Origin: Lentilactobacillus kribbianus
Lineage (GTDB): Bacteria; Bacillota; Bacilli; Lactobacillales; Lactobacillaceae
Assembly: GCF_013184075.1 (NCBI RefSeq)
Contig: NZ_JABEQQ010000001.1
Span: forward strand, 310,001 to 374,000
Length of the DNA: 64,000 bases
Reading direction: 5' to 3'
Shown here piece by piece: positions 1-64,000 of the stretch. The notes under the pieces are model-generated. The model was not told where the DNA came from. It did not search any database and saw only the letters and a list, made by a program, of their open reading frames with translations. The translations under genes and the position numbers were made by a program. How positions within the stretch are numbered: the stretch's first letter is position 1; each line of letters begins with the position of its first letter.

Positions 1-1562
1 ATTTCACGACGATCAATAATTCCATTAGATGATACTTCGATAATATGGTTAGCAATGGTTTGAATAAATTCGTGATCATGAGACGTAAAAATTAATGAGC
101 CTGGGAAGTTAACTAAGGCTTCATTTAAGGCTGTGATAGATTCTAGATCCAAATGATTGGTCGGATCATCTAATAGCAAAACGTTATCTTTTTGCAACAT
201 CAGTTTGGATAACATCACCCGAACTTTTTCCCCACCTGACAAGACATTAACGTTTTTATTAACGTCATCACCAGAAAAGAGCATCCGACCTAAAAAGCCC
301 CGTAAAAAGGCATCGTCATCGGCCCCCTTTTCTGCATATTGCCGAAGCCAATCTAAAATGCGTAAATCATTACCGTCAAATTCAGCAGTAAAATCACGTG
401 GTAAATAACCTTGAGAAGTGGTTTGACCCCAAGTAACGGTACCTTCATCTGGTTTCATTTCGCCAGCAATAATTTGCATCAAGGTCGTCGTAGCCAAATC
501 AGAGCGACTAACCAAGGCTGTTTTATCGCCGGGACGTAAGGTGAAAGTAACGTTACTTAAAATTTGGTTACCATCAATGGACTTACTAACGTTATCAACT
601 CGAAGTAAGTCATTACCAATTGGCCGATTTTCTTCGAATTTGATGAACGGATATTTTCGAGATGATGGCTTAATATCATCCAAAGAAATCTTGTCCAATT
701 GCTTTTTCCGTGAAGTGGCTTGTTTAGACTTAGAAGCATTGGCACTAAACCGCGCAATAAATTCTTGTAATTCCTTGATTTGATCAGCTTTTTTAGCGTT
801 AGCATCGGCCTTTAGTTTAGCAGCCAATTGACTGGATTGTAGCCAGAAATCGTAATTACCTACGTACATCTGAATCTTACCAAAGTCGACATCACACATC
901 ATTGTGCAGACGGCGTTTAAGAAATGCCGGTCATGAGAAACCACAATGGTAATTTTAGGATAATCAGCTAAAAAGTTTTCGAGCCATTGAATGGTATAAA
1001 CATCTAGTCCGTTGGTTGGTTCATCCAAGAGCAAAATATCGGGTTCACCAAACAAGGCACGAGCTAATAATACCTTCACTTTTTGCCCTTCGTTTAATTC
1101 ACTCATTAGTTCTTGATGTAAATCTTCTGGAATTTCCAATGATTGTAACAACGAAGAGGCGTCTGCTTCTGCATTCCAGCCATCCATTTCAGCAAATTCA
1201 CCTTCGAGTTCAGCCGCCTTTAACCCATCTGCTTCTGAAAAATCAGGTTTAGCATAAAGAGCGTCTTTTTCACTCATAATATCAAACAGTTTTTGGTTCC
1301 CCTGAATAACTGTTTGCATCACGGTTTGATCTTCAAAGCCATAATGATCCTGGCTCAAACTAGACATTCGTTCATTTTTATCAATGTGAATATTACCAGT
1401 GGTAGGTTGAATTTGTCCTTGAAGTAATTTTAAAAATGTTGATTTACCGGCTCCGTTGGCACCAATAATGCCATAACAATTGCCCGGCGTGAATTTAAGG
1501 TTTACGTCTTCATAAAGCTTCTTACCAGAAAATTGTAAACCCATGTCGGTTACTGTAATCAT
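1..1562 (-). CDS. ABC-F family ATPase, 3' end cut by window
   Basis: A soluble protein with two ABC ATPase domains and no membrane segments, as in ABC-F proteins that act on the ribosome. About 520 codons are visible; the C-terminus lies before base 1. The first domain has an intact Walker A (GANGAGKST, residues 34-42), a signature LNEGQ and Walker B LLLDEPTNGLD near 177. The second domain is degenerate: the Walker A position reads SRSDLATTT (near 350, no lysine) and Walker B reads LLLDDPTNHLD (near 464), although its signature LSGGE is kept. The start ATG follows a GAAAGG ribosome site. The target and whether it gives antibiotic resistance cannot be told; the YkpA/YbiT-like housekeeping group is most likely. 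Confidence 0.85.
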   Translation of the reverse strand, partial: MITVTDMGLQFSGKKLYEDVNLKFTPGNCYGIIGANGAGKSTFLKLLQGQIQPTTGNIHIDKNERMSSLSQDHYGFEDQTVMQTVIQGNQKLFDIMSEKDALYAKPDFSEADGLKAAELEGEFAEMDGWNAEADASSLLQSLEIPEDLHQELMSELNEGQKVKVLLARALFGEPDILLLDEPTNGLDVYTIQWLENFLADYPKITIVVSHDRHFLNAVCTMMCDVDFGKIQMYVGNYDFWLQSSQLAAKLKADANAKKADQIKELQEFIARFSANASKSKQATSRKKQLDKISLDDIKPSSRKYPFIKFEENRPIGNDLLRVDNVSKSIDGNQILSNVTFTLRPGDKTALVSRSDLATTTLMQIIAGEMKPDEGTVTWGQTTSQGYLPRDFTAEFDGNDLRILDWLRQYAEKGADDDAFLRGFLGRMLFSGDDVNKNVNVLSGGEKVRVMLSKLMLQKDNVLLLDDPTNHLDLESITALNEALVNFPGSLIFTSHDHEFIQTIANHIIEVSSNGIIDRRE

Positions 1563-1587
1563 ATTTTTTCGTACCTTTCTTCAATCA

Positions 1588-1622
1588 CAAAAATGACCAG
1601 CTATTAACGCCGGTCATTTAGC
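1588..1622 (-). terminator. Hairpin after the phosphatase gene, just before the ABC-F gene
   Basis: An 8-bp inverted repeat AAATGACC...GGTCATTT with a 13-base loop is followed on the minus strand by a short T run. It could end transcription of the phosphatase gene. It ends only about 28 bases before the ABC-F start codon, so it could also lie in the ABC-F leader. Confidence 0.5.
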
Positions 1623-1672
1623 AACAATAGTCATTTCACGATACCATAATTAATTCCAACTCTCAACCGCTT

Positions 1673-2335
1673 TTAAACCGTGTCCAGGTTGTTGAAATAC
1701 TCTACTTGAATATCGTCATCTGTAATAGTTAATTTGGTAACACTACCATTAGCGGTCGCTACTCCTAAATCTAATTCAGGTGCATAACGATCTACAATCG
1801 AACGAATAGTCATGCCATGAGAAACCACTAAAACTTGATCACCATCTTTAGTGTTTTGCCGAATTTTGTCAAAGCCGCGGTCTAAACGATGCCAAAACAT
1901 ATCGTTATTTTCAGCTTGGTCATATAAGTCAGCTCGGGCAATTAAGTCTCGAGCCCGTTCCAAACCATACTTATTTAAGACTCCCGCTTCGGTGGTAGTT
2001 TCCACTTGGGCGCCGACAAATTGCCACATTTGGTTTAAATCGTTACCTTCAAAGTAACCATGAAATTGTTCTCTTAATTCGGGATATTGGTATTGGACAA
2101 TGTTCATATTGTGCTCTGCATTTTCCTTTAAAATCAAGCGCATTGTATCAATGGCTCGACCTGAATCACTAGAAAAAGCAGCATCAAAGTTGATTTTGGC
2201 CAATCGTTTACCGGCACTATGGGCATCTTGTTGCCCCTTTTCGGTAAGCGGTGAATCAATCCAGCCCTGAACTTTATTGTATAAGTTCAAGTAAGTCTGG
2301 CCGTGACGAACTACGTATGCTGTAATTTTAGTCAT
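1673..2335 (-). CDS. Histidine phosphatase family protein (phosphoglycerate mutase-like)
   Basis: A 220-residue cytoplasmic phosphatase or mutase of the histidine phosphatase superfamily. The N-terminal RHGQT motif (R10, H11) holds the nucleophilic histidine, a LREQFHGYFEG segment supplies the acidic residue, and VVSHGMT near residue 173 gives the second histidine. The length fits the broad-specificity phosphatases rather than the roughly 230-250 residue 2,3-bisphosphoglycerate-dependent mutases, so a glycolytic role is not assumed. The substrate is unknown. The gene is monocistronic, with the ABC-F gene downstream on the same strand. Confidence 0.8.
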   Translation of the reverse strand: MTKITAYVVRHGQTYLNLYNKVQGWIDSPLTEKGQQDAHSAGKRLAKINFDAAFSSDSGRAIDTMRLILKENAEHNMNIVQYQYPELREQFHGYFEGNDLNQMWQFVGAQVETTTEAGVLNKYGLERARDLIARADLYDQAENNDMFWHRLDRGFDKIRQNTKDGDQVLVVSHGMTIRSIVDRYAPELDLGVATANGSVTKLTITDDDIQVEYFNNLDTV

Positions 2336-2475
2336 TAAATCATCCTCCCTAACTATCGTTCTTACTATATATTATAACTTATTTTCTACTTACTTCCTAG
2401 AATAGGCTGTTCACTTAGTTTATGATAGAATAGATAAGTATTATTTTAGAAGTTATTTTATGGGAGGAATTTATT

Positions 2476-3126
2476 ATGCAAAAATACGTTGCGGAATTTA
2501 TCGGAACGTTTATGTTAGTCTTCTCCGGAACAGCTGCCGTTGTTTTAGCTAAAGGTGATGCTTTGACAATTGGATTGGCTTTCGGATTAGCAATTACTGT
2601 AATGGCTTATGCTTTCGGTAATGTTTCTGGTGGTAATTTTAACCCGGCCGTATCATTAGCTATGTTGATCAATAATCGCCTAAGTGGGATTGATTTTATT
2701 GGTTACGTGGTTGCTCAATTTTTAGGCGCCACAGCTGCTTCAGCTATTATTAAAACCCTTGTTGGTGATTTAGGCTTAGCTACTAATCAACTTGGCCAAA
2801 CTGATTTTCCTAAAATTGGTGCTGGTACTGCCTTTTGGTTTGAACTATTAATTACTTTCATCTTCGTGTTAGTAATTGTTATGACTACTAGTGATTCATT
2901 AGGCAATGCTAACTTGGCTCCTTTAGCTATCGGTTTAACCCTTGGCTTTTTGATTATCGCTGCTTTAAACTTAACTGGCGGTTCATTAAATCCAGCTCGA
3001 AGCTTCGGTCCAGCTATTATGGCCGGTGGTTCTGCTCTCAAGCACTATTGGGTTTACTTGCTTGCTCCCCTCGTTGGTGGCGCTCTTGCCGCTGTCGTTG
3101 GTCGTTGGTTTGGTAGTGAAAACTAA
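2476..3126 (+). CDS. MIP family aquaporin / small-solute channel
   Basis: A 216-residue membrane channel with six predicted helices and the two half-helix signatures GGNFNPAVS (NPA at 56-58) and GGSLNPARS (NPA at 172-174 followed by the selectivity-filter arginine, R175). The short length and absence of the longer GlpF loops favour a water-type channel. The helix-5 filter position (about residue 160) appears to be isoleucine rather than the AqpZ histidine, as in AqpM or plant TIP channels; this comes from a by-eye alignment. Permeation of glycerol or other solutes cannot be excluded. A GGGAGG ribosome site precedes the ATG. Confidence 0.85.
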   Translation: MQKYVAEFIGTFMLVFSGTAAVVLAKGDALTIGLAFGLAITVMAYAFGNVSGGNFNPAVSLAMLINNRLSGIDFIGYVVAQFLGATAASAIIKTLVGDLGLATNQLGQTDFPKIGAGTAFWFELLITFIFVLVIVMTTSDSLGNANLAPLAIGLTLGFLIIAALNLTGGSLNPARSFGPAIMAGGSALKHYWVYLLAPLVGGALAAVVGRWFGSEN

Positions 3127-3136
3127 TAAATAAAAA

Positions 3137-3177
3137 AAGAAACGGTAACGAATTTTTAAGTTCGTTACCGTTTTTTA
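3137..3177. terminator. Bidirectional terminator
   Basis: A 13-bp perfect stem (AAACGGTAACGAA at 3140-3152 and its complement at 3161-3173) carries T runs on both strands. It separates the convergent aquaporin and NAD(P)-binding protein genes. Confidence 0.9.
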
Positions 3178-3186
3178 TTTTGTCAA

Positions 3187-3825
3187 TTAATACCAAGCTG
3201 GTTTATCACCATCAGTGTTGGGCTTATTTAAACCAATCGAAGCTCGTTTGTACTTATCTGGATGAGCCACAATCTCAGTTACTACTGTCGCCACTGATTT
3301 ACGAGATACTTCTGTACCTTTAAAAGGATCGTTACGTTGCGTAACTTCATAATCCACTTCATCTTTATCGGTCAACCACGCTGGTCGGATAATAGTGTAA
3401 TCTAAATCGGAATCTTCAATGATTTTAGCGGCCGCCGCGTAGTTAGTAATGTAATCGCCCAAAATAGTGTTGTTCCATTCACCGAACTTCCCTGGTACTT
3501 CGTCATAAATTCCTAAAGTAGAAATCCAAACAATTCGATTAACTCCGGTCTCATGCATCGTGTCAACGATTAGTCGAGCCATATCAATAACCTTGCCGGC
3601 CAAATTAGCATAAACGATATCGACCCCCGTCATAACCTTTTTTAATAAATTAGCATCCAAAACATCACCGGTTACTACGGTGGCCTTAGCTAATAATTTT
3701 GCGTCTAATTTCAATTTGGCAGTATCACGTAAAAATAGGGTCACATCATTATTATCATTAATTAACATCTGATCAGCTAACTGGGCAATTTGGCCAGAAG
3801 CCCCTAAAACTAGTACTTTTGTCAT
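3187..3825 (-). CDS. NAD(P)-binding atypical SDR protein (NmrA/YwnB-like)
   Basis: A 212-residue single-domain Rossmann protein. The N-terminus carries the dinucleotide motif VLGASGQIAQLA, and the pattern of a VWISTLGIYDE segment followed by DYTIIRPAWL is typical of atypical short-chain dehydrogenases of the NAD(P)H-binding family. No YxxxK catalytic pair is obvious, so it may be a redox-sensing or binding protein rather than a dehydrogenase. The start ATG follows a strong AAGGAGGT site. It is monocistronic and its substrate is unknown. Confidence 0.75.
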   Translation of the reverse strand: MTKVLVLGASGQIAQLADQMLINDNNDVTLFLRDTAKLKLDAKLLAKATVVTGDVLDANLLKKVMTGVDIVYANLAGKVIDMARLIVDTMHETGVNRIVWISTLGIYDEVPGKFGEWNNTILGDYITNYAAAAKIIEDSDLDYTIIRPAWLTDKDEVDYEVTQRNDPFKGTEVSRKSVATVVTEIVAHPDKYKRASIGLNKPNTDGDKPAWY

Positions 3826-3936
3826 TAAAACATACCTCCTTGATTTAATTCTATCATAGCATTACCACTTACTATTAACAAGTACTTTATTAAGTAATTA
3901 TTTATAATGATATATGATATTTATAATTAACGTGCT

Positions 3937-3973
3937 AATAAAAAAGGAATGAAGTTTTTAAACTTGCATTCCC
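3937..3973 (-). terminator. Terminator of the zinc alcohol dehydrogenase gene
   Basis: On the minus strand a GGAATG/CATTCC stem extended by AAGTT/AACTT is followed by six T residues. Confidence 0.8.
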
Positions 3974-3980
3974 GCTTTAT

Positions 3981-5099
3981 CTATTCAGGTTGATATTGCT
4001 CATCAATAATTAGAACTGGTTTAATCGTTTCACCGCTAATTGAATCCGTATTAGCTTGATTAATATCCGCAAATGAATAAAATTTTTCAGTTTTATCGAA
4101 ATCAAACATGCCGGCTTGATAAAATTCAATTAAGCGTGGAATATCAATTTGTGGAATGGCATCCCCCATGTTAACTCCAATCACCGACTTATTATCTACA
4201 CACAAGTCATTCCACGTATCAATATCAATATGATTAGCAGTGACTGCAATTTCTGCTGCGACCCCACCTTGATCTAAAGCCGCAATGGCTTCTTTCATCA
4301 CTTTAGTTACTCCGGTAGTGTCAACCGTAAAGTCTACTCCACGGCCATGGGTTAACGCTTTAATCGCCATTACCACGTCGCCACCACGACTATTGATCGT
4401 GTCGGTGGCCCCCAGTTCTTTAGCTAACAATAACCGACTGTCGACTTGATCTACCGCGATAACTTTAGTACAACCCGCGATCTTAGCGGCCATCATCGCC
4501 GCTAACCCCACCGCACCAGTACCAAACACAGCAATCGTGTCTCCTGGGCGAGGTTTTAACGTATTTAACACGGTTCCACTACCGGTAACATACCCACATC
4601 CTAAAGGCCCCAGTTTGCGTAAATCTAAATCATTGGGTACCTTAACGACGTTGCGTTCTCGTACTACCGTTGTGGTAGTAAACGAAGATTGGTTAAACAT
4701 ATCATCAATGGGCTGATCATCTAATGTAAAGTGGGCAGAACCATCAGGCCTAGTCCCAGATAAATTATTTTTAGCATAATTGCGACATTGTGTTGGAATT
4801 CCCCGTAAACAATTATCGCAAACGCCGCAAGCATAAAAGGATAATACCACATGATCACCAGGTTGCACGGATTCAACACTACTTCCCACCGCTTCGACAA
4901 TCCCAGAGCCCTCGTGACCCAGTATAATTGGATAACCAATTTTAGCGTCCCCTTTGCGCAGGGCCTCATCTGAGTGACAGATACCACTGGCTACCATGTG
5001 AACAATAACATCGTCAGGTCCCATTGCTGCTAATTCAATATCATCTGTAATAACAAATGGTTCTCCTTGCCGTTGTACAACCGCTGCTGTTATCTTCAT
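3981..5099 (-). CDS. Zinc-dependent alcohol dehydrogenase (class III / aryl-alcohol type)
   Basis: A medium-chain NAD-dependent dehydrogenase of 372 residues. Catalytic zinc ligands are visible as C41 (GICHSDE), H62 (LGHEGSG) and C168; the structural zinc site is CGVCDNC plus C105. The Rossmann fold shows GTGAVG at 193-198. The frame opens ten codons earlier, but the start at 5099 sits at a good distance behind an AAAAGGGG ribosome site. The closest familiar group is the aryl/benzyl or allyl alcohol dehydrogenases; the substrate is not fixed by sequence. A perfect cre match about 50 bases upstream suggests repression by CcpA. Confidence 0.85.
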   Translation of the reverse strand: MKITAAVVQRQGEPFVITDDIELAAMGPDDVIVHMVASGICHSDEALRKGDAKIGYPIILGHEGSGIVEAVGSSVESVQPGDHVVLSFYACGVCDNCLRGIPTQCRNYAKNNLSGTRPDGSAHFTLDDQPIDDMFNQSSFTTTTVVRERNVVKVPNDLDLRKLGPLGCGYVTGSGTVLNTLKPRPGDTIAVFGTGAVGLAAMMAAKIAGCTKVIAVDQVDSRLLLAKELGATDTINSRGGDVVMAIKALTHGRGVDFTVDTTGVTKVMKEAIAALDQGGVAAEIAVTANHIDIDTWNDLCVDNKSVIGVNMGDAIPQIDIPRLIEFYQAGMFDFDKTEKFYSFADINQANTDSISGETIKPVLIIDEQYQPE

Positions 5100-5149
5100 G
5101 ATAATATCCCCTTTTATTAAGTATTTCACAAAGTTATTATATCAGGTTT

Positions 5150-5163
5150 TGTAACCGGTTTCA
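5150..5163. promoter_or_regulatory. cre site (CcpA operator) upstream of the alcohol dehydrogenase
   Basis: TGTAACCGGTTTCA matches the cre consensus TGNAANCGNTNNCA at every fixed position and sits in a slightly longer palindrome (5148-5165). It lies about 50 bases before the zinc alcohol dehydrogenase start. Confidence 0.65.
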
Positions 5164-5191
5164 AACTTGGTTTTATTAAATTGAATCTACT

Positions 5192-5218
5192 AAAAAACTC
5201 TCACCTAAGTGAGAGTTT
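5192..5218 (-). terminator. Terminator of the short 6-phosphogluconate dehydrogenase gene
   Basis: A 10-bp perfect stem AAACTCTCAC (5195-5204) and GTGAGAGTTT (5209-5218) with a 4-base loop is followed by T residues on the minus strand. Confidence 0.9.
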
Positions 5219-5231
5219 AAAATCAAATTAA

Positions 5232-6137
5232 TTATTTTTTCATATCCATTGCGTGACCACCAAAACCATTACGTAAGGCAGAAACTACTTTACCAGTGAA
5301 AGAATCATCATTATTCATTGAATCCCAACGTTGATATAGTGAAGCGGTAATAACCGGAACGGCAACATCTTCATTAAGAGCTTCTTGAACAGTCCACTTA
5401 CCTTCACCAGATGAGTGCATTGTTCCGGTAATCTTAGAAAGATTATCATCCTTTGCAAAGGCTTCTTCAGCCAATTCCATTAACCAGCCACGTACAACTG
5501 ATCCATGAACCCAAACTTTGGCTACAGCTTCATTGTCATATTCAAATTGGCTGTTTTGCAAAACATCAAATCCTTCACCAATAGCACCCATCATCCCATA
5601 TTCGATTCCGTTATGAACCATCTTTAAGAAATGACCTGAACCCGGTTTTCCTGTGTATAAATAACCATCTTTTTCGGCAATTCCTTCGTAAATTGGACGA
5701 ATATGATCAAAAGCTTCTTGGCTTGGACCACCAATCATAAAGTTACCATCATGGCGAGCACCATCTTGACCACCAGAAGTGCCACAGTCAAAGAAGTTAA
5801 TGCCCTGAGCTTTAGCAATTTCACTGTGACGAATTGAATCTTTGTAAAATGAATTACCACCATCAATTAGGTAATCACCAGATGATAATAAACTAACCAA
5901 TTCTTCAACAGTTGAATCAGTTGGCTTACCAGCCGGAACCATAATCCAAACAATTCTTGGTGCACTTAACTTAGATACTAAATCAGCATTACTAGTAGCT
6001 CCAGTGGCTCCAGCTTCTACCGCTGCTTTAATGCTATCTGGGTTCAAATCAAACGCAACTACATCGTTGCCGTTATCAATCAAATTTTTCACAAGGTTAA
6101 GACCCATTTTACCGAGACCAATCATCCCAATTTGCAT
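5232..6137 (-). CDS. gnd: 6-phosphogluconate dehydrogenase (decarboxylating), short form
   Basis: A 301-residue enzyme of the short 6-phosphogluconate dehydrogenase class, which oxidises and decarboxylates 6-phosphogluconate to ribulose 5-phosphate. It shows the coenzyme motif GLGKMG at 7-12, the substrate region LIDGGNSFYKDS, and the catalytic segment [12 protein letters not shown]. It lacks the long C-terminal half present in the 475-residue Gnd at 44978-46405. Short forms are often NAD-dependent, so the two may differ in cofactor. The gene stands alone, between convergent terminators. Confidence 0.9.
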   Translation of the reverse strand: MQIGMIGLGKMGLNLVKNLIDNGNDVVAFDLNPDSIKAAVEAGATGATSNADLVSKLSAPRIVWIMVPAGKPTDSTVEELVSLLSSGDYLIDGGNSFYKDSIRHSEIAKAQGINFFDCGTSGGQDGARHDGNFMIGGPSQEAFDHIRPIYEGIAEKDGYLYTGKPGSGHFLKMVHNGIEYGMMGAIGEGFDVLQNSQFEYDNEAVAKVWVHGSVVRGWLMELAEEAFAKDDNLSKITGTMHSSGEGKWTVQEALNEDVAVPVITASLYQRWDSMNNDDSFTGKVVSALRNGFGGHAMDMKK

Positions 6138-6454
6138 TCTAATTACCTCACAATTTATGTTTACTAGATTTAATACACTTTTATTATATATTTTGAAAGT
6201 AATTTTCGCAAGAGAAACTATTATTACTTTATGATAGTGATTGATTCGGACTTTTCATATTATGAAAAATGCTGATATATAGGCGTTTTTTCGATATTTT
6301 TCTTTTTTATTTAACATTACTTTTCAATTAACCGTTTTTAATTATTTGAAAATTTTTTTCATTTATTGATTTTTGAAAATTACTAATACTAAATGTCACT
6401 CAAGTCACTTCATGCTAAAATTGAAGTAATAATTAACGATAGGAGTAGTTATCA
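6138..6454. other. AT-rich intergenic region between divergent genes
   Basis: This stretch of about 317 bases separates the minus-strand 6-phosphogluconate dehydrogenase from the plus-strand DedA-like gene and should hold both promoters. A small inverted repeat ACTTCA...TGAAGT (about 6409-6429) lies 25 bases before the DedA-like start. I see no ORF and no RNA family in it. Confidence 0.5.
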
Positions 6455-7093
6455 ATGAGAACCAATCCATATGATATTTACACCACTACTAAAAATATCT
6501 CGATGACTCTTGATCATTCTATCAAAGCTGCCGTCGATGCTGGTGGTCTCGGTAGTTATTTTGTTTTCTTTTTTATCATTTTTTTAGGTTGTGCCTTTAT
6601 CTTTTTGGCTTGGCTTCCTAGTGACGTTTTAATTTTTTTGTGTGGTAGTTTAGCTAACAGCGGTCACATGAATATCTTGATGGTTATTATAGCCGGTAGC
6701 GCTGCAGCCTTTTTAGGCAACCAGCTAAAATACAAAATGGCATTTCACCATCAACAACGCAACCCCAATCATCATGTTAAATTAAATGACAAATGGGCTG
6801 CCACTTATTTCAAGCGAAACAAAGACGGTTCCGTCGTCACCGGTAATCTCATTCCCGTAGTTGGTAACTTAATTCCAATGATTGCCGGTTATAATCGGAT
6901 GAACTTTCAACGCTTTACTAAAGACAATATTAAAGGAACCTTTCTTTGGATCATCATCTTTACTATGATGGGATTTATCTCAAATAACATCCCGATCATT
7001 GAACATAATATGGTAATTTCTTCATTAATAGTCAGTCTATTAGTCGGGCTATTATATCGTTTGATCGAAAAAATTATCGTCAAATTCAAATAA
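6455..7093 (+). CDS. DedA family (VTT domain) membrane protein, divergent
   Basis: A 212-residue membrane protein with about five hydrophobic segments. The segment WLPSDVLIFLCGSLANSG matches the DedA N-terminal pattern (xPGDxxLxxxGxLA), and GNLIPVVGNLIPMIAG followed by MNFQRF matches the second VTT repeat. DedA proteins flip phospholipids or undecaprenyl phosphate. The arginine normally seen in the second repeat (FIPxxRxxxPxxAG) is glycine or asparagine here, and the PGD aspartate is shifted to PSD, so activity may differ. An ATAGGAG site precedes the ATG. It is followed by two wall-hydrolase genes. Confidence 0.65.
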   Translation: MRTNPYDIYTTTKNISMTLDHSIKAAVDAGGLGSYFVFFFIIFLGCAFIFLAWLPSDVLIFLCGSLANSGHMNILMVIIAGSAAAFLGNQLKYKMAFHHQQRNPNHHVKLNDKWAATYFKRNKDGSVVTGNLIPVVGNLIPMIAGYNRMNFQRFTKDNIKGTFLWIIIFTMMGFISNNIPIIEHNMVISSLIVSLLVGLLYRLIEKIIVKFK

Positions 7094-7096
7094 CGT

Positions 7097-7132
7097 AAAA
7101 ACGACTATCACATAACGGATAGTCGTTTTTTG
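7097..7132 (+). terminator. Terminator of the DedA-like gene
   Basis: An 11-bp stem AAACGACTATC...GATAGTCGTTT is followed by a T run. Confidence 0.9.
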
Positions 7133-7257
7133 GCATTATTTTGCATTAATATTACAAATTCCGAAATATCTTTTAACCAAATTGAAACCTTGCTGAGATT
7201 TTCTAGTAGTATTGACTCGATATAATGATTTTTGTACTGATTTAGGAGATATTAAAG

Positions 7258-8163
7258 ATGAAATTAAATACTAAAAAAATTATGGCTGCACTTATGGGTG
7301 CCTTTGCTGCATTAAGTTTTTCTACAACCGCTTTTGCTAGCAAAAATAAAATTGCCGACGTATCCCAATATCAAGGTAACATTAATTGGAAAAAAGCTTC
7401 TAAAGAAATGCAAATGGTTATCATCCGCGTACAACACGGTAACAAAGGTGATGCTGATTTTAAGGTTGATACTCACAAAGATATCAACGCTAATGGAGCT
7501 TACAAATACAACGTCCCCTTTGGCCAATATGACTACACAGAATTTACTAGTGTAGCCGATGCTAAACAAGAAGCCAAAGACTTCTACAAACGAACTAACA
7601 AACATGCCAAGTTCTTCGTATTAGACAACGAACACCGTAAAGGCAAAGGTAGCGAACAATCTTACGTAAACGCTTGGTACAAACAAATGCGCAAGTTAAC
7701 TAATAAGCCACTGGTTTATTACACTTACGAAAGTTTTGCTAAACAACACAAAATCAATTTTTCTCAATTTAACGGTTCCTGGATTGCCAAATATTCCAAT
7801 AAGAAACCAAGTGGTGTTAAGGCCGATCTTTGGCAATATACTTCAAAGGGCCATATCAGTGGTATCACTGCTAATACCGTGGATTTAAGTAAAGCTTTAA
7901 ACGCTAGTAAAGTGAAGTCTTGGTACTCAACTCCTAAAAAAGCCAGTTATTACACTAGCTTACCAAGCAGCAAGCATTTCAAAACGTTAAAATCAATCGG
8001 TATTTACAAAACTGCTGAATTGACGGGTCATACCGGTTCCTTTAAAAAAGGTCAAAAATTAACCATCAAAAAAGTAGTTCGGTCTAAAGGCGGTGCTTAC
8101 CGTCTTCAACTACTAAACGGAAAATACATCAGCGCCAACAAAGATTTAGTTAAAGCTGAATAA
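7258..8163 (+). CDS. Secreted GH25 family lysozyme (N-acetylmuramidase)
   Basis: A 301-residue exported wall hydrolase. A signal peptide with KK residues, a hydrophobic core and a TAFA cleavage region spans about residues 1-28. The glycoside hydrolase 25 domain (about 30-215) shows the start ADVSQYQGNINW, the acidic FVLDNEH segment and the end motif ADLWQYTS followed by VDLS. The C-terminal 75 residues (YYTSLPSSKHFKTL onward) resemble the basic SH3-like or DUF5776-type wall-binding modules of lactobacilli. A TATAAT box at 7221-7226 precedes an AGGAG site. The NlpC/P60 gene follows, and both may be co-transcribed. Confidence 0.88.
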   Translation: MKLNTKKIMAALMGAFAALSFSTTAFASKNKIADVSQYQGNINWKKASKEMQMVIIRVQHGNKGDADFKVDTHKDINANGAYKYNVPFGQYDYTEFTSVADAKQEAKDFYKRTNKHAKFFVLDNEHRKGKGSEQSYVNAWYKQMRKLTNKPLVYYTYESFAKQHKINFSQFNGSWIAKYSNKKPSGVKADLWQYTSKGHISGITANTVDLSKALNASKVKSWYSTPKKASYYTSLPSSKHFKTLKSIGIYKTAELTGHTGSFKKGQKLTIKKVVRSKGGAYRLQLLNGKYISANKDLVKAE

Positions 8164-8222
8164 TTTAATTAAAATTTTAAGGAGAGTTTATTATCAAATC
8201 AAATCGTCTTACTAACATTATC

Positions 8223-8681
8223 GTGAAACCATTTATTCTTTTTGCCTTCCTATTCGGGTTCGCAATGACCATGGCTACTACAGAAGTTAACGCTGACGCT
8301 GCTACTACTCAAAGTTATTCTAAAGTTTATGAAACTGCTAAAAAGCAATTAGGTAAAAGATATTCTTGGGGTTCCGTTGGTCCTCATTCATTTGATTGTT
8401 CTGGTTTAACTAAGTACGTTTACAAAAAATCAATCAAAAAGAGCCTACCAAGAACTGCTCAAGCCCAATACAACGGCACTAAAAAAGTTTCTAAACACAA
8501 TCGTAAAAAAGGCGACTTAGTATACTTTGGTACCAGCAAGCACAACATTAGCCACGTAGGTGTTTATATCGGTGGTGGTAAGATGATTGATGCTCAAAAT
8601 CGTGGTGTCATTATTGAAAAAGTTTCTGCACCATGGTGGCATGCAGTTGGTTATTCTCGTCCGGTTGCTAATTTAAAATAA
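8223..8681 (+). CDS. Secreted NlpC/P60 endopeptidase
   Basis: A small exported peptidoglycan peptidase of about 150-163 residues. After a signal peptide (hydrophobic LFAFLFGFAMTM, cleavage near VNADA) comes one NlpC/P60 domain with the catalytic cysteine in FDCSGL, the histidine in SHVGVYIG and a third polar residue in MIDAQN. The given start is the first canonical codon, a GTG, but it has no ribosome site. A strong AAGGAGAG at 8179-8186 points instead to ATT at 8190 or ATC at 8193 in the same frame, which would add about ten residues including a more basic n-region. It lies 59 bases after the lysozyme gene. Confidence 0.85.
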   Translation: MKPFILFAFLFGFAMTMATTEVNADAATTQSYSKVYETAKKQLGKRYSWGSVGPHSFDCSGLTKYVYKKSIKKSLPRTAQAQYNGTKKVSKHNRKKGDLVYFGTSKHNISHVGVYIGGGKMIDAQNRGVIIEKVSAPWWHAVGYSRPVANLK

Positions 8682-8710
8682 AAAAGACTGCCTAATGGCA
8701 GTCTTTTTTA
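8681..8710. terminator. Bidirectional terminator
   Basis: A 12-bp perfect stem AAAAAGACTGCC...GGCAGTCTTTTT with a TAAT loop lies between the convergent NlpC/P60 and aldo/keto reductase genes and slightly overlaps the first stop codon. Confidence 0.9.
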
Positions 8711-9613
8711 TTAGTCAGCATAATTAGCTGGCGAATCATCCCATTTATCCACAGAATCACCCCATGGACCATCAGGATTGTGCCATTTAAAGTCATCATA
8801 CCAAAGGCCGCGCTTGCTTTTGTCCAAGGCATTTAATTTGGCCACATCATCTGAAGTAATTTCAAAATCAAAAATTTGACTATTTTCAACAATTCGTTGT
8901 TCATGAATGGACTTAGGAATAATAACTAAATCCCGTTGGTATTCCCAGCGTAAAATAATTTGAGCGGCAGTCTTACCATACTTTTCAGCCAAGCTTAGTA
9001 CAGTAGGATCACTCAATGAATCACCACCGCCTAGTGGTGACCAGGCTTCTAATTGAATTCCTTCTAAGTTAGCTTGAGCTAAAATATCTTTTTCTTGGTT
9101 CGTTGGGTTAAATTCCATTTGGTTAACTGCTGGCACTACATCAGTATGTTCTAACAGTTCAGCCAATCGTTCGTTATCAAAATTAGAAATTCCCAATGCT
9201 CGAATTTTACCTTCATGATAAAGTTTTTCCATCGCTTTGTAGGTATCGATAAACTTATCATCAACTGGCCAATGAATTAAGTACAGATCAATATAATGTA
9301 ATCCCAGACGCTTTAATTGACCATCAAAAGCGCGTAACGTACTTTCGTAACCTTGGTTACCGTTAAACAGTTTAGTAGTTACAAATAGATCTTTACGGTT
9401 CATCCCGGTTTCTGCTAATCCTTCTTTGATTCCTTGACCAACCCCAGTTTCATTACCATATTGCTTGGCAGTATCAATTAGCGTATAACCATGCTTAATT
9501 GCTGTTGTCACCGCATTTTTAGCATCCGTATTGCTACTTTTCCAAACTCCCAAACCAAAACGAGGCATCAATATCCCGTTATTTAATTGGACGGTACTCT
9601 TTAAATCGCTCAT
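8711..9613 (-). CDS. Aldo/keto reductase
   Basis: A 300-residue NADPH-dependent reductase with a TIM-barrel fold. The catalytic tetrad is visible: D and Y in LIDTAKQYGNE, K in VTTKLF and H in LIHWPVD. The cofactor-binding end IPKSIHEQRIVEN is present. It resembles the YvgN/2,5-diketogluconate reductase group that reduces aldehydes and methylglyoxal. The start ATG follows AGGAGGAAGATAA. A second member (34350-35189) is about as long but clearly diverged. A TTGACA promoter lies upstream. Confidence 0.88.
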   Translation of the reverse strand: MSDLKSTVQLNNGILMPRFGLGVWKSSNTDAKNAVTTAIKHGYTLIDTAKQYGNETGVGQGIKEGLAETGMNRKDLFVTTKLFNGNQGYESTLRAFDGQLKRLGLHYIDLYLIHWPVDDKFIDTYKAMEKLYHEGKIRALGISNFDNERLAELLEHTDVVPAVNQMEFNPTNQEKDILAQANLEGIQLEAWSPLGGGDSLSDPTVLSLAEKYGKTAAQIILRWEYQRDLVIIPKSIHEQRIVENSQIFDFEITSDDVAKLNALDKSKRGLWYDDFKWHNPDGPWGDSVDKWDDSPANYAD

Positions 9614-9659
9614 TTATCTTCCTCCTAAAATTGTGAAGTCAAATCAACAACCCAATTTC

Positions 9660-9688
9660 ATTTTGGTCATCTTTAATCTGATTGTCAA
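9660..9688 (-). promoter_or_regulatory. Promoter of the aldo/keto reductase gene
   Basis: On the minus strand a perfect -35 TTGACA (9683-9688) lies 17 bases from CAAAAT (9660-9665), about 45 bases before the start codon. Confidence 0.6.
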
Positions 9689-9705
9689 CCATCTGGTTTT
9701 GAAGA

Positions 9706-9887
9706 CAAAAAAAGAGGCGAACCATAAAGGCCCGCCTAACGGCATTTATCAAAGATAAATGGATTACTTAAATTCCACAATTCAGTAATCAGACACCTAC
9801 ATCCGGTAGAAAACGTGTCCCGTTCGAAAAAACACTTAATCGCTTTCGCGAACAACTTTCGTTGCGTGTCTACTCGACTCATCGCAT
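9706..9887 (-). ncRNA. Unassigned structured small RNA with its own terminator
   Basis: About 182 bases of non-coding sequence fold into many local hairpins on the minus strand. An outer pair AGACAC/GTGTCT closes a multi-branched region with CAAC-GAAA-GTTG, TCGC-GAAA-GCGA (both GNRA tetraloops), GTGT...ACAC and CTAC...GTAG hairpins. Then follow GATTACT...AGTAATC and CATTTATC...GATAAATG hairpins and a final AGGCG...CGCCT stem with a long T run (terminator near 9706-9737). An extended -10 element TGGTATTAT (9894-9902) places the 5' end near 9887. It lacks 6S-like end pairing, tmRNA ends and T-box motifs. I cannot name the family. Confidence 0.6.
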
Positions 9888-9923
9888 AAATACATAATAC
9901 CACATCGTTAGAATCAACGCTAG

Positions 9924-10391
9924 TTATTTTTCATCAATAGCTGATTCATTGCCTTCAAAAGCGTCTAATTGTCCTTGCACCCAATCATCCATAGCCGTTA
10001 AATGATCAGTAAGGTGATCAGTAAATTCTTCAGCATTCGTCATTTCGTCAATTCGTAGTCCAGAGGGATTTAATTGTTCCCCCACCGCTACTAGATATAC
10101 ATTCACCCCTGCCGTTTCTTCATCACTCATAAACTTTTCGATTCTAGCAGGTTCACCAAGTGGCAAATTAACTACGTTAGTTTCTACTCGAAAAACTAAA
10201 TCCGTTTTTTTCACTTTCAACTCAGCCACCGCTAATTCTTCCTTAGCTAGATGTTGTTGCACAAATTCATAAAGTGGCAACATAGTTTTAGCAATATTTT
10301 TCTTTAGAGCAGCTAAAGTAACCTCACTTGTCTGACTAGCAATTTGATCATTATTAATAGCATCAATAAGTGCTGCGATATTTTGCTTCAC
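9924..10391 (-). CDS. Uncharacterised cytoplasmic protein (155 aa)
   Basis: I do not recognise this protein. It is acidic, has no membrane segment, and combines a helical N-terminus (residues 1-50), a central strand-rich part (VFRVETNVVNLPLGEP, then VNVYLVAVGEQLNPSG) and an acidic helical C-terminus. It starts with GTG behind a CAGGGG site that overlaps the stop codon of the preceding membrane-protein gene, so translation is probably coupled. The 155-residue length and domain pattern suggest a small conserved lactobacillar protein of unknown role. Confidence 0.6.
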   Translation of the reverse strand: MKQNIAALIDAINNDQIASQTSEVTLAALKKNIAKTMLPLYEFVQQHLAKEELAVAELKVKKTDLVFRVETNVVNLPLGEPARIEKFMSDEETAGVNVYLVAVGEQLNPSGLRIDEMTNAEEFTDHLTDHLTAMDDWVQGQLDAFEGNESAIDEK

Positions 10392-10396
10392 GATTT

Positions 10397-10822
10397 TTAC
10401 CCCTGTTTCTGTTTAATTTGTGCAATTCGTTCATTAATATACATTTGGCGTAACTTATATGCTTGCATGTACCAGTAAACGGCGATCACAATACCAAAAA
10501 CGGCAATCAAACCAATGATAAACCGCACTACTAGTAAGCCTTTGGCACCTGAAATCATTGTCCCAATAACTCCGACTTGACCAATCGCATATACCGCCAC
10601 GATTGCTGCCATTAAATAATAGCTTAAGCGCAAGTTTAGGGCCGCTAAAATAATGGCAACAGCATATAGCCCAATAGCTACTAAACTAATCCGTAGAAAT
10701 TCACTAGGATCAACCGTCTTGGTTAATTTCAGGCCAGGAATCATGGTTAACGCACTCACTAATAAGTAAGTTATCATGGAAACCACTGCCCAACTGATAA
10801 CCAGTTTCTTTTGCTTTTGCAT
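10397..10822 (-). CDS. Small membrane protein of unknown function
   Basis: A 141-residue protein with four hydrophobic segments (about residues 8-30, 44-63, 68-90 and 97-122) and a basic C-terminal tail (RQMYINERIAQIKQKQ). The start at 10822 is chosen because GGAGG lies five bases before it; the frame opens four codons earlier but over the ribosome site itself. It is the first gene of a two-gene unit with the 155-residue protein. No family is recognised. Confidence 0.65.
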   Translation of the reverse strand: MQKQKKLVISWAVVSMITYLLVSALTMIPGLKLTKTVDPSEFLRISLVAIGLYAVAIILAALNLRLSYYLMAAIVAVYAIGQVGVIGTMISGAKGLLVVRFIIGLIAVFGIVIAVYWYMQAYKLRQMYINERIAQIKQKQG

Positions 10823-10835
10823 TTTATCCTCCAAA

Positions 10836-10868
10836 TAAAAACGATAAATTCAATTTGAATTTATCGTT
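10836..10868 (-). terminator. Terminator of lplA
   Basis: A long AT-rich stem AACGATAAATTCAA...TTGAATTTATCGTT is followed by TTTATT on the minus strand. Confidence 0.8.
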
Positions 10869-10901
10869 AAACTATCCTTTATCTTACCGTATTTAAGTTA
10901 A

Positions 10902-11912
10902 TTAGAAAAGCATTCCCAACAAGTCTTCCACTGAGATACCACTAAAATACTGACTTAAGTCGACCTCATTTAACACCTTCGCTACACTTTGACGATCAAA
11001 TCTAGTTCCTGCTAATTTTTCAGCTAGCTCAGTTGCGTCACCAGAACCAAAGAAATCACCATAAAAGGTAATTTGTTCGATTTTACCATCATCAATTTGC
11101 AAGCGGGCATCAATCGTGCCGTTAGTAAAATGTTGCCGCTTTTTCAGCGTAAATTCAGGTGATTTACCGTAAACCCAGTCCCAATTATTATATACATCAT
11201 CAAAAATAGTTTCGATGGCGGCATTATCTTCATCAGTTAATTGATATTCTTTATCCGCAATTTCTGCTAAATCATCAACATGAAATAGCTCTTTTAATAA
11301 GATATCGCGAAATTCAGGAGTGGTAATGTTTTGATATTTGTTATCCAGATATGGTTTTAGGTTAGTTACTCTAGAACGAACTGATTTAATACCCTTTGAT
11401 TTAATCTTATCTTCAGGTACGTTTAACGCCTTGGTAACCACATCCAAATCCACATCTAGCATCAAAGTACCATGTGAGAAAGTCTTCCCATTTTTAGTGT
11501 ACATAGCGTTACCAGAGAATTTCTTACCATCTACTAAGATATCATTTCTACCACTCACTTCTACCCCAGTGGCTCCCATGTCATGCAGTGCGTCAACAAT
11601 GGGTTGAGTAAATGACTTAAAATCACCAAACTCTTCGCTATCACTATTAACCACGAAGCTAAAACATAAGTTACCCAAATCTTGATAAACAGCACCACCA
11701 CCAGAAAGTCGACGAGTCACCACAATCCCATTTTCATCAACGTATTGTTGGTTAATTTCTTCTAGTGTATTTTGGTTACGACCGACAATAATACAAGGTC
11801 CCTCAATGTAAAATAATAGCAGTGGTTCATCAAAGTTTTTTTCATTCATTAAGTAGGTTTCTGTGGCCAAATTTTTCCGAATATCATTAGATTTCATCGA
11901 GACGTAATACAT
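10902..11912 (-). CDS. lplA: Lipoate-protein ligase A
   Basis: An enzyme of 336 residues that activates lipoate with ATP and attaches it to lipoyl domains of 2-oxoacid dehydrogenases or GcvH. The lipoate-binding motif RRLSGGGAVY (67-76) followed by QDLGN and the lysine motif KKFSGNAMY (near 131) are present, and the length includes the C-terminal accessory domain of classical LplA. The start at 11912 lies behind AAAGGGG; an upstream ATG in frame has no such site. No lipoyl substrate gene lies in this window. Confidence 0.9.
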   Translation of the reverse strand: MYYVSMKSNDIRKNLATETYLMNEKNFDEPLLLFYIEGPCIIVGRNQNTLEEINQQYVDENGIVVTRRLSGGGAVYQDLGNLCFSFVVNSDSEEFGDFKSFTQPIVDALHDMGATGVEVSGRNDILVDGKKFSGNAMYTKNGKTFSHGTLMLDVDLDVVTKALNVPEDKIKSKGIKSVRSRVTNLKPYLDNKYQNITTPEFRDILLKELFHVDDLAEIADKEYQLTDEDNAAIETIFDDVYNNWDWVYGKSPEFTLKKRQHFTNGTIDARLQIDDGKIEQITFYGDFFGSGDATELAEKLAGTRFDRQSVAKVLNEVDLSQYFSGISVEDLLGMLF

Positions 11913-12012
11913 TCCAAAGGACCCCTTTATTGTTGAATTTGTCCATATCATAGCACTAAAAGTAAGCGATTACAAACTGATTTTTTCACAAGAAAAGAAT
12001 AATCCTATTTAC

Positions 12013-12040
12013 TTACAAATTACTCAATGAATGGTAGAAT
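12013..12040 (+). promoter_or_regulatory. Promoter of the universal stress protein gene
   Basis: TTACAA (12013-12018) and TAGAAT (12035-12040) are 16 bases apart, just before the UspA-type gene. Confidence 0.6.
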
Positions 12041-12076
12041 TAAGGTATAAATAAAAGTGTTGCTGGGGTGATAATT

Positions 12077-12535
12077 ATGGATTCACAATATAAAAACGTC
12101 TTAGTACCAGTTGACGGTTCCGATGCGACTGCAGCTATTTTGCAACGAGCTATCGAAATCGCCAAAGATAATAACGCTCACTTGGACATCTTAAACGTAT
12201 TAGAAGTTAATCAATTTAACCAAACTTACGGTAGTGTCGTTAGTGGCGATGCAGTTTTTCAATTAACCGAAAATACCGAAGCTGCTTTACGTAAAATGGA
12301 AAAAAGAGCTCACGAAGCTGGTTTAATGGATGTGGACATTCATATTCGTTTTGGTAATCCTAAACCCATTATCGCTAAAGAATTTCCAGCTGACCACGAT
12401 AATGATATCATCGTGATTGGTTCTACCGGCTTAAGTGCCGTCGAACGTTTAATTATGGGCTCAGTTACCAGCTTTGTTTTCAGAAACGCCAAGTGCGACG
12501 TTATGATTGTCAAAGATAAAACTGATAAAAAATAA
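12077..12535 (+). CDS. Universal stress protein (UspA family)
   Basis: A 152-residue UspA-fold protein. It starts with the strand NVLVPVDGSD and ends with the ATP-binding pattern GSTGLSAVERLIMGSVTSFV (GxxGx9GS), so it likely belongs to the nucleotide-binding Usp class. The ATG at 12077 lies eight bases after GGGG; a GTG three codons earlier overlaps the ribosome site. A consensus promoter and a terminator flank it, so it is monocistronic. Confidence 0.9.
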   Translation: MDSQYKNVLVPVDGSDATAAILQRAIEIAKDNNAHLDILNVLEVNQFNQTYGSVVSGDAVFQLTENTEAALRKMEKRAHEAGLMDVDIHIRFGNPKPIIAKEFPADHDNDIIVIGSTGLSAVERLIMGSVTSFVFRNAKCDVMIVKDKTDKK

Positions 12536-12549
12536 TCTTTAATTCATCA

Positions 12550-12588
12550 TTAAAAGGCATTATCGCACAGCGGTAATGCTTTTTAAAT
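12550..12588 (+). terminator. Terminator of the universal stress protein gene
   Basis: An AAGGCATTATCGC...GCGGTAATGCTTTTT stem with one wobble pair precedes the T run. Confidence 0.8.
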
Positions 12589-12611
12589 TGAAATCAAAGG
12601 AGTAAATTGGC

Positions 12612-13502
12612 ATGCAAGAAAACGTCTGGCAATACCGTCGAACGGTAGCTGTTCCATGGAATCAACATAGTTTACGCCAACTTTTAAGTAAAGATTGGTT
12701 AATTCCTAAATACCTCATTCGCGCGTTGCGAACTAATCAACGGGTACTAGTCAACCACCAATACCAACCAGTTAACCAGTTAATCCAGGAAAATGATCAA
12801 ATTGATTTAACGTTTAAAGCCAGTGATTTTCCACATTTACCACATCCCATCACTCCCGATTCCAGTGCCCCGGTTGTCGTAGCCTACGAAGATGATACGC
12901 TACTCATTGTCAACAAACGGCGCGGTGAAAAAACCCATCCTAATCAGCCTCAAGAAATAGGTAGTACTTTAAACTTTGTTGCTGCTTATCTCAATGCCAA
13001 AAATGAGGCTCCCTACATGGTCCATCGCTTGGACATGGCTACCAGCGGCGCCTTGATCGTGGCTAAATCACCAGCCGTCGTCCCTATTTTAAATCGCCAA
13101 ATTAGTAGTAAAATGATCAAACGGCAATATTTAACTTGGGTGCACGGTAATCATTTACCTACCACCGGGACCATTAAGCTCCCCATCGGGCGTGATCCAC
13201 TCGACAAACGCAAACGTATGGTGGCTGGCTTGAACTCCCAATCAGCCGTGACTCATTATCAGGTCCTGGCTAGTCGAGCCAATTATAGTTTATTAAAAAT
13301 CAATCTTGAAACGGGCCGAACTCATCAAATTCGAGTACATTTGGCGGCCATTGGGCATTCCTTAGTGGGAGATCCCCTTTACAGTCACGATGCGGTTGAA
13401 CAACCCATGTTACTGCATTCCTGGCAAGTTCAATTTCCTTTGCCTTTCACTGATGATTGGCATACCATCACGGTAGCTCCCCCCACTGATTTTTGGCGGT
13501 AA
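12612..13502 (+). CDS. RluA family pseudouridine synthase
   Basis: A 296-residue enzyme that isomerises uridine to pseudouridine in rRNA or tRNA. The catalytic aspartate is D141 in the MVHRLDMATSG motif, and the C-terminal RTHQIRVHLAAIGHSLVGDP motif is intact. The N-terminus (about 1-70) looks like the S4-type extension with LRQLLSKDWLIPKYLIRAL. RluD- and YhcT-like paralogues cannot be told apart by eye, so no symbol is given. AAAGGAG precedes the ATG. Confidence 0.88.
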   Translation: MQENVWQYRRTVAVPWNQHSLRQLLSKDWLIPKYLIRALRTNQRVLVNHQYQPVNQLIQENDQIDLTFKASDFPHLPHPITPDSSAPVVVAYEDDTLLIVNKRRGEKTHPNQPQEIGSTLNFVAAYLNAKNEAPYMVHRLDMATSGALIVAKSPAVVPILNRQISSKMIKRQYLTWVHGNHLPTTGTIKLPIGRDPLDKRKRMVAGLNSQSAVTHYQVLASRANYSLLKINLETGRTHQIRVHLAAIGHSLVGDPLYSHDAVEQPMLLHSWQVQFPLPFTDDWHTITVAPPTDFWR

Positions 13503-13523
13503 TTCAGATTGTATCCTGACAAA

Positions 13524-13560
13524 TAAAAAAGACTCCCCACCGGGAATCCTTTTTATTTTA
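13524..13560 (+). terminator. Terminator of the pseudouridine synthase gene
   Basis: An imperfect stem AAAAAGACTCCC...GGGAATCCTTTTT is followed by TATTTTA. Confidence 0.7.
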
Positions 13561-13932
13561 TAAGGGACTAAATGTCCGTGTAATTGGCAGCGTTTGTTGT
13601 TTTCCGTCCAAATCGGTTGAGATAACTTATTGCCCCCACAATAAGTTATCTCAAACCATGATTCGATTCTAATCGGTTAAATTTCAAACGTGGTCATGTT
13701 AGTATTTATCATAGCTATTTTAAGCATTTTTTAATGCTTCCCCTAGAAACCAGCGGATAATTACTAACCCCTTTGTCTAAATTACCCCTGCATTCTCCCC
13801 TGGCTTTCCTATGTCTTTAATTATAGAATAAGACTAACTAAAAAAGCTCTCAGCTTCCTTTAGAAAAAATATTGTTTTTGAAATTTATTACTGTTAAACC
13901 CCTTGCCTGCACTAACTAAGGAATAATAAATT
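13561..13932. other. Intergenic region upstream of the Mga-like genes
   Basis: About 370 bases without a credible ORF. It holds the 13610-13657 inverted repeat and a second small hairpin AAGCATT...AATGCTT (about 13724-13740), then AT-rich DNA that must carry the promoter of the Mga-like pair. The C-rich patches around 13741-13800 have no match that I know. Confidence 0.5.
13610..13657. repeat. Long inverted repeat, related to repeats at 48.4-48.6 kb
   Basis: A perfect 14-bp inverted repeat (GAGATAACTTATTG at 13619-13632 and its complement at 13639-13652) with a six-base loop extends outward by GGTT/AACC past a one-base bulge. Further out, CGTTTG (13591) and CAAACG (13685) also pair. There is no T run on either side, so it is not a normal terminator. 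The arm AATCGGTTGAGATAACTT recurs in diverged form at 48424-48631. Confidence 0.7.
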
Positions 13933-15459
13933 ATGTATAAAAACGATTTGCTAGATTCTACTGAACAGCAAAAAATCGAATTAATCAACATCTTATTGCA
14001 AAATGGTACCCCACCATATTTTCAGTTCGATAAGCCTCAGGTTTTAAAACAACTGGGGGTCAATACTACTAAACTAACTCAAATTGTCACTAGCATACGG
14101 ACCGATTTAGCGGCAGAAATTAGCAGTGGCTTATTTGAAATTGGCTTAAATCGTCTACAAGTGTCCCTTCATTTCACCCCCAACTTTAATTATGCCGAGT
14201 TACTACACAAATATTTAATGCAATCACCCAACGTACAAATGTTGTTATACTTGTTAACTCATTCTTCAATGAATAAGCAACAAATTAACACTGAACTCGG
14301 AATAAATGCTTCGGCATACTTTCGCAGAATCCGGTATCTCAATCAGTTATTGACCGAATTTGATATTCAAATTAAAAATGGCATTTTAGTGGGGAATGAA
14401 TTAAATATTCGGCATTTTTACAACCGTCTCGGTATTATTTTTAATCAACATCCTCTCTCAGATGACAACAACGCTGCGTTGTGGCAGACCGTTAGCGATT
14501 TGGAAGCTCACTTAAAAATTACTTTTAACCCCGATGCCCGTTTTATTATTTACTGGAATAGTTATGTCATTCAGTATCGTCGTCGTTTTATGCGACCGCA
14601 AAATTTAGTTGGATTAGAAGATCTGATTGATTTTATTACCCCTATGGCCGCTTTTGAAACCTTCCTAAGCAATTATCACTTTAACTATTCAACTATTGTA
14701 GATATTAATGAAGCGGTATTAGAGTTTACTATTTTATGGGTCAGCGATATCTTTACGAGTAAAAACGATAATTTCACTCATTTTTATGCTGGCCCATATT
14801 TACAAGGCAGTCCGCTTTACCAACGGTACCGTTTTTGTATGAATCAAATCAAACACTTATTTCCACGTCTAGCTCCCAGTTCGCAACAAGAAGTCACTCA
14901 AAAAATTTGGTTGATAGTCATCAAATTAACCTTTACTAAGGGCTTTTTATACACTATGACCGCGTTTGAAATTAGTCATTATCATTACACTATTGGACCC
15001 GACGCCCCTGTTTGGCCTCAGGAACAAGTCACTAACTTCATTAATGAGTTCACTCAACAAACCTCGTTAACCTTAGATGAGGCTGATTATCAATTTTTAA
15101 AAATCAACTTATTAAGCATCATTGCTAATACCCAAAATGCATTAATGGGCGCCTTAAAAATTGGGGTTAGAACCAACATGCATTTACCGCTCGCTCGCCG
15201 TTTTTACAGTCATATCCTTCAAGAGCTCACTTATTTTAGTAATATTAGTATTGAAGCGTTTAATGATAATAAAAATTATGACTACGTAATCACTAATATT
15301 TACGATTCATTACCAATCAACGAACCTCATTACTATATTTTAGGTTTAGGTGTATCAAGCGATTATGCCAATATTCAAGTGGCGTTACTACAAATCTACC
15401 AAAATAAATACAGTCAGTCTAAACCCACCTCTCCTGAAAGGAAACGCTCAGATGGATAA
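13933..15459 (+). CDS. Mga-like helix-turn-helix transcriptional regulator (first of pair)
   Basis: A 508-residue protein of the Mga/AtxA-like architecture. An N-terminal helix-turn-helix region (about 1-65), a second one around residues 100-150 (NKQQINTELGINASAYFRRIRYLNQ), and a long helical middle resembling PTS-regulation-like domains are followed by a C-terminal EIIB-like part (YDYVITNIYD). Such proteins activate surface or metabolic genes. It has no nearby obvious target. The downstream paralogue overlaps it by eight bases, so the pair is an operon. Confidence 0.7.
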   Translation: MYKNDLLDSTEQQKIELINILLQNGTPPYFQFDKPQVLKQLGVNTTKLTQIVTSIRTDLAAEISSGLFEIGLNRLQVSLHFTPNFNYAELLHKYLMQSPNVQMLLYLLTHSSMNKQQINTELGINASAYFRRIRYLNQLLTEFDIQIKNGILVGNELNIRHFYNRLGIIFNQHPLSDDNNAALWQTVSDLEAHLKITFNPDARFIIYWNSYVIQYRRRFMRPQNLVGLEDLIDFITPMAAFETFLSNYHFNYSTIVDINEAVLEFTILWVSDIFTSKNDNFTHFYAGPYLQGSPLYQRYRFCMNQIKHLFPRLAPSSQQEVTQKIWLIVIKLTFTKGFLYTMTAFEISHYHYTIGPDAPVWPQEQVTNFINEFTQQTSLTLDEADYQFLKINLLSIIANTQNALMGALKIGVRTNMHLPLARRFYSHILQELTYFSNISIEAFNDNKNYDYVITNIYDSLPINEPHYYILGLGVSSDYANIQVALLQIYQNKYSQSKPTSPERKRSDG

Positions 15460-16951
15460 GAAAGACCTTTTAAACACGGCTGATCAGGCCACGTTAAGCT
15501 TAATTGATAGCACTTTAATCATTAGTAACCGTCAGCAGGCAGTGCCATTGAAAGATTTAGAAGAACAATTATCAATCAACACCAGTCGCCTTAATCAACT
15601 CATCGAAACTATTCAATACGATTTTGCTGACGAAATCAAACAGCAAAGATTTACGTTTGCCGTTATTGAAAATGAATTGATAATTCAATTCACTGCCAAT
15701 TTTAGCTACGCTGACTTATTGCGTAAATATTTATTTACGTCGGTAAACGTTCAAATATTCATGTATTTATTACAGCACCCCAAATTAAATAAGGTCGAAT
15801 TACTCTATCAATTAAACATTAGTGAGGCCACTTATTTTAGACGCCTACAACATCTAAACGAACTGTTAGTAGAGTTTAAATTAGAACTAAGTAACGGCGT
15901 TTTAGTAGGTAGTGAAATGGATATTCGTTATTTTTATTTGAATTTGGGGGCTATTTTTGATTTAAAATGGCCGACCGCTAAAGACAATCAAATCGTTCAA
16001 GAGGTAAAACAACTAGAACAAATCCTGCAAACTAATTTCAGTCCCAGCATTGCTTTTAACGTCTACTGGCTCATTCAAATTACTCATTATCGCAGTCAAT
16101 TTGCCGATGCTAGCAACTATGAGCAAGCCGAGTGGATTCAAAAATTTGTCGCCCCACTCCCATTTTTTAAAACATTCAAGCAAAATTATTTTAACCAACT
16201 CAGTTTCGTCAAACAGAATGGCCATCACTATGATATAGAAGCCAGTTTATTTTTCGTCTTACTTTGGACCATTGATCCCATGCCATTTGCCACCAGTAGC
16301 TATTGGCACCAACTAGAAACTAAAGAATTAGCTCAAGCTCCGTTTGTACGTTCATACCTCGTTACCATGCAGCAAGTAGATGATTATTTCCCCAAAATGA
16401 TCCCTACTATTCGTGAAGGCGTCGCTCACGAAATTGCTTTAATTTGTCTCAAAATATTTTTCACTAATGGCTATCTTTATCGCATCAACAATTTGGAACG
16501 AATGCAAGACGCTACTTTATCTTTTACTATCGAGGATCCTTGGACAAATCAATTCGCTAACCGCTTAATTGCTACTATTGATGAAAATCATTACTTAACC
16601 TTGAATCCGACCGATATTACTTTACTTACCGAAAACTTTGTCAGCATCGTCAATAACACTCATAAAGCCTTAGCCGGTAAAATTAAAATCGGTTTATCCA
16701 GCGCTCAATCTAGACCGCTAGTAAACGTTTTTCGACGTTATATTATCTTGGGATTATCGTACTTTACTAACGTAGAAATCGAACTATATTCCGATACTCA
16801 TCAATACGATTATGTCATTACTAATCGACCCAATTGGGATACTGATAAGGCCCCTGTTAGCTACGTTACTAATTTCGGAACTCCTGCTGAATACCACCAA
16901 TTACAGTGGCAACTACTAAAAGTTTATCAACAAAAATATTCAACTCATTAA
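15452..16951 (+). CDS. Mga-like helix-turn-helix transcriptional regulator (second of pair)
   Basis: A 499-residue paralogue of the preceding gene with the same order: N-terminal helix-turn-helix, second one (KVELLYQLNISEATYFRRLQHLNEL), helical middle and the C-terminal YDYVITNRPNWD segment. The start at 15452 follows GAAAGGAAA and overlaps the end of the first gene (ATGGATAA shared); an upstream in-frame start would lie deep inside that gene. Tandem duplication followed by divergence is inferred. The two could form heterodimers. Confidence 0.7.
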   Translation: MDKKDLLNTADQATLSLIDSTLIISNRQQAVPLKDLEEQLSINTSRLNQLIETIQYDFADEIKQQRFTFAVIENELIIQFTANFSYADLLRKYLFTSVNVQIFMYLLQHPKLNKVELLYQLNISEATYFRRLQHLNELLVEFKLELSNGVLVGSEMDIRYFYLNLGAIFDLKWPTAKDNQIVQEVKQLEQILQTNFSPSIAFNVYWLIQITHYRSQFADASNYEQAEWIQKFVAPLPFFKTFKQNYFNQLSFVKQNGHHYDIEASLFFVLLWTIDPMPFATSSYWHQLETKELAQAPFVRSYLVTMQQVDDYFPKMIPTIREGVAHEIALICLKIFFTNGYLYRINNLERMQDATLSFTIEDPWTNQFANRLIATIDENHYLTLNPTDITLLTENFVSIVNNTHKALAGKIKIGLSSAQSRPLVNVFRRYIILGLSYFTNVEIELYSDTHQYDYVITNRPNWDTDKAPVSYVTNFGTPAEYHQLQWQLLKVYQQKYSTH

Positions 16952-16955
16952 CCAC

Positions 16956-16994
16956 ACAAAAAAAGAGACCGCCTAAGCGATCTCTTTTTTTATC
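16956..16994. terminator. Terminator between Mga-like pair and xpkA
   Basis: The stem AAAAAAAGAGACCGC...GCGATCTCTTTTTTT carries T runs on both strands and serves the convergent genes. Confidence 0.9.
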
Positions 16995-17006
16995 TAATTA
17001 ATTAGA

Positions 17007-19406
17007 TTATTTGTTAAGTGGAGCCCATTTCCAGTTCATAACTTCTGGCAAATCAGTACCAACTTCGCGGATGTAAGCATTGTGCTTATCAACCATGCGT
17101 TGCATTTCGTGAATGAATCTCATTCCCTTAACGTTGTATTCTGGGATGCTCTTAACAACATCAGCAGCAACGTGGAAACGATCCATTTCATTAAGAACAC
17201 GCATGTCGAATGGAGTAGTGATATCACCATTTTCACGGTAACCGTGAACGTGTAGGTTATGGTTGTGACGGTCAAAGAAGATTGACTTAATCATATCTTC
17301 GAAACCGTGGTACAAGAAGACAACTGGTGCATCAGTTGTGAACAATGTATCAAATTCTTCGTCTGACAAACCACGAGGGTCAACATCTGGACGACGTAAT
17401 TTAAGAATGTCAACAACGTTGATGTAACGAATCTTCATTTCTGGGAAGTTCTTGTTCAAGATTGAAATAGCAGCAAGTGCTTCCAAGTTAGGTTCTGAAC
17501 CAGCAGCAGCGATAACAACATCTGGTTTTTGACCTTGATCAGTAGATGCCCAATCAATGTAGCCAAGACCGTTGTTTACCAAGTTAGTTGCTTCTTCAAT
17601 TGAGTACCATTGTGGACGTGGGTGCTTTGAAGTAACAATCAAGTTGATAGTTTCGCGAAGCTTAAAGGCAACATCACCAACAGCTAACAAGGTGTTAGCA
17701 TCAGCTGGCAAGTATTCACGAACAAGTTCAGGTTTCTTTTCAGCCATGTGAGTAAGCATACCTGGATCTTGATGAGTGTAACCATTGTGATCTTGTTGGA
17801 ATACAGTTGAAGTATTCACAAAGTTCAATGATGGGTAATCATGACGCCATGATTGTTCAGCAGCCTTACGCAACCACTTCATGTGTTGAGTCAACATTGA
17901 ATCAACAACACGACCAAAGGCTTCATAAGTTGAGAAGAAACCGTGACGACCAGTCAAGACGTAACCTTCCAACCAACCTTCTGCTTGGTGTTCTGAAAGT
18001 TGTGAATCAATCAAACGACCTGAGTGAGCAACATCTTCATCGTAAGGAAGGTTGATGTCTTCCATCCATTGACGAGGAGTTTCTGCAAGTAAGCCGTAAA
18101 GACGGTTTGATTTAGTTTCATCAGGACCAAATGAACGGAATGAGTCAGGGTTCATTGCAGTAACGGCACCCAACCATTTTGACCATACGATCATGTCTGA
18201 AGCTTCTTCAGCACCATGTTCTTTAATATCTACAGCAAATTCCTTGTAATCAGGAAGCTTCAATGGTTCTGGGTTAATCCCACCATTAGTGATTGGGTTC
18301 ATTGCCATCCGTTGGTCGCCCTTAGGAGTGGTATCAGCAAGTTCTTGCTTCAATGAGCCGTCTTCGTTGAACAATTCTTCTGGCTTGTATGACTTCATCC
18401 ATTCAACAAATTGATCTGCATCTTGCATGTCATTTGATGAAAGGTTCAATGGCACTTGGTGAGCACGGAATGAGCCTTCGATTGGTTCACCGTTGTCATC
18501 CTTAACTGGACCAGTCCAGCCTTTAGGTGAACGAACGATAATCATTGGCCATACAGGAAGAGTTGCAGTTTCTGCAGTTTCGTTTTCACGAGCATTCTTT
18601 TGAATAGCTTTGATTTCTTCGATAACAGTATCAAGAGTCTTGGCCATCTTTTCGTGCATTGGCATGTGATTGTTCCAGTCTTCCATAGTGTCGCCAGTTT
18701 CGACGAAGTATGGTTTCCAGCCCATACCTTCGAAGTACTTAGTAAGTTCTTCGTCAGTCATGCGTGAAAGAATAGTTGGGTTAGAAATCTTGAAACCGTT
18801 CATGTTAATGATAGGCAATACAGCCCCATCTTTAACTGGGTTGATGAACTTATCTGAGAACCATGATGCAGCCAATGGGCCAGTTTCAGCTTCCCCATCA
18901 CCAATTTCAACAGCGGCAATAACGTCTGGGTTATCAAAGATAGCACCAGTACCGTGTGAAAGTGAGTAACCAAGTTCGCCACCTTCGTGGATTGAACCTG
19001 GAGTTTCAGGAGCAGCATGAGAAGCAATTCCGCCTGGGAATGAGAATTGCTTGAATAACTTAGCCATACCTTCTTCATCTTGAGTGATGTTAGGGTAGAT
19101 TTCAGTGTATGAACCGTCAAGGTATGAGTTAGATACCATAACTTGTCCACCGTGACCAGAACCTTCAATATAGAACATGTTCAAGTCATATTTCTTAATA
19201 GCACGGTTTAAATGTGCATAAATGAAAGTTTGAGAAGCAATAGTTCCCCAGTGACCAATTGGCTTAACCTTAACATCTTCAGGTGTAAGCGCAGTCTTCA
19301 ATAGTGGGTTGTTACGTAAGAACAATTGACCAACTGATACGTAGTTAGCAGCGTTCCAGTACTTGTCAACAAGTTCTAAATATTCTTTAGAATCGTAATC
19401 TACCAT
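17007..19406 (-). CDS. xpkA: Xylulose-5-phosphate phosphoketolase
   Basis: The 799-residue thiamine-diphosphate enzyme that splits xylulose 5-phosphate (and often fructose 6-phosphate) with phosphate into acetyl-phosphate and glyceraldehyde 3-phosphate. It is the key step of heterofermentative sugar use. Visible motifs include the phosphoketolase signature [15 protein letters not shown], the cofactor motif [20 protein letters not shown] and [12 protein letters not shown]. The length is that of the family. The ATG at 19406 lies nine bases after GGAG; a TTG directly before it is less likely. Codon use is strongly biased, as expected of a highly expressed gene. It receives pentose phosphate from Gnd and XylB. 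Confidence 0.97.
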
Positions 19407-19496
19407 CAATTAACACTCCTTTTAAATGTCATAAATAAAGTTACAAGAATGCTCGTAAAAAATCTAATATCATTCTTTGATTATTTTACAACTCCT

Positions 19497-19524
19497 ATCT
19501 TAACCGATAAAAAGTAAAAGTCAA
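19497..19524 (-). promoter_or_regulatory. Strong promoter of xpkA
   Basis: On the minus strand TTGACT (19519-19524) and TAAGAT (19497-19502) are 16 bases apart. The transcript would have a leader of about 85 bases. Farther upstream an imperfect palindrome with GGACT/AGTCC ends (about 19592-19614) could be an operator. Confidence 0.7.
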
Positions 19525-19666
19525 CCTTTTTATAAATTGATACGGTCCAATTTCAAAAAGCTATAAAATAACCTAACAACATCCCCAATTATGGACTGTT
19601 GTGAGCCAATAGTCCACCAATTGGAATTGATAATAACTAATGGGACTTAAAACCAACTTAATCCAT

Positions 19667-19700
19667 AAAAAAAGCAGTGACTCCATCAATGAGTCGCTGC
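19667..19700 (-). terminator. Terminator of the GntR regulator gene
   Basis: The stem GCAGCGACTC...GAGTCACTGC is followed by seven T residues on the minus strand. Confidence 0.9.
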
Positions 19701-19702
19701 AA

Positions 19703-20434
19703 TTATTTATTTTCATCCAAATTAACAAACGTATTGTAATTCAAATATTTATAATGAAGGCGCATGCTGGAAACTTCAAATGGAGTACCATCATCCATAA
19801 AGAAAATGCCTTCCATCGTCCCCACTGGTTCTACCGGCTGTAATTGAAGTAAGCGTTGGTCTTCAGCTGTGGACGGTTCCGCTGAAATAGTCATAAATGA
19901 CTTAGTCACTGCCTTACCAGTTGAATCTTCTACAAAATTAAAAATAGAGCCCCCTACTGTTTGTGGGGTTAATTCAGGCGCAACTTTAATCGGAATATAG
20001 CCCAATTCAATCATAAACGGTTGCTCATCAAATGAACGAAGTCGTTTAATTTCATAAACAAAATCACCCGCGTTCAAAAATAATTCTGTTTGTAGTTCCG
20101 GACTGGCCGGAATAACCTTAAAATCCAATACTTGGATGCTTGGAATTTTACCCTCACTTTTGAAACTGTCGGTAACCCCTAAGTTAGAACCTTCATATTG
20201 AAAGATAGTTTGGTTCTTTTGGTATAACGGGTTAATAAAAGTCCCGGAACCCCGTTTTTTAAAAATAATTCCTTCATTGGCCAAGACGTTTAATGCCCGT
20301 TTAACTGAACTACGACTTACACCATAGTGTTCAGTTAAGCTACGTTCATCTGGCAGTTTTTTAGTGTTAAATTCATTATCTTGAATTCGTTGTTTCAAAT
20401 CGGTCACGATTTGACGATAAACTAAATCAGCCAT
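19703..20434 (-). CDS. GntR family regulator with UTRA ligand domain
   Basis: A 243-residue HutC-type repressor or activator. The winged helix (about 1-70) contains LPDERSLTEHYGVSRSSVKRAL, whose core is the usual GntR recognition helix. The UTRA effector domain (about 90-235) shows the typical YEIKRLRSFDEQPFMIE segment. The neighbour xpkA lies downstream on the same strand but behind a terminator, so a regulatory link is only suggested. An inverted repeat GTTAGT-N6-ACTAAC about 28 bases upstream could be its own operator. The sugar-phosphate ligand is not known. Confidence 0.82.
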   Translation of the reverse strand: MADLVYRQIVTDLKQRIQDNEFNTKKLPDERSLTEHYGVSRSSVKRALNVLANEGIIFKKRGSGTFINPLYQKNQTIFQYEGSNLGVTDSFKSEGKIPSIQVLDFKVIPASPELQTELFLNAGDFVYEIKRLRSFDEQPFMIELGYIPIKVAPELTPQTVGGSIFNFVEDSTGKAVTKSFMTISAEPSTAEDQRLLQLQPVEPVGTMEGIFFMDDGTPFEVSSMRLHYKYLNYNTFVNLDENK

Positions 20435-20462
20435 AGTTTACTCCTATCGTTATTGTCCATTC

Positions 20463-20480
20463 GTTAGTATAATCACTAAC
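20463..20480. promoter_or_regulatory. Inverted repeat, possible GntR operator
   Basis: GTTAGT (20463-20468), a six-base spacer and ACTAAC (20475-20480) form a perfect palindrome between the GntR gene and the divergent YbaK-like gene. The next bases, TTAGTATATCAG, repeat part of it. Confidence 0.5.
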
Positions 20481-20559
20481 TTAGTATATCAGAACTCGAT
20501 TGGAAAACCAGAACTAATCAGGAAACCAATGTGATAAAATGTCGGTTAGGAGGTTGATT

Positions 20560-21060
20560 ATGTCGAAAAAAAGTAAAAAGAAGATTCATAAAACCCTAGT
20601 TGAACAAATTTTAGATAAACATAAAATTCCGTACGAACAGGCCATTTTCCCTACCGTTCAACAAGGCGATGTGGCCCAATTAGATGTTGATCATATGGGC
20701 GAAGATGAAAGCCGCATTTATAAAACGTTAGTGTTAAGCGGCAAAACCACCGGCCCTTTAGTAGGAGTGGTACCCATTGATAGTCATTTAGACGAAAAGA
20801 AATTAGCCAAAGCCTCTGGCAACAAAAAAGTCAGCATGGTGCCCTTAAAGGATCTGCTTAAAACTACCGGTTATGAACACGGGGCTAACACCCCCATTGG
20901 GATTTACGAAAAATTCCATTATCCCATTTATATTGATAATCGAGCTCAAGAACAAGGCACTATTTTAGTGTCGTCTGGTCAAATCGGGCGTTCCGTTAAA
21001 TTACAAGCCGAAGACATGAAGAATTTAGTTCACGGTACCTTTACTGATTTAGAGGAGTAA
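20560..21060 (+). CDS. YbaK/EbsC family aminoacyl-tRNA deacylase
   Basis: A 166-residue single-domain protein of the YbaK group, which hydrolyses Cys-tRNA(Pro) made in error by prolyl-tRNA synthetase. Family landmarks are the KTLVLSGK segment, the VVPIDSHLDEKKLAKASGNKKVSM segment (in which K-x-x-G-N-K is typical) and the end GQIGRSVKLQAEDM. The ATG at 20560 follows TAGGAGGT. The next gene begins two bases after its stop and is probably co-translated. Confidence 0.85.
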   Translation: MSKKSKKKIHKTLVEQILDKHKIPYEQAIFPTVQQGDVAQLDVDHMGEDESRIYKTLVLSGKTTGPLVGVVPIDSHLDEKKLAKASGNKKVSMVPLKDLLKTTGYEHGANTPIGIYEKFHYPIYIDNRAQEQGTILVSSGQIGRSVKLQAEDMKNLVHGTFTDLEE

Positions 21061-21061
21061 T

Positions 21062-21796
21062 GTGATTAATCTAGCAAATTTAGGCCATAATTTAGTAGTT
21101 GTTTTTTTCAGCATCGTGATTGTTCCTTCACTATTAACCTTAGGATTATCAACCATTAATCGTCGTAACAAGCAACTAATAGTCAACTATTGGGGCGTTA
21201 AAAGTCAACTTTGGTTCGGCGGAATCGGTGTAATCATTCATGAATTAAGTCATTTAATGATGGCCCTGCTGTTTGGTCACAAAATTACTCAGGTCACCTT
21301 ATTAAACGTACCAACACCAGAAAATACCACGTTGGGCTCAGTTCGGCATTCCTGGAATGAACAAAATAAATACCAACAACTTGGTAACTTTTTTATTGGT
21401 TTAGCGCCCATAATTGGCTGTTCTTTGACGTTGTTGGGACTTAGTTACTTATTAGTTCCGGGACTAATTTCTTCACTACTAGCTACATTTACTGACACTA
21501 TTGACATTGTTGACCAGAACCTTATTTGGTGGAAAATGATCTTATTTATTATAATTTCACTCAATATTGTTTGTGGTGGTTTTGATTTAAGTCGTGCTGA
21601 CCTTAGTAACGCCGGCTTAGGTGTGGGCTTGTGGCTTTTGTTTCTTTTAATAATTACACTATTATTATCAGTTATTGTCCCGACAGGAAGCTGGTTGGTC
21701 ATATTCACTAATTTAGGTTGGTTAATCGGACTGACATTAGGATATTCGTTACTATTATCGTTAGTCGTTTGGTTATTTTTAAAAATATTCTCATGA
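21062..21796 (+). CDS. Membrane protein with HExxH motif (M50-like)
   Basis: A 244-residue protein with about six membrane segments. The sequence IIHELSHLMMALLFGHKIT has the HExxH zinc motif inside a hydrophobic helix, as in site-2-type intramembrane proteases. The second conserved motif of that family (NxxPxxxxDG) is not evident; FDLSRADLSNAG at a similar place is the only candidate. It may be a divergent peptidase or a protein that has kept only the metal site. It starts with GTG behind GAGGAG, right after the YbaK-like gene. Confidence 0.6.
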   Translation: MINLANLGHNLVVVFFSIVIVPSLLTLGLSTINRRNKQLIVNYWGVKSQLWFGGIGVIIHELSHLMMALLFGHKITQVTLLNVPTPENTTLGSVRHSWNEQNKYQQLGNFFIGLAPIIGCSLTLLGLSYLLVPGLISSLLATFTDTIDIVDQNLIWWKMILFIIISLNIVCGGFDLSRADLSNAGLGVGLWLLFLLIITLLLSVIVPTGSWLVIFTNLGWLIGLTLGYSLLLSLVVWLFLKIFS

Positions 21797-21810
21797 AAAC
21801 GACAATAAAT

Positions 21811-21856
21811 AAAAAGAACTATGCCAAAATTAAAATTTTAGCATAGTTCTTTTTTA
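21811..21856. terminator. Bidirectional terminator
   Basis: A 14-bp stem (AAAAAGAACTATGC and complement) with a 16-base loop separates convergent genes. Confidence 0.9.
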
Positions 21857-21858
21857 AT

Positions 21859-22455
21859 CTACCGAATTAACTTATCCCAAATGACCACTTGGTTTTGCTT
21901 AAGTGATTTCTGAACATCAATAATTCGCTGATTACTACTGCCACGAAATTGTAACGTGAGATCTTTAAGGTCTTCCATAAATCGGCCATCCACCAAAATA
22001 TCGAGATAACTTAGTAGCCGCAATTTATCAATGGATTCTTTCGCTAATTCATCCCAAGTATATCCGGTCCAAGACCAGATATCTTTTTCATGACCGAATT
22101 CAGCACGAATGCGACGAACCAAGCGTAAGCATACCTGCGTATTTAAGAATGGTTCCCCACCTAGTAAGGTCAATCCTTGAACATAGCTGTGCCGCATATC
22201 TTCAATGATTTGATCTTCTAGTTCTTGTGAATAGGGTTTGCCATAATGAAAATTTTGTGCAGCCTTGTTATAACAACCCGGACAGTTAAACAAACAACCG
22301 GAAACGTATAAGCTACAACGAATTCCTTCTCCATCAACCATATTAAACGGCTTGTAGTCAGCAATGTATTCCTGACTACGGTCAGAAGCTAACCATTCCT
22401 GAGGTTGCGGATTTTTCGGATACCGTTTCGGACGTGGTTGTCGACTAGTCATCAT
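21859..22455 (-). CDS. nrdG: Anaerobic ribonucleotide reductase activating protein
   Basis: A 198-residue radical SAM enzyme that generates the glycyl radical on NrdD under anaerobic conditions. The iron-sulfur cluster motif CLFNCPGC (CxxxCxxC) follows the opening FNMVDGEGIRCSLYVSGC, and the SAM-binding LTLLGGEPF segment is present. The gene overlaps the end of nrdD by 11 bases, so the two are one transcriptional unit with coupled translation. Confidence 0.93.
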   Translation of the reverse strand: MMTSRQPRPKRYPKNPQPQEWLASDRSQEYIADYKPFNMVDGEGIRCSLYVSGCLFNCPGCYNKAAQNFHYGKPYSQELEDQIIEDMRHSYVQGLTLLGGEPFLNTQVCLRLVRRIRAEFGHEKDIWSWTGYTWDELAKESIDKLRLLSYLDILVDGRFMEDLKDLTLQFRGSSNQRIIDVQKSLKQNQVVIWDKLIR

Positions 22456-24616
22456 TAAGCGCCCCCAAGGTCATGTTTTTAACCCGTGAGGAAATTTCCT
22501 TATGCCGCCCCTTAACCATTGGCCGAATCATCGGATTACCTAAGTAACCACAAGTTCGTTTGACCACATCACAGGTCTTAGGATCCCGGTTACCACATTG
22601 AGGGCATTCAAATCCCCGTGCTGTGGGTTTAAAATCACCATCGAAGCCACATTTAAAGCAATGATCAATCGATGCATTAGTCCCTAAATAACCGACATGA
22701 TCATATGCCCACGTCCAAACTGCTTCTAGTGCCGCTGGATTTTGCTTGAGGTTAGGATACTCACAGTAGTGAATAAAACCACCGGACGCATACTTAGGGT
22801 AATCCTCTTCGAACGTTAATTTTTCAAATGGCGTGGGATTTTTACGCACGTCATAATGAAAACTATTGGTGTAATACTCTTTATCGGTAATATCTTTGAT
22901 TTTACCGAATTTTTCAATATCATCTTCACAAAAAGTATCCGTTAACGATTCGGCTGGAGTAGAATAAACACTAAAATGATAACCATACTCTTCTTCCCAA
23001 TCAACACACGCATCATGAAGATACTTTACAATTGAGAGAGTAAAATCATGAGCAGCCTGGTTAGTCTCCCAATCAGGACCAAAGAAAGTCGTTCCCACTT
23101 CATATAAACCAATGTAGCCTAGTGAAATGGTGGCCCGACTATTTTTAAATAGTTCATCAACATCATCACTGTCTTTTAATCGGACCCCAAAGGCGCCGTT
23201 TTTATATAACGTTGGTGCATTCAGTGGTTGAGCTTCCTTGCACCGAGCAATGCGAAATAGGAGTGCTTTTTTAGTTACCGCTAATTTATCAGCCAAAATT
23301 TCCCAAAAAAGAGCTTCGTTGCCCTGAGCTTCTAACGCAATTCGTGGTAAGTTAATCGTGACCACGCCCAAATTCATTCGACCACTATTAACTTCTTCAC
23401 CCTGTTCATTACGCCAGCCTTGCAAGAAACTACGACAACCCATCGGCGCCTTAAAACTACCCGTTAATTCCACAATTTTGTCGTACATCAAAATATCTGG
23501 ATACATTCTCTTAGTAGCACACTCCACCGCCAGTTCCTTTACATCATAGTTAGGATCAGCTGGTGCTAAGTTTAAACCGCGCTTCAAGGTAAATACTAGT
23601 TTAGGAAAAATTGCCGTTCGGTGTTGTTTTCCTAACCCTTTAATCCGTACTTTTAAAATAGCTTTTTGAATTTCTTTTTCAATCCACGAAGTGCCCAACC
23701 CAAAGCCCACGGTAGTAAATGGGGTTTGCCCGTTAGAAGAAAACAGAGTATTTACTTCATATTCTAAGGCTTGCATGGCATCATAAATGTCTTTTTTAGT
23801 TTTAGTGCGCGCAAATTCTTCGCGTTTATCAGCTGCCACCCACTCACTAGCTTCTTGCAAATGCTTTTGGTAATTCAATTCGGCATAAGGAGCTAATAAT
23901 TCATCGGTTCGATCGGCTGAACAACCACCATATTGGCTTGAAGCCACGTTGGCAATAATCTGAGACATTTGAGCAGTAGCAGTTTGAATGGATTTAGGTG
24001 ATTCCACTTCGGCATTGCCAATTTCAAAACCATTAGCTAGCATCCCTTTAAAATCAATCAAACAACAGTTAGTCATTGAAGTTAGGGGTGAATAATCCAG
24101 ATCATGAAAATGAATATCACCGCGTAAATGGGCTTTGGCCACTGTTTCTGGCATCATCGTTAATCCCATAGATTTTCCCACCATGCCGGCCGTTAAATCC
24201 CTTCGAGTACTAAAAATATTACTGTCTTTATTGGCATTTTCGTGCACCAAATGATCAGTACCATCAAATAATTGACCTAATTTATTCTTAGGATCAATCG
24301 CTTGTTTCCATTTAGCCATATCTTGTTGACGATATAAATCATATTTAGCCACTAGATCGGGCCGTTCATTAGTCAATAATACTTGGCGAAACGCTCCGCG
24401 AATAGTTTGCACGTCGATACTATCAGGTTCGGTGCTTAACTGTGTCAATATCTGCTCAGTAATTTGTGCTTGTTGAGCTTCATCATTTACTAAGCTACGA
24501 ACAACCATTTCGATTTTATAAGGATAGAATGGGACTTTCTCACCGTCCACTTTAATCACTTGTTTAGTTTTTAATTCGGTTAACTCAGCCGTCATTGCTA
24601 CCGCTTGATTCTTCAT
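22445..24616 (-). CDS. nrdD: Anaerobic ribonucleoside-triphosphate reductase
   Basis: The 723-residue class III reductase that makes deoxyribonucleotides without oxygen. An N-terminal ATP-cone (about 15-105) is followed by the catalytic barrel. Near the C-terminus lie the zinc site CFKCGFDGDF...CPQCGN and the glycyl-radical motif RTCGYLGNP. A GGAAGGAAG ribosome site precedes the ATG. Upstream is an NrdR-type box, which suggests repression when nucleotides are plentiful. A lone nrdI elsewhere (40450) suggests that an aerobic enzyme also exists outside the window. Confidence 0.95.
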   Translation of the reverse strand: MKNQAVAMTAELTELKTKQVIKVDGEKVPFYPYKIEMVVRSLVNDEAQQAQITEQILTQLSTEPDSIDVQTIRGAFRQVLLTNERPDLVAKYDLYRQQDMAKWKQAIDPKNKLGQLFDGTDHLVHENANKDSNIFSTRRDLTAGMVGKSMGLTMMPETVAKAHLRGDIHFHDLDYSPLTSMTNCCLIDFKGMLANGFEIGNAEVESPKSIQTATAQMSQIIANVASSQYGGCSADRTDELLAPYAELNYQKHLQEASEWVAADKREEFARTKTKKDIYDAMQALEYEVNTLFSSNGQTPFTTVGFGLGTSWIEKEIQKAILKVRIKGLGKQHRTAIFPKLVFTLKRGLNLAPADPNYDVKELAVECATKRMYPDILMYDKIVELTGSFKAPMGCRSFLQGWRNEQGEEVNSGRMNLGVVTINLPRIALEAQGNEALFWEILADKLAVTKKALLFRIARCKEAQPLNAPTLYKNGAFGVRLKDSDDVDELFKNSRATISLGYIGLYEVGTTFFGPDWETNQAAHDFTLSIVKYLHDACVDWEEEYGYHFSVYSTPAESLTDTFCEDDIEKFGKIKDITDKEYYTNSFHYDVRKNPTPFEKLTFEEDYPKYASGGFIHYCEYPNLKQNPAALEAVWTWAYDHVGYLGTNASIDHCFKCGFDGDFKPTARGFECPQCGNRDPKTCDVVKRTCGYLGNPMIRPMVKGRHKEISSRVKNMTLGALNDD

Positions 24617-24742
24617 AATGTGACTTCCTTCCTATGTAAAATTGAAAAATACGGGTGGTTTGAATTAAGAGTTGCTTTTTTTAAACCTCTTCCAATACAT
24701 TCCATCTTACTCCAAAAAAAATCTCAATATAAGCCTTGAAAA

Positions 24743-24789
24743 ATCAATATGTATGTGTTTCTAGACCACAAAGACACTATATCTTGTGT
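24743..24789. promoter_or_regulatory. NrdR box pair upstream of nrdDG
   Basis: ACACTATATCTTGTGT (24774-24789) matches the NrdR consensus acaCwAtATaTwGtgt almost completely. A weaker copy ending TATGTGT (24743-24758) lies exactly 31 bases away, the three-turn spacing usual for NrdR pairs. Both are about 130-170 bases before the nrdD start. Confidence 0.65.
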
Positions 24790-24811
24790 TCAAAGCATTA
24801 TTTGATCATAA

Positions 24812-24849
24812 TAAAAACCGTTAACCTAATAATTGCATTAACGGTTTTA
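24812..24849 (-). terminator. Terminator of the HD-domain gene region, read towards nrdD
   Basis: An 11-bp stem AAAACCGTTAA (24814-24824) and TTAACGGTTTT (24838-24848) lies just downstream of the HD hydrolase stop codon, with TTTT on the minus strand. Confidence 0.85.
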
Positions 24850-24860
24850 TAGCTTAAATA

Positions 24861-25526
24861 TTAACGTTCACCATTCCATTCAGCCTTAAATTCAGCCAAA
24901 TAATCTTTCATTACTTGATTACGATGTTGTGCAATTTGTTTAGCTGGTTCGGTATTCATTTCATCAGCCAACTTTAACAACTTTTCATAAAAATGATTGA
25001 TTGTGGTTCCGGGGCGCCGATATTCTTCTTTGGTCATATGTTTACGGGGCTTAATGGCTGGATCATAGATTTTTTCACCATGATGACCACTATAATAAAT
25101 TGCTCGGGTAATGCCCACGGCCCCAATCGCATCTAAGCGATCGGCATCTTGAACTATTTGTCCCTCTAGGGTTAGTTTTTGATGGTGATGTAAATTAGCA
25201 CTAAATGATAACTTTTCAATAATATCCATCACTGCATTCGCTTCGTCTTCACTGTATCCCGCTGTTAGTAGTAATTCCTGCATTTCCACTTTACGAGCCA
25301 CTGGATCAGCCACTAATTTATCATCAGCTAAGTCATGCATGTAAGCTGCAGCGTAGACAATAGCGGCATTCGCATCAGGTAGTGAGGCTAAAATCATTTT
25401 GGCATTGTTCACCACTCGTTGAATGTGATCAAAACTATGTCCCGTAGTGTCATCCTTCATTGCCAACTGAACTCGGTCCTTAATTAAGGTTAAATTAACT
25501 GCCATTAAATCATCTACTTTCGTCAT
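24861..25526 (-). CDS. HD domain phosphohydrolase
   Basis: A 221-residue metal-dependent phosphohydrolase. Metal ligands are H31 in HSFDHIQRVV, the HD pair in YMHDLADDK and an aspartate in VQDADRLDAIGAVGI. This pattern matches the YedJ/YpgQ-type HD proteins, some of which hydrolyse nucleoside triphosphates. The ribosome site before 25526 is weak (AGAAGAAA), and the next in-frame ATG at residue 8 has none better. It is monocistronic. Confidence 0.8.
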   Translation of the reverse strand: MTKVDDLMAVNLTLIKDRVQLAMKDDTTGHSFDHIQRVVNNAKMILASLPDANAAIVYAAAYMHDLADDKLVADPVARKVEMQELLLTAGYSEDEANAVMDIIEKLSFSANLHHHQKLTLEGQIVQDADRLDAIGAVGITRAIYYSGHHGEKIYDPAIKPRKHMTKEEYRRPGTTINHFYEKLLKLADEMNTEPAKQIAQHRNQVMKDYLAEFKAEWNGER

Positions 25527-25584
25527 TTTCTTCTATTATATGCTTAATTGTACCAGTAGGTTAAAATAAGCAATCCATTACCAC

Positions 25585-25620
25585 AAAACCGGGATAGTCC
25601 TAGTGACTACCCCGGTTTTT
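25585..25620 (-). terminator. Terminator of the glycerate operon
   Basis: A stem AACCGGGGTAGTC...GACTATCCCGGTT with a short TTTT tail lies 12 bases after the kinase stop codon. Confidence 0.75.
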
Positions 25621-25631
25621 TAATTTCACGA

Positions 25632-26777
25632 TTATTTAATAGTTTGTTTAATCAAACGAGCTGTATTTTCGGCCGTTTGAGCTAAATTAATACTAGCCGT
25701 TTTAATAGCCGTTGGTAAATCAATTAACCCAGGAACCGTGCTAAAAATAGCATCAATACCTAGATCATATAACACATCGACTCCTTCACCAATTTGACCC
25801 ACTAAGGCAATAACTGGCACGTGGGCATCAACTGCTTTGGTAGCTTGAGCTACTCCCATTGGGGTTTTACCATATTGAGTTTGAAAATCAATCCCCCCTT
25901 CACCAGTAAAGACAAAGTCTGCATCTTTGACCCGTTGCTTAAATTCAGTCTCTCTTAAAACAATATCCACACCACTTTGCATTTCTGAGTTAGTAAAGAC
26001 TAATAACCCTGCACCTAATCCACCAGCAGCACCGGCACCAGCTTGATTAGCCACGTCAATATTTAGGTCGCGGTTAATAACTTCAGCATAATGTTTCAAA
26101 TTAGCATCCAAAGTTTGTACCATGGCTGGTGTTGCTCCTTTTTGAGGTCCAAAGACGGCACTAGCTCCTTTAGGTCCCACTAATGGATTGGTTACATCCG
26201 AAGCAATGATAATTTTGGTAGTCGTAATTCGGGGATCAAGCTGATTAAGATCAATATGATCTAATTGGGCTAAGCCACCGCCACCACGAGTGATCATTTG
26301 GTTATTGGTATCTAAGAGTTTTACTCCCAGTGCCTCGGCCATCCCGGCCCCGCCATCGTTAGTAGCACTACCACCAATACCAATAATAATGGTTTCTACG
26401 CCTTGATTAAGGGCATCTTCAATTAATTGTCCTGTACCGTAAGTAGTCGCAATTAACGGATTATGGGTTTGCTCATTAACAAATTGAATCCCACTAGCAG
26501 CTGCCATTTCAATCACAGCCGTCTTTTGATCACCTAAAATACCATACTGAGCTACGGCTGGTTGCCCCAAGGGGTCAATCACCTCAGTATCGATTAAGTG
26601 ACCGGCAGTGGCATCGACTAGTGATTGAACGGTCCCTTCACCACCATCAGCCATCGGAATTAATTCAAATTCAGCATCAGTAAAAACGCGACTAACACCT
26701 TGTTTCATTGCTTCAGCTGCTTGTTTAGCAGTTAAACTACCTTTATATGAGTCTGGTGCAAAAACAAATTTCATCAT
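25632..26777 (-). CDS. glxK: Glycerate kinase
   Basis: A 381-residue kinase of the GlxK/GarK (type I) family that phosphorylates glycerate, feeding it into lower glycolysis. Family marks are the opening FAPDSYKGSLTAKQAAEAM, PMADGGEGTVQSL, the glycine-rich IIGIGGSATNDGGAGMAEALG and the FTGEGGIDFQTQYGKTP segment. Three adjacent start codons exist (TTG, ATG, ATG); the first ATG, six bases after GGGAG, is chosen. It follows the transporter gene by 13 bases, which supports a glycerate uptake and use operon. Confidence 0.93.
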   Translation of the reverse strand: MMKFVFAPDSYKGSLTAKQAAEAMKQGVSRVFTDAEFELIPMADGGEGTVQSLVDATAGHLIDTEVIDPLGQPAVAQYGILGDQKTAVIEMAAASGIQFVNEQTHNPLIATTYGTGQLIEDALNQGVETIIIGIGGSATNDGGAGMAEALGVKLLDTNNQMITRGGGGLAQLDHIDLNQLDPRITTTKIIIASDVTNPLVGPKGASAVFGPQKGATPAMVQTLDANLKHYAEVINRDLNIDVANQAGAGAAGGLGAGLLVFTNSEMQSGVDIVLRETEFKQRVKDADFVFTGEGGIDFQTQYGKTPMGVAQATKAVDAHVPVIALVGQIGEGVDVLYDLGIDAIFSTVPGLIDLPTAIKTASINLAQTAENTARLIKQTIK

Positions 26778-26790
26778 CAATAACTCCCTT

Positions 26791-28077
26791 TTAAAAGAAT
26801 CCGTACATCACAGTGGCCACAATCGTCATAGTTAATCCGACGATTGCTTCGTAAGGAACCACCTTCATCCGGTCTTGAATGCTCATATTCAATGATTTCG
26901 CAGTCACATGGAAATAGTTACCGTGTGGTAATTGATCAATAACCACTGCACTTGTATGCATCATAGCGGCAGCGGCAATTGGCGTAACCCCAAAGGCCAA
27001 AATTGATTTGGCAAAGGAACCAGTTGCCAAGATAACCCCAGTAGAAGTCGAGGCCGTTGCAGCTGACATAAGTAATCCAGAGATTGGGGCCAAGAACACG
27101 CCAGAAATTCCTGAAGACTTAATTAGAGATACCACTTGTGCTGGTAGAGTGGATTGCGTAATCAATCCACCAATGGCACCGGCACCAATTAAAATTAAAA
27201 CAACATCCGTCATTCGTTGAATTCCTGAAGTAGCGTAGGCTTTGAGCATTTTGCCTTTCCCCATAGCAATCGCTCCCACAATTCCGGCAAAAGGTAATAT
27301 GTACATCGCATCTACTTGAAATTTAGTTAAAACAGCAATGTGTAAAATACTACCAATAGGATTAATCATTAATAAGACAATTGCTACTAACGGTGTCACG
27401 ATAGCCGACTTTAATGATGGCAAATCTTTAGTATCAAAGCTTTTAACCCCATCCAAATCAGAATCTAATACCATTTGGCCATGACGTTTCAATAATGATG
27501 CCACAATGACCGTAGCTAACAAACCAAACAAGGCGGGAATAAAATCAGCCACCATCAATTGACTTAGTTCAACGTTAAATCCGTGAGCTGCCGCAATGGT
27601 ATTTGGGTTGGGCGAAATAACGTTACCGGCTTTACCACCACCAGATAGGGCTACTAACAACGCAATTTTTGAAATTTGCATCTTTTTACCAACTTCTAAA
27701 GCAATCGGGGCCACAATCAAAACGGCAACTGGAATGAAAACCCCCACGGCCGTGATAATCATAGTTGATAGCGCTAGTGATAAAATAGCTAATCGCTCCC
27801 CTAACTGATTAACAATAGCTACCGCAATAGTGTTAGCTGCCCCCGAGTCCATCATGACACCGGCCAAAACGCCGGCAGCTAAAACCCGGACTACCGTTCC
27901 CATCACACTTTGAGTCCCAGTGGTCACTACATTCACCGTTTGAACTAAGTTAGCTCCACCAATAACGGCTCCAAAAATTGCACCTAAGAATAATGAATAA
28001 ACGGGATTAATTTTATATAAAATCAAAATAATAGCCAGCGCTAACCCGATCAGCGCTCCAATCCAACTAATTTGCAT
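26791..28077 (-). CDS. GntP family permease, probable glycerate transporter
   Basis: A 428-residue secondary transporter with about 12 membrane segments of the GntP (gluconate:H+ symporter) family. GGGKAGNVISPNPNTIAAAHG is the characteristic polar loop, and LLMSAATASTSTGVILATGSF the second. The tandem glycerate kinase gene makes glycerate the best guess for the substrate, although gluconate or another hydroxy acid is possible. A TGGAGGAAA site precedes the ATG. Direct repeats and a cre-like site upstream suggest inducible, catabolite-repressed expression. Confidence 0.85.
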   Translation of the reverse strand: MQISWIGALIGLALAIILILYKINPVYSLFLGAIFGAVIGGANLVQTVNVVTTGTQSVMGTVVRVLAAGVLAGVMMDSGAANTIAVAIVNQLGERLAILSLALSTMIITAVGVFIPVAVLIVAPIALEVGKKMQISKIALLVALSGGGKAGNVISPNPNTIAAAHGFNVELSQLMVADFIPALFGLLATVIVASLLKRHGQMVLDSDLDGVKSFDTKDLPSLKSAIVTPLVAIVLLMINPIGSILHIAVLTKFQVDAMYILPFAGIVGAIAMGKGKMLKAYATSGIQRMTDVVLILIGAGAIGGLITQSTLPAQVVSLIKSSGISGVFLAPISGLLMSAATASTSTGVILATGSFAKSILAFGVTPIAAAAMMHTSAVVIDQLPHGNYFHVTAKSLNMSIQDRMKVVPYEAIVGLTMTIVATVMYGFF

Positions 28078-28110
28078 TTGTTAATTTCCTCCAATATTAA
28101 TTAAAATAAG

Positions 28111-28152
28111 TGATATATGCCAATGTATAAGATGATATATAGACCAATATAA
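28111..28152. promoter_or_regulatory. Direct repeats upstream of the glycerate operon
   Basis: TGATATATGCCAATGTATA (28111) and TGATATATAGACCAATATA (28133) are similar and start 22 bases apart, about two helical turns, 35-75 bases before the permease start. They look like tandem activator or repressor sites. The regulator is not in the window. Confidence 0.4.
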
Positions 28153-28208
28153 TATCATATATACGTTTTACGTTCCTAATAATACAACAAATATATTTAT
28201 AAAGATAG

Positions 28209-28222
28209 TGAAAACGCAAACA
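28209..28222. promoter_or_regulatory. cre-like site upstream of the glycerate operon
   Basis: TGAAAACGCAAACA fits the relaxed cre consensus (A in place of T at position 10). It lies about 130 bases before the permease start. Confidence 0.4.
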
Positions 28223-28241
28223 TTTTTTGATTATTACTCAC

Positions 28242-28274
28242 AAAAAGAGTCGTAACTCATTGATGAGTTACGAC
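28242..28274 (-). terminator. Terminator of adhE
   Basis: A 10-bp perfect stem GTCGTAACTC...GAGTTACGAC is followed by TCTTTTTG on the minus strand. Confidence 0.9.
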
Positions 28275-28299
28275 CCCTAGTGCTTTTTAGTAACTTAAT

Positions 28300-30930
28300 T
28301 TATTTAGTTTCTACCCCAGTACCTTCATATTCATCAATCATAATTTGCTTAAGATCAGCCATTAATGGTTCCTTAGGATTGGCAGTAGTACATTGATCTT
28401 CATAAGCTAATTCGGCTAATTTATCGACCGTTTCATCAAAGTGCTTCTTATCAACACCCCAGTCCTTTAAGCTGAGTGAAACCCCAACTGAATGGGCTAA
28501 TTCGATGATTCGTTGAACCAAAGCCTCTTTTAGTTCTGCGTCGGTTTCCCCTTTTAGACCAACGTAACGAGCAATTTCAGCATAATCTTTATCAGCACGG
28601 AAGTATTCGTACTTAGGCCATACCGCAATTTTTTCTGGTAATTCAAAGTTATAACGAATGACATGTGGCATGGTGATAGCAATGGCAATTCCGTGAGTTA
28701 AGCCAAATTCCCCACCTAATTTATGAGCGATAGAATGGTTAATTCCTAAGAAAGCATTACCAAAAGCCATTCCGGCTAAAGTCGCAGCATTATGCATTTC
28801 TGCTCGAGCTTCTGTATCGCCATTATATGAAGCAGTTAAGTTTTCAAAGACTAACTTAATCGCTTGTAATGATAGTGGTCGAGTATAATCTGATGCCATT
28901 GTTGAGACAAATGATTCAATTCCGTGACAGAGAACATCTAAACCAGATGCAGCTACTGTTCCCTTTGGTACTGTTTCTACGAATTGAGGATCAATAATGG
29001 CAACATCAGGAGTTAGTGAGTAATCAGCCAATGGGTATTTGACGTGAGTTTTAGAATCAGTAATAACTGCAAACGGAGTAACTTCAGAACCAGTTCCAGA
29101 AGTCGTTGGAATAGCAATCATTTGCGCCTTCTTTGGCTTCTTGAAACGATAAGCTCGCTTTCTAATGTCTAAGAATTTTTGTTTAGCTCCAAAGAAGCTA
29201 GCTTCTGGATCTTCATAGAATAACCACATGTTCTTTGCAGCATCTAATGGTGACCCCCCACCTAAGGCAATAATAGTATCTGGTTCAAAGGCCCGCATTT
29301 GTGCTACCCCTTTGTTAACCGTATCAGTAGTTGGGTCTGGTTCTACACTAGAGAACAAGGAATATTGAACTTCATTAGAACGTCGTTTCAATTCGTCTAA
29401 AACAATGTCAACAAAGCCCAGTTCAACCATGGATGGACTAGTAACAATAAATACCTTGTTGATGCCAGGCATATCATCGAGGTACCGAACTGAAGTTTTT
29501 TCGAAGTAGATTCGAGGTAATTTTATCCATTGCATATTATTTCGTCTCTTTGCGATAGTTTTGATGTTTAATAAATCGTAATCAGTAACGTTATGAGAAA
29601 TAGAGTTAGCTCCCCATGAACCAGTTCCCAGTGTCATAGATGGTGTCATTTGGTTGTAGAGATTACCAATACCACCAAAACCGGCCGGACTATTAACAAT
29701 AACTCGAGAAGCCTTCATCTTTCGACCAAATTCAACCGCCAAATCATCATCTTGGGTTTGAATTCCAACAGTGTGACCCAGGCCACCATAGTTGAGTAAA
29801 GCTTCACAAATAGCAAAGCCTTCTTCATGACCACTAACCCGGTAAACGGATAGTACTGGACTTAATTTTTCTCCAGAAAGTGGGAACTTAGGACCAATTT
29901 CTTCATTACTCATTTCAGCGGCTAATACTTTAGTGTTAGCTGGTACTTCAATACCTGCTAATTCAGCAATTTGCTTAGCTGATTTACCCGCGATAGGCCC
30001 TTTAACGCCCCCACGCTTAGCATCAAACATTGCTTCTGCTAGTGCTGCTTTATCTTCTGGTTTAATGAAGTAAACCCCATTTTTAACGAACTGTTCTTTG
30101 ATATCATCGTAAATATCATCGTCAATGACGGCACTATTTTCAGTGGCACAAATCATCCCGTTATCAAAAGTTTTAGATAAAACGATATCGTTAACTGCCC
30201 GCAAAATGTTAGCGTGCTTTTCAATATAAACCGGACCGTTACCAGGACCTACCCCTAAGGCTGGCTTTCCAGTGGAATAAGCGGCTTTAACCATCCCCGG
30301 GCCACCAGTAGCTAAAGTACTAGCAACATCTGGATGATTGATTAACTTAGTGGTAGCTTCCAAGCTAGGTTCTTCAATCCATTGAATAATTCCAGCCGGT
30401 GCGCCAGCAGCTATCGCAGCATCGCGAACAACTCTAGCAGCGGCAATAGAAGATTTCATTGCTTGTGGATGGAAACTAAAAATAATTGGATTTCTAGTTT
30501 TCATAGAAATAATTGATTTAAACAAAGTGGTAGAAGTGGGATTAGTAACCGGGGTAATTCCCGCTAATACTCCCAACGGTTCTGCTACTTTAACTAGTTG
30601 ACGTTCAGTATCATCTTCAATAATACCAACCGTTTTATGGTTTCGAATGTGATGCCAAACTTCTTCAGTGGCAAAAATATTTTTTACAGCTTTATCTTCA
30701 GCAACTCCCCGACCAGTTTCATTGGCTGCCATAATGGCTAATTCCATATGTTGGTCTAAACCAGCCATCACCATTTGGTGAGTTATATAATCAACTTTGG
30801 CTTGGTCAAATGAATCCATTTCTTCAAGAGCAGAAACAGCGTTAGCAACTAACCCATTGATCATGTCATCAACGGATGTTTTTTCTGGTGCTACTACTTT
30901 TTTATCTTGGTTTTTAGCGTCTTTTGCCAT
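28300..30930 (-). CDS. adhE: Bifunctional acetaldehyde-CoA/alcohol dehydrogenase
   Basis: An 876-residue fused enzyme that reduces acetyl-CoA to acetaldehyde and then to ethanol, reoxidising two NADH. The N-terminal aldehyde dehydrogenase half (about 1-440) has the catalytic cysteine in MICATENSAVI. The C-terminal iron-dependent alcohol dehydrogenase half shows PTTSGTGSEVTPFAVI, CHGIESFVS and the iron-binding NHSIAHKLGGEFGLTHG. The start at 30930 follows GGAGGAACGAAG; an upstream in-frame ATG lacks a site. AdhE is the electron sink for the phosphoketolase pathway here. A Rex-like operator lies just upstream. Confidence 0.97.
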   Translation of the reverse strand: MAKDAKNQDKKVVAPEKTSVDDMINGLVANAVSALEEMDSFDQAKVDYITHQMVMAGLDQHMELAIMAANETGRGVAEDKAVKNIFATEEVWHHIRNHKTVGIIEDDTERQLVKVAEPLGVLAGITPVTNPTSTTLFKSIISMKTRNPIIFSFHPQAMKSSIAAARVVRDAAIAAGAPAGIIQWIEEPSLEATTKLINHPDVASTLATGGPGMVKAAYSTGKPALGVGPGNGPVYIEKHANILRAVNDIVLSKTFDNGMICATENSAVIDDDIYDDIKEQFVKNGVYFIKPEDKAALAEAMFDAKRGGVKGPIAGKSAKQIAELAGIEVPANTKVLAAEMSNEEIGPKFPLSGEKLSPVLSVYRVSGHEEGFAICEALLNYGGLGHTVGIQTQDDDLAVEFGRKMKASRVIVNSPAGFGGIGNLYNQMTPSMTLGTGSWGANSISHNVTDYDLLNIKTIAKRRNNMQWIKLPRIYFEKTSVRYLDDMPGINKVFIVTSPSMVELGFVDIVLDELKRRSNEVQYSLFSSVEPDPTTDTVNKGVAQMRAFEPDTIIALGGGSPLDAAKNMWLFYEDPEASFFGAKQKFLDIRKRAYRFKKPKKAQMIAIPTTSGTGSEVTPFAVITDSKTHVKYPLADYSLTPDVAIIDPQFVETVPKGTVAASGLDVLCHGIESFVSTMASDYTRPLSLQAIKLVFENLTASYNGDTEARAEMHNAATLAGMAFGNAFLGINHSIAHKLGGEFGLTHGIAIAITMPHVIRYNFELPEKIAVWPKYEYFRADKDYAEIARYVGLKGETDAELKEALVQRIIELAHSVGVSLSLKDWGVDKKHFDETVDKLAELAYEDQCTTANPKEPLMADLKQIMIDEYEGTGVETK

Positions 30931-30953
30931 CTTCGTTCCTCCAAAGAAAAACA

Positions 30954-30971
30954 TTGTTATTTATTTCACAA
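30954..30971. promoter_or_regulatory. Rex-like redox operator upstream of adhE
   Basis: On the adhE strand this reads TTGTGA-N6-TAACAA, one mismatch from the Rex consensus TTGTGA-N6-TCACAA. It ends 23 bases before the start codon. Rex control of adhE by the NADH/NAD ratio is established in other Firmicutes; rex itself is not in the window. Confidence 0.6.
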
Positions 30972-31034
30972 AAACATCATATCACGTTTTCAAATAATGT
31001 AAACAGTAATTGATCAGAAAAACACAAAATAAAT

Positions 31035-31079
31035 TAAAAAGGCGTTACTCTTTGTTTTATCAAGGAATAACGCCTTTAT
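31035..31079 (-). terminator. Terminator of the DUF1836 gene
   Basis: An AAAGGCGTTA...TAACGCCTTT stem with a long loop is followed by TTAATTT on the minus strand, upstream of the adhE promoter region. Confidence 0.7.
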
Positions 31080-31139
31080 TATAGATTGAAAATATTTTCA
31101 ATTACTGAAAACGGTTCCATTACCGATACGTGAAAGATT

Positions 31140-31667
31140 TCACTTATCATGTACTTTAGGCAATGGTTGTGCAATTATTTCTAACAATTTCTTGGATTCT
31201 AACCGATCAATAATAGTATTAACTGCAACTTGTAATAATTTATCGTTCAAATTTTTTTCGGCCATTGCACTTTGATTACGATGATCGATATTTTTAAACG
31301 AAAATTCTAGCCGTTTAACAAAATCATCATAAGCCTGTTGTGGATAAATTTTAGCTGTCACTTGATCAATTCCGTGACGAATTGTTTCCAATGAAAAAGT
31401 CGGTTTTAACAAGCTAATTAAAATAATATCAGCAATTTGCATCGTTTGATAACGCTTCTTGACCGGGGCCATAATGGCCTTTTTCTTAACATAATTATTA
31501 ATCATCGCTGGCGTGATTGGATCAATTTCTAATGGTCCCAAAATGCCGTTAATCAGTGCCGTTACTTGATCCATGTATAATTCAAATTTGGGTAAATCGT
31601 TCCAAAGTGGTAATTCTACCGTTTTAATTTTTGCTTCCCAATTGTGGTAGCGTTCGATTTCGGCCAT
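31140..31667 (-). CDS. DUF1836 domain protein
   Basis: A 175-residue protein that fits the DUF1836 pattern: LPLWNDLPKFELYMDQV, then ITPAMINNYVKKKAI and a KKRYQTMQIADIILISLLK helix. The family looks like MerR-type DNA-binding proteins (the MINNYVK part resembles a winged helix) and is common in Firmicutes, but its function is not known. An AGGAGG site lies ten bases before the ATG. It is monocistronic. Confidence 0.75.
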   Translation of the reverse strand: MAEIERYHNWEAKIKTVELPLWNDLPKFELYMDQVTALINGILGPLEIDPITPAMINNYVKKKAIMAPVKKRYQTMQIADIILISLLKPTFSLETIRHGIDQVTAKIYPQQAYDDFVKRLEFSFKNIDHRNQSAMAEKNLNDKLLQVAVNTIIDRLESKKLLEIIAQPLPKVHDK

Positions 31668-31780
31668 AAATTGATGTCCTCCTAATAACTATTTCAATAA
31701 CTAGTATAACACACTAGATGTTCTATATTTCAATTATATTTATTTCAGCAATACCGTAGTAGCTTAATTTTAGCAATAAG

Positions 31781-31813
31781 AAAGGCCGACGCAAATTTTT
31801 TTGCATCAGCCTA
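31781..31813 (-). terminator. Terminator of the P-type ATPase gene
   Basis: A stem GGCTGATGCAAA...TTTGCGTCGGCC is followed by TTTCTT on the minus strand. Confidence 0.8.
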
Positions 31814-31819
31814 AGATAA

Positions 31820-34183
31820 CTATTCCATATTTTGTAATCGGCGACTGTGATTTAAATACTGAATGATTAGACTTTGAATAAATACATACACCGGATAAAC
31901 GCTCGCAATTAAAGGTACCGCATATAACCAAATGGCTGGATTAAAGAAAGATACCAGTGAAAATAATCGGTTAAAGAACACAATAATAATCCCGAATGCT
32001 ACCAAAACACTGACATCTAATATTATTTTGAGGCGATTTAGTGGCCGCGATACCATCACCAACGATAACCAACAAATTGCTCCCGTTAGTAATACGCACA
32101 AAGTCGATGAAAACTGGTAATCAAATTTAAAGATAAAACCTAAGAATTCAATTACCATAATGTAGCCCACCACCAATAGAGCCGCGGGCAGTGAAATTTT
32201 CAAAACTTGCTTTAAAAACTGATTGGTAATTTTTTTAAAGTTAGGTTGTAACGCTAAAACAAACGATGGAATTCCTACCATTAATGTAGTAATTGGCGTT
32301 AGCTGAATGGGTTCAAAAGGATAATTGGTAGCCATGAAGATAAAAATGATCGACAAAGCTACCGAATACATCGTTTTAATCAAATACATGGAAGCTACTT
32401 GCTCGATGTTATTAATTACCCGACGCCCTTCATTGAGCACCCCTACCATAGCGTCAAAATTGGAATCAATCAAAACAAAATCAGCAATACTTTTGGTGCT
32501 CTCACTACCAGACGCCATTGCAATACCACAATCAGCTTGCCGCAATGCCAGTAAGTCGTTCACTCCATCTCCAGTCATTGCAACGGTGTGACCGGCGCTT
32601 TGCATTGCTTCAATTAAATGTTGTTTTTGATCTGGTGTAACCCGGCCAAAAACGGTTTTTTCGTTAGCAACCGCCGCTAATTGTTCATCACTCACTTGAC
32701 TCATATCGACCAAATCACCGGCATCCTTGATGCGAGCATTTTTAGCAATCGTAGATACAGTGGTTGGGTCATCTCCGGAAATAACTTTAATTTTGACCCC
32801 TTGATTGTTAAAGAAGCGAAAAGTCACATCCGCATTAGGACGAATCACATCGGTAATTAACACCAAGCCAACTAATTGCGGGGCAATCAGTTCGTGATCG
32901 TCGGTTACTTCGGTGGCCGTTGCTGTAGCTAATACCCGAAATCCTTGGGTCGCGAATTGTTGAATTTCTTTTTTAACCTCCGGCGTTAGTTGCTTAAAAA
33001 TGAACTGGGGGGCTCCCATTACCACTACTTGCCCATTTCTTAGTAAGACCCCACTCCACTTACGTGCTGATGAAAAGGGAAATGATTGAGCCACCTGCTC
33101 AGTAGGTTTAGCAATGCCTGCTTGAATTGCCCGGGCGGTTTCATTTTCATCACCGGTGCCATAGGCTACCGCTGCCGTATAGTCAGTTAGTTCTTGTTTG
33201 GAAAAATTTCCATAGGGCACTAAGCGGCTTAATTTTAAATCACCGCTAGTGATCGTTCCCGTTTTATCCAAACAAATGGTATCTACGCGCGCCAAAGTTT
33301 CAATGGCTGGCAGATCTCTGACTAAGACTCGTCGTCGTGCTAACGCTGCCGCGGATACTGCTAAAGTAACTGAAGTTAGTAATACCAATCCTTCTGGAAT
33401 CATCCCAATCATGGCTGCCACGGTACCTAAAATGGCTCGGTTAATGTCGTTACCACTAATTAACTTAGCCACAAACAAAGCGACTCCCACCGGAATGATA
33501 ATGTAAGTTAAAACTTTAATAATCTTATTAATGGTCGTTAATAAAATACTGTTGGTATCAGAACCTTCTCGAGCCTGGGCCGATAAATGATTAACAAAAG
33601 AGTCGTTGCCGACCTTTGTGACCTGCATCTTGCCAGAGCCACTTTCCAAATAACTACCAGAAATCAGCGAATCACCAACTTCTTTGGAAATAGTATTAGG
33701 TTCTCCGGTAATTTGCGATTCATTGACTTCCATTGCCTGACTAGTCACTACTTGACCATCGACCGGTACCTGATCGCCACGACCTAGTAAAATGATATCG
33801 TCTAACACAATCTCTTCTGGCGTCACTTCCACCACTTGTCCCGCCCTTAAAACGTTTATTTTGCCTTCAGCTAGAATGGCCATTTTATCGATTTGCCGTT
33901 TAGAACGAATTTCTTGGATAATACCAATGGCAGTATTAAAAAACGCAATACCTAAAAAGAGTAAGTTTTTGTAGCTACCGGTATAAAAAACCAGTGCCCC
34001 TAATGCTAAATTAATAAAGTTAAATAACGTTAAGATGTTAGACCGTAGAATTTCTTGTACGCTATGCGTTAAAGATTCCGGCGCAGTATTATGTTGGCCG
34101 GTTTGCATTCGTTGCGTTACTTGGTCGGTGCTTAAACCAACGTTGGGATCGACTGGCGTTAGCTTTGGATTTTTATTAGTCAT
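31820..34183 (-). CDS. Cation-translocating P-type ATPase (CtpE-like)
   Basis: A 787-residue ion pump. The phosphorylation motif is CLDKTGTITSGDLK, the hinge is TGDGVNDLLALRQAD, and membrane helix 4 carries MIPEGLVLLTS, the PEGL pattern of CtpE-type and related calcium pumps rather than CPx metal pumps. There is no N-terminal metal-binding domain. The actuator-domain motif is TGEP instead of the common TGES. Helices are near 48-95, 220-275 and in a six-helix C-terminal bundle. Calcium or another divalent cation is the likely substrate; direction is uncertain. GAGGTGG precedes the ATG. Confidence 0.85.
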   Translation of the reverse strand: MTNKNPKLTPVDPNVGLSTDQVTQRMQTGQHNTAPESLTHSVQEILRSNILTLFNFINLALGALVFYTGSYKNLLFLGIAFFNTAIGIIQEIRSKRQIDKMAILAEGKINVLRAGQVVEVTPEEIVLDDIILLGRGDQVPVDGQVVTSQAMEVNESQITGEPNTISKEVGDSLISGSYLESGSGKMQVTKVGNDSFVNHLSAQAREGSDTNSILLTTINKIIKVLTYIIIPVGVALFVAKLISGNDINRAILGTVAAMIGMIPEGLVLLTSVTLAVSAAALARRRVLVRDLPAIETLARVDTICLDKTGTITSGDLKLSRLVPYGNFSKQELTDYTAAVAYGTGDENETARAIQAGIAKPTEQVAQSFPFSSARKWSGVLLRNGQVVVMGAPQFIFKQLTPEVKKEIQQFATQGFRVLATATATEVTDDHELIAPQLVGLVLITDVIRPNADVTFRFFNNQGVKIKVISGDDPTTVSTIAKNARIKDAGDLVDMSQVSDEQLAAVANEKTVFGRVTPDQKQHLIEAMQSAGHTVAMTGDGVNDLLALRQADCGIAMASGSESTKSIADFVLIDSNFDAMVGVLNEGRRVINNIEQVASMYLIKTMYSVALSIIFIFMATNYPFEPIQLTPITTLMVGIPSFVLALQPNFKKITNQFLKQVLKISLPAALLVVGYIMVIEFLGFIFKFDYQFSSTLCVLLTGAICWLSLVMVSRPLNRLKIILDVSVLVAFGIIIVFFNRLFSLVSFFNPAIWLYAVPLIASVYPVYVFIQSLIIQYLNHSRRLQNME

Positions 34184-34349
34184 ACTTGTCCACCTCGTTG
34201 CTTTTCATTGTACAAAGATAATCGTGGTTAATCACCTAATTTAATCTAATCATAACCTAAAACAAAATTTTTCTTAAAGTAAGTGCTCACCAAAATGGTC
34301 CTGAAACTTGTGGTACAGTATAAGCAAACTAATTTATGGAGGGAAAAAG

Positions 34350-35189
34350 ATGGACAAACAACATGTGGTCACTCTCTCAGATGAACATAAAATGCCGCTG
34401 GTAGGTTTCGGTACTTATAAAATCACCGATCAAGAGACTATGGATCAGGCGATTGGTACCGCCTATAATACCGGCTACCGGTTATTTGATACAGCTCAAT
34501 TTTATAATAACGAACAGGTATTAGGGATGGCGTTACAACATAATGGTATCAACCGCGAGCAAGTCTTTATTACCGATAAAGTCGCCGAACCTAATCAGGG
34601 TTACGAACTGACTCGCTCCAGTGTAGATTTCTCACTACAACAATTAAATACCGACTACATTGATTTATTATTAATTCACTGGCCAGTTAATACCCTCTTC
34701 TTTGATACATGGCGCGCATTTGAAGACCTCAAACAAGCTGGTAAAGTTCGTTCTATTGGGGTTAGTAATTACAACCGGGCCCAACTAGAGCTCCTCAAAA
34801 CCCAGGCCCACGAAATGCCCGTAGTTAACCAAATTGAAAATCATCCCTATTTGAGCCAAGCTCCCCTTGTGGAATTTGATCACACAGAAGAAATTGCTAC
34901 TCAAGCATGGAGTCCGCTTGGTCGTGGCGTAGTATTATCCAATCCGATGCTTCAAACCATCGCCAACCACCACCAACGTTCTGTCGCCCAAATTATTTTA
35001 CGGTGGCATATTCAAAGAGGGATTGCTGTTATTCCTAAATCTGCCACTGCCAGTCGGATTCAAGAAAACTACCAAATTTTTGACTTCGAATTAAGTACTG
35101 ACGAAATGGATATGATTGACTTACTAAACAAAAACCAACGTACTGGTAATGATCCCGAAATGGTCTATGAATTAGGTAAACAATATTAA
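34350..35189 (+). CDS. Aldo/keto reductase (second copy)
   Basis: A 279-residue NADPH-dependent aldehyde/ketone reductase. Catalytic residues appear in LFDTAQFYNNE (D and Y), ITDKV (K) and LIHWPVN (H), with IPKSATASRIQEN for the cofactor. Other marks, such as GVSNYNRAQLELL and NQIENHPYLSQ, are usual. The start at 34350 follows GGAGGGAAAAAG; the frame opens 14 codons earlier without a site. It is clearly diverged from the copy at 8711-9613. Monocistronic. Confidence 0.88.
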   Translation: MDKQHVVTLSDEHKMPLVGFGTYKITDQETMDQAIGTAYNTGYRLFDTAQFYNNEQVLGMALQHNGINREQVFITDKVAEPNQGYELTRSSVDFSLQQLNTDYIDLLLIHWPVNTLFFDTWRAFEDLKQAGKVRSIGVSNYNRAQLELLKTQAHEMPVVNQIENHPYLSQAPLVEFDHTEEIATQAWSPLGRGVVLSNPMLQTIANHHQRSVAQIILRWHIQRGIAVIPKSATASRIQENYQIFDFELSTDEMDMIDLLNKNQRTGNDPEMVYELGKQY

Positions 35190-35192
35190 AAT

Positions 35193-35222
35193 AAAAAAGT
35201 CGGGTCATCGACCCGGCTTTTT
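35193..35222. terminator. Bidirectional terminator
   Basis: AAAAAGTCGGGTC-ATC-GACCCGGCTTTTT separates the convergent aldo/keto reductase and Hsp20 genes. Confidence 0.9.
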
Positions 35223-35224
35223 GT

Positions 35225-35635
35225 TTAATCAATTTTAATTTGATGACCTTCATTTTCTCCCGGTTGTTGCTTTGGTAACGTAATCGTCAAAACACCACCA
35301 TCATAAGTGGCCTTTACTTGTTCATGATTAACATTAGGCAGATAAAATGAACGACTAACGGCTTGCTTAGAACGTTCATGCCGAATTAAATGTCCATCAT
35401 CATTATGTTGTTCAGCACTATATTCATGATTAGCCTTAATACTCAAATTATTATTTTGGTAACTAATATGGATATTTTTCTTTTGAAATCCCGGTAACTC
35501 TGCTGCTACCACGTATTGATCCGTTTGTTCGGTAATGTCAGTTTTAAACCGGCCCACAGCACCAGTTGAGTGCATCATCGTGCGCCCTAAATCATCCCAA
35601 AAGTCATCTCGCCAATTAGATAAATCATTTGCCAT
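35225..35635 (-). CDS. Small heat shock protein Hsp20 / alpha-crystallin
   Basis: A 136-residue holdase chaperone. The alpha-crystallin domain spans about residues 30-130, with YVVAAELPGFQKKNIHISY at its start and the A-x-x-x-G-V-L motif as ATYDGGVLTITLPK near the end. The N-terminal arm is short (NWRDDFWDDL). AAAGGAGA precedes the ATG. The 230-base upstream region lacks a clear CIRCE or CtsR site, so its stress control is open. Confidence 0.92.
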   Translation of the reverse strand: MANDLSNWRDDFWDDLGRTMMHSTGAVGRFKTDITEQTDQYVVAAELPGFQKKNIHISYQNNNLSIKANHEYSAEQHNDDGHLIRHERSKQAVSRSFYLPNVNHEQVKATYDGGVLTITLPKQQPGENEGHQIKID

Positions 35636-35868
35636 TACAATTATCTCCTTTCATCAATCAAATAACCGTTACTTTAATTAACTATTCAATTTTGATTTTA
35701 GCACCACCTTAATAAAGCATTAAGAATTTTGCCTTTAAAGACGATATTCCTTTCAAAAACACTTCAAACCAGAGTATAATAATGAGTAGTTTACATAGAA
35801 TCAAGCTTTGGTTTAGACCAATGAAATTCTAGGGAAAATATTATGTATCAGGAAATGAGGAGTAAGAG

Positions 35869-37242
35869 TTGTCCGATAGTCAGATAATAATCAATTTAGT
35901 GATTGTAATTGTCACCTTTTTCTTTGCCGCCTTTTTTGTAGCTGGTGAATTTGCTTTGGTGCAATCACGCCTAAGCGCGTTGGAAGAACGGCGTAAGACT
36001 GCTACTAAGTCCACTAAAAAGATCGACCGTGAAATTAAAATGGTCACCAATTTAAACGAATACTTATCCACTACTCAAGTAGGGGTTTCGGTGGCCGGAA
36101 TTATCCTAGGTTGGTTGGGTGAATCACTAGTATCTACCTTTTTAGTAGATATCTTGGAAATTAATAACTCACCAATTAATCCGGCTACTGCTCATACTAT
36201 TGGGGCCATTTTCGGGGTATTAATTTTAACTTATTTAGAAGTTGTATTAACTGAAATCGTGCCTAAAAACATTAGTATTGATATGCCGATGCAAGTACTA
36301 GATTTAGTTTCTACCCCACTACATTATTTCCACATTATTTTTTACCCATTCGTTTGGTTACTCAATGCTTCTGCAAGTGGCATCGTTAAAATGATGGGCT
36401 TAAAGGTTGCTGATGATAGTAATGAGGCATTCTCACAAGCTGAAATCTTAAACCTATCACGCAATGCCGTCAAAACGGGGGAACTAGAACAAAACGATTA
36501 CGTCTATATGCGGCGGGCCTTTGAATTAAACGATAAGGAAGCACGCGATATTATGATTGATCGAACTCAGCTAACAGTTATTGATATTACAACCACTGTT
36601 AAAGAGGCCGTTCAAGTTTACCTTCAAGAAAAATTTAGTCGCCTCCCAGTCGTGGCCGACGGTGATAAAGATAAAATTTTAGGTTACGTTTATAGCTATG
36701 ATTTAATTCGCCAATCGCAAGTCGACGCTTCAATTGGGGTTGATCGTTTGCTTCGTCATATTTCTACTACACCAGAAACCACACCTATTGCCGACGTCTT
36801 GCACCAAATGATTAAAAAGCGGACCCCAATTGTGGTGGTGGTTGATGAATATGGTGGTACTTCTGGAATTATTACCGATAAAGATATCTACGAGGAATTA
36901 TTCGGAACCGTTCGTGATGAAATCGATCCTTCCTTTACAGAATTTATCTTTAAACAACCTAATGGTACCTACCAAGTTAATGGACGTATTACTACCCATG
37001 ACTTCGAACGTTACTTTGACCATGATGTACCGGAATTTGAAGATTCCGACTCCGTTACTTTAGCCGGATACTTCATGGATAATTATCCAGGCATCAAGCG
37101 TGGTGACGTCATTAACATTAACAATTTTGAATTTAAAATACTTGATTACGAAAATTCATTTATTAATTGGTTCGAAGTTACCAGACATGTTTCTAACACT
37201 GATGATAACGATGATGAATTCAATGATCATTTGGATTACTAG
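35869..37242 (+). CDS. CorC/HlyC family protein with CNNM and CBS domains
   Basis: A 457-residue membrane protein: an N-terminal CNNM/DUF21 transporter region of about three or four helices (residues 1-150, with the typical LAVxE-like region LTEIVPKNISIDMP), a CBS pair (about 215-335, ending in TPIVVVVDEYGGTSGIIT) and a C-terminal CorC_HlyC domain. The family is linked to magnesium and cobalt efflux; the older name hemolysin is misleading. It starts with TTG behind GAGGAG. A hairpin follows, so the YfhO-like gene is likely separate. Confidence 0.88.
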   Translation: MSDSQIIINLVIVIVTFFFAAFFVAGEFALVQSRLSALEERRKTATKSTKKIDREIKMVTNLNEYLSTTQVGVSVAGIILGWLGESLVSTFLVDILEINNSPINPATAHTIGAIFGVLILTYLEVVLTEIVPKNISIDMPMQVLDLVSTPLHYFHIIFYPFVWLLNASASGIVKMMGLKVADDSNEAFSQAEILNLSRNAVKTGELEQNDYVYMRRAFELNDKEARDIMIDRTQLTVIDITTTVKEAVQVYLQEKFSRLPVVADGDKDKILGYVYSYDLIRQSQVDASIGVDRLLRHISTTPETTPIADVLHQMIKKRTPIVVVVDEYGGTSGIITDKDIYEELFGTVRDEIDPSFTEFIFKQPNGTYQVNGRITTHDFERYFDHDVPEFEDSDSVTLAGYFMDNYPGIKRGDVININNFEFKILDYENSFINWFEVTRHVSNTDDNDDEFNDHLDY

Positions 37243-37252
37243 GAGTAACAAA

Positions 37253-37287
37253 TGGCTGGAGCTCTTTTATGATCTCCGGCTTTTTTC
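37253..37287 (+). terminator. Terminator of the CorC-like gene
   Basis: The stem GGCTGGAG...CTCCGGC (one wobble) is followed by TTTTTTC. Confidence 0.75.
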
Positions 37288-37325
37288 TTGGGTAATAGTT
37301 GCACAGCTTATATTGGAGGAATATT

Positions 37326-40300
37326 TTGAAAAAATTATTAAAGAAAACCCCGGCATGGCTTTATTACACCATTGGCTTTGGGCTTTTGGCCGGAATGATG
37401 TTTGGTTATCTATTACTAGCAGATAAATCACTAGTTTGGTTTAAAGATGGTATGGCCCAACATTATCCCATCTTGAAATCATTTCGACAAATGTTAGTTA
37501 ATTTTATTGCCCATCCCAGTCAAGGATTCACTCACTGGTCTTGGGATATTGGTTTAGGTGGCGATCAATTAACCAACTATTCTTACTATGTCATGGGTGA
37601 TTTGTTCAATTACCTAATTATTTTCTTCCCTAAAGGTCACTTAGAATTAGCTTATGGTATTTTAGTCTTCTTACGTTTGTACTGTGTCGGATTAGCATAC
37701 ATACTATTTGCCTCGACTCACCGCTTTAGTAAAATTGCTCAAGTCGGCGGTGCTTTAACTTATACTTTTACCGGTTACTTGCTTTACTCAAGTTTGCACC
37801 ATCCCTTCTTCATCTTACCAATGATTTTCTTCCCGCTATTGGCCTATGGAGTTGATCGTATTGCTACTGGGCATTCGTTTGTTCCCCTAGCGGTAGCCGT
37901 ATTTTTCACTGTTTTAGCTAACTTTTATTTTGCTTGGATGTTGGCAATTGCCACTATTTTATACGCAGTATTACGTTTTGCTAGTCGTTTCAGTGATTCT
38001 CACTTTAAAGTTTGGCCTTACATTAGACGAGTAGTGCTGGGTGCGGTCATTGGTGGTTTAACTGGATTGGTTACTTTCTTACCAACCGCTTTATTTGCCT
38101 TACATTCCACTCGTATTAGTGGCAAATTTGCTAGTGGCTTGCTATTTTACTCTCTACCTTATTACCTAGGTATTCCAGATAATATTTTGACCCCGATTGG
38201 CTCGATGCAATACTGGATGATTATGGGAATGAGTTCCGTTTCTTTTCTAGGAATCGTCTACGCCTTCAAACACTTTAAAGCTAACTTATGGTTAAATATC
38301 GGCTTAATCAGTATTTTTGTGGGAATTTTATTTCCGGCTGTCGGTGCCGTCTTTAATGGTCTAGCAGCTCCATCCAATCGCTGGGTCTTTTTAGGAGCCT
38401 TAGGTTTTAGTTTTGCTGCGATGATCTTAATTGATCATTTAAACGTGTTAACTCGTAGCGATATTGCCACCATGATTATTGCTTCCTTACTTTTAATCGT
38501 TTCAGTTTGGTTAGCTGGTGGTGGAATTTTAAATCTTTCGCATCGTCAATTCGTTACGTATGGTATGTTGTTATGTACTTTAATTTTATTATTAATGGCC
38601 ATTGTCTTTAATTGGCGGCCACAAACCAAAGCGCTAGTGATTACCCTATCCCTTAGTTTTAACTTAGCTGCCAATATTACTGGAATTTATAGTACTAATG
38701 TCGGGACTGTCACTAAAAAACAATTAAATCGTGGTTTAGCCCAACGCTTTGATGATGAATTTTATAATGGCGCTAACAATTACCTAGCTAAGAAAAATGG
38801 CTTTTTCCGGACTGCAGCGTTAGGTCATTATTCTAATCCGACTGCTGCTAACTCTACCAATACCAACACTAACATCGGCATGGATACTGGTATTAACGAT
38901 GAAAATTCTTATTTGACTCTTCAAAACGGTTATCCAGCTGATTTCTCACGGGCAATCGCTAATAGTCAATTTACGGCTAATACGCCTATTGGTGAATTAG
39001 ATTACCGAACTGCTGCTAATAACCTGTTAGGTGTTCAATACTTTTACGCCCGGGCCAGCACCGTTTGGAAGCAGGCCCTCCCTTATGGTTATCATGTTGT
39101 GAAAAATAAAGATAATACTACTAAGGTCTTTAAAGCCAAAGCTCATACTGGTGTAAATGAATACCTCAGCAATATCAACAACACTGCTTTAGTTAAGTCA
39201 GATAATGCTTTGCCATTAATTTATACCCAAAAACAAACCATTTCTAAAACTGCTTTTGACAAACTGAATGCTTTAGATCGTGAACAAGTAATGACGCAGG
39301 CTGCAGCTGTAGAAAATAAAGCTGATGAAGGAACTGCCGTTAACTATCGATCCAAGAATAAAACAATTAATTATAAGGTAGCAATGGATACTAGTAAGGT
39401 GGTAGATTCCAAAACCCAATTAGCTGCTTATCGATTTGGCATGCTAGGAACTGATCCTAAAAAAGTTGATGAACGACTTTCTACTATTCATAAACAACTT
39501 AGTCTAAACGCCAACAAAAAAGCTACCAACCAAATGATTAAAGATAATCAAGCTATTATTGCCAAAAGCAAAAAAGCCAATAAAAACGGCTTAAAATTCA
39601 TTGCTAATGATGCTAGTGGTAAGAGAATTCCTTATACCATAACCCTTGATAACCCTAACCAAGCTAAAAACGCAGAATTATATTTAGTTTTGGATGGTAT
39701 TCGCAGCGATAAAGAAAGTTTAATCGATAAAACTCAAATTGATACTAATCAACATTTATTAAATAACACTGAATATTCCGTGATGGATAGAATTGCTGAT
39801 AAACGAAAAAACATTTTGCACCCTTCTTATCAACAATACCGGCTTCATGCTAATACTAATAATAATCGTAATGCTCTTTATCAATACCCTATTAATAACT
39901 TATCCAATTACCAACCCGTTGATAAAGTCACTTTAAATCTGGGTTACTCAAGTAAAACTAGAAAGACGATCAAGTTAAAATTAAATGGTGATATCAAAGA
40001 TCTCCACATTAAGAGTGCCAAGTTAGTAGCCGTTCCTTATGATAAAACGTACACTAACCGTATGCAGGCACTTAAACAGACCGGCTTGAAGAATCTTAAA
40101 GTTGATCAAAATGTGGTTACTGGTACTTCTCATACTCAAAATACCAGTACCATGGTAACTTCTATTCCTTATTCTACTGGTTGGCAATTAACTATCGATG
40201 GTAAAAAAGCCGATACTTTTGTAGTTAATAAAGGGTTTGTTGGTGCTAAGCTTCCTGGTGGTAATCACAAGATTCGGTTAACTTACACGACGCCAGGACT

Positions 40301-40400
40301 TAAGCTAGGTAAACTGGCTACTATAGTTGGAATAGTTGCTTTAATAATTTCAATGATTGTTAGTTTCTTTATTTTTAGAGGTAGCAAGAAACAAAAATAG
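37326..40400 (+). CDS. YfhO family large membrane protein
   Basis: A protein of about 1024 residues with 12-14 membrane helices in the first 480 residues, a large extracellular part (about 485-985) and one C-terminal helix ending in FFIFRGSKKQK. Loops such as FKDGMAQHYPILK and WSWDIGLGGDQLTNYSYY are characteristic of YfhO-type, GT-C-like proteins that act on lipoteichoic acid or lipid-linked sugars. It starts with TTG six bases after TTGGAGGA; earlier in-frame codons lack a site. The exact sugar transfer is unknown. Confidence 0.85.
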   Translation: MKKLLKKTPAWLYYTIGFGLLAGMMFGYLLLADKSLVWFKDGMAQHYPILKSFRQMLVNFIAHPSQGFTHWSWDIGLGGDQLTNYSYYVMGDLFNYLIIFFPKGHLELAYGILVFLRLYCVGLAYILFASTHRFSKIAQVGGALTYTFTGYLLYSSLHHPFFILPMIFFPLLAYGVDRIATGHSFVPLAVAVFFTVLANFYFAWMLAIATILYAVLRFASRFSDSHFKVWPYIRRVVLGAVIGGLTGLVTFLPTALFALHSTRISGKFASGLLFYSLPYYLGIPDNILTPIGSMQYWMIMGMSSVSFLGIVYAFKHFKANLWLNIGLISIFVGILFPAVGAVFNGLAAPSNRWVFLGALGFSFAAMILIDHLNVLTRSDIATMIIASLLLIVSVWLAGGGILNLSHRQFVTYGMLLCTLILLLMAIVFNWRPQTKALVITLSLSFNLAANITGIYSTNVGTVTKKQLNRGLAQRFDDEFYNGANNYLAKKNGFFRTAALGHYSNPTAANSTNTNTNIGMDTGINDENSYLTLQNGYPADFSRAIANSQFTANTPIGELDYRTAANNLLGVQYFYARASTVWKQALPYGYHVVKNKDNTTKVFKAKAHTGVNEYLSNINNTALVKSDNALPLIYTQKQTISKTAFDKLNALDREQVMTQAAAVENKADEGTAVNYRSKNKTINYKVAMDTSKVVDSKTQLAAYRFGMLGTDPKKVDERLSTIHKQLSLNANKKATNQMIKDNQAIIAKSKKANKNGLKFIANDASGKRIPYTITLDNPNQAKNAELYLVLDGIRSDKESLIDKTQIDTNQHLLNNTEYSVMDRIADKRKNILHPSYQQYRLHANTNNNRNALYQYPINNLSNYQPVDKVTLNLGYSSKTRKTIKLKLNGDIKDLHIKSAKLVAVPYDKTYTNRMQALKQTGLKNLKVDQNVVTGTSHTQNTSTMVTSIPYSTGWQLTIDGKKADTFVVNKGFVGAKLPGGNHKIRLTYTTPGLKLGKLATIVGIVALIISMIVSFFIFRGSKKQK

Positions 40401-40449
40401 ATTTAATGATATGATAATGACATCAATAATTGATTGAGGAGGCTTTATC

Positions 40450-40917
40450 TTGGAACCAATTCGCTTACTTTATATTTCTATCGAAGGTAACACTCGCTCA
40501 TTTGCTAATAATTTACATAAATATGCTAATGGGATCCATGACCAATTTCCTGAAAATCCATTAATTGAATTGAAAGAAATTTCTGACCAAACAGATTTTG
40601 CCGATGAGGTTAACCCCTACTTTCTCTCAGTACCCACTTATTTAACCGGAGGCAACGGTATTGATACCGGCGTCACTGAATTGATGACCAATTCTTTGGG
40701 TGAATATGTTGCTTATAATAATAATGCTGATTATTGTTGGGGCGTCATTGGTAGTGGTAATCGTAACTTTAATGAACAATATTGCCTAACTGCCCGACGT
40801 TACGCCGAAAACTTCAACACTCCCTTCATCGCTGATTTCGAATTGCGCGGCACTGGTCGAGATATTGAACGAATCTATAAGATCTTAGTAGCAGAAACTA
40901 AAAAGCATCTGCACTAA
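40450..40917 (+). CDS. nrdI: NrdI-like flavodoxin
   Basis: A 155-residue flavodoxin-like protein. The FMN-phosphate loop is SIEGNTRSFANNL, and the GSGNRNFNEQYC segment matches NrdI, which supplies superoxide to build the dimanganese cofactor of class Ib ribonucleotide reductase. The usual partners nrdH, nrdE and nrdF are not adjacent, so this copy stands alone. It starts with TTG behind GAGGAGG. Confidence 0.85.
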   Translation: MEPIRLLYISIEGNTRSFANNLHKYANGIHDQFPENPLIELKEISDQTDFADEVNPYFLSVPTYLTGGNGIDTGVTELMTNSLGEYVAYNNNADYCWGVIGSGNRNFNEQYCLTARRYAENFNTPFIADFELRGTGRDIERIYKILVAETKKHLH

Positions 40918-40920
40918 TAA

Positions 40921-40957
40921 AAAAGCCTTTAACACTATTAAGTGTTAAAGGTTTTTT
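40921..40957. terminator. Bidirectional terminator
   Basis: CCTTTAACACT-ATTA-AGTGTTAAAGG with A and T runs on the two sides separates nrdI and the MFS gene. Confidence 0.9.
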
Positions 40958-40967
40958 AGTTTGATAA

Positions 40968-42152
40968 TTAATTATTAGTATTTAACTTAGCTCGATTAGC
41001 TACCTTTTTATTTCTGATAACCAAGATAATTAAGAAGAAGATAATCAAAGCTCCACTAAAGCTAAACAAGACCGTATCGGTAGAATATTGTAACACAAAC
41101 CCACCAATGACTGGACCTAATGCTCGACCAATAGAGACAAAGGCATTAAACATTCCTTGGTAGCGACCGCGATCTTCTGGCGCCGACAATGAATCAATCC
41201 AAGTCGGCATCCCTGGAAAGGCAATAATTTCACCAATTGTGGTAAAGACCATGGCCATAATGAAGGCCGTATACTGACGAGCAAAAATCAAGCCAACCGT
41301 AGCCAGGGCAAAAATGATAACCCCCACATATGTTTGAGTACTTAACTTAAAGTGACTCCCCAAACGGTTAACCAATGGTTGCAAGGTCACAATCATAACC
41401 CCATTTAAAGTCCAAAGTAAACTGTACTTTTCAAATGAAATCCCTAGAGAAGTCATGTGAACTGAAATGATACTTTCCCAGAGTGAGTATGAAATGTACA
41501 GCGATAACACTAAGAGGCAGATTAATAAAATAGTTCGATTAAGGCGGCGTGGTCCTTGGGCAGCTTTCTTTCGGTTTCGTTTTCTCGTTAAATCAAATTT
41601 AACGTTGAACTCAAAGATAGTGATCAAAAGTAAGATAACGTAAAAAATCAGCGCTACTGAAAATAACAGTGAGATTCCTTTATCTAACAAGAACCCGGTT
41701 AACAGGGTTCCGATAACAACCCCTAGGTTATTTCCAATATAAATGATGTTAAAAACCGAACGTGTCGAACGACTTTTAATGGTTGTAGAATACGAATTCA
41801 ACAACGTTAATCCCGCTCCGTCACCAAAGCCGACAAACATCAACATAATTCCAAAAACTGGCCATCCGTGGAAAAAAACCAGGATAGCAATTCCAATGGT
41901 CGAAGTTAAAATACTTAGTACAGCCGTTTTATACGGCGACCATTTATCAAACAGCACTCCGGCAACGTAACTTCCTAATACCATCATCATCGACATTAAG
42001 AATAAAACGATTCCGGCCAAACTCATTGATTTTCCTAAGTAATCATGCATATAAACGGTAACTAACGGCCACATGAACGCCGCCCCTGCATTTAAGAGCA
42101 GAGAATAAATCAGTACTGAACTAAAACGAATTTCCGTTCGTTCTTTTATCAC
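40968..42152 (-). CDS. MFS transporter, drug-efflux type
   Basis: A 394-residue carrier with 12 membrane segments. The N-terminal GVLFDKWSPYKTAVL loop between helices 2 and 3 fits the MFS motif A (G-x-x-x-D-x-x-x-x-x-K/R), and the central basic loop (LTRKRNRKKAAQGPRRLNR) divides two six-helix halves. It resembles the YttB/MdtG-type efflux carriers. Substrate unknown. It starts with GTG eight bases after AGAGGA. Monocistronic. Confidence 0.8.
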   Translation of the reverse strand: MIKERTEIRFSSVLIYSLLLNAGAAFMWPLVTVYMHDYLGKSMSLAGIVLFLMSMMMVLGSYVAGVLFDKWSPYKTAVLSILTSTIGIAILVFFHGWPVFGIMLMFVGFGDGAGLTLLNSYSTTIKSRSTRSVFNIIYIGNNLGVVIGTLLTGFLLDKGISLLFSVALIFYVILLLITIFEFNVKFDLTRKRNRKKAAQGPRRLNRTILLICLLVLSLYISYSLWESIISVHMTSLGISFEKYSLLWTLNGVMIVTLQPLVNRLGSHFKLSTQTYVGVIIFALATVGLIFARQYTAFIMAMVFTTIGEIIAFPGMPTWIDSLSAPEDRGRYQGMFNAFVSIGRALGPVIGGFVLQYSTDTVLFSFSGALIIFFLIILVIRNKKVANRAKLNTNN

Positions 42153-42253
42153 AATATCATTCCTCTTTCGACAAATTAAAGTTTCTCTTATTTATATTCT
42201 CTCATATCTATTAATTAAAGCAATTAAGAAGGTTTTGGTACCCATTTTAGGGT

Positions 42254-42288
42254 ACAAAAAAGGACCAAGTTAAAAAACTTAGTCCTTA
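42254..42288 (-). terminator. Terminator of the secreted-protein gene
   Basis: GGACTAAGTT...AACTTGGTCC is followed by TTTTTTG on the minus strand. A small GTACCC...GGGTAC hairpin adjoins it. Confidence 0.85.
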
Positions 42289-42308
42289 AAAATTATCATT
42301 TAGTGAAA

Positions 42309-43058
42309 TTACTTAGTTAAATCAAAGCGGTAGGTATTAGCAGCTAACCCAGCAATCTTGAATTTAGCAATCATATTTTTAGAATTAACTAAATCAAAAC
42401 GCTTGTTACTGCTGAAACGAACGTAAAATGTTTGAGTCTTTTTACTTCCTCTGGTCCGGTAAGTGATGGCCCAGAAATTGTTTTTTGCTGGTTTGACACT
42501 ATAAGCAGCATAACTAACAACTGTTTTCTTCAACTTTTTACCATTGTATAGGTATTCGTTAAAGCCTGTACTTTGGCTGAACTTCATTACTAATTGATTT
42601 CCATTTTTATCTTTACCAGATTTCCAAGTTCCAGTTGGGGTACTTGGAGCAACATTAGTAGTCTTGGAACCACTATTGTTTTTGTTGGTAGTAGAACTAG
42701 GTTTATTATTACCAGAAGTCTTTTTAGCTGGTTGAACAGTCATAATACGGTAGAAATAAGATACTGATGAACGTTGTGCATAAATATAGTATCTTTGGTT
42801 AGCTTTCATAGCCGTTTTCAATTTAACTGTGTATTTACCAGTAGTTTTAGAAGCCTTCGATTTGGCAATTGTTTTTTTACTTGAGTTTTTAACTAGGACA
42901 TCCACCCCTTTGGTGGCTGTACCAGTTACCGTTTTGCTGTTAGCATACATCATGTTAACAGCTAATGACGGTGATTTCGCCGCACTAGCTGTACTCATAC
43001 CTACAAACAACGTTACAACGAGAGTAGCAATGAACGGTAATAGTTTAAATTTCTTCAT
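42309..43058 (-). CDS. Secreted modular protein of unknown function
   Basis: A 249-residue exported basic protein. A signal peptide (MKKFKLLPFIATLVV..., cleavage after STASA) is followed by an Ig-like or Big-type module (about 30-105, with TVTGTATKGVDVLVKNSS), a Ser/Thr/Asn-rich linker (about 113-142) and a C-terminal strand-rich domain (about 143-249, beginning TGTWKSGKDKNGNQ). No anchor motif is seen; the lysine-rich composition may hold it to the wall. AAGGAGAA precedes the ATG. Confidence 0.7.
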   Translation of the reverse strand: MKKFKLLPFIATLVVTLFVGMSTASAAKSPSLAVNMMYANSKTVTGTATKGVDVLVKNSSKKTIAKSKASKTTGKYTVKLKTAMKANQRYYIYAQRSSVSYFYRIMTVQPAKKTSGNNKPSSTTNKNNSGSKTTNVAPSTPTGTWKSGKDKNGNQLVMKFSQSTGFNEYLYNGKKLKKTVVSYAAYSVKPAKNNFWAITYRTRGSKKTQTFYVRFSSNKRFDLVNSKNMIAKFKIAGLAANTYRFDLTK

Positions 43059-43237
43059 TTCGAGTTCTCCTTAATTGAATTCTACCCAGATTATACTGGG
43101 GGCAGTCGCCAGTTCCGAGAACTTTCCGTGTTAATTATAGAAATCTTAACAATCGATTCCCCTATCATAACATAGCCTTTTCATTTTTGCATTCCCTCAT
43201 TTTCATTATTTTCATAAAAAAACGCCGGCTATCCCCT

Positions 43238-43265
43238 TTTACCTTATTAAAATGTAGTATATAAT
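43238..43265 (+). promoter_or_regulatory. Promoter of zwf
   Basis: TTTACC (43238-43243) and a perfect TATAAT (43260-43265) are 16 bases apart, with the start site expected near 43272. Confidence 0.65.
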
Positions 43266-43269
43266 ATCC

Positions 43270-43295
43270 GTAACTGGTATAGACATATCAGTTAC
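43270..43295. promoter_or_regulatory. Large inverted repeat overlapping the zwf start site
   Basis: GTAACTG (43270-43276) pairs with CAGTTAC (43289-43295), with an inner TAT/ATA pair (43278-43280 and 43285-43287). It begins five bases after the -10 box, so a bound protein would block transcription. The centre GGTATAGAC recalls HutC/NagR-type GntR sites. Confidence 0.6.
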
Positions 43296-43329
43296 TACTT
43301 AGTTAAATGATGAGATAGGAGTGAACGTT

Positions 43330-44805
43330 TTGGCAAAAGAAAGACGTGCTTTAATTATGTTATTCGGTGGTACCGGTGATTTGGCCACCCGTAAATTATA
43401 TCCAGCACTATTTAATCTTTATGAAAAAGGTAATATCCGTGATCATTTTGCCGTTTTAGGTACTTCTAGAGCGGAATTAAGTGACGATGAATTCAAAGCA
43501 ATGGTAACTAAATCAGTTGCTAAAGAAAGCAACGATAAAAAAATGATTCAAGATTTTGTTAGTCATTTTGCTTACGTTGCTCACGACGTTACCGACGTTA
43601 AACATTACTCAGTTCTGCGTGAAAAAGCCGATGAACTCGATAAAAAATATGAAATTAATGGTAACCGTGTCTTCTATATTTCAATGGCACCAAACTTCTT
43701 TGGTACTGTGGCACAAAACCTTAAAACTCAACACTTACTAACTGATAACGGTGAATTCAACCGATTAGTTATCGAAAAACCATTTGGTCGTGATTACAAA
43801 TCAGCTAAACAATTAAACGATGAATTAAGCGCTGCATTTGATGAAAACCAAATTTTTAGAATTGACCATTACCTTGGTAAGGAAATGATTCAAAATATCG
43901 AAGCTATTCGTTTCGGTAACACTATTTTTGAAGCTCTTTGGAATAATCGTTACATTGATAATATCCAAATTACTTTAGCCGAAGACTTAGGGGTTGAAGA
44001 ACGGGCTGGTTATTATGATAATTCCGGTGCTCTTCGCGATATGGTTCAAAACCATATCATGCAAATCGTCAGCCTTTTGGCCATGGAACAACCCGTTGCC
44101 TTTAAGGATGTTGATATCCGTTCTGAAAAAGTTAAAGCTTTACGGAGTCTACGGGTCTATGATGTTATCGAAGCTTCTTCTAACTTCGTTCGCGGTCAAT
44201 ACGGAGAAAGTCCTGACGGCAAAACTAAGCCATACCGTGAAGAAGATGATGTACCAGCTGATTCTAATACCGAAACTTTTGTAGCCGGTAAATTATTATT
44301 TGATAACTATCGTTGGTCAGGAACCCCATTTTATATTCGAACCGGTAAGAAATTAGCCGGTAAATTTACCCGTGTCGACGTTGTCTTCAAAAAACCATTA
44401 GTCGATATTTTTGCTTTCCCACAAAGTGGCAGCACCCCACTTAATGACAATGTCTTAACTATCTTTGTTGAACCTAACCAAGGTTTCTCATTGCGAGTTA
44501 ACGCTAAAAATAACGAACAAGGCTTCCATACTGAACCAGTTGATCTTTCCTACATGGAAGACCAAAAAGACGTCCCACAACCTTACGAACGTTTGATTCA
44601 CGATGTTTTAAAGGGTGATGGTACCAACTTCTCTAGTTGGCCAGAAGTAGCTTCTGCTTGGAAATTTGTTGACCAAATTCGCCAAGTTTGGGATATTCAA
44701 CAACCTAACTTCCCTAACTACATCCCTGGTACAATGGGTCCTGTTGCCGCTGACGAATTACTTGCCAGAGACAATCGCCAATGGGTTTATCGTATTAACC
44801 AATAA
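43330..44805 (+). CDS. zwf: Glucose-6-phosphate 1-dehydrogenase
   Basis: A 491-residue enzyme that oxidises glucose 6-phosphate to 6-phosphogluconolactone, making NAD(P)H. It shows the coenzyme motif FGGTGDLATRKLYP, the substrate-binding RIDHYLGKEMIQN with the catalytic lysine region, and the usual length. The TTG at 43330 is chosen because it lies eight bases after TAGGAG; the GTG at 43321 directly abuts that site. It is the entry step of the phosphoketolase route, followed by gnd behind a terminator and a separate promoter. Confidence 0.96.
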   Translation: MAKERRALIMLFGGTGDLATRKLYPALFNLYEKGNIRDHFAVLGTSRAELSDDEFKAMVTKSVAKESNDKKMIQDFVSHFAYVAHDVTDVKHYSVLREKADELDKKYEINGNRVFYISMAPNFFGTVAQNLKTQHLLTDNGEFNRLVIEKPFGRDYKSAKQLNDELSAAFDENQIFRIDHYLGKEMIQNIEAIRFGNTIFEALWNNRYIDNIQITLAEDLGVEERAGYYDNSGALRDMVQNHIMQIVSLLAMEQPVAFKDVDIRSEKVKALRSLRVYDVIEASSNFVRGQYGESPDGKTKPYREEDDVPADSNTETFVAGKLLFDNYRWSGTPFYIRTGKKLAGKFTRVDVVFKKPLVDIFAFPQSGSTPLNDNVLTIFVEPNQGFSLRVNAKNNEQGFHTEPVDLSYMEDQKDVPQPYERLIHDVLKGDGTNFSSWPEVASAWKFVDQIRQVWDIQQPNFPNYIPGTMGPVAADELLARDNRQWVYRINQ

Positions 44806-44818
44806 TCATTAAAATAGC

Positions 44819-44863
44819 GACTAATCAGTTAGAATTTTTTTCTAAGTTGATTGGTCCTTTTTT
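44819..44863 (+). terminator. Terminator of zwf
   Basis: A long imperfect stem GACTAATCAGTTAGA...TCTAAGTTGATTGGTC is followed by CTTTTTT. Confidence 0.85.
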
Positions 44864-44909
44864 ATTAATTATCCTAATGAATTCACTTACAAAAACTTCA
44901 TCATTTTAT

Positions 44910-44938
44910 TTCACAATTAGCTTGTGCAGTGTTACACT
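44910..44938 (+). promoter_or_regulatory. Promoter of gnd
   Basis: TTCACA (44910-44915) and TACACT (44933-44938) are 17 bases apart, giving a leader of about 33 bases. Confidence 0.55.
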
Positions 44939-44977
44939 ACTTGTGTATCAAATCTAACACACAAAGGATGGAATCTA

Positions 44978-46405
44978 ATGGCTGAACAAAAAGCAAATAT
45001 CGGCGTTGTTGGTATGGCCGTAATGGGCAAAAACCTCGCCTTAAATATTGAAAGTCGCGGCTACACCGTTGGCATTTTCAATCGTTCCAGTGAAAAAACT
45101 GAAAATGTAATGAAAGACCACAGTGATAAAAATTTAGTTCCTAGCTATACTATTGAGGACTTTGTGAATTCATTAGAAAAGCCTCGTCGAATCATTATGA
45201 TGGTTAAAGCTGGGAAACCAACTGATGCTGTGATTGATGAATTACTTCCATTACTTGATAAAGGTGATGTCTTGATTGATGGTGGTAACACTAACTTCCA
45301 CGACACCATGGCTCGTAATGCTCGCTTAGATAAATCTGGCATTAACTTTATCGGTATGGGTGTTTCCGGTGGTGAATTAGGTGCCTTAGAAGGTCCATCA
45401 CTAATGCCCGGTGGTCAAAAGGAAGCTTATGATCTTGTTGCCCCAATCTTAACTAAGATTGCTGCTAAAGCTCCTGAAGACGGCGAACCTTGTGTGGCAT
45501 ACATCGGCCCTAATGGTGCTGGTCACTATGTCAAGATGGTCCATAACGGAATTGAATACGGTGATGAAGAATTAATTGATGAAAGTTACAACATTTTACG
45601 TAATGTAGCTAACATTGATGTTCCTGAATTAGCCAATATTTTTGCAGAATGGAATAAAGGCGAATTAAACAGTTACTTAATCGAAATCACTGCTGATATC
45701 TTAACTCGAAAAGACGACCTTGGCACTGACAACTGGATTGTCGACATGATCTTAGATCGTGGTGCCAACAAAGGAACTGGTAAATGGAGTTCTCAAGACG
45801 CTCTTGAAGTCGGCGTAGACCAATCAGTAATTACCGAATCAGTTTATGCTCGTTTCATCTCAATGCTTAAAGACGAACGAGTTAATGCATCTAAAATTTT
45901 ACCTGGTCCTGATGGCAAGGTTGATTTCAATGCTGACGAAATTGTCGAAAAAGTTCGCGAAGCTCTCTACTTTGGTAAGGTAATGAGTTATGCTCAAGGC
46001 TTTGCTCAATTAAAAGCTGCTTCAGAACAATATGATTGGGACCTCAAACTTGGCGAATTAGCTAAGATTTGGCGTGCCGGTTGCATTATTCGTGCTCAAT
46101 TCCTACAAAACATTACTAACGCTTACGACAAGAACCCAGAATTGGATAACTTGTTGTTAGACCCATACTTCACTGATATTGCTTCTAAATACCAACAATC
46201 AGCTCGTGAAGTGGTTGAACTAGCTACTAAAGCTGGTGTACCAGTACCATCACTTTCAGCTGCTGTTGCTTACTATGATTCATATCGTGCAGCAATCTTG
46301 CCACAAAATCTATTGCAAGCACAACGGGACTACTTCGGTGCTCATACTTATGAACGAGTTGACCGCCCAGGTAACTTCCACTACCCATGGTACAAAGAAC
46401 AATAA
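44978..46405 (+). CDS. gndA: 6-phosphogluconate dehydrogenase (decarboxylating), long form
   Basis: A 475-residue enzyme that converts 6-phosphogluconate to ribulose 5-phosphate and CO2. It has the coenzyme motif [13 protein letters not shown] with the NADP-type NRSSEKT after the second strand, the [10 protein letters not shown] segment, and the catalytic [17 protein letters not shown]. The full C-terminal all-helical domain ends in HYPWYKEQ. The start follows AAAGGATGG. With zwf directly upstream it forms the oxidative part of heterofermentation; a short paralogue lies at 5232-6137. Confidence 0.97.
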
Positions 46406-46417
46406 TCTAATTGTTAA

Positions 46418-46457
46418 ATAAAAAAAGGTAAACGAGAAATTCTCGTTTACCTTTTTT
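46418..46457. terminator. Bidirectional terminator
   Basis: AAAAAAAGGTAAACGAG and its full complement, with an AAATT loop, lie between gnd and a small minus-strand gene. Confidence 0.95.
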
Positions 46458-46459
46458 TA

Positions 46460-46681
46460 TTATTCATAACGTAATCCGGTTAAATGTTGCCGGGTTTGCC
46501 GTCTAATTTCTGCTGGTAACACTCCTTGAGCAATTGATTGCTCAATTAATTGAGTGGCCATTCGTTGATTAGTTAACGTTGGGACCTCAATTGCTAATAG
46601 GGAGTGCGCTTGTAGTAATTGGCGCACTCGTTCAGTTGCCATTGAAACTGTTTGGGTTGGTAACGCGACTCTTTTTGGCAT
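46460..46681 (-). CDS. Small protein of unknown function (73 aa)
   Basis: I do not recognise this protein. It is soluble, basic and mostly helical (ATERVRQLLQAHSLL, then TQLIEQSIAQGVLP and RRQTRQHLTG). The start at 46681 is chosen because GGAGGG lies six bases before it; the frame continues six codons upstream through that site. It shares a terminator with gnd and is monocistronic. Confidence 0.55.
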   Translation of the reverse strand: MPKRVALPTQTVSMATERVRQLLQAHSLLAIEVPTLTNQRMATQLIEQSIAQGVLPAEIRRQTRQHLTGLRYE

Positions 46682-46770
46682 TTTAATCCCTCCATTCATT
46701 TCTAAGCCTACTTTAATAATAGCAAGTTATCAAAATGAAGAACAATTTCATGCCTAGCAGCTAACCCATT

Positions 46771-47571
<801 letters not shown>

Positions 47572-47580
47572 TTAGCCATA

Positions 47581-47617
47581 TTATTACAGCATCTATATTT
47601 TTATGCAACCGCTTTCT
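47581..47617 (-). promoter_or_regulatory. butA promoter with overlapping cre-like site
   Basis: On the minus strand TTGCAT (47603-47608) and TAATAA (47581-47586) are 16 bases apart. The -35 box lies within TGCAACCGCTTTCT (47604-47617, plus strand), which fits cre except for the last base. Confidence 0.5.
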
Positions 47618-47627
47618 CTCACTAATT

Positions 47628-47972
47628 TTATTGCCCAGTCTGTAAGTTAGCTGCTGTTTCTTGATACCATTTTTCCCAATCACCGTTAGCTAAAGCACCA
47701 TTTTGTTGATATCCGGGATTAACGGCAGCAATAATATCAATAAAATACTGCTTTAAATCAGCTAATAATAAAGCTTGCATTTGTTCTGGTTGATAAGCAT
47801 TATTTTCAAAAATAAACTGGTTAATTTCAGCAACATAGTGATCCACTGGATATTGCGCTAAAATGTCTAGACTCCCATCGCGGTAATGGTTCAAATAAAA
47901 TTCGATGAAGACCTGAACGGCCGTATCCGAAGCCTTTTGATCTAAATCAGTAATGGACAATTTGTCTGTCAT
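47628..47972 (-). CDS. Uncharacterised acidic protein (114 aa)
   Basis: I do not recognise this protein. It is acidic, helical and soluble, with a segment VFIEFYLNHYRDGSLDI and several aromatic residues, ending in EKWYQETAANLQTGQ. A strong AAGGAGG site precedes the ATG. It lies upstream of butA on the same strand, 86 bases before it, but the butA promoter lies between, so it is probably a separate unit. Confidence 0.6.
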   Translation of the reverse strand: MTDKLSITDLDQKASDTAVQVFIEFYLNHYRDGSLDILAQYPVDHYVAEINQFIFENNAYQPEQMQALLLADLKQYFIDIIAAVNPGYQQNGALANGDWEKWYQETAANLQTGQ

Positions 47973-48078
47973 AGTTAATCCTCCTTGAATTCTTCTAATT
48001 CTATTATTACACTTTTTACGGTGTTGGTTGAAAAAGATCTCCCAACTACGTGAAATATAATGACTGCAAACTAGTTTC

Positions 48079-48107
48079 TTGCATTTTAAGTTTTCTATTG
48101 TTATACT
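48079..48107 (+). promoter_or_regulatory. Promoter of the M-box transcript
   Basis: TTGCAT (48079-48084) and TATACT (48102-48107) are 17 bases apart, with the start site near 48114, about ten bases before the riboswitch. Confidence 0.7.
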
Positions 48108-48123
48108 TATTATAGAAATGAAT

Positions 48124-48334
48124 AGGACTAGCTGTTAGGTGAGGCTCCTATACAGAAAACGCTACTACTCAGAAACGTCGAAAGACGCCAATGAGTCAGC
48201 AGTTCTCGTCAAACTAAGGCTTGAACTAATGTAGCTGTTATCTTAGATAACTACGCTGTATAGTGCTAAAACTCAACGATTGGCTGCAAGTTTTTTTTAA
48301 AGTACTCAGCCAATTTTATGGCCGAGTACTTTTT
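48124..48334 (+). promoter_or_regulatory. M-box (ykoK) magnesium riboswitch with terminator
   Basis: The stretch contains the M-box core in order: TTAGGTGAGGCTCCTATACA (48135 on), the AGAAACGTCGAAAGACGCCA loop segment, GAGTCA, and the 3' part GTATAGTGCTAAAACTCAACG. M-boxes bind magnesium and end transcription at high levels. The expression platform is visible: a terminator AAAGTACTCAGCC...GGCCGAGTACTTTTT (48299-48334) and an alternative antiterminator in which TTGGCTG (48280-48286) pairs with CAGCCAA (48307-48313). The same TTGGCTG also pairs in the riboswitch base, which gives an off-switch logic. Confidence 0.9.
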
Positions 48335-48367
48335 CATTTCAAAAAAATTTCCCGGAGGTGAACCCTG

Positions 48368-48454
48368 ATGACAGCTGAATTACAAGATCCTGGAGCGTCG
48401 TCTAAATATCAGTCTACCAAGGGAAAGTCGGTTGTGATCAACTCACCGGTTTAG
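48368..48454 (+). CDS. Small ORF (28 aa) behind the M-box riboswitch
   Basis: A 28-codon reading frame (starting MTAELQDPGASSK) follows a strong GGAGGTGA ribosome site at 48354-48361, within 40 bases of the riboswitch terminator. It has no membrane segment and no recognised relative. It may be the surviving start of a lost magnesium-transport gene, a genuine small magnesium-regulated protein, or a leader peptide. The repeat at 48424-48443 overlaps its end, so an insertion may have cut an older gene. Confidence 0.4.
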   Translation: MTAELQDPGASSKYQSTKGKSVVINSPV

Positions 48455-48631
48455 TTAACCACTAGCCGTAGAAGTTATCTCAATTGATTTTCCCACCTAA
48501 TTTAATTTTCAATTGGAGTTTTAGCAAATATCTCATTCTTCGTTGGCAGCTTTACTGTTGCCCGATCCACGAAGAAATTCCCGTATTCGTTGATTTACTA
48601 AAACTACCGGAAAGTCGATTGAGATAATTTC
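48424..48631. repeat. Three diverged copies of a repeat shared with 13.6 kb
   Basis: AAAGTCGGTTGTGATCAACT (48424-48443) and GGAAAGTCGATTGAGATAAT (48609 on) are in one orientation; GAAGTTATCTCAATTGATTT (48471 on) is in the other. The second and third copies form a 23-bp inverted repeat with two to three mismatches around about 115 bases. The arms of the 13610-13657 element belong to the same family (core TTGAGATAAYTT). Confidence 0.55.
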
Positions 48632-48841
48632 TCGGTGATTTTGCATCCCTCAAGAGGTTGACGCCTTGGGAGGCAATGGAGCAAATTGCTTCAATACGCT
48701 TCACCAGATAGGGAACTATTTGGGGAGACTTTATTTCATCGCAATTGAATTGATAAAATTGTAATCATGAGGAGCAAACCTCCAAGAAATTGCGGAAGCT
48801 TTTCTTGTATCTTGACTGCATTTTATCAACCAAAATATTAT

Positions 48842-48875
48842 AAAAGACCTGACGTCAATAGTCGTCAGGTCTTTT
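48842..48875. terminator. Bidirectional terminator
   Basis: AAAAGACCTGACG and CGTCAGGTCTTTT with T runs on both strands end both the xylB transcript and any antiterminated M-box transcript. Confidence 0.95.
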
Positions 48876-48878
48876 TTG

Positions 48879-50393
48879 TTATTTAGTTTCCTGCTCGCGG
48901 CGGAAGTTAACTAAATCATGTGAAATTTCTTTGGTTTGATTGTAAATCTTGGCATACATTGCGTGTAGTTGTTTATATTTAGCAACATTATCTGGATTAG
49001 GTAAGAAAACATTAGAATATTCCACAAATTTAGCAGTACATTCATGAATGTCTTTAAACCAACCTAGTCCCACAGCGGCTAACATAGCGGCTCCTAAGCC
49101 AGGACCTTGTTCATTTTTAAGTGAAACTACCTTAGTGTTAAAGATATCAGCCTGAATTTGTTGCCACATAGCACTCTTGGCCCCACCACCGATAGAAACG
49201 ACGGTATCAAACTTAGCTCCTTTAGCACGATAAATTTCCATAATATCTTCAAATGAGAAAGTAATCCCTTCTAAGACGGCCCGCACAAAATCCCCCTTAT
49301 TATGAACACCATCAATACCGATGAAACTACCACGAATATCAGCATCAGCATAAGGTGCCCGTTCTCCAACAATGTATGGAGCAAAAAGCAAGCCATTAGC
49401 ACCAACCGATGATTCGGCAGCACTATTTACGAAGCCATTAAAGTCTTCATCATCGCCAAAGGTCTTCTTAAACCAGCTCAATGAAAAGCCAGCGGCTAGT
49501 GTAACTCCCATTGAATAATAAGAATTTGGTACTGCATGATCTTCAAATTGTAACACGCCATTATAATTAGTCCGATCGTCATCTTCAAATTTCAAGACCA
49601 CTCCAGAAGTTCCAATACTAGATAATACTTTATTAGGAGTATCAATCCCGGCGCCGACTGCACCACAAGCGTTGTCAGCTCCACCACCAAAAGTCTTGGT
49701 AGTCGTTGATAATCCGGAAAATTCAGCATATTTTTCGGTAACATTGCCGGTAAATTCAATTGATTCCACTAATGGTGGACACATTGAGGCGGGAATATCA
49801 AAGGCTTCTAAAATCGTTTGACTCCAGTCAGCTTTTTCAATATCTAGCATCACCGTTCCAGTAGCATCAGAGAAATCCATTGCCAACTTACCCGTCATTT
49901 TATAACGTAAGTAGTCTTTAGGAAGCAACATCGTTTGAGCTTTAGCAAAAATTTCTGGTTCATTTTCTTTCACCCAAAGTAACTTCGGCAACGTAAATCC
50001 TTCTAAAGGTCGGTTATGGGTGATATCAATAAATTCTTGCCCCATTTTAGCCATGATTTCTTCACACTGCTTAGTTGAACGGGTATCATTCCATAGCATT
50101 GCTGGTCGTAATACTTTACCATTTTCATCTAGTAACACCAGACCATGCATTTGCCCAGAATAACTAATGCCTTTAATTTCATCAACCCCAATGTGATCAT
50201 TTAAAATTAACCGAACAATTGCTACCGTAGTACCATATACCCAATCTTCGGGATTTTGTTCAGCATAACCTGGTTGAGGTTGGTTTAAATCATAATCAAA
50301 ACTTTCTTGAGCCGCAATGGTACCATCCGGGGTAACAGCCGAAACTTTAACCGAACTTGTTCCTAAATCGACTCCTAATGCATATTCACTCAT
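48879..50393 (-). CDS. xylB: Xylulokinase
   Basis: A 504-residue sugar kinase of the FGGY family that phosphorylates D-xylulose to xylulose 5-phosphate, the substrate of XpkA. The ATP-binding start [12 protein letters not shown], the substrate region [11 protein letters not shown]...MLWNDTR, and the second phosphate loop [14 protein letters not shown] are all present. The ATG at 50393 follows TAGGAGTG; a GTG three codons earlier overlaps that site. It is downstream of xylA with a hairpin between them. Confidence 0.96.
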
Positions 50394-50412
50394 ATTTTTC
50401 ACTCCTAATAAT

Positions 50413-50446
50413 CAAAAAGTGATTGGCCCAATATGAACCAATCACT
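50413..50446 (-). terminator. Hairpin between xylA and xylB
   Basis: AAGTGATTGG...CCAATCACTT followed by TTTGATT on the minus strand looks like an intrinsic terminator inside the xylAB operon. Partial termination would give more xylA than xylB message. Confidence 0.75.
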
Positions 50447-50466
50447 TCTCTTATTGATTAACGATA

Positions 50467-51816
50467 TTAGTTATTACCCAAAGTATTAACGATGTAGTGG
50501 TTAATCGTGTCTTTTACTTGTTCCAAGTGATCTGAGTGAGTTGCAGCAATCAAATCAGCTTGCGGAATATCGATAGCATATTCTTCAAGAGTCTTGAAGT
50601 CAGCCTTGCCATTTTCAATATCAGCACCGATACCTGAATCAAAAGTTGAGTAACGGTTAGCAACTAAGTTTTCAAGGTATTTGTCTTCCTTCATCTTAGC
50701 AGCAACTCGTAAACCAGCAGCAAAGCTATCCATACCAACGATGTGGCCGTAGAATAAATCTTCAGCATCAAATGATGAACGACGTGGTTTAGCATCGAAG
50801 TTCAAACCACCCTTAGGTCCAATACTACCAGCTTCAAGAACTTCATACATAACTGCAGTAGTTTCGTATAAGTTTGAAGGATATTCATCAATATCCCAAC
50901 CAATTAACTTGTCACCTTCATTGGCATCAAGTGAACCTAACATGTTAGCTTCACGAGCAACGCGAACTTCGTGTTGGTAAGTGTGACCAGCTAAGTTAGC
51001 ATGGTTACCTTCTAAGTTAAGCTTGAAGTCTTTGTCCAAGTCATAATCTTTCAAGAAGTTCAAAGTAGTAGCAGCATCAAAGTCGTATTGGTGAGTCATT
51101 GGTTCTTTTGGTTTTGGTTCAAGTAACATTTGGCCATCGTAACCAATTTCATTAGCGTAGTCTTTAGCCATGTGGAAGAACTTAGCCAAATGTTCTTGTT
51201 CGCGCTTCATATCAGTGTTCCAAAGTGATTCGTAACCTTCACGACCACCCCAGAAGACGTAGTTTTGTGATCCAACTTGTTTAGCAATATCCAAGCTGTT
51301 TTTAAGTTGAGCAGCTGAATAAGCAAAAATGTCAGCAGATGGTGAACTAGCACCACCAGAAACGAAACGTGGGTTAGTAAATAAGCTTGAAGTGTTCCAA
51401 AGAACTTGCATGCCAGTTTCTTTTTGGTTAGCAACAATCTTATCAACAACTTTTTGCAGATTAGCGTTAGTTTCACGAAGTGTGTTTCCTTCAGGAGCCA
51501 AATCGCGATCATGGAATGCAAAGAATTGAACACCTAATTTTTGGTAGAATTCAAATGCATAATCAACTTTAGCTAAAGCCAATTCCATTGGATCAGTGTA
51601 TTTGTCGTATGGACGATGAGCAGTACCATCACCAAATGGATCAACTAAGCGTTGGTCAAATGTGTGCCAGTAAGCAACTGAGTAACGCAACCAATCCTTC
51701 ATCTTCTTGCCGGCGATTACTTCTTCTGGGTTGTAGTAGTGAAAACCTAAACCAGAACTTAAATCTGAATTGCCAACGTATTCAATCTTATTAATACCTT
51801 TCCATAAATCACTCAT
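50467..51816 (-). CDS. xylA: Xylose isomerase
   Basis: A 449-residue metal-dependent enzyme that interconverts D-xylose and D-xylulose. Characteristic motifs include [13 protein letters not shown] (catalytic histidine and aspartate), [19 protein letters not shown] with the metal-binding glutamate, [16 protein letters not shown], and [12 protein letters not shown]. The long insert-containing length is that of class II isomerases. GGAGG lies seven bases before the ATG. Its promoter carries a cre site and a XylR box. Confidence 0.97.
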
Positions 51817-51856
51817 GTGTATGCCTCCGTATTATATGTTCGATTTCAATAGCATA

Positions 51857-51926
51857 TAGTTTGTTTAAACAACCAACTTACAAATGCAAGTATAAATGCT
51901 AACCTAAAAATTTGCAAGCACTTTCA
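51857..51926 (-). promoter_or_regulatory. xylA promoter with cre and XylR operator
   Basis: On the minus strand TTGCAA (51912-51917) and TATACT (51889-51894) are 17 bases apart. A cre-like TGCAAGCACTTTCA (51913-51926) overlaps the -35 box. A XylR-type box around TTTGTTTAAACAA (51857-51880) lies just after the start site, placed to block elongation. Confidence 0.75.
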
Positions 51927-52034
51927 TAAAAATATTCACAAAAGTTTTTCCCTACTATATTAAACACATTTAGAAATTGACGCTAAGGTAATTATGTAGC
52001 CATGCTCAACAATGCACTTTTTATTAAAATATTC

Positions 52035-52110
52035 TGAAAGCGCTTGCCTTTTTTCGAGATTAATTGTATCATTGTGCCATTAGATAAGTTTAGACAACCA
52101 ACCAACTTAT
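52035..52110 (+). promoter_or_regulatory. xylT promoter with cre and XylR operator
   Basis: TTGCCT (52044-52049) and TATCAT (52067-52072) are 17 bases apart. The cre site TGAAAGCGCTTGCC (52035-52048; one mismatch at the last base) overlaps the -35 box. A XylR-type box with AAGTTTAGACAACCAACC (52086-52110) lies just after the start site. The layout copies that of xylA. Confidence 0.75.
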
Positions 52111-52157
52111 TTTATTGCTTTTGACATTATCTATATAATTCTATGAGGTGAATTTAC

Positions 52158-53564
52158 ATGCAAAATTCAAATAATCAAACTGCCCCAAAGAAGAAGCACC
52201 ATGTTTCAGCCGCGTTTGTCTACTTTTTCGGTGCCTTAGGTGGACTATTATTCGGTTATGATACAGGAGTTATCTCCGGTGCCATTCTTTTCATTGAAAA
52301 ACAACTTCACTTGAATGCTTGGCAACAAGGCTGGGTAGTTTCTGCCGTCCTATTGGGGGCGATTTTAGGTTCCGCCATTATTGGACCAATGTCTGATAAA
52401 TACGGTCGACGTAAGCTAGTTCTTCTATCATCCGTCATCTTCTTTATCGGTGCGATCGGTTCCGCCTTTGCCCCAGAATTTTGGACGTTAATCATTTCTC
52501 GAGTAATCTTAGGGGTTGCCGTTGGGGCCGCTTCAGCATTGATTCCAACCTACTTGGCTGAATTATCACCAGCTGATAAGCGTGGTTCAATGTCTAGTTT
52601 ATTCCAATTAATGGTTATGACCGGGATCTTACTAGCCTACATTACTAACTACACTTTCTCAGGAATGTACACTGGTTGGCGTTGGATGTTAGGTTTTGCC
52701 GCTCTTCCTTCAGCATTACTTTTCTTCGGTGCTTTGATTTTGCCAGAAAGTCCCCGTTTCCTTGTTAAAAAAGGTGACGTTGACGATGCTCGTAACGTTT
52801 TAACTACCATGAACAATGGTAATACTGCTATTGTTAACCAAGAATTAAAAGAAATTGAAGCTCAAGCTAACATTAAGAGTGGTGGCTTCAAAGAATTGTT
52901 TAGTAAATTAGTTCACCCAGCTTTAGTTATTGGGGTTGGTTTAGCTATCTTCCAACAAGTAATGGGATGTAACACTGTGCTTTACTACGCACCTACTATC
53001 TTTACTGACGTTGGTTTCGGGGTTTCTGCAGCCTTGATCGCGCATATTGGAATTGGGGTCTTTAACGTTATCGTAACTGCTGTAGCCGTTATGATCATGG
53101 ATAAGATTGATCGTAAAAAGATGTTAATTGGTGGGGCCATTGGAATGGGTATTTCATTGGTTATCATGAGTATTTCAATGCACTTCTCTGGTGGTAGTAC
53201 TTTAGCTGCTTGGATCTGTGTTCTTGCCCTTACTGTTTATATCGCCTTCTTCTCAGCAACTTGGGGTCCCGTTATGTGGGTTATGATTGGTGAAGTATTC
53301 CCACTTAATATTCGTGGTTTAGGAAACTCATTTGCCAGTGTTATTAACTGGAGTGCTAACATGGTTGTTTCATTAACTTTCCCACCATTGTTGAACTTCT
53401 TTGGTACTGGTAGTTTGTTCATTGGTTACGCTGTTTTATGTTTCGCATCCATCTGGTTTGTTCACAGTAAGGTATTTGAAACTAGAAACCGTTCCCTTGA
53501 AGAAATCGAAGCAACTTTACGCGAACGTTCCGGTGAAGTTAATGCTAAGGTAGAAACTGAATAA
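52158..53564 (+). CDS. xylT: D-xylose:proton symporter (MFS sugar porter)
   Basis: A 468-residue carrier with 12 membrane helices of the sugar porter family (XylE/GLUT type). Family signatures are GGLLFGYDTGVISGA, the D-x-x-GRR loop as DKYGRRKL, PTYLAELSPADKRG, PESPRFLVKKG, QQVMGCNTVLYYAP and the second DRKK loop. The context next to xylAB and xylR fixes xylose as the substrate. GAGGTG precedes the ATG. It is divergent from xylA, with matching operators. Confidence 0.93.
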   Translation: MQNSNNQTAPKKKHHVSAAFVYFFGALGGLLFGYDTGVISGAILFIEKQLHLNAWQQGWVVSAVLLGAILGSAIIGPMSDKYGRRKLVLLSSVIFFIGAIGSAFAPEFWTLIISRVILGVAVGAASALIPTYLAELSPADKRGSMSSLFQLMVMTGILLAYITNYTFSGMYTGWRWMLGFAALPSALLFFGALILPESPRFLVKKGDVDDARNVLTTMNNGNTAIVNQELKEIEAQANIKSGGFKELFSKLVHPALVIGVGLAIFQQVMGCNTVLYYAPTIFTDVGFGVSAALIAHIGIGVFNVIVTAVAVMIMDKIDRKKMLIGGAIGMGISLVIMSISMHFSGGSTLAAWICVLALTVYIAFFSATWGPVMWVMIGEVFPLNIRGLGNSFASVINWSANMVVSLTFPPLLNFFGTGSLFIGYAVLCFASIWFVHSKVFETRNRSLEEIEATLRERSGEVNAKVETE

Positions 53565-53567
53565 TTT

Positions 53568-53599
53568 TAAAAGTCTCGTCATTGACGGGACTTTTTTTA
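53568..53599 (+). terminator. Terminator of xylT
   Basis: AAAAGTCTCGTC-ATT-GACGGGACTTTT is followed by TTT. Confidence 0.9.
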
Positions 53600-53604
53600 G
53601 ATCA

Positions 53605-53648
53605 AAAAAGGATCTCCTGCCATTAAATGATGACAAGAGATCCTTTTT
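53605..53648 (-). terminator. Terminator of xylR
   Basis: A 12-bp stem (AAAAAGGATCTC and complement) with a 20-base loop lies directly after the xylR stop codon. Confidence 0.9.
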
Positions 53649-53649
53649 G

Positions 53650-54828
53650 TTAGTAATTTAATTTATTTTCGTTGAAAAATTGTAATTCATAATCTCTTAA
53701 TCCCAATACCTCATGGGTAATTAAGGAACAGGCCCCTAGCAAGGTAGCTCTATCCGCGTTATCAATTAAGAAAACCGTATAGTTATCGCCACCTAGGCTC
53801 TTAATTTTTTCTTCGATGGCATTTAACATTTCCGGCATCTCTTCGATTAAAGGCGAACTAATGAAGAACGATTGAGGATTAAATGACCGCCCTACGTTAT
53901 AAATCAGTAAACCGATGGTATCAACGAAAACGTCTAAATGTTTGACGATAATGGGGTTACTTTTACGATACAGCCGCACTACATCGTTTCGGTACAATAC
54001 CTCACCATATTCAGCGCTAATAGAATTAATAATGGCGTCTTCGGAGCAAATATCTTCAACTTTGACATTATGACCGTCCATATTGATTAAGCCTCGTCCA
54101 ATTTCACCGGCTTCACCATCGGAACCTCGAAAAACACGTCGATTAATAATAATACCTGAACCTATCCCTTTATGAATACTAATTGTAATGGAATTATCGG
54201 TTAATTTATGTTGATCAAAATCACGCTCATATAAGGCCGTTACGTTCGATTCATTATCGATTAGGACATCAACCCCAGAAAAGGTTTGTTCGAGCTCAGA
54301 AACGATGTTTACCCCATCTAAATCCAAAAATGGTGAGTAAGTAACTTCTTTTTCTTTGACATCTACAATTCCGTGATAAGAAACGGCAATTCCCACTAAG
54401 CCATTATCAGATTCGATTTTGCGGCTAACATCTTTAATTAAATCAATAATGATGGTCATTATTTCATGAATATCTTTTTGAAAAATACGGATTTCACTAG
54501 CTTCAATAATATCACCATTTAAATAGTTAAACATATAGTGCAAGTTACGATAGGCAATGTCTAAGCTAACCGTAAAGCCGTAATGAGCGTTAATGCTTAC
54601 CATAGTGGGTTTACGACCACCATTATTAGAAGCAGCTCCATCACCGCCCTCTTGAATAATATCTGTAGCCATGAGGTCATTATAGATAGACGATACCGTG
54701 GATTTATTAAGTTTTAGGTCACGTGCTATTTGAGCTCGTGAGGTACCACTATTATTAAAAATATTTTGTAAGACCAATTTACCATTTAACTGACGTAATT
54801 GGTTTTTTGAATCAAATAATCCATCCAT
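53650..54828 (-). CDS. xylR: Xylose operon repressor, ROK family
   Basis: A 392-residue regulator. An N-terminal winged helix (about 18-75, with GTSRAQIARDLKLNKSTVS) precedes a ROK-type sugar-binding domain whose ATPase-fold marks include LIDNESNVTALYERDF and GIGSGIIINRRVFRGSDGEAGEIG. The ROK zinc motif (CxCGxxGC) is absent; only one cysteine of it remains in VEDICSEDAI, which is probably usual for XylR proteins. It should release its operators when xylose binds. GGAGAAAAAAC precedes the ATG. Confidence 0.92.
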   Translation of the reverse strand: MDGLFDSKNQLRQLNGKLVLQNIFNNSGTSRAQIARDLKLNKSTVSSIYNDLMATDIIQEGGDGAASNNGGRKPTMVSINAHYGFTVSLDIAYRNLHYMFNYLNGDIIEASEIRIFQKDIHEIMTIIIDLIKDVSRKIESDNGLVGIAVSYHGIVDVKEKEVTYSPFLDLDGVNIVSELEQTFSGVDVLIDNESNVTALYERDFDQHKLTDNSITISIHKGIGSGIIINRRVFRGSDGEAGEIGRGLINMDGHNVKVEDICSEDAIINSISAEYGEVLYRNDVVRLYRKSNPIIVKHLDVFVDTIGLLIYNVGRSFNPQSFFISSPLIEEMPEMLNAIEEKIKSLGGDNYTVFLIDNADRATLLGACSLITHEVLGLRDYELQFFNENKLNY

Positions 54829-54907
54829 GTTTTTTCTCCATTAATTAAATCGTTACAATCATTGGTAGTATTAATAATATCATGTTTTGAAGTAACATAA
54901 CAGTTGA

Positions 54908-54928
54908 TTAGTTTTGACAACAAACTTA
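54908..54928. promoter_or_regulatory. XylR-type box upstream of xylR
   Basis: TTAGTTTTGACAACAAACTT resembles the xylA and xylT boxes (shared AGTTT...ACAA...AACTTA) and lies about 80 bases before the xylR start, which suggests autoregulation. A similar TTTAGACAAACAAA follows. Confidence 0.5.
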
Positions 54929-54942
54929 TTTTTAGACAAACA

Positions 54943-54976
54943 AAAAAAGCAACCTCATCACTGTGAGATTGCTTTT
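54943..54976 (-). terminator. Terminator of the rRNA operon
   Basis: AAAGCAATCTC...GAGGTTGCTTT followed by TTTT lies eight bases after the 5S gene on the minus strand. Confidence 0.9.
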
Positions 54977-54983
54977 CACATTT

Positions 54984-55100
54984 GCGTGGCAACGTCCTAC
55001 CCTCGCAGGGGGCGATCCCCCAACTACTCTTGGCGTGCAGAAGCTTAACTTCTGTGTTCGGCATGGGAACAGGTGTATCCTTCTGGCTATCGCCACCACA
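54984..55100 (-). rRNA. rrf: 5S ribosomal RNA
   Basis: The minus strand reads TGTGGTGGCGATAGCCAGAA at the 5' end and ends in GGACGTTGCCACGC, with the conserved CCGAACACAGAAGTTAAGC loop between. The 117-base length is typical. It is the last gene of the rRNA operon, with no tRNA gene after it. Confidence 0.95.
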
Positions 55101-55179
55101 CTTATGTTACTGAAAGAACTTCGTTCTCTCAAAACTAGCTAATATTAATTTCTGTATCTTTGAACACCATTTTCTACTT

Positions 55180-59909
<4,730 letters not shown>

Positions 59910-60094
59910 TTAAACTGAGCTGTTTGTAAGCTCATTATTTTTTGATTCATTTACTAGCGAATTGACTTCGCAAATGTTTTGGTCTTGATTTAAAATCAAG
60001 ACGCCCAGCACATTTGTTTAATCGAAATTTTGTTCAGTTTTCAAAGGTCTACCTTGTCGATCGGAACTTGTTAGCTCCTTGCGACAACTACTTA

Positions 60095-60123
60095 ATAATA
60101 TCACCAATCAAGCAATCCGTCAA
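60095..60123 (-). promoter_or_regulatory. rRNA promoter P2
   Basis: TTGACG (60118-60123) and TATTAT (60095-60100) on the minus strand are 17 bases apart. Confidence 0.8.
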
Positions 60124-60188
60124 CTACTTTTTTTAATTTCTTTTTTTCGTTGATGGCTTTTTGTTTCTCTCAATCAGCAACGTATATA

Positions 60189-60217
60189 AATATACCAGCT
60201 ACTCCAGAATTCGTCAA
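60189..60217 (-). promoter_or_regulatory. rRNA promoter P1
   Basis: TTGACG (60212-60217) and TATATT (60189-60194) on the minus strand are 17 bases apart. It lies 94 bases upstream of P2, giving tandem promoters with identical -35 boxes. Confidence 0.8.
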
Positions 60218-60262
60218 CACTTTTCGACATTACTAAATTGGTTATTTTAAGCCCCTTTTTAT

Positions 60263-60282
60263 AACTGAAATTAATTTCAGTT
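60263..60282. promoter_or_regulatory. Perfect 20-bp palindrome upstream of the thiolase gene
   Basis: AACTGAAATT and AATTTCAGTT abut without a loop between the rRNA promoters and the thiolase gene. It looks like a binding site for a dimeric regulator rather than a terminator, as it has no T run. Confidence 0.45.
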
Positions 60283-60401
60283 AATTAACCACTTTAACCA
60301 CTCCTAAACATATGGTTAAATCCAGTAGTTAGACCGCACTCTCCACTGTAAAACCGTGTATACTACTATCGAATAAACTTAATGAATGTAAGAGGGACAC
60401 T

Positions 60402-61571
60402 ATGGAAGAAGTTGTAATTATTTCAGCTGCTAGAACTCCAATTGGTAAACTCAATGGCCAACTAGCTAGCTTCTCAGCCGTGGACTTAGGAACAATTGCC
60501 GCTAACCACGTCATTAAACAAGTACCTACAATTAAGAAAGACATTGACCAAGTCATCTTTGGCAATGCCATTCAAGCCGGCAACGGCCAAAACGTTGCTC
60601 GTCAAATTGAAATTGGGGCTGGTATCGACACCGAGAGTACTGCCTATACCGTTAATCAGGTTTGTGGTTCAGGTTTAAAGGCCGTTCAACAAGCAGTTAA
60701 TGAATTAAAATTAGCCCAAGCCAACGTCATTTTAGTCGGTGGTACTGAAAGTATGTCTAACGTTCCTTTTTTTGATCGCAGTCAACGACGGGGGCACAAA
60801 TACGGTTCTATAATGATGGAAGACGGCATTCAAAGCGATGGCTTAATGGACGTTTATTCTAATCAGTTAATGGGAATTACCGGTGAAAATGTTGCTAAAA
60901 AGTTCAACGTAACTAGACAACAACAAGATCAGTTTGCTTTAAACTCACAACAAAAGGCTCTAAAAGCTACTCAAAGCGGAGCATTTAATGATGAAATCAT
61001 CCCCATTAACCTACCCGATGGCAATGTCATGACTCAAGACGAAGCTATTCGGGCCAATACCAATTTAGAAAAACTGGCTAAACTAAAACCCGTCTTCACT
61101 GCTGATGGTTCTGTCACCGCTGGTAACGCTCCCGGATTAAACGACGGGGCCACGGCATTAATCTTAACCACTGCCAGTTACGCTCAAGCACACAATTTAA
61201 AACCATTAGCCAAAATAACCGGTTATGCTGAACGGGGTATTGATCCTAGTATCATGGGCTACGCTCCTTACTACGCGGTCAATAAATTGCTGCACCAAAT
61301 TAACACCACTATCGACGCCATTGATCTTTTTGAAATTAACGAAGCTTTTGCCTCTCAATCCATCGCGGTTAGTAGAGACCTACAGATCCCTGCCAACAAA
61401 CTCAATATAAATGGTGGGGCAATTGCTTTAGGTCATCCCCTCGCTGATTCAGGCGCACGTATATTAACCACGTTAATGTATAGTTTGATTCATACCCAAC
61501 AAAATAAAGGTATTGCCACTCTTTGTATGGGCGGAGGCATCGGAGCCGCTATGGCGATTGAAATCATATAA
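60402..61571 (+). CDS. Acetyl-CoA acetyltransferase (thiolase)
   Basis: A 389-residue thiolase that condenses two acetyl-CoA to acetoacetyl-CoA, the first step of the mevalonate pathway used for isoprenoids in lactobacilli. The acyl-accepting cysteine is in NQVCGSGLKAV (near 88), the C-terminal cysteine in LCMGGGIGAAMA and the histidine in IALGHPLADSGAR. The last motif is usually GHPxGASG; here AD replaces GA. GAGGG precedes the ATG. It is monocistronic, with a terminator behind it. Confidence 0.92.
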   Translation: MEEVVIISAARTPIGKLNGQLASFSAVDLGTIAANHVIKQVPTIKKDIDQVIFGNAIQAGNGQNVARQIEIGAGIDTESTAYTVNQVCGSGLKAVQQAVNELKLAQANVILVGGTESMSNVPFFDRSQRRGHKYGSIMMEDGIQSDGLMDVYSNQLMGITGENVAKKFNVTRQQQDQFALNSQQKALKATQSGAFNDEIIPINLPDGNVMTQDEAIRANTNLEKLAKLKPVFTADGSVTAGNAPGLNDGATALILTTASYAQAHNLKPLAKITGYAERGIDPSIMGYAPYYAVNKLLHQINTTIDAIDLFEINEAFASQSIAVSRDLQIPANKLNINGGAIALGHPLADSGARILTTLMYSLIHTQQNKGIATLCMGGGIGAAMAIEII

Positions 61572-61584
61572 AGTATGTGAATTA

Positions 61585-61622
61585 AAAGGAACCTTCTATA
61601 GTTATATAGAAGGTTCCTTTTA
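61585..61622. terminator. Bidirectional terminator
   Basis: AAAAGGAACCTTCTATA and its complement pair around an AGTTA-type loop between convergent genes. Confidence 0.95.
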
Positions 61623-61623
61623 A

Positions 61624-64000
61624 TTAACGATAAAATGCCAATTTCTCATCATCTATATCCACCATTTGGTTAATGTTACTTAGCGGTGAACGTAATGCTA
61701 GCACCTCTTCAATGGCTGCGTTAGCCGTATCTTGTTGTTGACTACTAATAGCTAAACTAGCTTCAGCACTAGCCTGTTTCCCCCTAGTAATTAGTTGAGC
61801 TAAATGATCTTGTTGTTCCTTTAAATCACTCAAAATATGGTTAACACTGGCGTAATCTTCTAAATTATCTTCATGGTTATAATCACGCACCGCTGCAGTA
61901 TCACTAATAAGCGACCGAATGCGGGCCTGCAAATTCCGAGCATCATCGATTACTTCTTCCGCATCAGCTAACTTGACTTGGAGCGGATTTAGTTGGGCTT
62001 GCTTATGGGGCGTTAAACTCGTGGTATTTAATGGAGTGGCTTCCGTAAACACAGCGCTTTGGGAATTAGGTGCACTCGGATAAAAAATTTCATTGGCATT
62101 AGCCAAGGCCATGGTGGCTGATTGTTGTAATTGATTAGTCACCTGAGTAATTTCGACCAGGTCATTTTGATTAACCCCTGCCAATAAATGTTGCAATCCC
62201 GCCAGTAATTCTTCTGCTTGCTGATCAGCTTGTTGTGCTCGAGCTAATTGCTCGCTTAAATAATTTTGCTTGGTTTCACTTAACGATTGTTGCATTGCCA
62301 TCGTAGTTACGTTGGCCACATTAGTAACCACCTGCTCCGTCAATTGCTTCGTATTGGTGACTTGACTTTTAACCACTTGCATTACTGGACTAAGAGTTAC
62401 CTTAATAGGATTCTCTAATTCGCTAGGCGTTGGTTGTGCGACGGTTTTAACCTTTTGAAATAAATCATTCACCAAATTAACATCATCGCCACTAAATTGA
62501 CTGGTTTTATTTTCCACGTGAGCTCGTTGGGCCGGTGTTAATTGATCAGCAAATGAGCTTTGATAAAGCCAGAAATAAACTACCCGAGTTTGTTTCAATA
62601 ATAGTTGGTAATTGTCGCCACCAAGATTACGGTCACTAGGTGCCAACCGCATCATTTGGTTAAATTCTGGCAAAGTCTTAACCGCCATATTTTGTTCATA
62701 ATCAAACTCACCTTTAGCAATCAAACCAATCGACTGATCAAGTGCATAGCTAGCAGCCTGATCAACTATTTCTGCTAAAGATTGTTCCTTAGCCAAATCA
62801 GGTTTTAAGACGTTGCGACTCTTGGTATATTCTCCACTGTTAATTTGAACTAATAACCGGTTTCGTGCGAGCGTGTATTCACTGAGTACCGGTAAAAGCA
62901 AGGCTTTTTGCCAAGCTAAAAACAACTTTTCAATAATTCCGTAACGAACCACTAGTGGCTCGCCGGTAATATCGTTATACATTTGATTACCACGTACATC
63001 GCGGGCAAAACTGAATTTAGCTTGCAAATCAGGATGCTGCACACTAATTTCATGTCCCTTAGCTAGGTTTAAGATTCCTAATCGAGCACTGGCGCTAGCA
63101 ATAGATTTCGGTCGACGCAACCAATTCATCATTTCGGGATAGTTTAAAGCTACCACCGTTTCTACTTCACTAGGTTCAGTACTCATGGTAACTGGCACGC
63201 CTAACCAATCACGCCCGTTATTAGCTAATTGGTAAATTACATCGTACAGTGACAACGGCACCACTAAATTAATAATTTGCATCAAAGTTTGATTAACAAA
63301 GCGATCCACCACACTGGTTAGTGAGGTTAAATCTTGGAAATCTAATTTTTGCTTGAGCTCCCGATCTAACACATCAGTATAATCGGGTCCTTGATAGCTG
63401 AATGTTTCTAACCAAGTAGTCGCTTGATTAGGTAAGTGATAACTACTTAAAAAACTATGGTTAGTTTCGCGCCGTAAAAACTTGCCGGTTGCTTCGTCAT
63501 TAGCGACTACCGATCGTTCGGGATTTTGACCGTTAAGCTGGTGATCGAAATGTTGGAACCACCGACTAGTTAAATCTTTCTGTTGTTCAGTAGATAACTG
63601 AGTAATCTTTTTCATTATTACTGGCAAGAAGGCTTCGTGATTACTATCATCTTGTTGATCGCCGACTATTGCTAGGACAAATTGTCCCACTGCCGTTTGA
63701 TATCCCCGTTCAAATTGTTCCCCATCTTTAACTTGATTGAGATAATGAGAATAATTACTGCCAGCCGCGCGGTTAATCACTTCAGTCGTGTTATCCCCAC
63801 TAGTCCATAGTATTAGATAGTAGAATTGGTTGATTCTTAAATTAACCAAATCACTGATAGCCGCCCCATAACCGAGCCGGGCCGCTGCATTTTTACTAAG
63901 AGCGCCCCGACTTAATAGCCGCTCACCCACTTGAATTAAGACTGGTTGTCGATTTCTAAAATTATCTTCTATCCCAAATCGTTCGCTAGCAAAACTAGTA
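61624..64000 (-). CDS. Large uncharacterised protein, 5' end outside the window
   Basis: At least 790 residues; the frame is open to the window end, so the GTG at 63930 is probably internal and the true start lies beyond base 64000. No membrane segment or signal peptide is seen. The first part (to about residue 500) is mixed helix and strand, with segments such as GYGAAISDLVNLRINQFYYL; the last 250 residues are Gln/Ala-rich and look coiled-coil (LARAQQADQQAEELLAGL, LADAEEVIDDARNLQARIR). I do not recognise the family. Confidence 0.6.
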   Translation of the reverse strand, partial: TSFASERFGIEDNFRNRQPVLIQVGERLLSRGALSKNAAARLGYGAAISDLVNLRINQFYYLILWTSGDNTTEVINRAAGSNYSHYLNQVKDGEQFERGYQTAVGQFVLAIVGDQQDDSNHEAFLPVIMKKITQLSTEQQKDLTSRWFQHFDHQLNGQNPERSVVANDEATGKFLRRETNHSFLSSYHLPNQATTWLETFSYQGPDYTDVLDRELKQKLDFQDLTSLTSVVDRFVNQTLMQIINLVVPLSLYDVIYQLANNGRDWLGVPVTMSTEPSEVETVVALNYPEMMNWLRRPKSIASASARLGILNLAKGHEISVQHPDLQAKFSFARDVRGNQMYNDITGEPLVVRYGIIEKLFLAWQKALLLPVLSEYTLARNRLLVQINSGEYTKSRNVLKPDLAKEQSLAEIVDQAASYALDQSIGLIAKGEFDYEQNMAVKTLPEFNQMMRLAPSDRNLGGDNYQLLLKQTRVVYFWLYQSSFADQLTPAQRAHVENKTSQFSGDDVNLVNDLFQKVKTVAQPTPSELENPIKVTLSPVMQVVKSQVTNTKQLTEQVVTNVANVTTMAMQQSLSETKQNYLSEQLARAQQADQQAEELLAGLQHLLAGVNQNDLVEITQVTNQLQQSATMALANANEIFYPSAPNSQSAVFTEATPLNTTSLTPHKQAQLNPLQVKLADAEEVIDDARNLQARIRSLISDTAAVRDYNHEDNLEDYASVNHILSDLKEQQDHLAQLITRGKQASAEASLAISSQQQDTANAAIEEVLALRSPLSNINQMVDIDDEKLAFYR

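Follow-up and report, generated by a model that had tools for sequence, protein, structure and literature searches.

The window, by which we mean the whole 64-kb stretch of DNA analysed, carries on its minus strand the gene of a small RNA (sRNA) of about 180 nt, flanked by the genes for a small uncharacterised protein (9924–10391, minus strand; annotated by eye) and an aldo/keto-reductase-like protein (8711–9613, minus strand; named by eye). The ends of the sRNA gene were inferred from the promoter spacing, the terminator and the 5' end conserved in relatives, and the transcript is expected to start at A9887. The parts of the gene, together with the two stretches of the 23S rRNA gene of the window to which parts of the RNA are complementary, are as follows.

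9708–9887, minus strand: sRNA gene of the Ref68/Lacto-3 (asd/MarS) superfamily, matched by RF02840 over 9770–9886
9894–9902, minus strand: extended -10 promoter TGGTATTAT, recognised from the sequence, 6 nt before A9887
9874–9887, minus strand: 5' antisense element AUGCGAUGAGUCGA, complementary to 23S site 1
9830–9871, minus strand: P1, a three-way hairpin domain
9820–9824, minus strand: 5' strand AACGG of the helix closing the multibranch (fold and covariation)
9792–9819, minus strand: P2 (GACAC/GUGUC), with the apical loop region CCGGAU at 9801–9806 (fold and covariation)
9762–9790, minus strand: P3 hairpin (fold and covariation)
9774–9779, minus strand: P3 loop UGUGGA, antisense to 23S site 2
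9743–9761, minus strand: P4 hairpin (fold and covariation)
9738–9742, minus strand: 3' strand CCGUU of the closing helix (fold and covariation)
9706–9737, minus strand: intrinsic terminator, a hairpin (9737–9715) followed by a T run
55600–55605, minus strand: 23S rRNA site 2, UCCACA (E. coli 2473–2478)
55559–55572, minus strand: 23S rRNA site 1, UCGGCUCAUCGCAU (E. coli 2506–2519, peptidyl transferase centre)

The two 23S sites belong to a 16S-23S-5S rRNA operon at 54984–59911 on the minus strand, and ARAGORN found neither tRNA nor tmRNA anywhere in the 64 kb. A 301-base piece of 23S in NZ_AP027888.1, a record of 2750 bases filed under Escherichia coli, is 99.3% identical to that of the window, whereas the best places in the other 5383 E. 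coli records reach 80–90%, so that NZ_AP027888.1 is probably a contaminant or mislabelled. The window also holds an M-box (ykoK leader) magnesium riboswitch at 48124–48291 on the plus strand (145.9 bits, cut-off 44).

The first-pass annotation had described a free-standing RNA of about 180 nt with its own promoter and terminator. The terminator was found again (0.3 such sites expected by chance), and the extended -10 is present, and a similarly spaced -10-like box occurs in many of the relatives' loci compared, but a two-box promoter scan does not call it. The sole promoter-like site of that scan is the separate TTGACA at 9688–9683, which had already been assigned to the next gene (chance expectation, 1.0 such site). 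A separate promoter follows the terminator, and the genes next to the sRNA vary between families, some recurring within a family (16 loci, compared by eye); both speak against a cis-acting leader or riboswitch, and the varied neighbours fit a trans-acting RNA. A streptococcal relative has been mapped as an independent transcript in the available parts of three reports (PMC5613026, PMC2765633, PMC3675131), and the view of a free-standing RNA stands.

The minimum-energy fold of 9706–9890 on the minus strand has an energy of -58.5 kcal/mol compared with a mean of -43.3 for shuffled sequences (z -3.65), and 0 of 200 shuffles were as low, in agreement with the structured minus-strand RNA that had been proposed. 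The fold has six terminal hairpins rather than the at least seven counted originally, and both of the GAAA tetraloops that had been noted lie within P1. The AGACAC/GTGTCT helix that was thought to close the multibranched region is replaced in our model: GACAC at 9866–9870 pairs inside P1 with GUGUU, GUGUC at 9792–9796 pairs in P2 with GACAC at 9815–9819, and the covarying closing helix is AACGG/CCGUU. Eleven of the 14 nt of the 5' element are unpaired in the minimum-energy fold, the last three pairing at the base of P1; the Rfam consensus leaves the 5' strand unpaired. Across the family the order is a 14-nt 5' strand, P1, the closing helix around P2, P3 and P4, and the terminator, where P1 is either a simple hairpin or a three-way domain, the P2 loop contains GGA and the P3 loop reads UGUGGA or UGUGAA. 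The multibranch was obtained by constrained folding in 88 of 99 loci. Covariation analysis, which the first-pass annotation had suggested, was carried out on an alignment of 40 sequences (A3) and found two-sided changes in 21 of the 22 modelled pairs (253 such cells), a result inflated by the fitting of the alignment to the structure. In the same alignment 95.8% of the cells are paired and 0 of 500 shuffles match any of five measures, compared with 25–41.6% paired when the partners are slid by 1–3 columns. The GGA loops were also considered as CsrA sites, a reading that was dropped.

A search with the Rfam models, likewise suggested at the outset, returned a single match above cut-off at the sRNA locus, that to RF02840 (Ref68/Lacto-3), with 79.5 bits against a gathering cut-off of 44 and model positions 1–124 of 124 covered. 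The conserved 5' UGCGAUGAGUCGA and the P2/P3 structure of Ref68/Lacto-3 are both present, so the RNA, listed before as of unknown family, has one. No match to 6S, tmRNA, RNase P, SRP or T-box was obtained at the locus, as the first-pass annotation had held. The Ref68 model stops in P3, omits P4 and the closing helix, both of which the window RNA has, and names no target. RF01732 (asd/MarS) aligns over the whole gene under permissive settings at 28.8 bits, far below its cut-off of 84; the window RNA is not filed as a member of RF01732, although it is homologous.

Among 246 genomes of the order, the Ref68 model matches 119 (57 above cut-off) and the asd model 53 (32 above cut-off), with one copy in each genome, and the two together cover 144. 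In 28 genomes, according to lists compared by eye, both models match one place on the same strand with 5' ends at most 1 nt apart, from which it follows that Rfam has split one RNA into two families. Alignment by MAFFT alone did not succeed for these RNAs, so 11 sequences from a single family (f3) served to build a model (R1) with which the others were then aligned; R1 aligns both the window RNA and the streptococcal MarS loci (87 preselected loci). A further model, R2, was built from 40 sequences at E<0.001 that include the window's and no MarS-type locus. It matches 23 of 398 genomes of the class (E≤0.001, strict filters), one of which (G421) is a staphylococcal copy discussed below, recovers 14 of the 26 listed f4 genomes, and finds relatives in g2, a genus of the window's own family, that both Rfam models missed; with laxer filters and E≤0.01 it matches 21 of 40 chosen genomes, most of which had given no match before. 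Family f1 corresponds to Lactobacillaceae, f4 to Streptococcus and g72 to Staphylococcus, as inferred from Rfam matches, the literature and a search of the genome collection. The R2 matches in G079 and a second match in G225 were dropped since they resemble coding DNA. An apparent minimal form, L223 (G141, f9 g53), for which the R2 E-value is only 0.0018, consists of the 5' antisense element, P1, a UGUGGA hairpin in a long stem and the terminator, and lacks P2 and P4. Five f8 genomes gave no relative at all and eight f9 genomes one likely relative, so that part of the order does without this RNA.

The shared loci and ends and the cross-detection by R1 and R2 point to common descent, and asd/MarS (RF01732) and Ref68/Lacto-3 are the same RNA. 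The asd/MarS RNAs (SR914400, SSRC21, Srn046, srf-17) share the 5' end, P2, the P3 loop and the terminator arrangement with the window RNA, whereas the streptococcal asd/MarS loci folded have a simple hairpin as P1 where the window's group has a three-way domain. It is virtually certain that the sRNA is real and belongs to this superfamily. Searches of the literature by name and motif, which included one enterococcal paper, returned no functional study of Ref68/Lacto-3, while MarS is presented, in the available part of its report (PMC5613026), as a regulator of virulence that acts on mga.

What the first-pass annotation did not contain is a pairing with 23S rRNA. The 5' element AUGCGAUGAGUCGA is complementary without a break to nucleotides 2524–2537 of its own 23S rRNA (UCGGCUCAUCGCAU), with 13 Watson-Crick pairs and one G.U in a run of 14; the E. 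coli numbering used here was obtained by alignment to rrlH of E. coli K-12. A 14-pair run for the motif occurred in 0 of 300 shuffled rRNAs and a 13-pair run in 5, and the predicted duplex energy is -23.1 kcal/mol compared with -12.3 for 16S. However, an energy as low is reached by 1 of 1000 shuffles of the motif and by 3 of 3000 other 14-mers of the window with 6–8 GC, and with such control rates the complementarity at site 1 by itself is only suggestive. These same rates are what can be said for coincidental complementarity, the 5' end being conserved for another reason such as protein binding or the start of transcription.

The 5' element is present in 143 of the 144 loci placed by the Rfam models, a frequency that is partly ascertained because these models reward the 5' motif. 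With 19 R2 loci that match the motif expression added to the Rfam-placed loci, 162 loci bear the element, and positions 2, 3, 5, 6, 8, 10 and 13 are invariant among them. If the 23S sequence is taken as invariant except at 2513, 146 of the 162 can pair at all positions from 2 to 14, and the other 16 have either G at position 11 (12 loci, a G.G mismatch) or U at position 14 (4 loci, a mismatch). Three R2 members outside this set have a mismatch in the element, at position 2 (L212), 3 (L216) or 10 (L213). In L147 (G180), a presumed Streptococcus of asd type at 79.5 bits, just below the cut-off, the core is kept but the 5' end is replaced and the element is gone, which makes this locus a natural test of the role of the 5' element. 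A 5' mini-ORF, AUG-CGA-UGA, was considered and rejected, position 1 being A in 146 of the 162 loci and position 7 altering the stop in 27. According to the available part of PMC9426450, ribosome profiling placed a six-codon ORF, rio56, inside the pneumococcal member of the family (Streptococcus pneumoniae srf-17); rio56 contains AAGGAGGU, and the profiling signal might therefore reflect contact of the ribosome with the RNA rather than translation.

The base of 23S opposite position 7 of the element, 2513, was read by exact pattern in 246 genomes and is A in 68, G in 96 and neither in 82 (gaps or other variants). Among the 97 loci for which this base is known, the combinations of sRNA position 7 and 23S 2513 are U/A in 50, U/G in 30, C/G in 17 and C/A in none (Fisher 7e-7, with the reservation that related genomes are not independent), so a G.U wobble is kept in 30 of the 97. 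C7 occurs in 27 of the 162 loci and faces G in 23 of the 23 cases with a known 23S base; opposite A it is seen in 0 of 50. In family f5, 2513 is A in all pattern-matched genera except g60, where it is G, and both g60 genomes seen (G214, G229) have C in the sRNA, one of the two having been read after the rule was set; the other f5 loci have U. In f1, 2513 is A wherever the pattern matched except in genus g2, where it is G; the g2 sRNAs, found with R2 in a search of nine g2 genomes after the rule had been stated, have C7 in 6 of 6 loci. The duplex is near-perfect, of constant length and always with the same 5' end, as would also be expected of a guide that directs an enzyme to the centre, for modification or for RNase III cleavage or decay of misassembled 23S, and the target region does hold modified nucleotides in many bacteria. 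The data imply no enzyme, however, and to our knowledge the 23S modification enzymes of bacteria are stand-alone proteins, so that we regard a guide as improbable.

Site 2 lies about 30 nt upstream of site 1 in 23S and is complementary to the P3 loop. Position 2474 of 23S is U in the 16 genomes where the loop has A and C in the 12 where it has G, with no exception among the 28 (one of them hand-corrected). UCCACA was proposed opposite UGUGGA loops before the corresponding 23S sequences were read, and in 23 sRNA-bearing genomes U at 2474 was then seen with A in the loop and C with G. For f4 (G020, G113) and for f1 g7 (G142) the 23S base was predicted first and then confirmed, while for f1 g12 (G227) and f1 g3 (G032, four copies) the 23S was read once the loop was known, and both fit. 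The automatic P3 rule took a P2 strand in one of 26 genomes, G060, which was scored by eye as UGUGAA at the homologous hairpin, and the stretches taken of G129, G222, G024 and G231 yielded no 23S. Both states of the 2474/loop pair occur within f1 (g1 and g3 on one side, g2, g7 and g12 on the other), and the match at site 2 is for this reason not simply family history. Two of the 28 genomes (G223, G011) have an AGUGGA loop, in which one pair is lost. Two other readings of the P3 loop were set aside: as a T-loop its register misfits the 7-nt form, and in the case of a mimic of the tRNA-His anticodon loop, which it resembles, the G/A switch is explained by 23S instead.

Phylogenetic support for pairing with rRNA thus comes from covariation at two sites, and the sRNA very probably pairs with 23S at both. 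Coincidental complementarity predicts no compensatory changes, whereas such changes are seen at two separate base pairs and in several lineages, some of them read after the rule had been set, and the same 14-mer recurs behind the staphylococcal 5S, as described below; it is strongly disfavoured and in our judgement very unlikely. A third contact, between GGAU of the P2 loop and AUCC at 23S 2518–2521, is possible from the sequence but is not claimed here, 23S being invariant there in the sequences compared, which leaves no covariation to evaluate. A second 14-pair run, of the terminator tail with 23S, has 8 Watson-Crick pairs and was taken as chance.

A related arrangement was first met in g72 through a weak R2 match. 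In 4 of 4 g72 genomes examined, AUGCGAUGAGCCGA, the perfect complement of 23S 2506–2519, lies behind a 5S-like sequence and directly before a terminator hairpin. We searched a species-genome collection (described as 84,980 species) with the pattern ATGCGATGAGCCGA-W-N1-5-GAGAC, built so as to exclude the 23S gene, which itself matches the motif on the other strand. There are 27 exact matches in 23 stretches, and 25 of them are in Staphylococcus (at least 12 species), with a clean 5S-end motif 11–18 nt upstream in 21 and an altered one in 4; the staphylococcal 5S was recognised by this end motif and by eye rather than with a model. The two matches outside Staphylococcus look like chance. The signature of the arrangement, an opposite-strand pair about 600 bp apart, is found in 6 of 10 further g72 genomes chosen partly for high counts. 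In a class sample of 165 genomes the exact pattern is present in two g72 genomes and absent from several, hence it is not in every species, and the six single matches outside Lactobacillales and g72 showed neither 5S nor a related structure when inspected by eye. In each staphylococcal genome examined, the copy accompanies no more than one or two of the rRNA operons. Tandem copies about 280–360 bp apart occur in L240 (G517), in L310 and L311 of Staphylococcus borealis, in L317 of S. pragensis and in L318 of S. caprae, and each of these keeps the 5S-end-like stretch and the 23S-antisense 14-mer. We read the staphylococcal copy as a cis version of the same antisense device, which, to judge from its position, would be co-transcribed with the rRNA.

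The two 23S sites fall in what we take to be helices H90 and H89, the numbering having been computed. In the mechanism we propose, the 14-nt 5' end would pair with 23S 2506–2519, a strand that includes U2506 of the peptidyl transferase centre and the 5' side of H90, and the P3 loop (6–7 nt) would pair with H89 in its apical part. In the finished 50S subunit this target is buried. According to the available parts of two studies, H89 and H90–93 mature late in the pre-50S particles of E. coli (PMC11260487) and B. subtilis (PMC12560758). A target that is buried and among the last 50S regions to fold suggests that the sRNA acts on nascent or immature 50S. It may keep the strands of H89 and H90 separate, or in register, until the centre is finished by late-acting factors; in H90 the 5' strand is transcribed before the 3' strand, and covering it first could block wrong pairings and set the order of folding. 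The sRNA would then be displaced, perhaps by a DEAD-box helicase. On the whole, we consider it likely that this is a trans-acting, rRNA-pairing sRNA that serves as a base-pairing chaperone for late 50S assembly, the pairing being well supported by covariation and the role being suggested by the nature of the target; if the pairing is granted, assembly rather than another use of it is quite likely.

What is reported of the streptococcal RNAs bears on this proposal in several ways, within the parts of those reports available. The S. pyogenes RNA serves to illustrate high sRNA stability (PMC2765633), and the level of Srn046, the S. agalactiae form, drops in late stationary phase (PMC4448216), both as expected of a growth-linked assembly factor. 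The late-stationary drop does not suit an RNA that, under stress, would base-pair in free or damaged 50S with the peptidyl transferase strand and so block re-use. Although the target does start at U2506 of the catalytic centre, as such a switch would have it, the site is buried in mature 50S, and a role of this kind appears to have little probability. Deletion of marS did not significantly change the growth rate of S. pyogenes in THY according to the portion of PMC5613026 at hand, hence the RNA is not essential there. This counts against the chaperone proposal, as do the reported effects of MarS on mga and other transcripts, the mismatches and retained G.U wobbles in part of the loci, the loss of the element in L147, the pairing of its last three nt with P1, the want of relatives in part of the order and the small number of staphylococcal operons that have a copy.

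Greater weight attaches to an ordinary mRNA-regulating sRNA of the MarS type, for which 23S would be a sponge or a sensor, with pre-rRNA titrating the sRNA off its mRNAs. In gel shifts MarS binds to the 5' UTR of mga, and its deletion lowers expression of the Mga regulon (PMC5613026), and deletion of SSRC21 in another strain changes 142 transcripts (PMC3675131), as far as the accessible text of the two papers goes. On the other hand, in those same texts IntaRNA put mga third, with an FDR of 0.70 (PMC5613026), and no pairing with mga was predicted in the second study (PMC3675131). The best-conserved elements of the sRNA follow 23S, mga would not be conserved as a target throughout the order, and the staphylococcal copies are placed behind 5S. 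The effects on mga and on the 142 transcripts may be direct regulation or indirect, and we hold an mRNA regulator to be the unlikely explanation of the RNA as a whole. The chaperone reading remains preferred, and we lean, with some reserve, towards its widest form, in which a trans-acting RNA assembly factor of Lactobacillales acts at two sites in H89 and H90, the staphylococcal copy is its cis version and the MarS phenotypes are indirect.

In accounts of ribosome assembly in bacteria the work is ascribed to proteins, and helper RNAs that pair with rRNA are known from eukaryotes and archaea. In the openly accessible main texts that were searched, we found no report of pairing between this sRNA and 23S, nor of a bacterial sRNA that aids ribosome folding. 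If the proposal is true, bacteria would have a dedicated RNA assembly factor, the Ref68/Lacto-3 family would be explained and merged with asd/MarS, and the phenotypes ascribed to MarS as a virulence regulator would be indirect results of an altered ribosome supply. The two-site pairing gives predictions at the level of single base pairs that can be tested in harmless lactic acid bacteria. Such a factor would be the counterpart of the chaperone snoRNAs of eukaryotes and archaea (U3, U14 and snR30 type), which likewise are trans-acting RNAs that pair with pre-rRNA at a functional centre, but the present RNA is bacterial and shows no sign of common descent with them. Bacterial rRNA leader and spacer elements that pair transiently with rRNA are a second parallel, and the staphylococcal copy would be a cis element of this sort; in contrast to those elements it is found downstream of 5S, its match is to the peptidyl transferase strand, and in Lactobacillales a free RNA takes its place.
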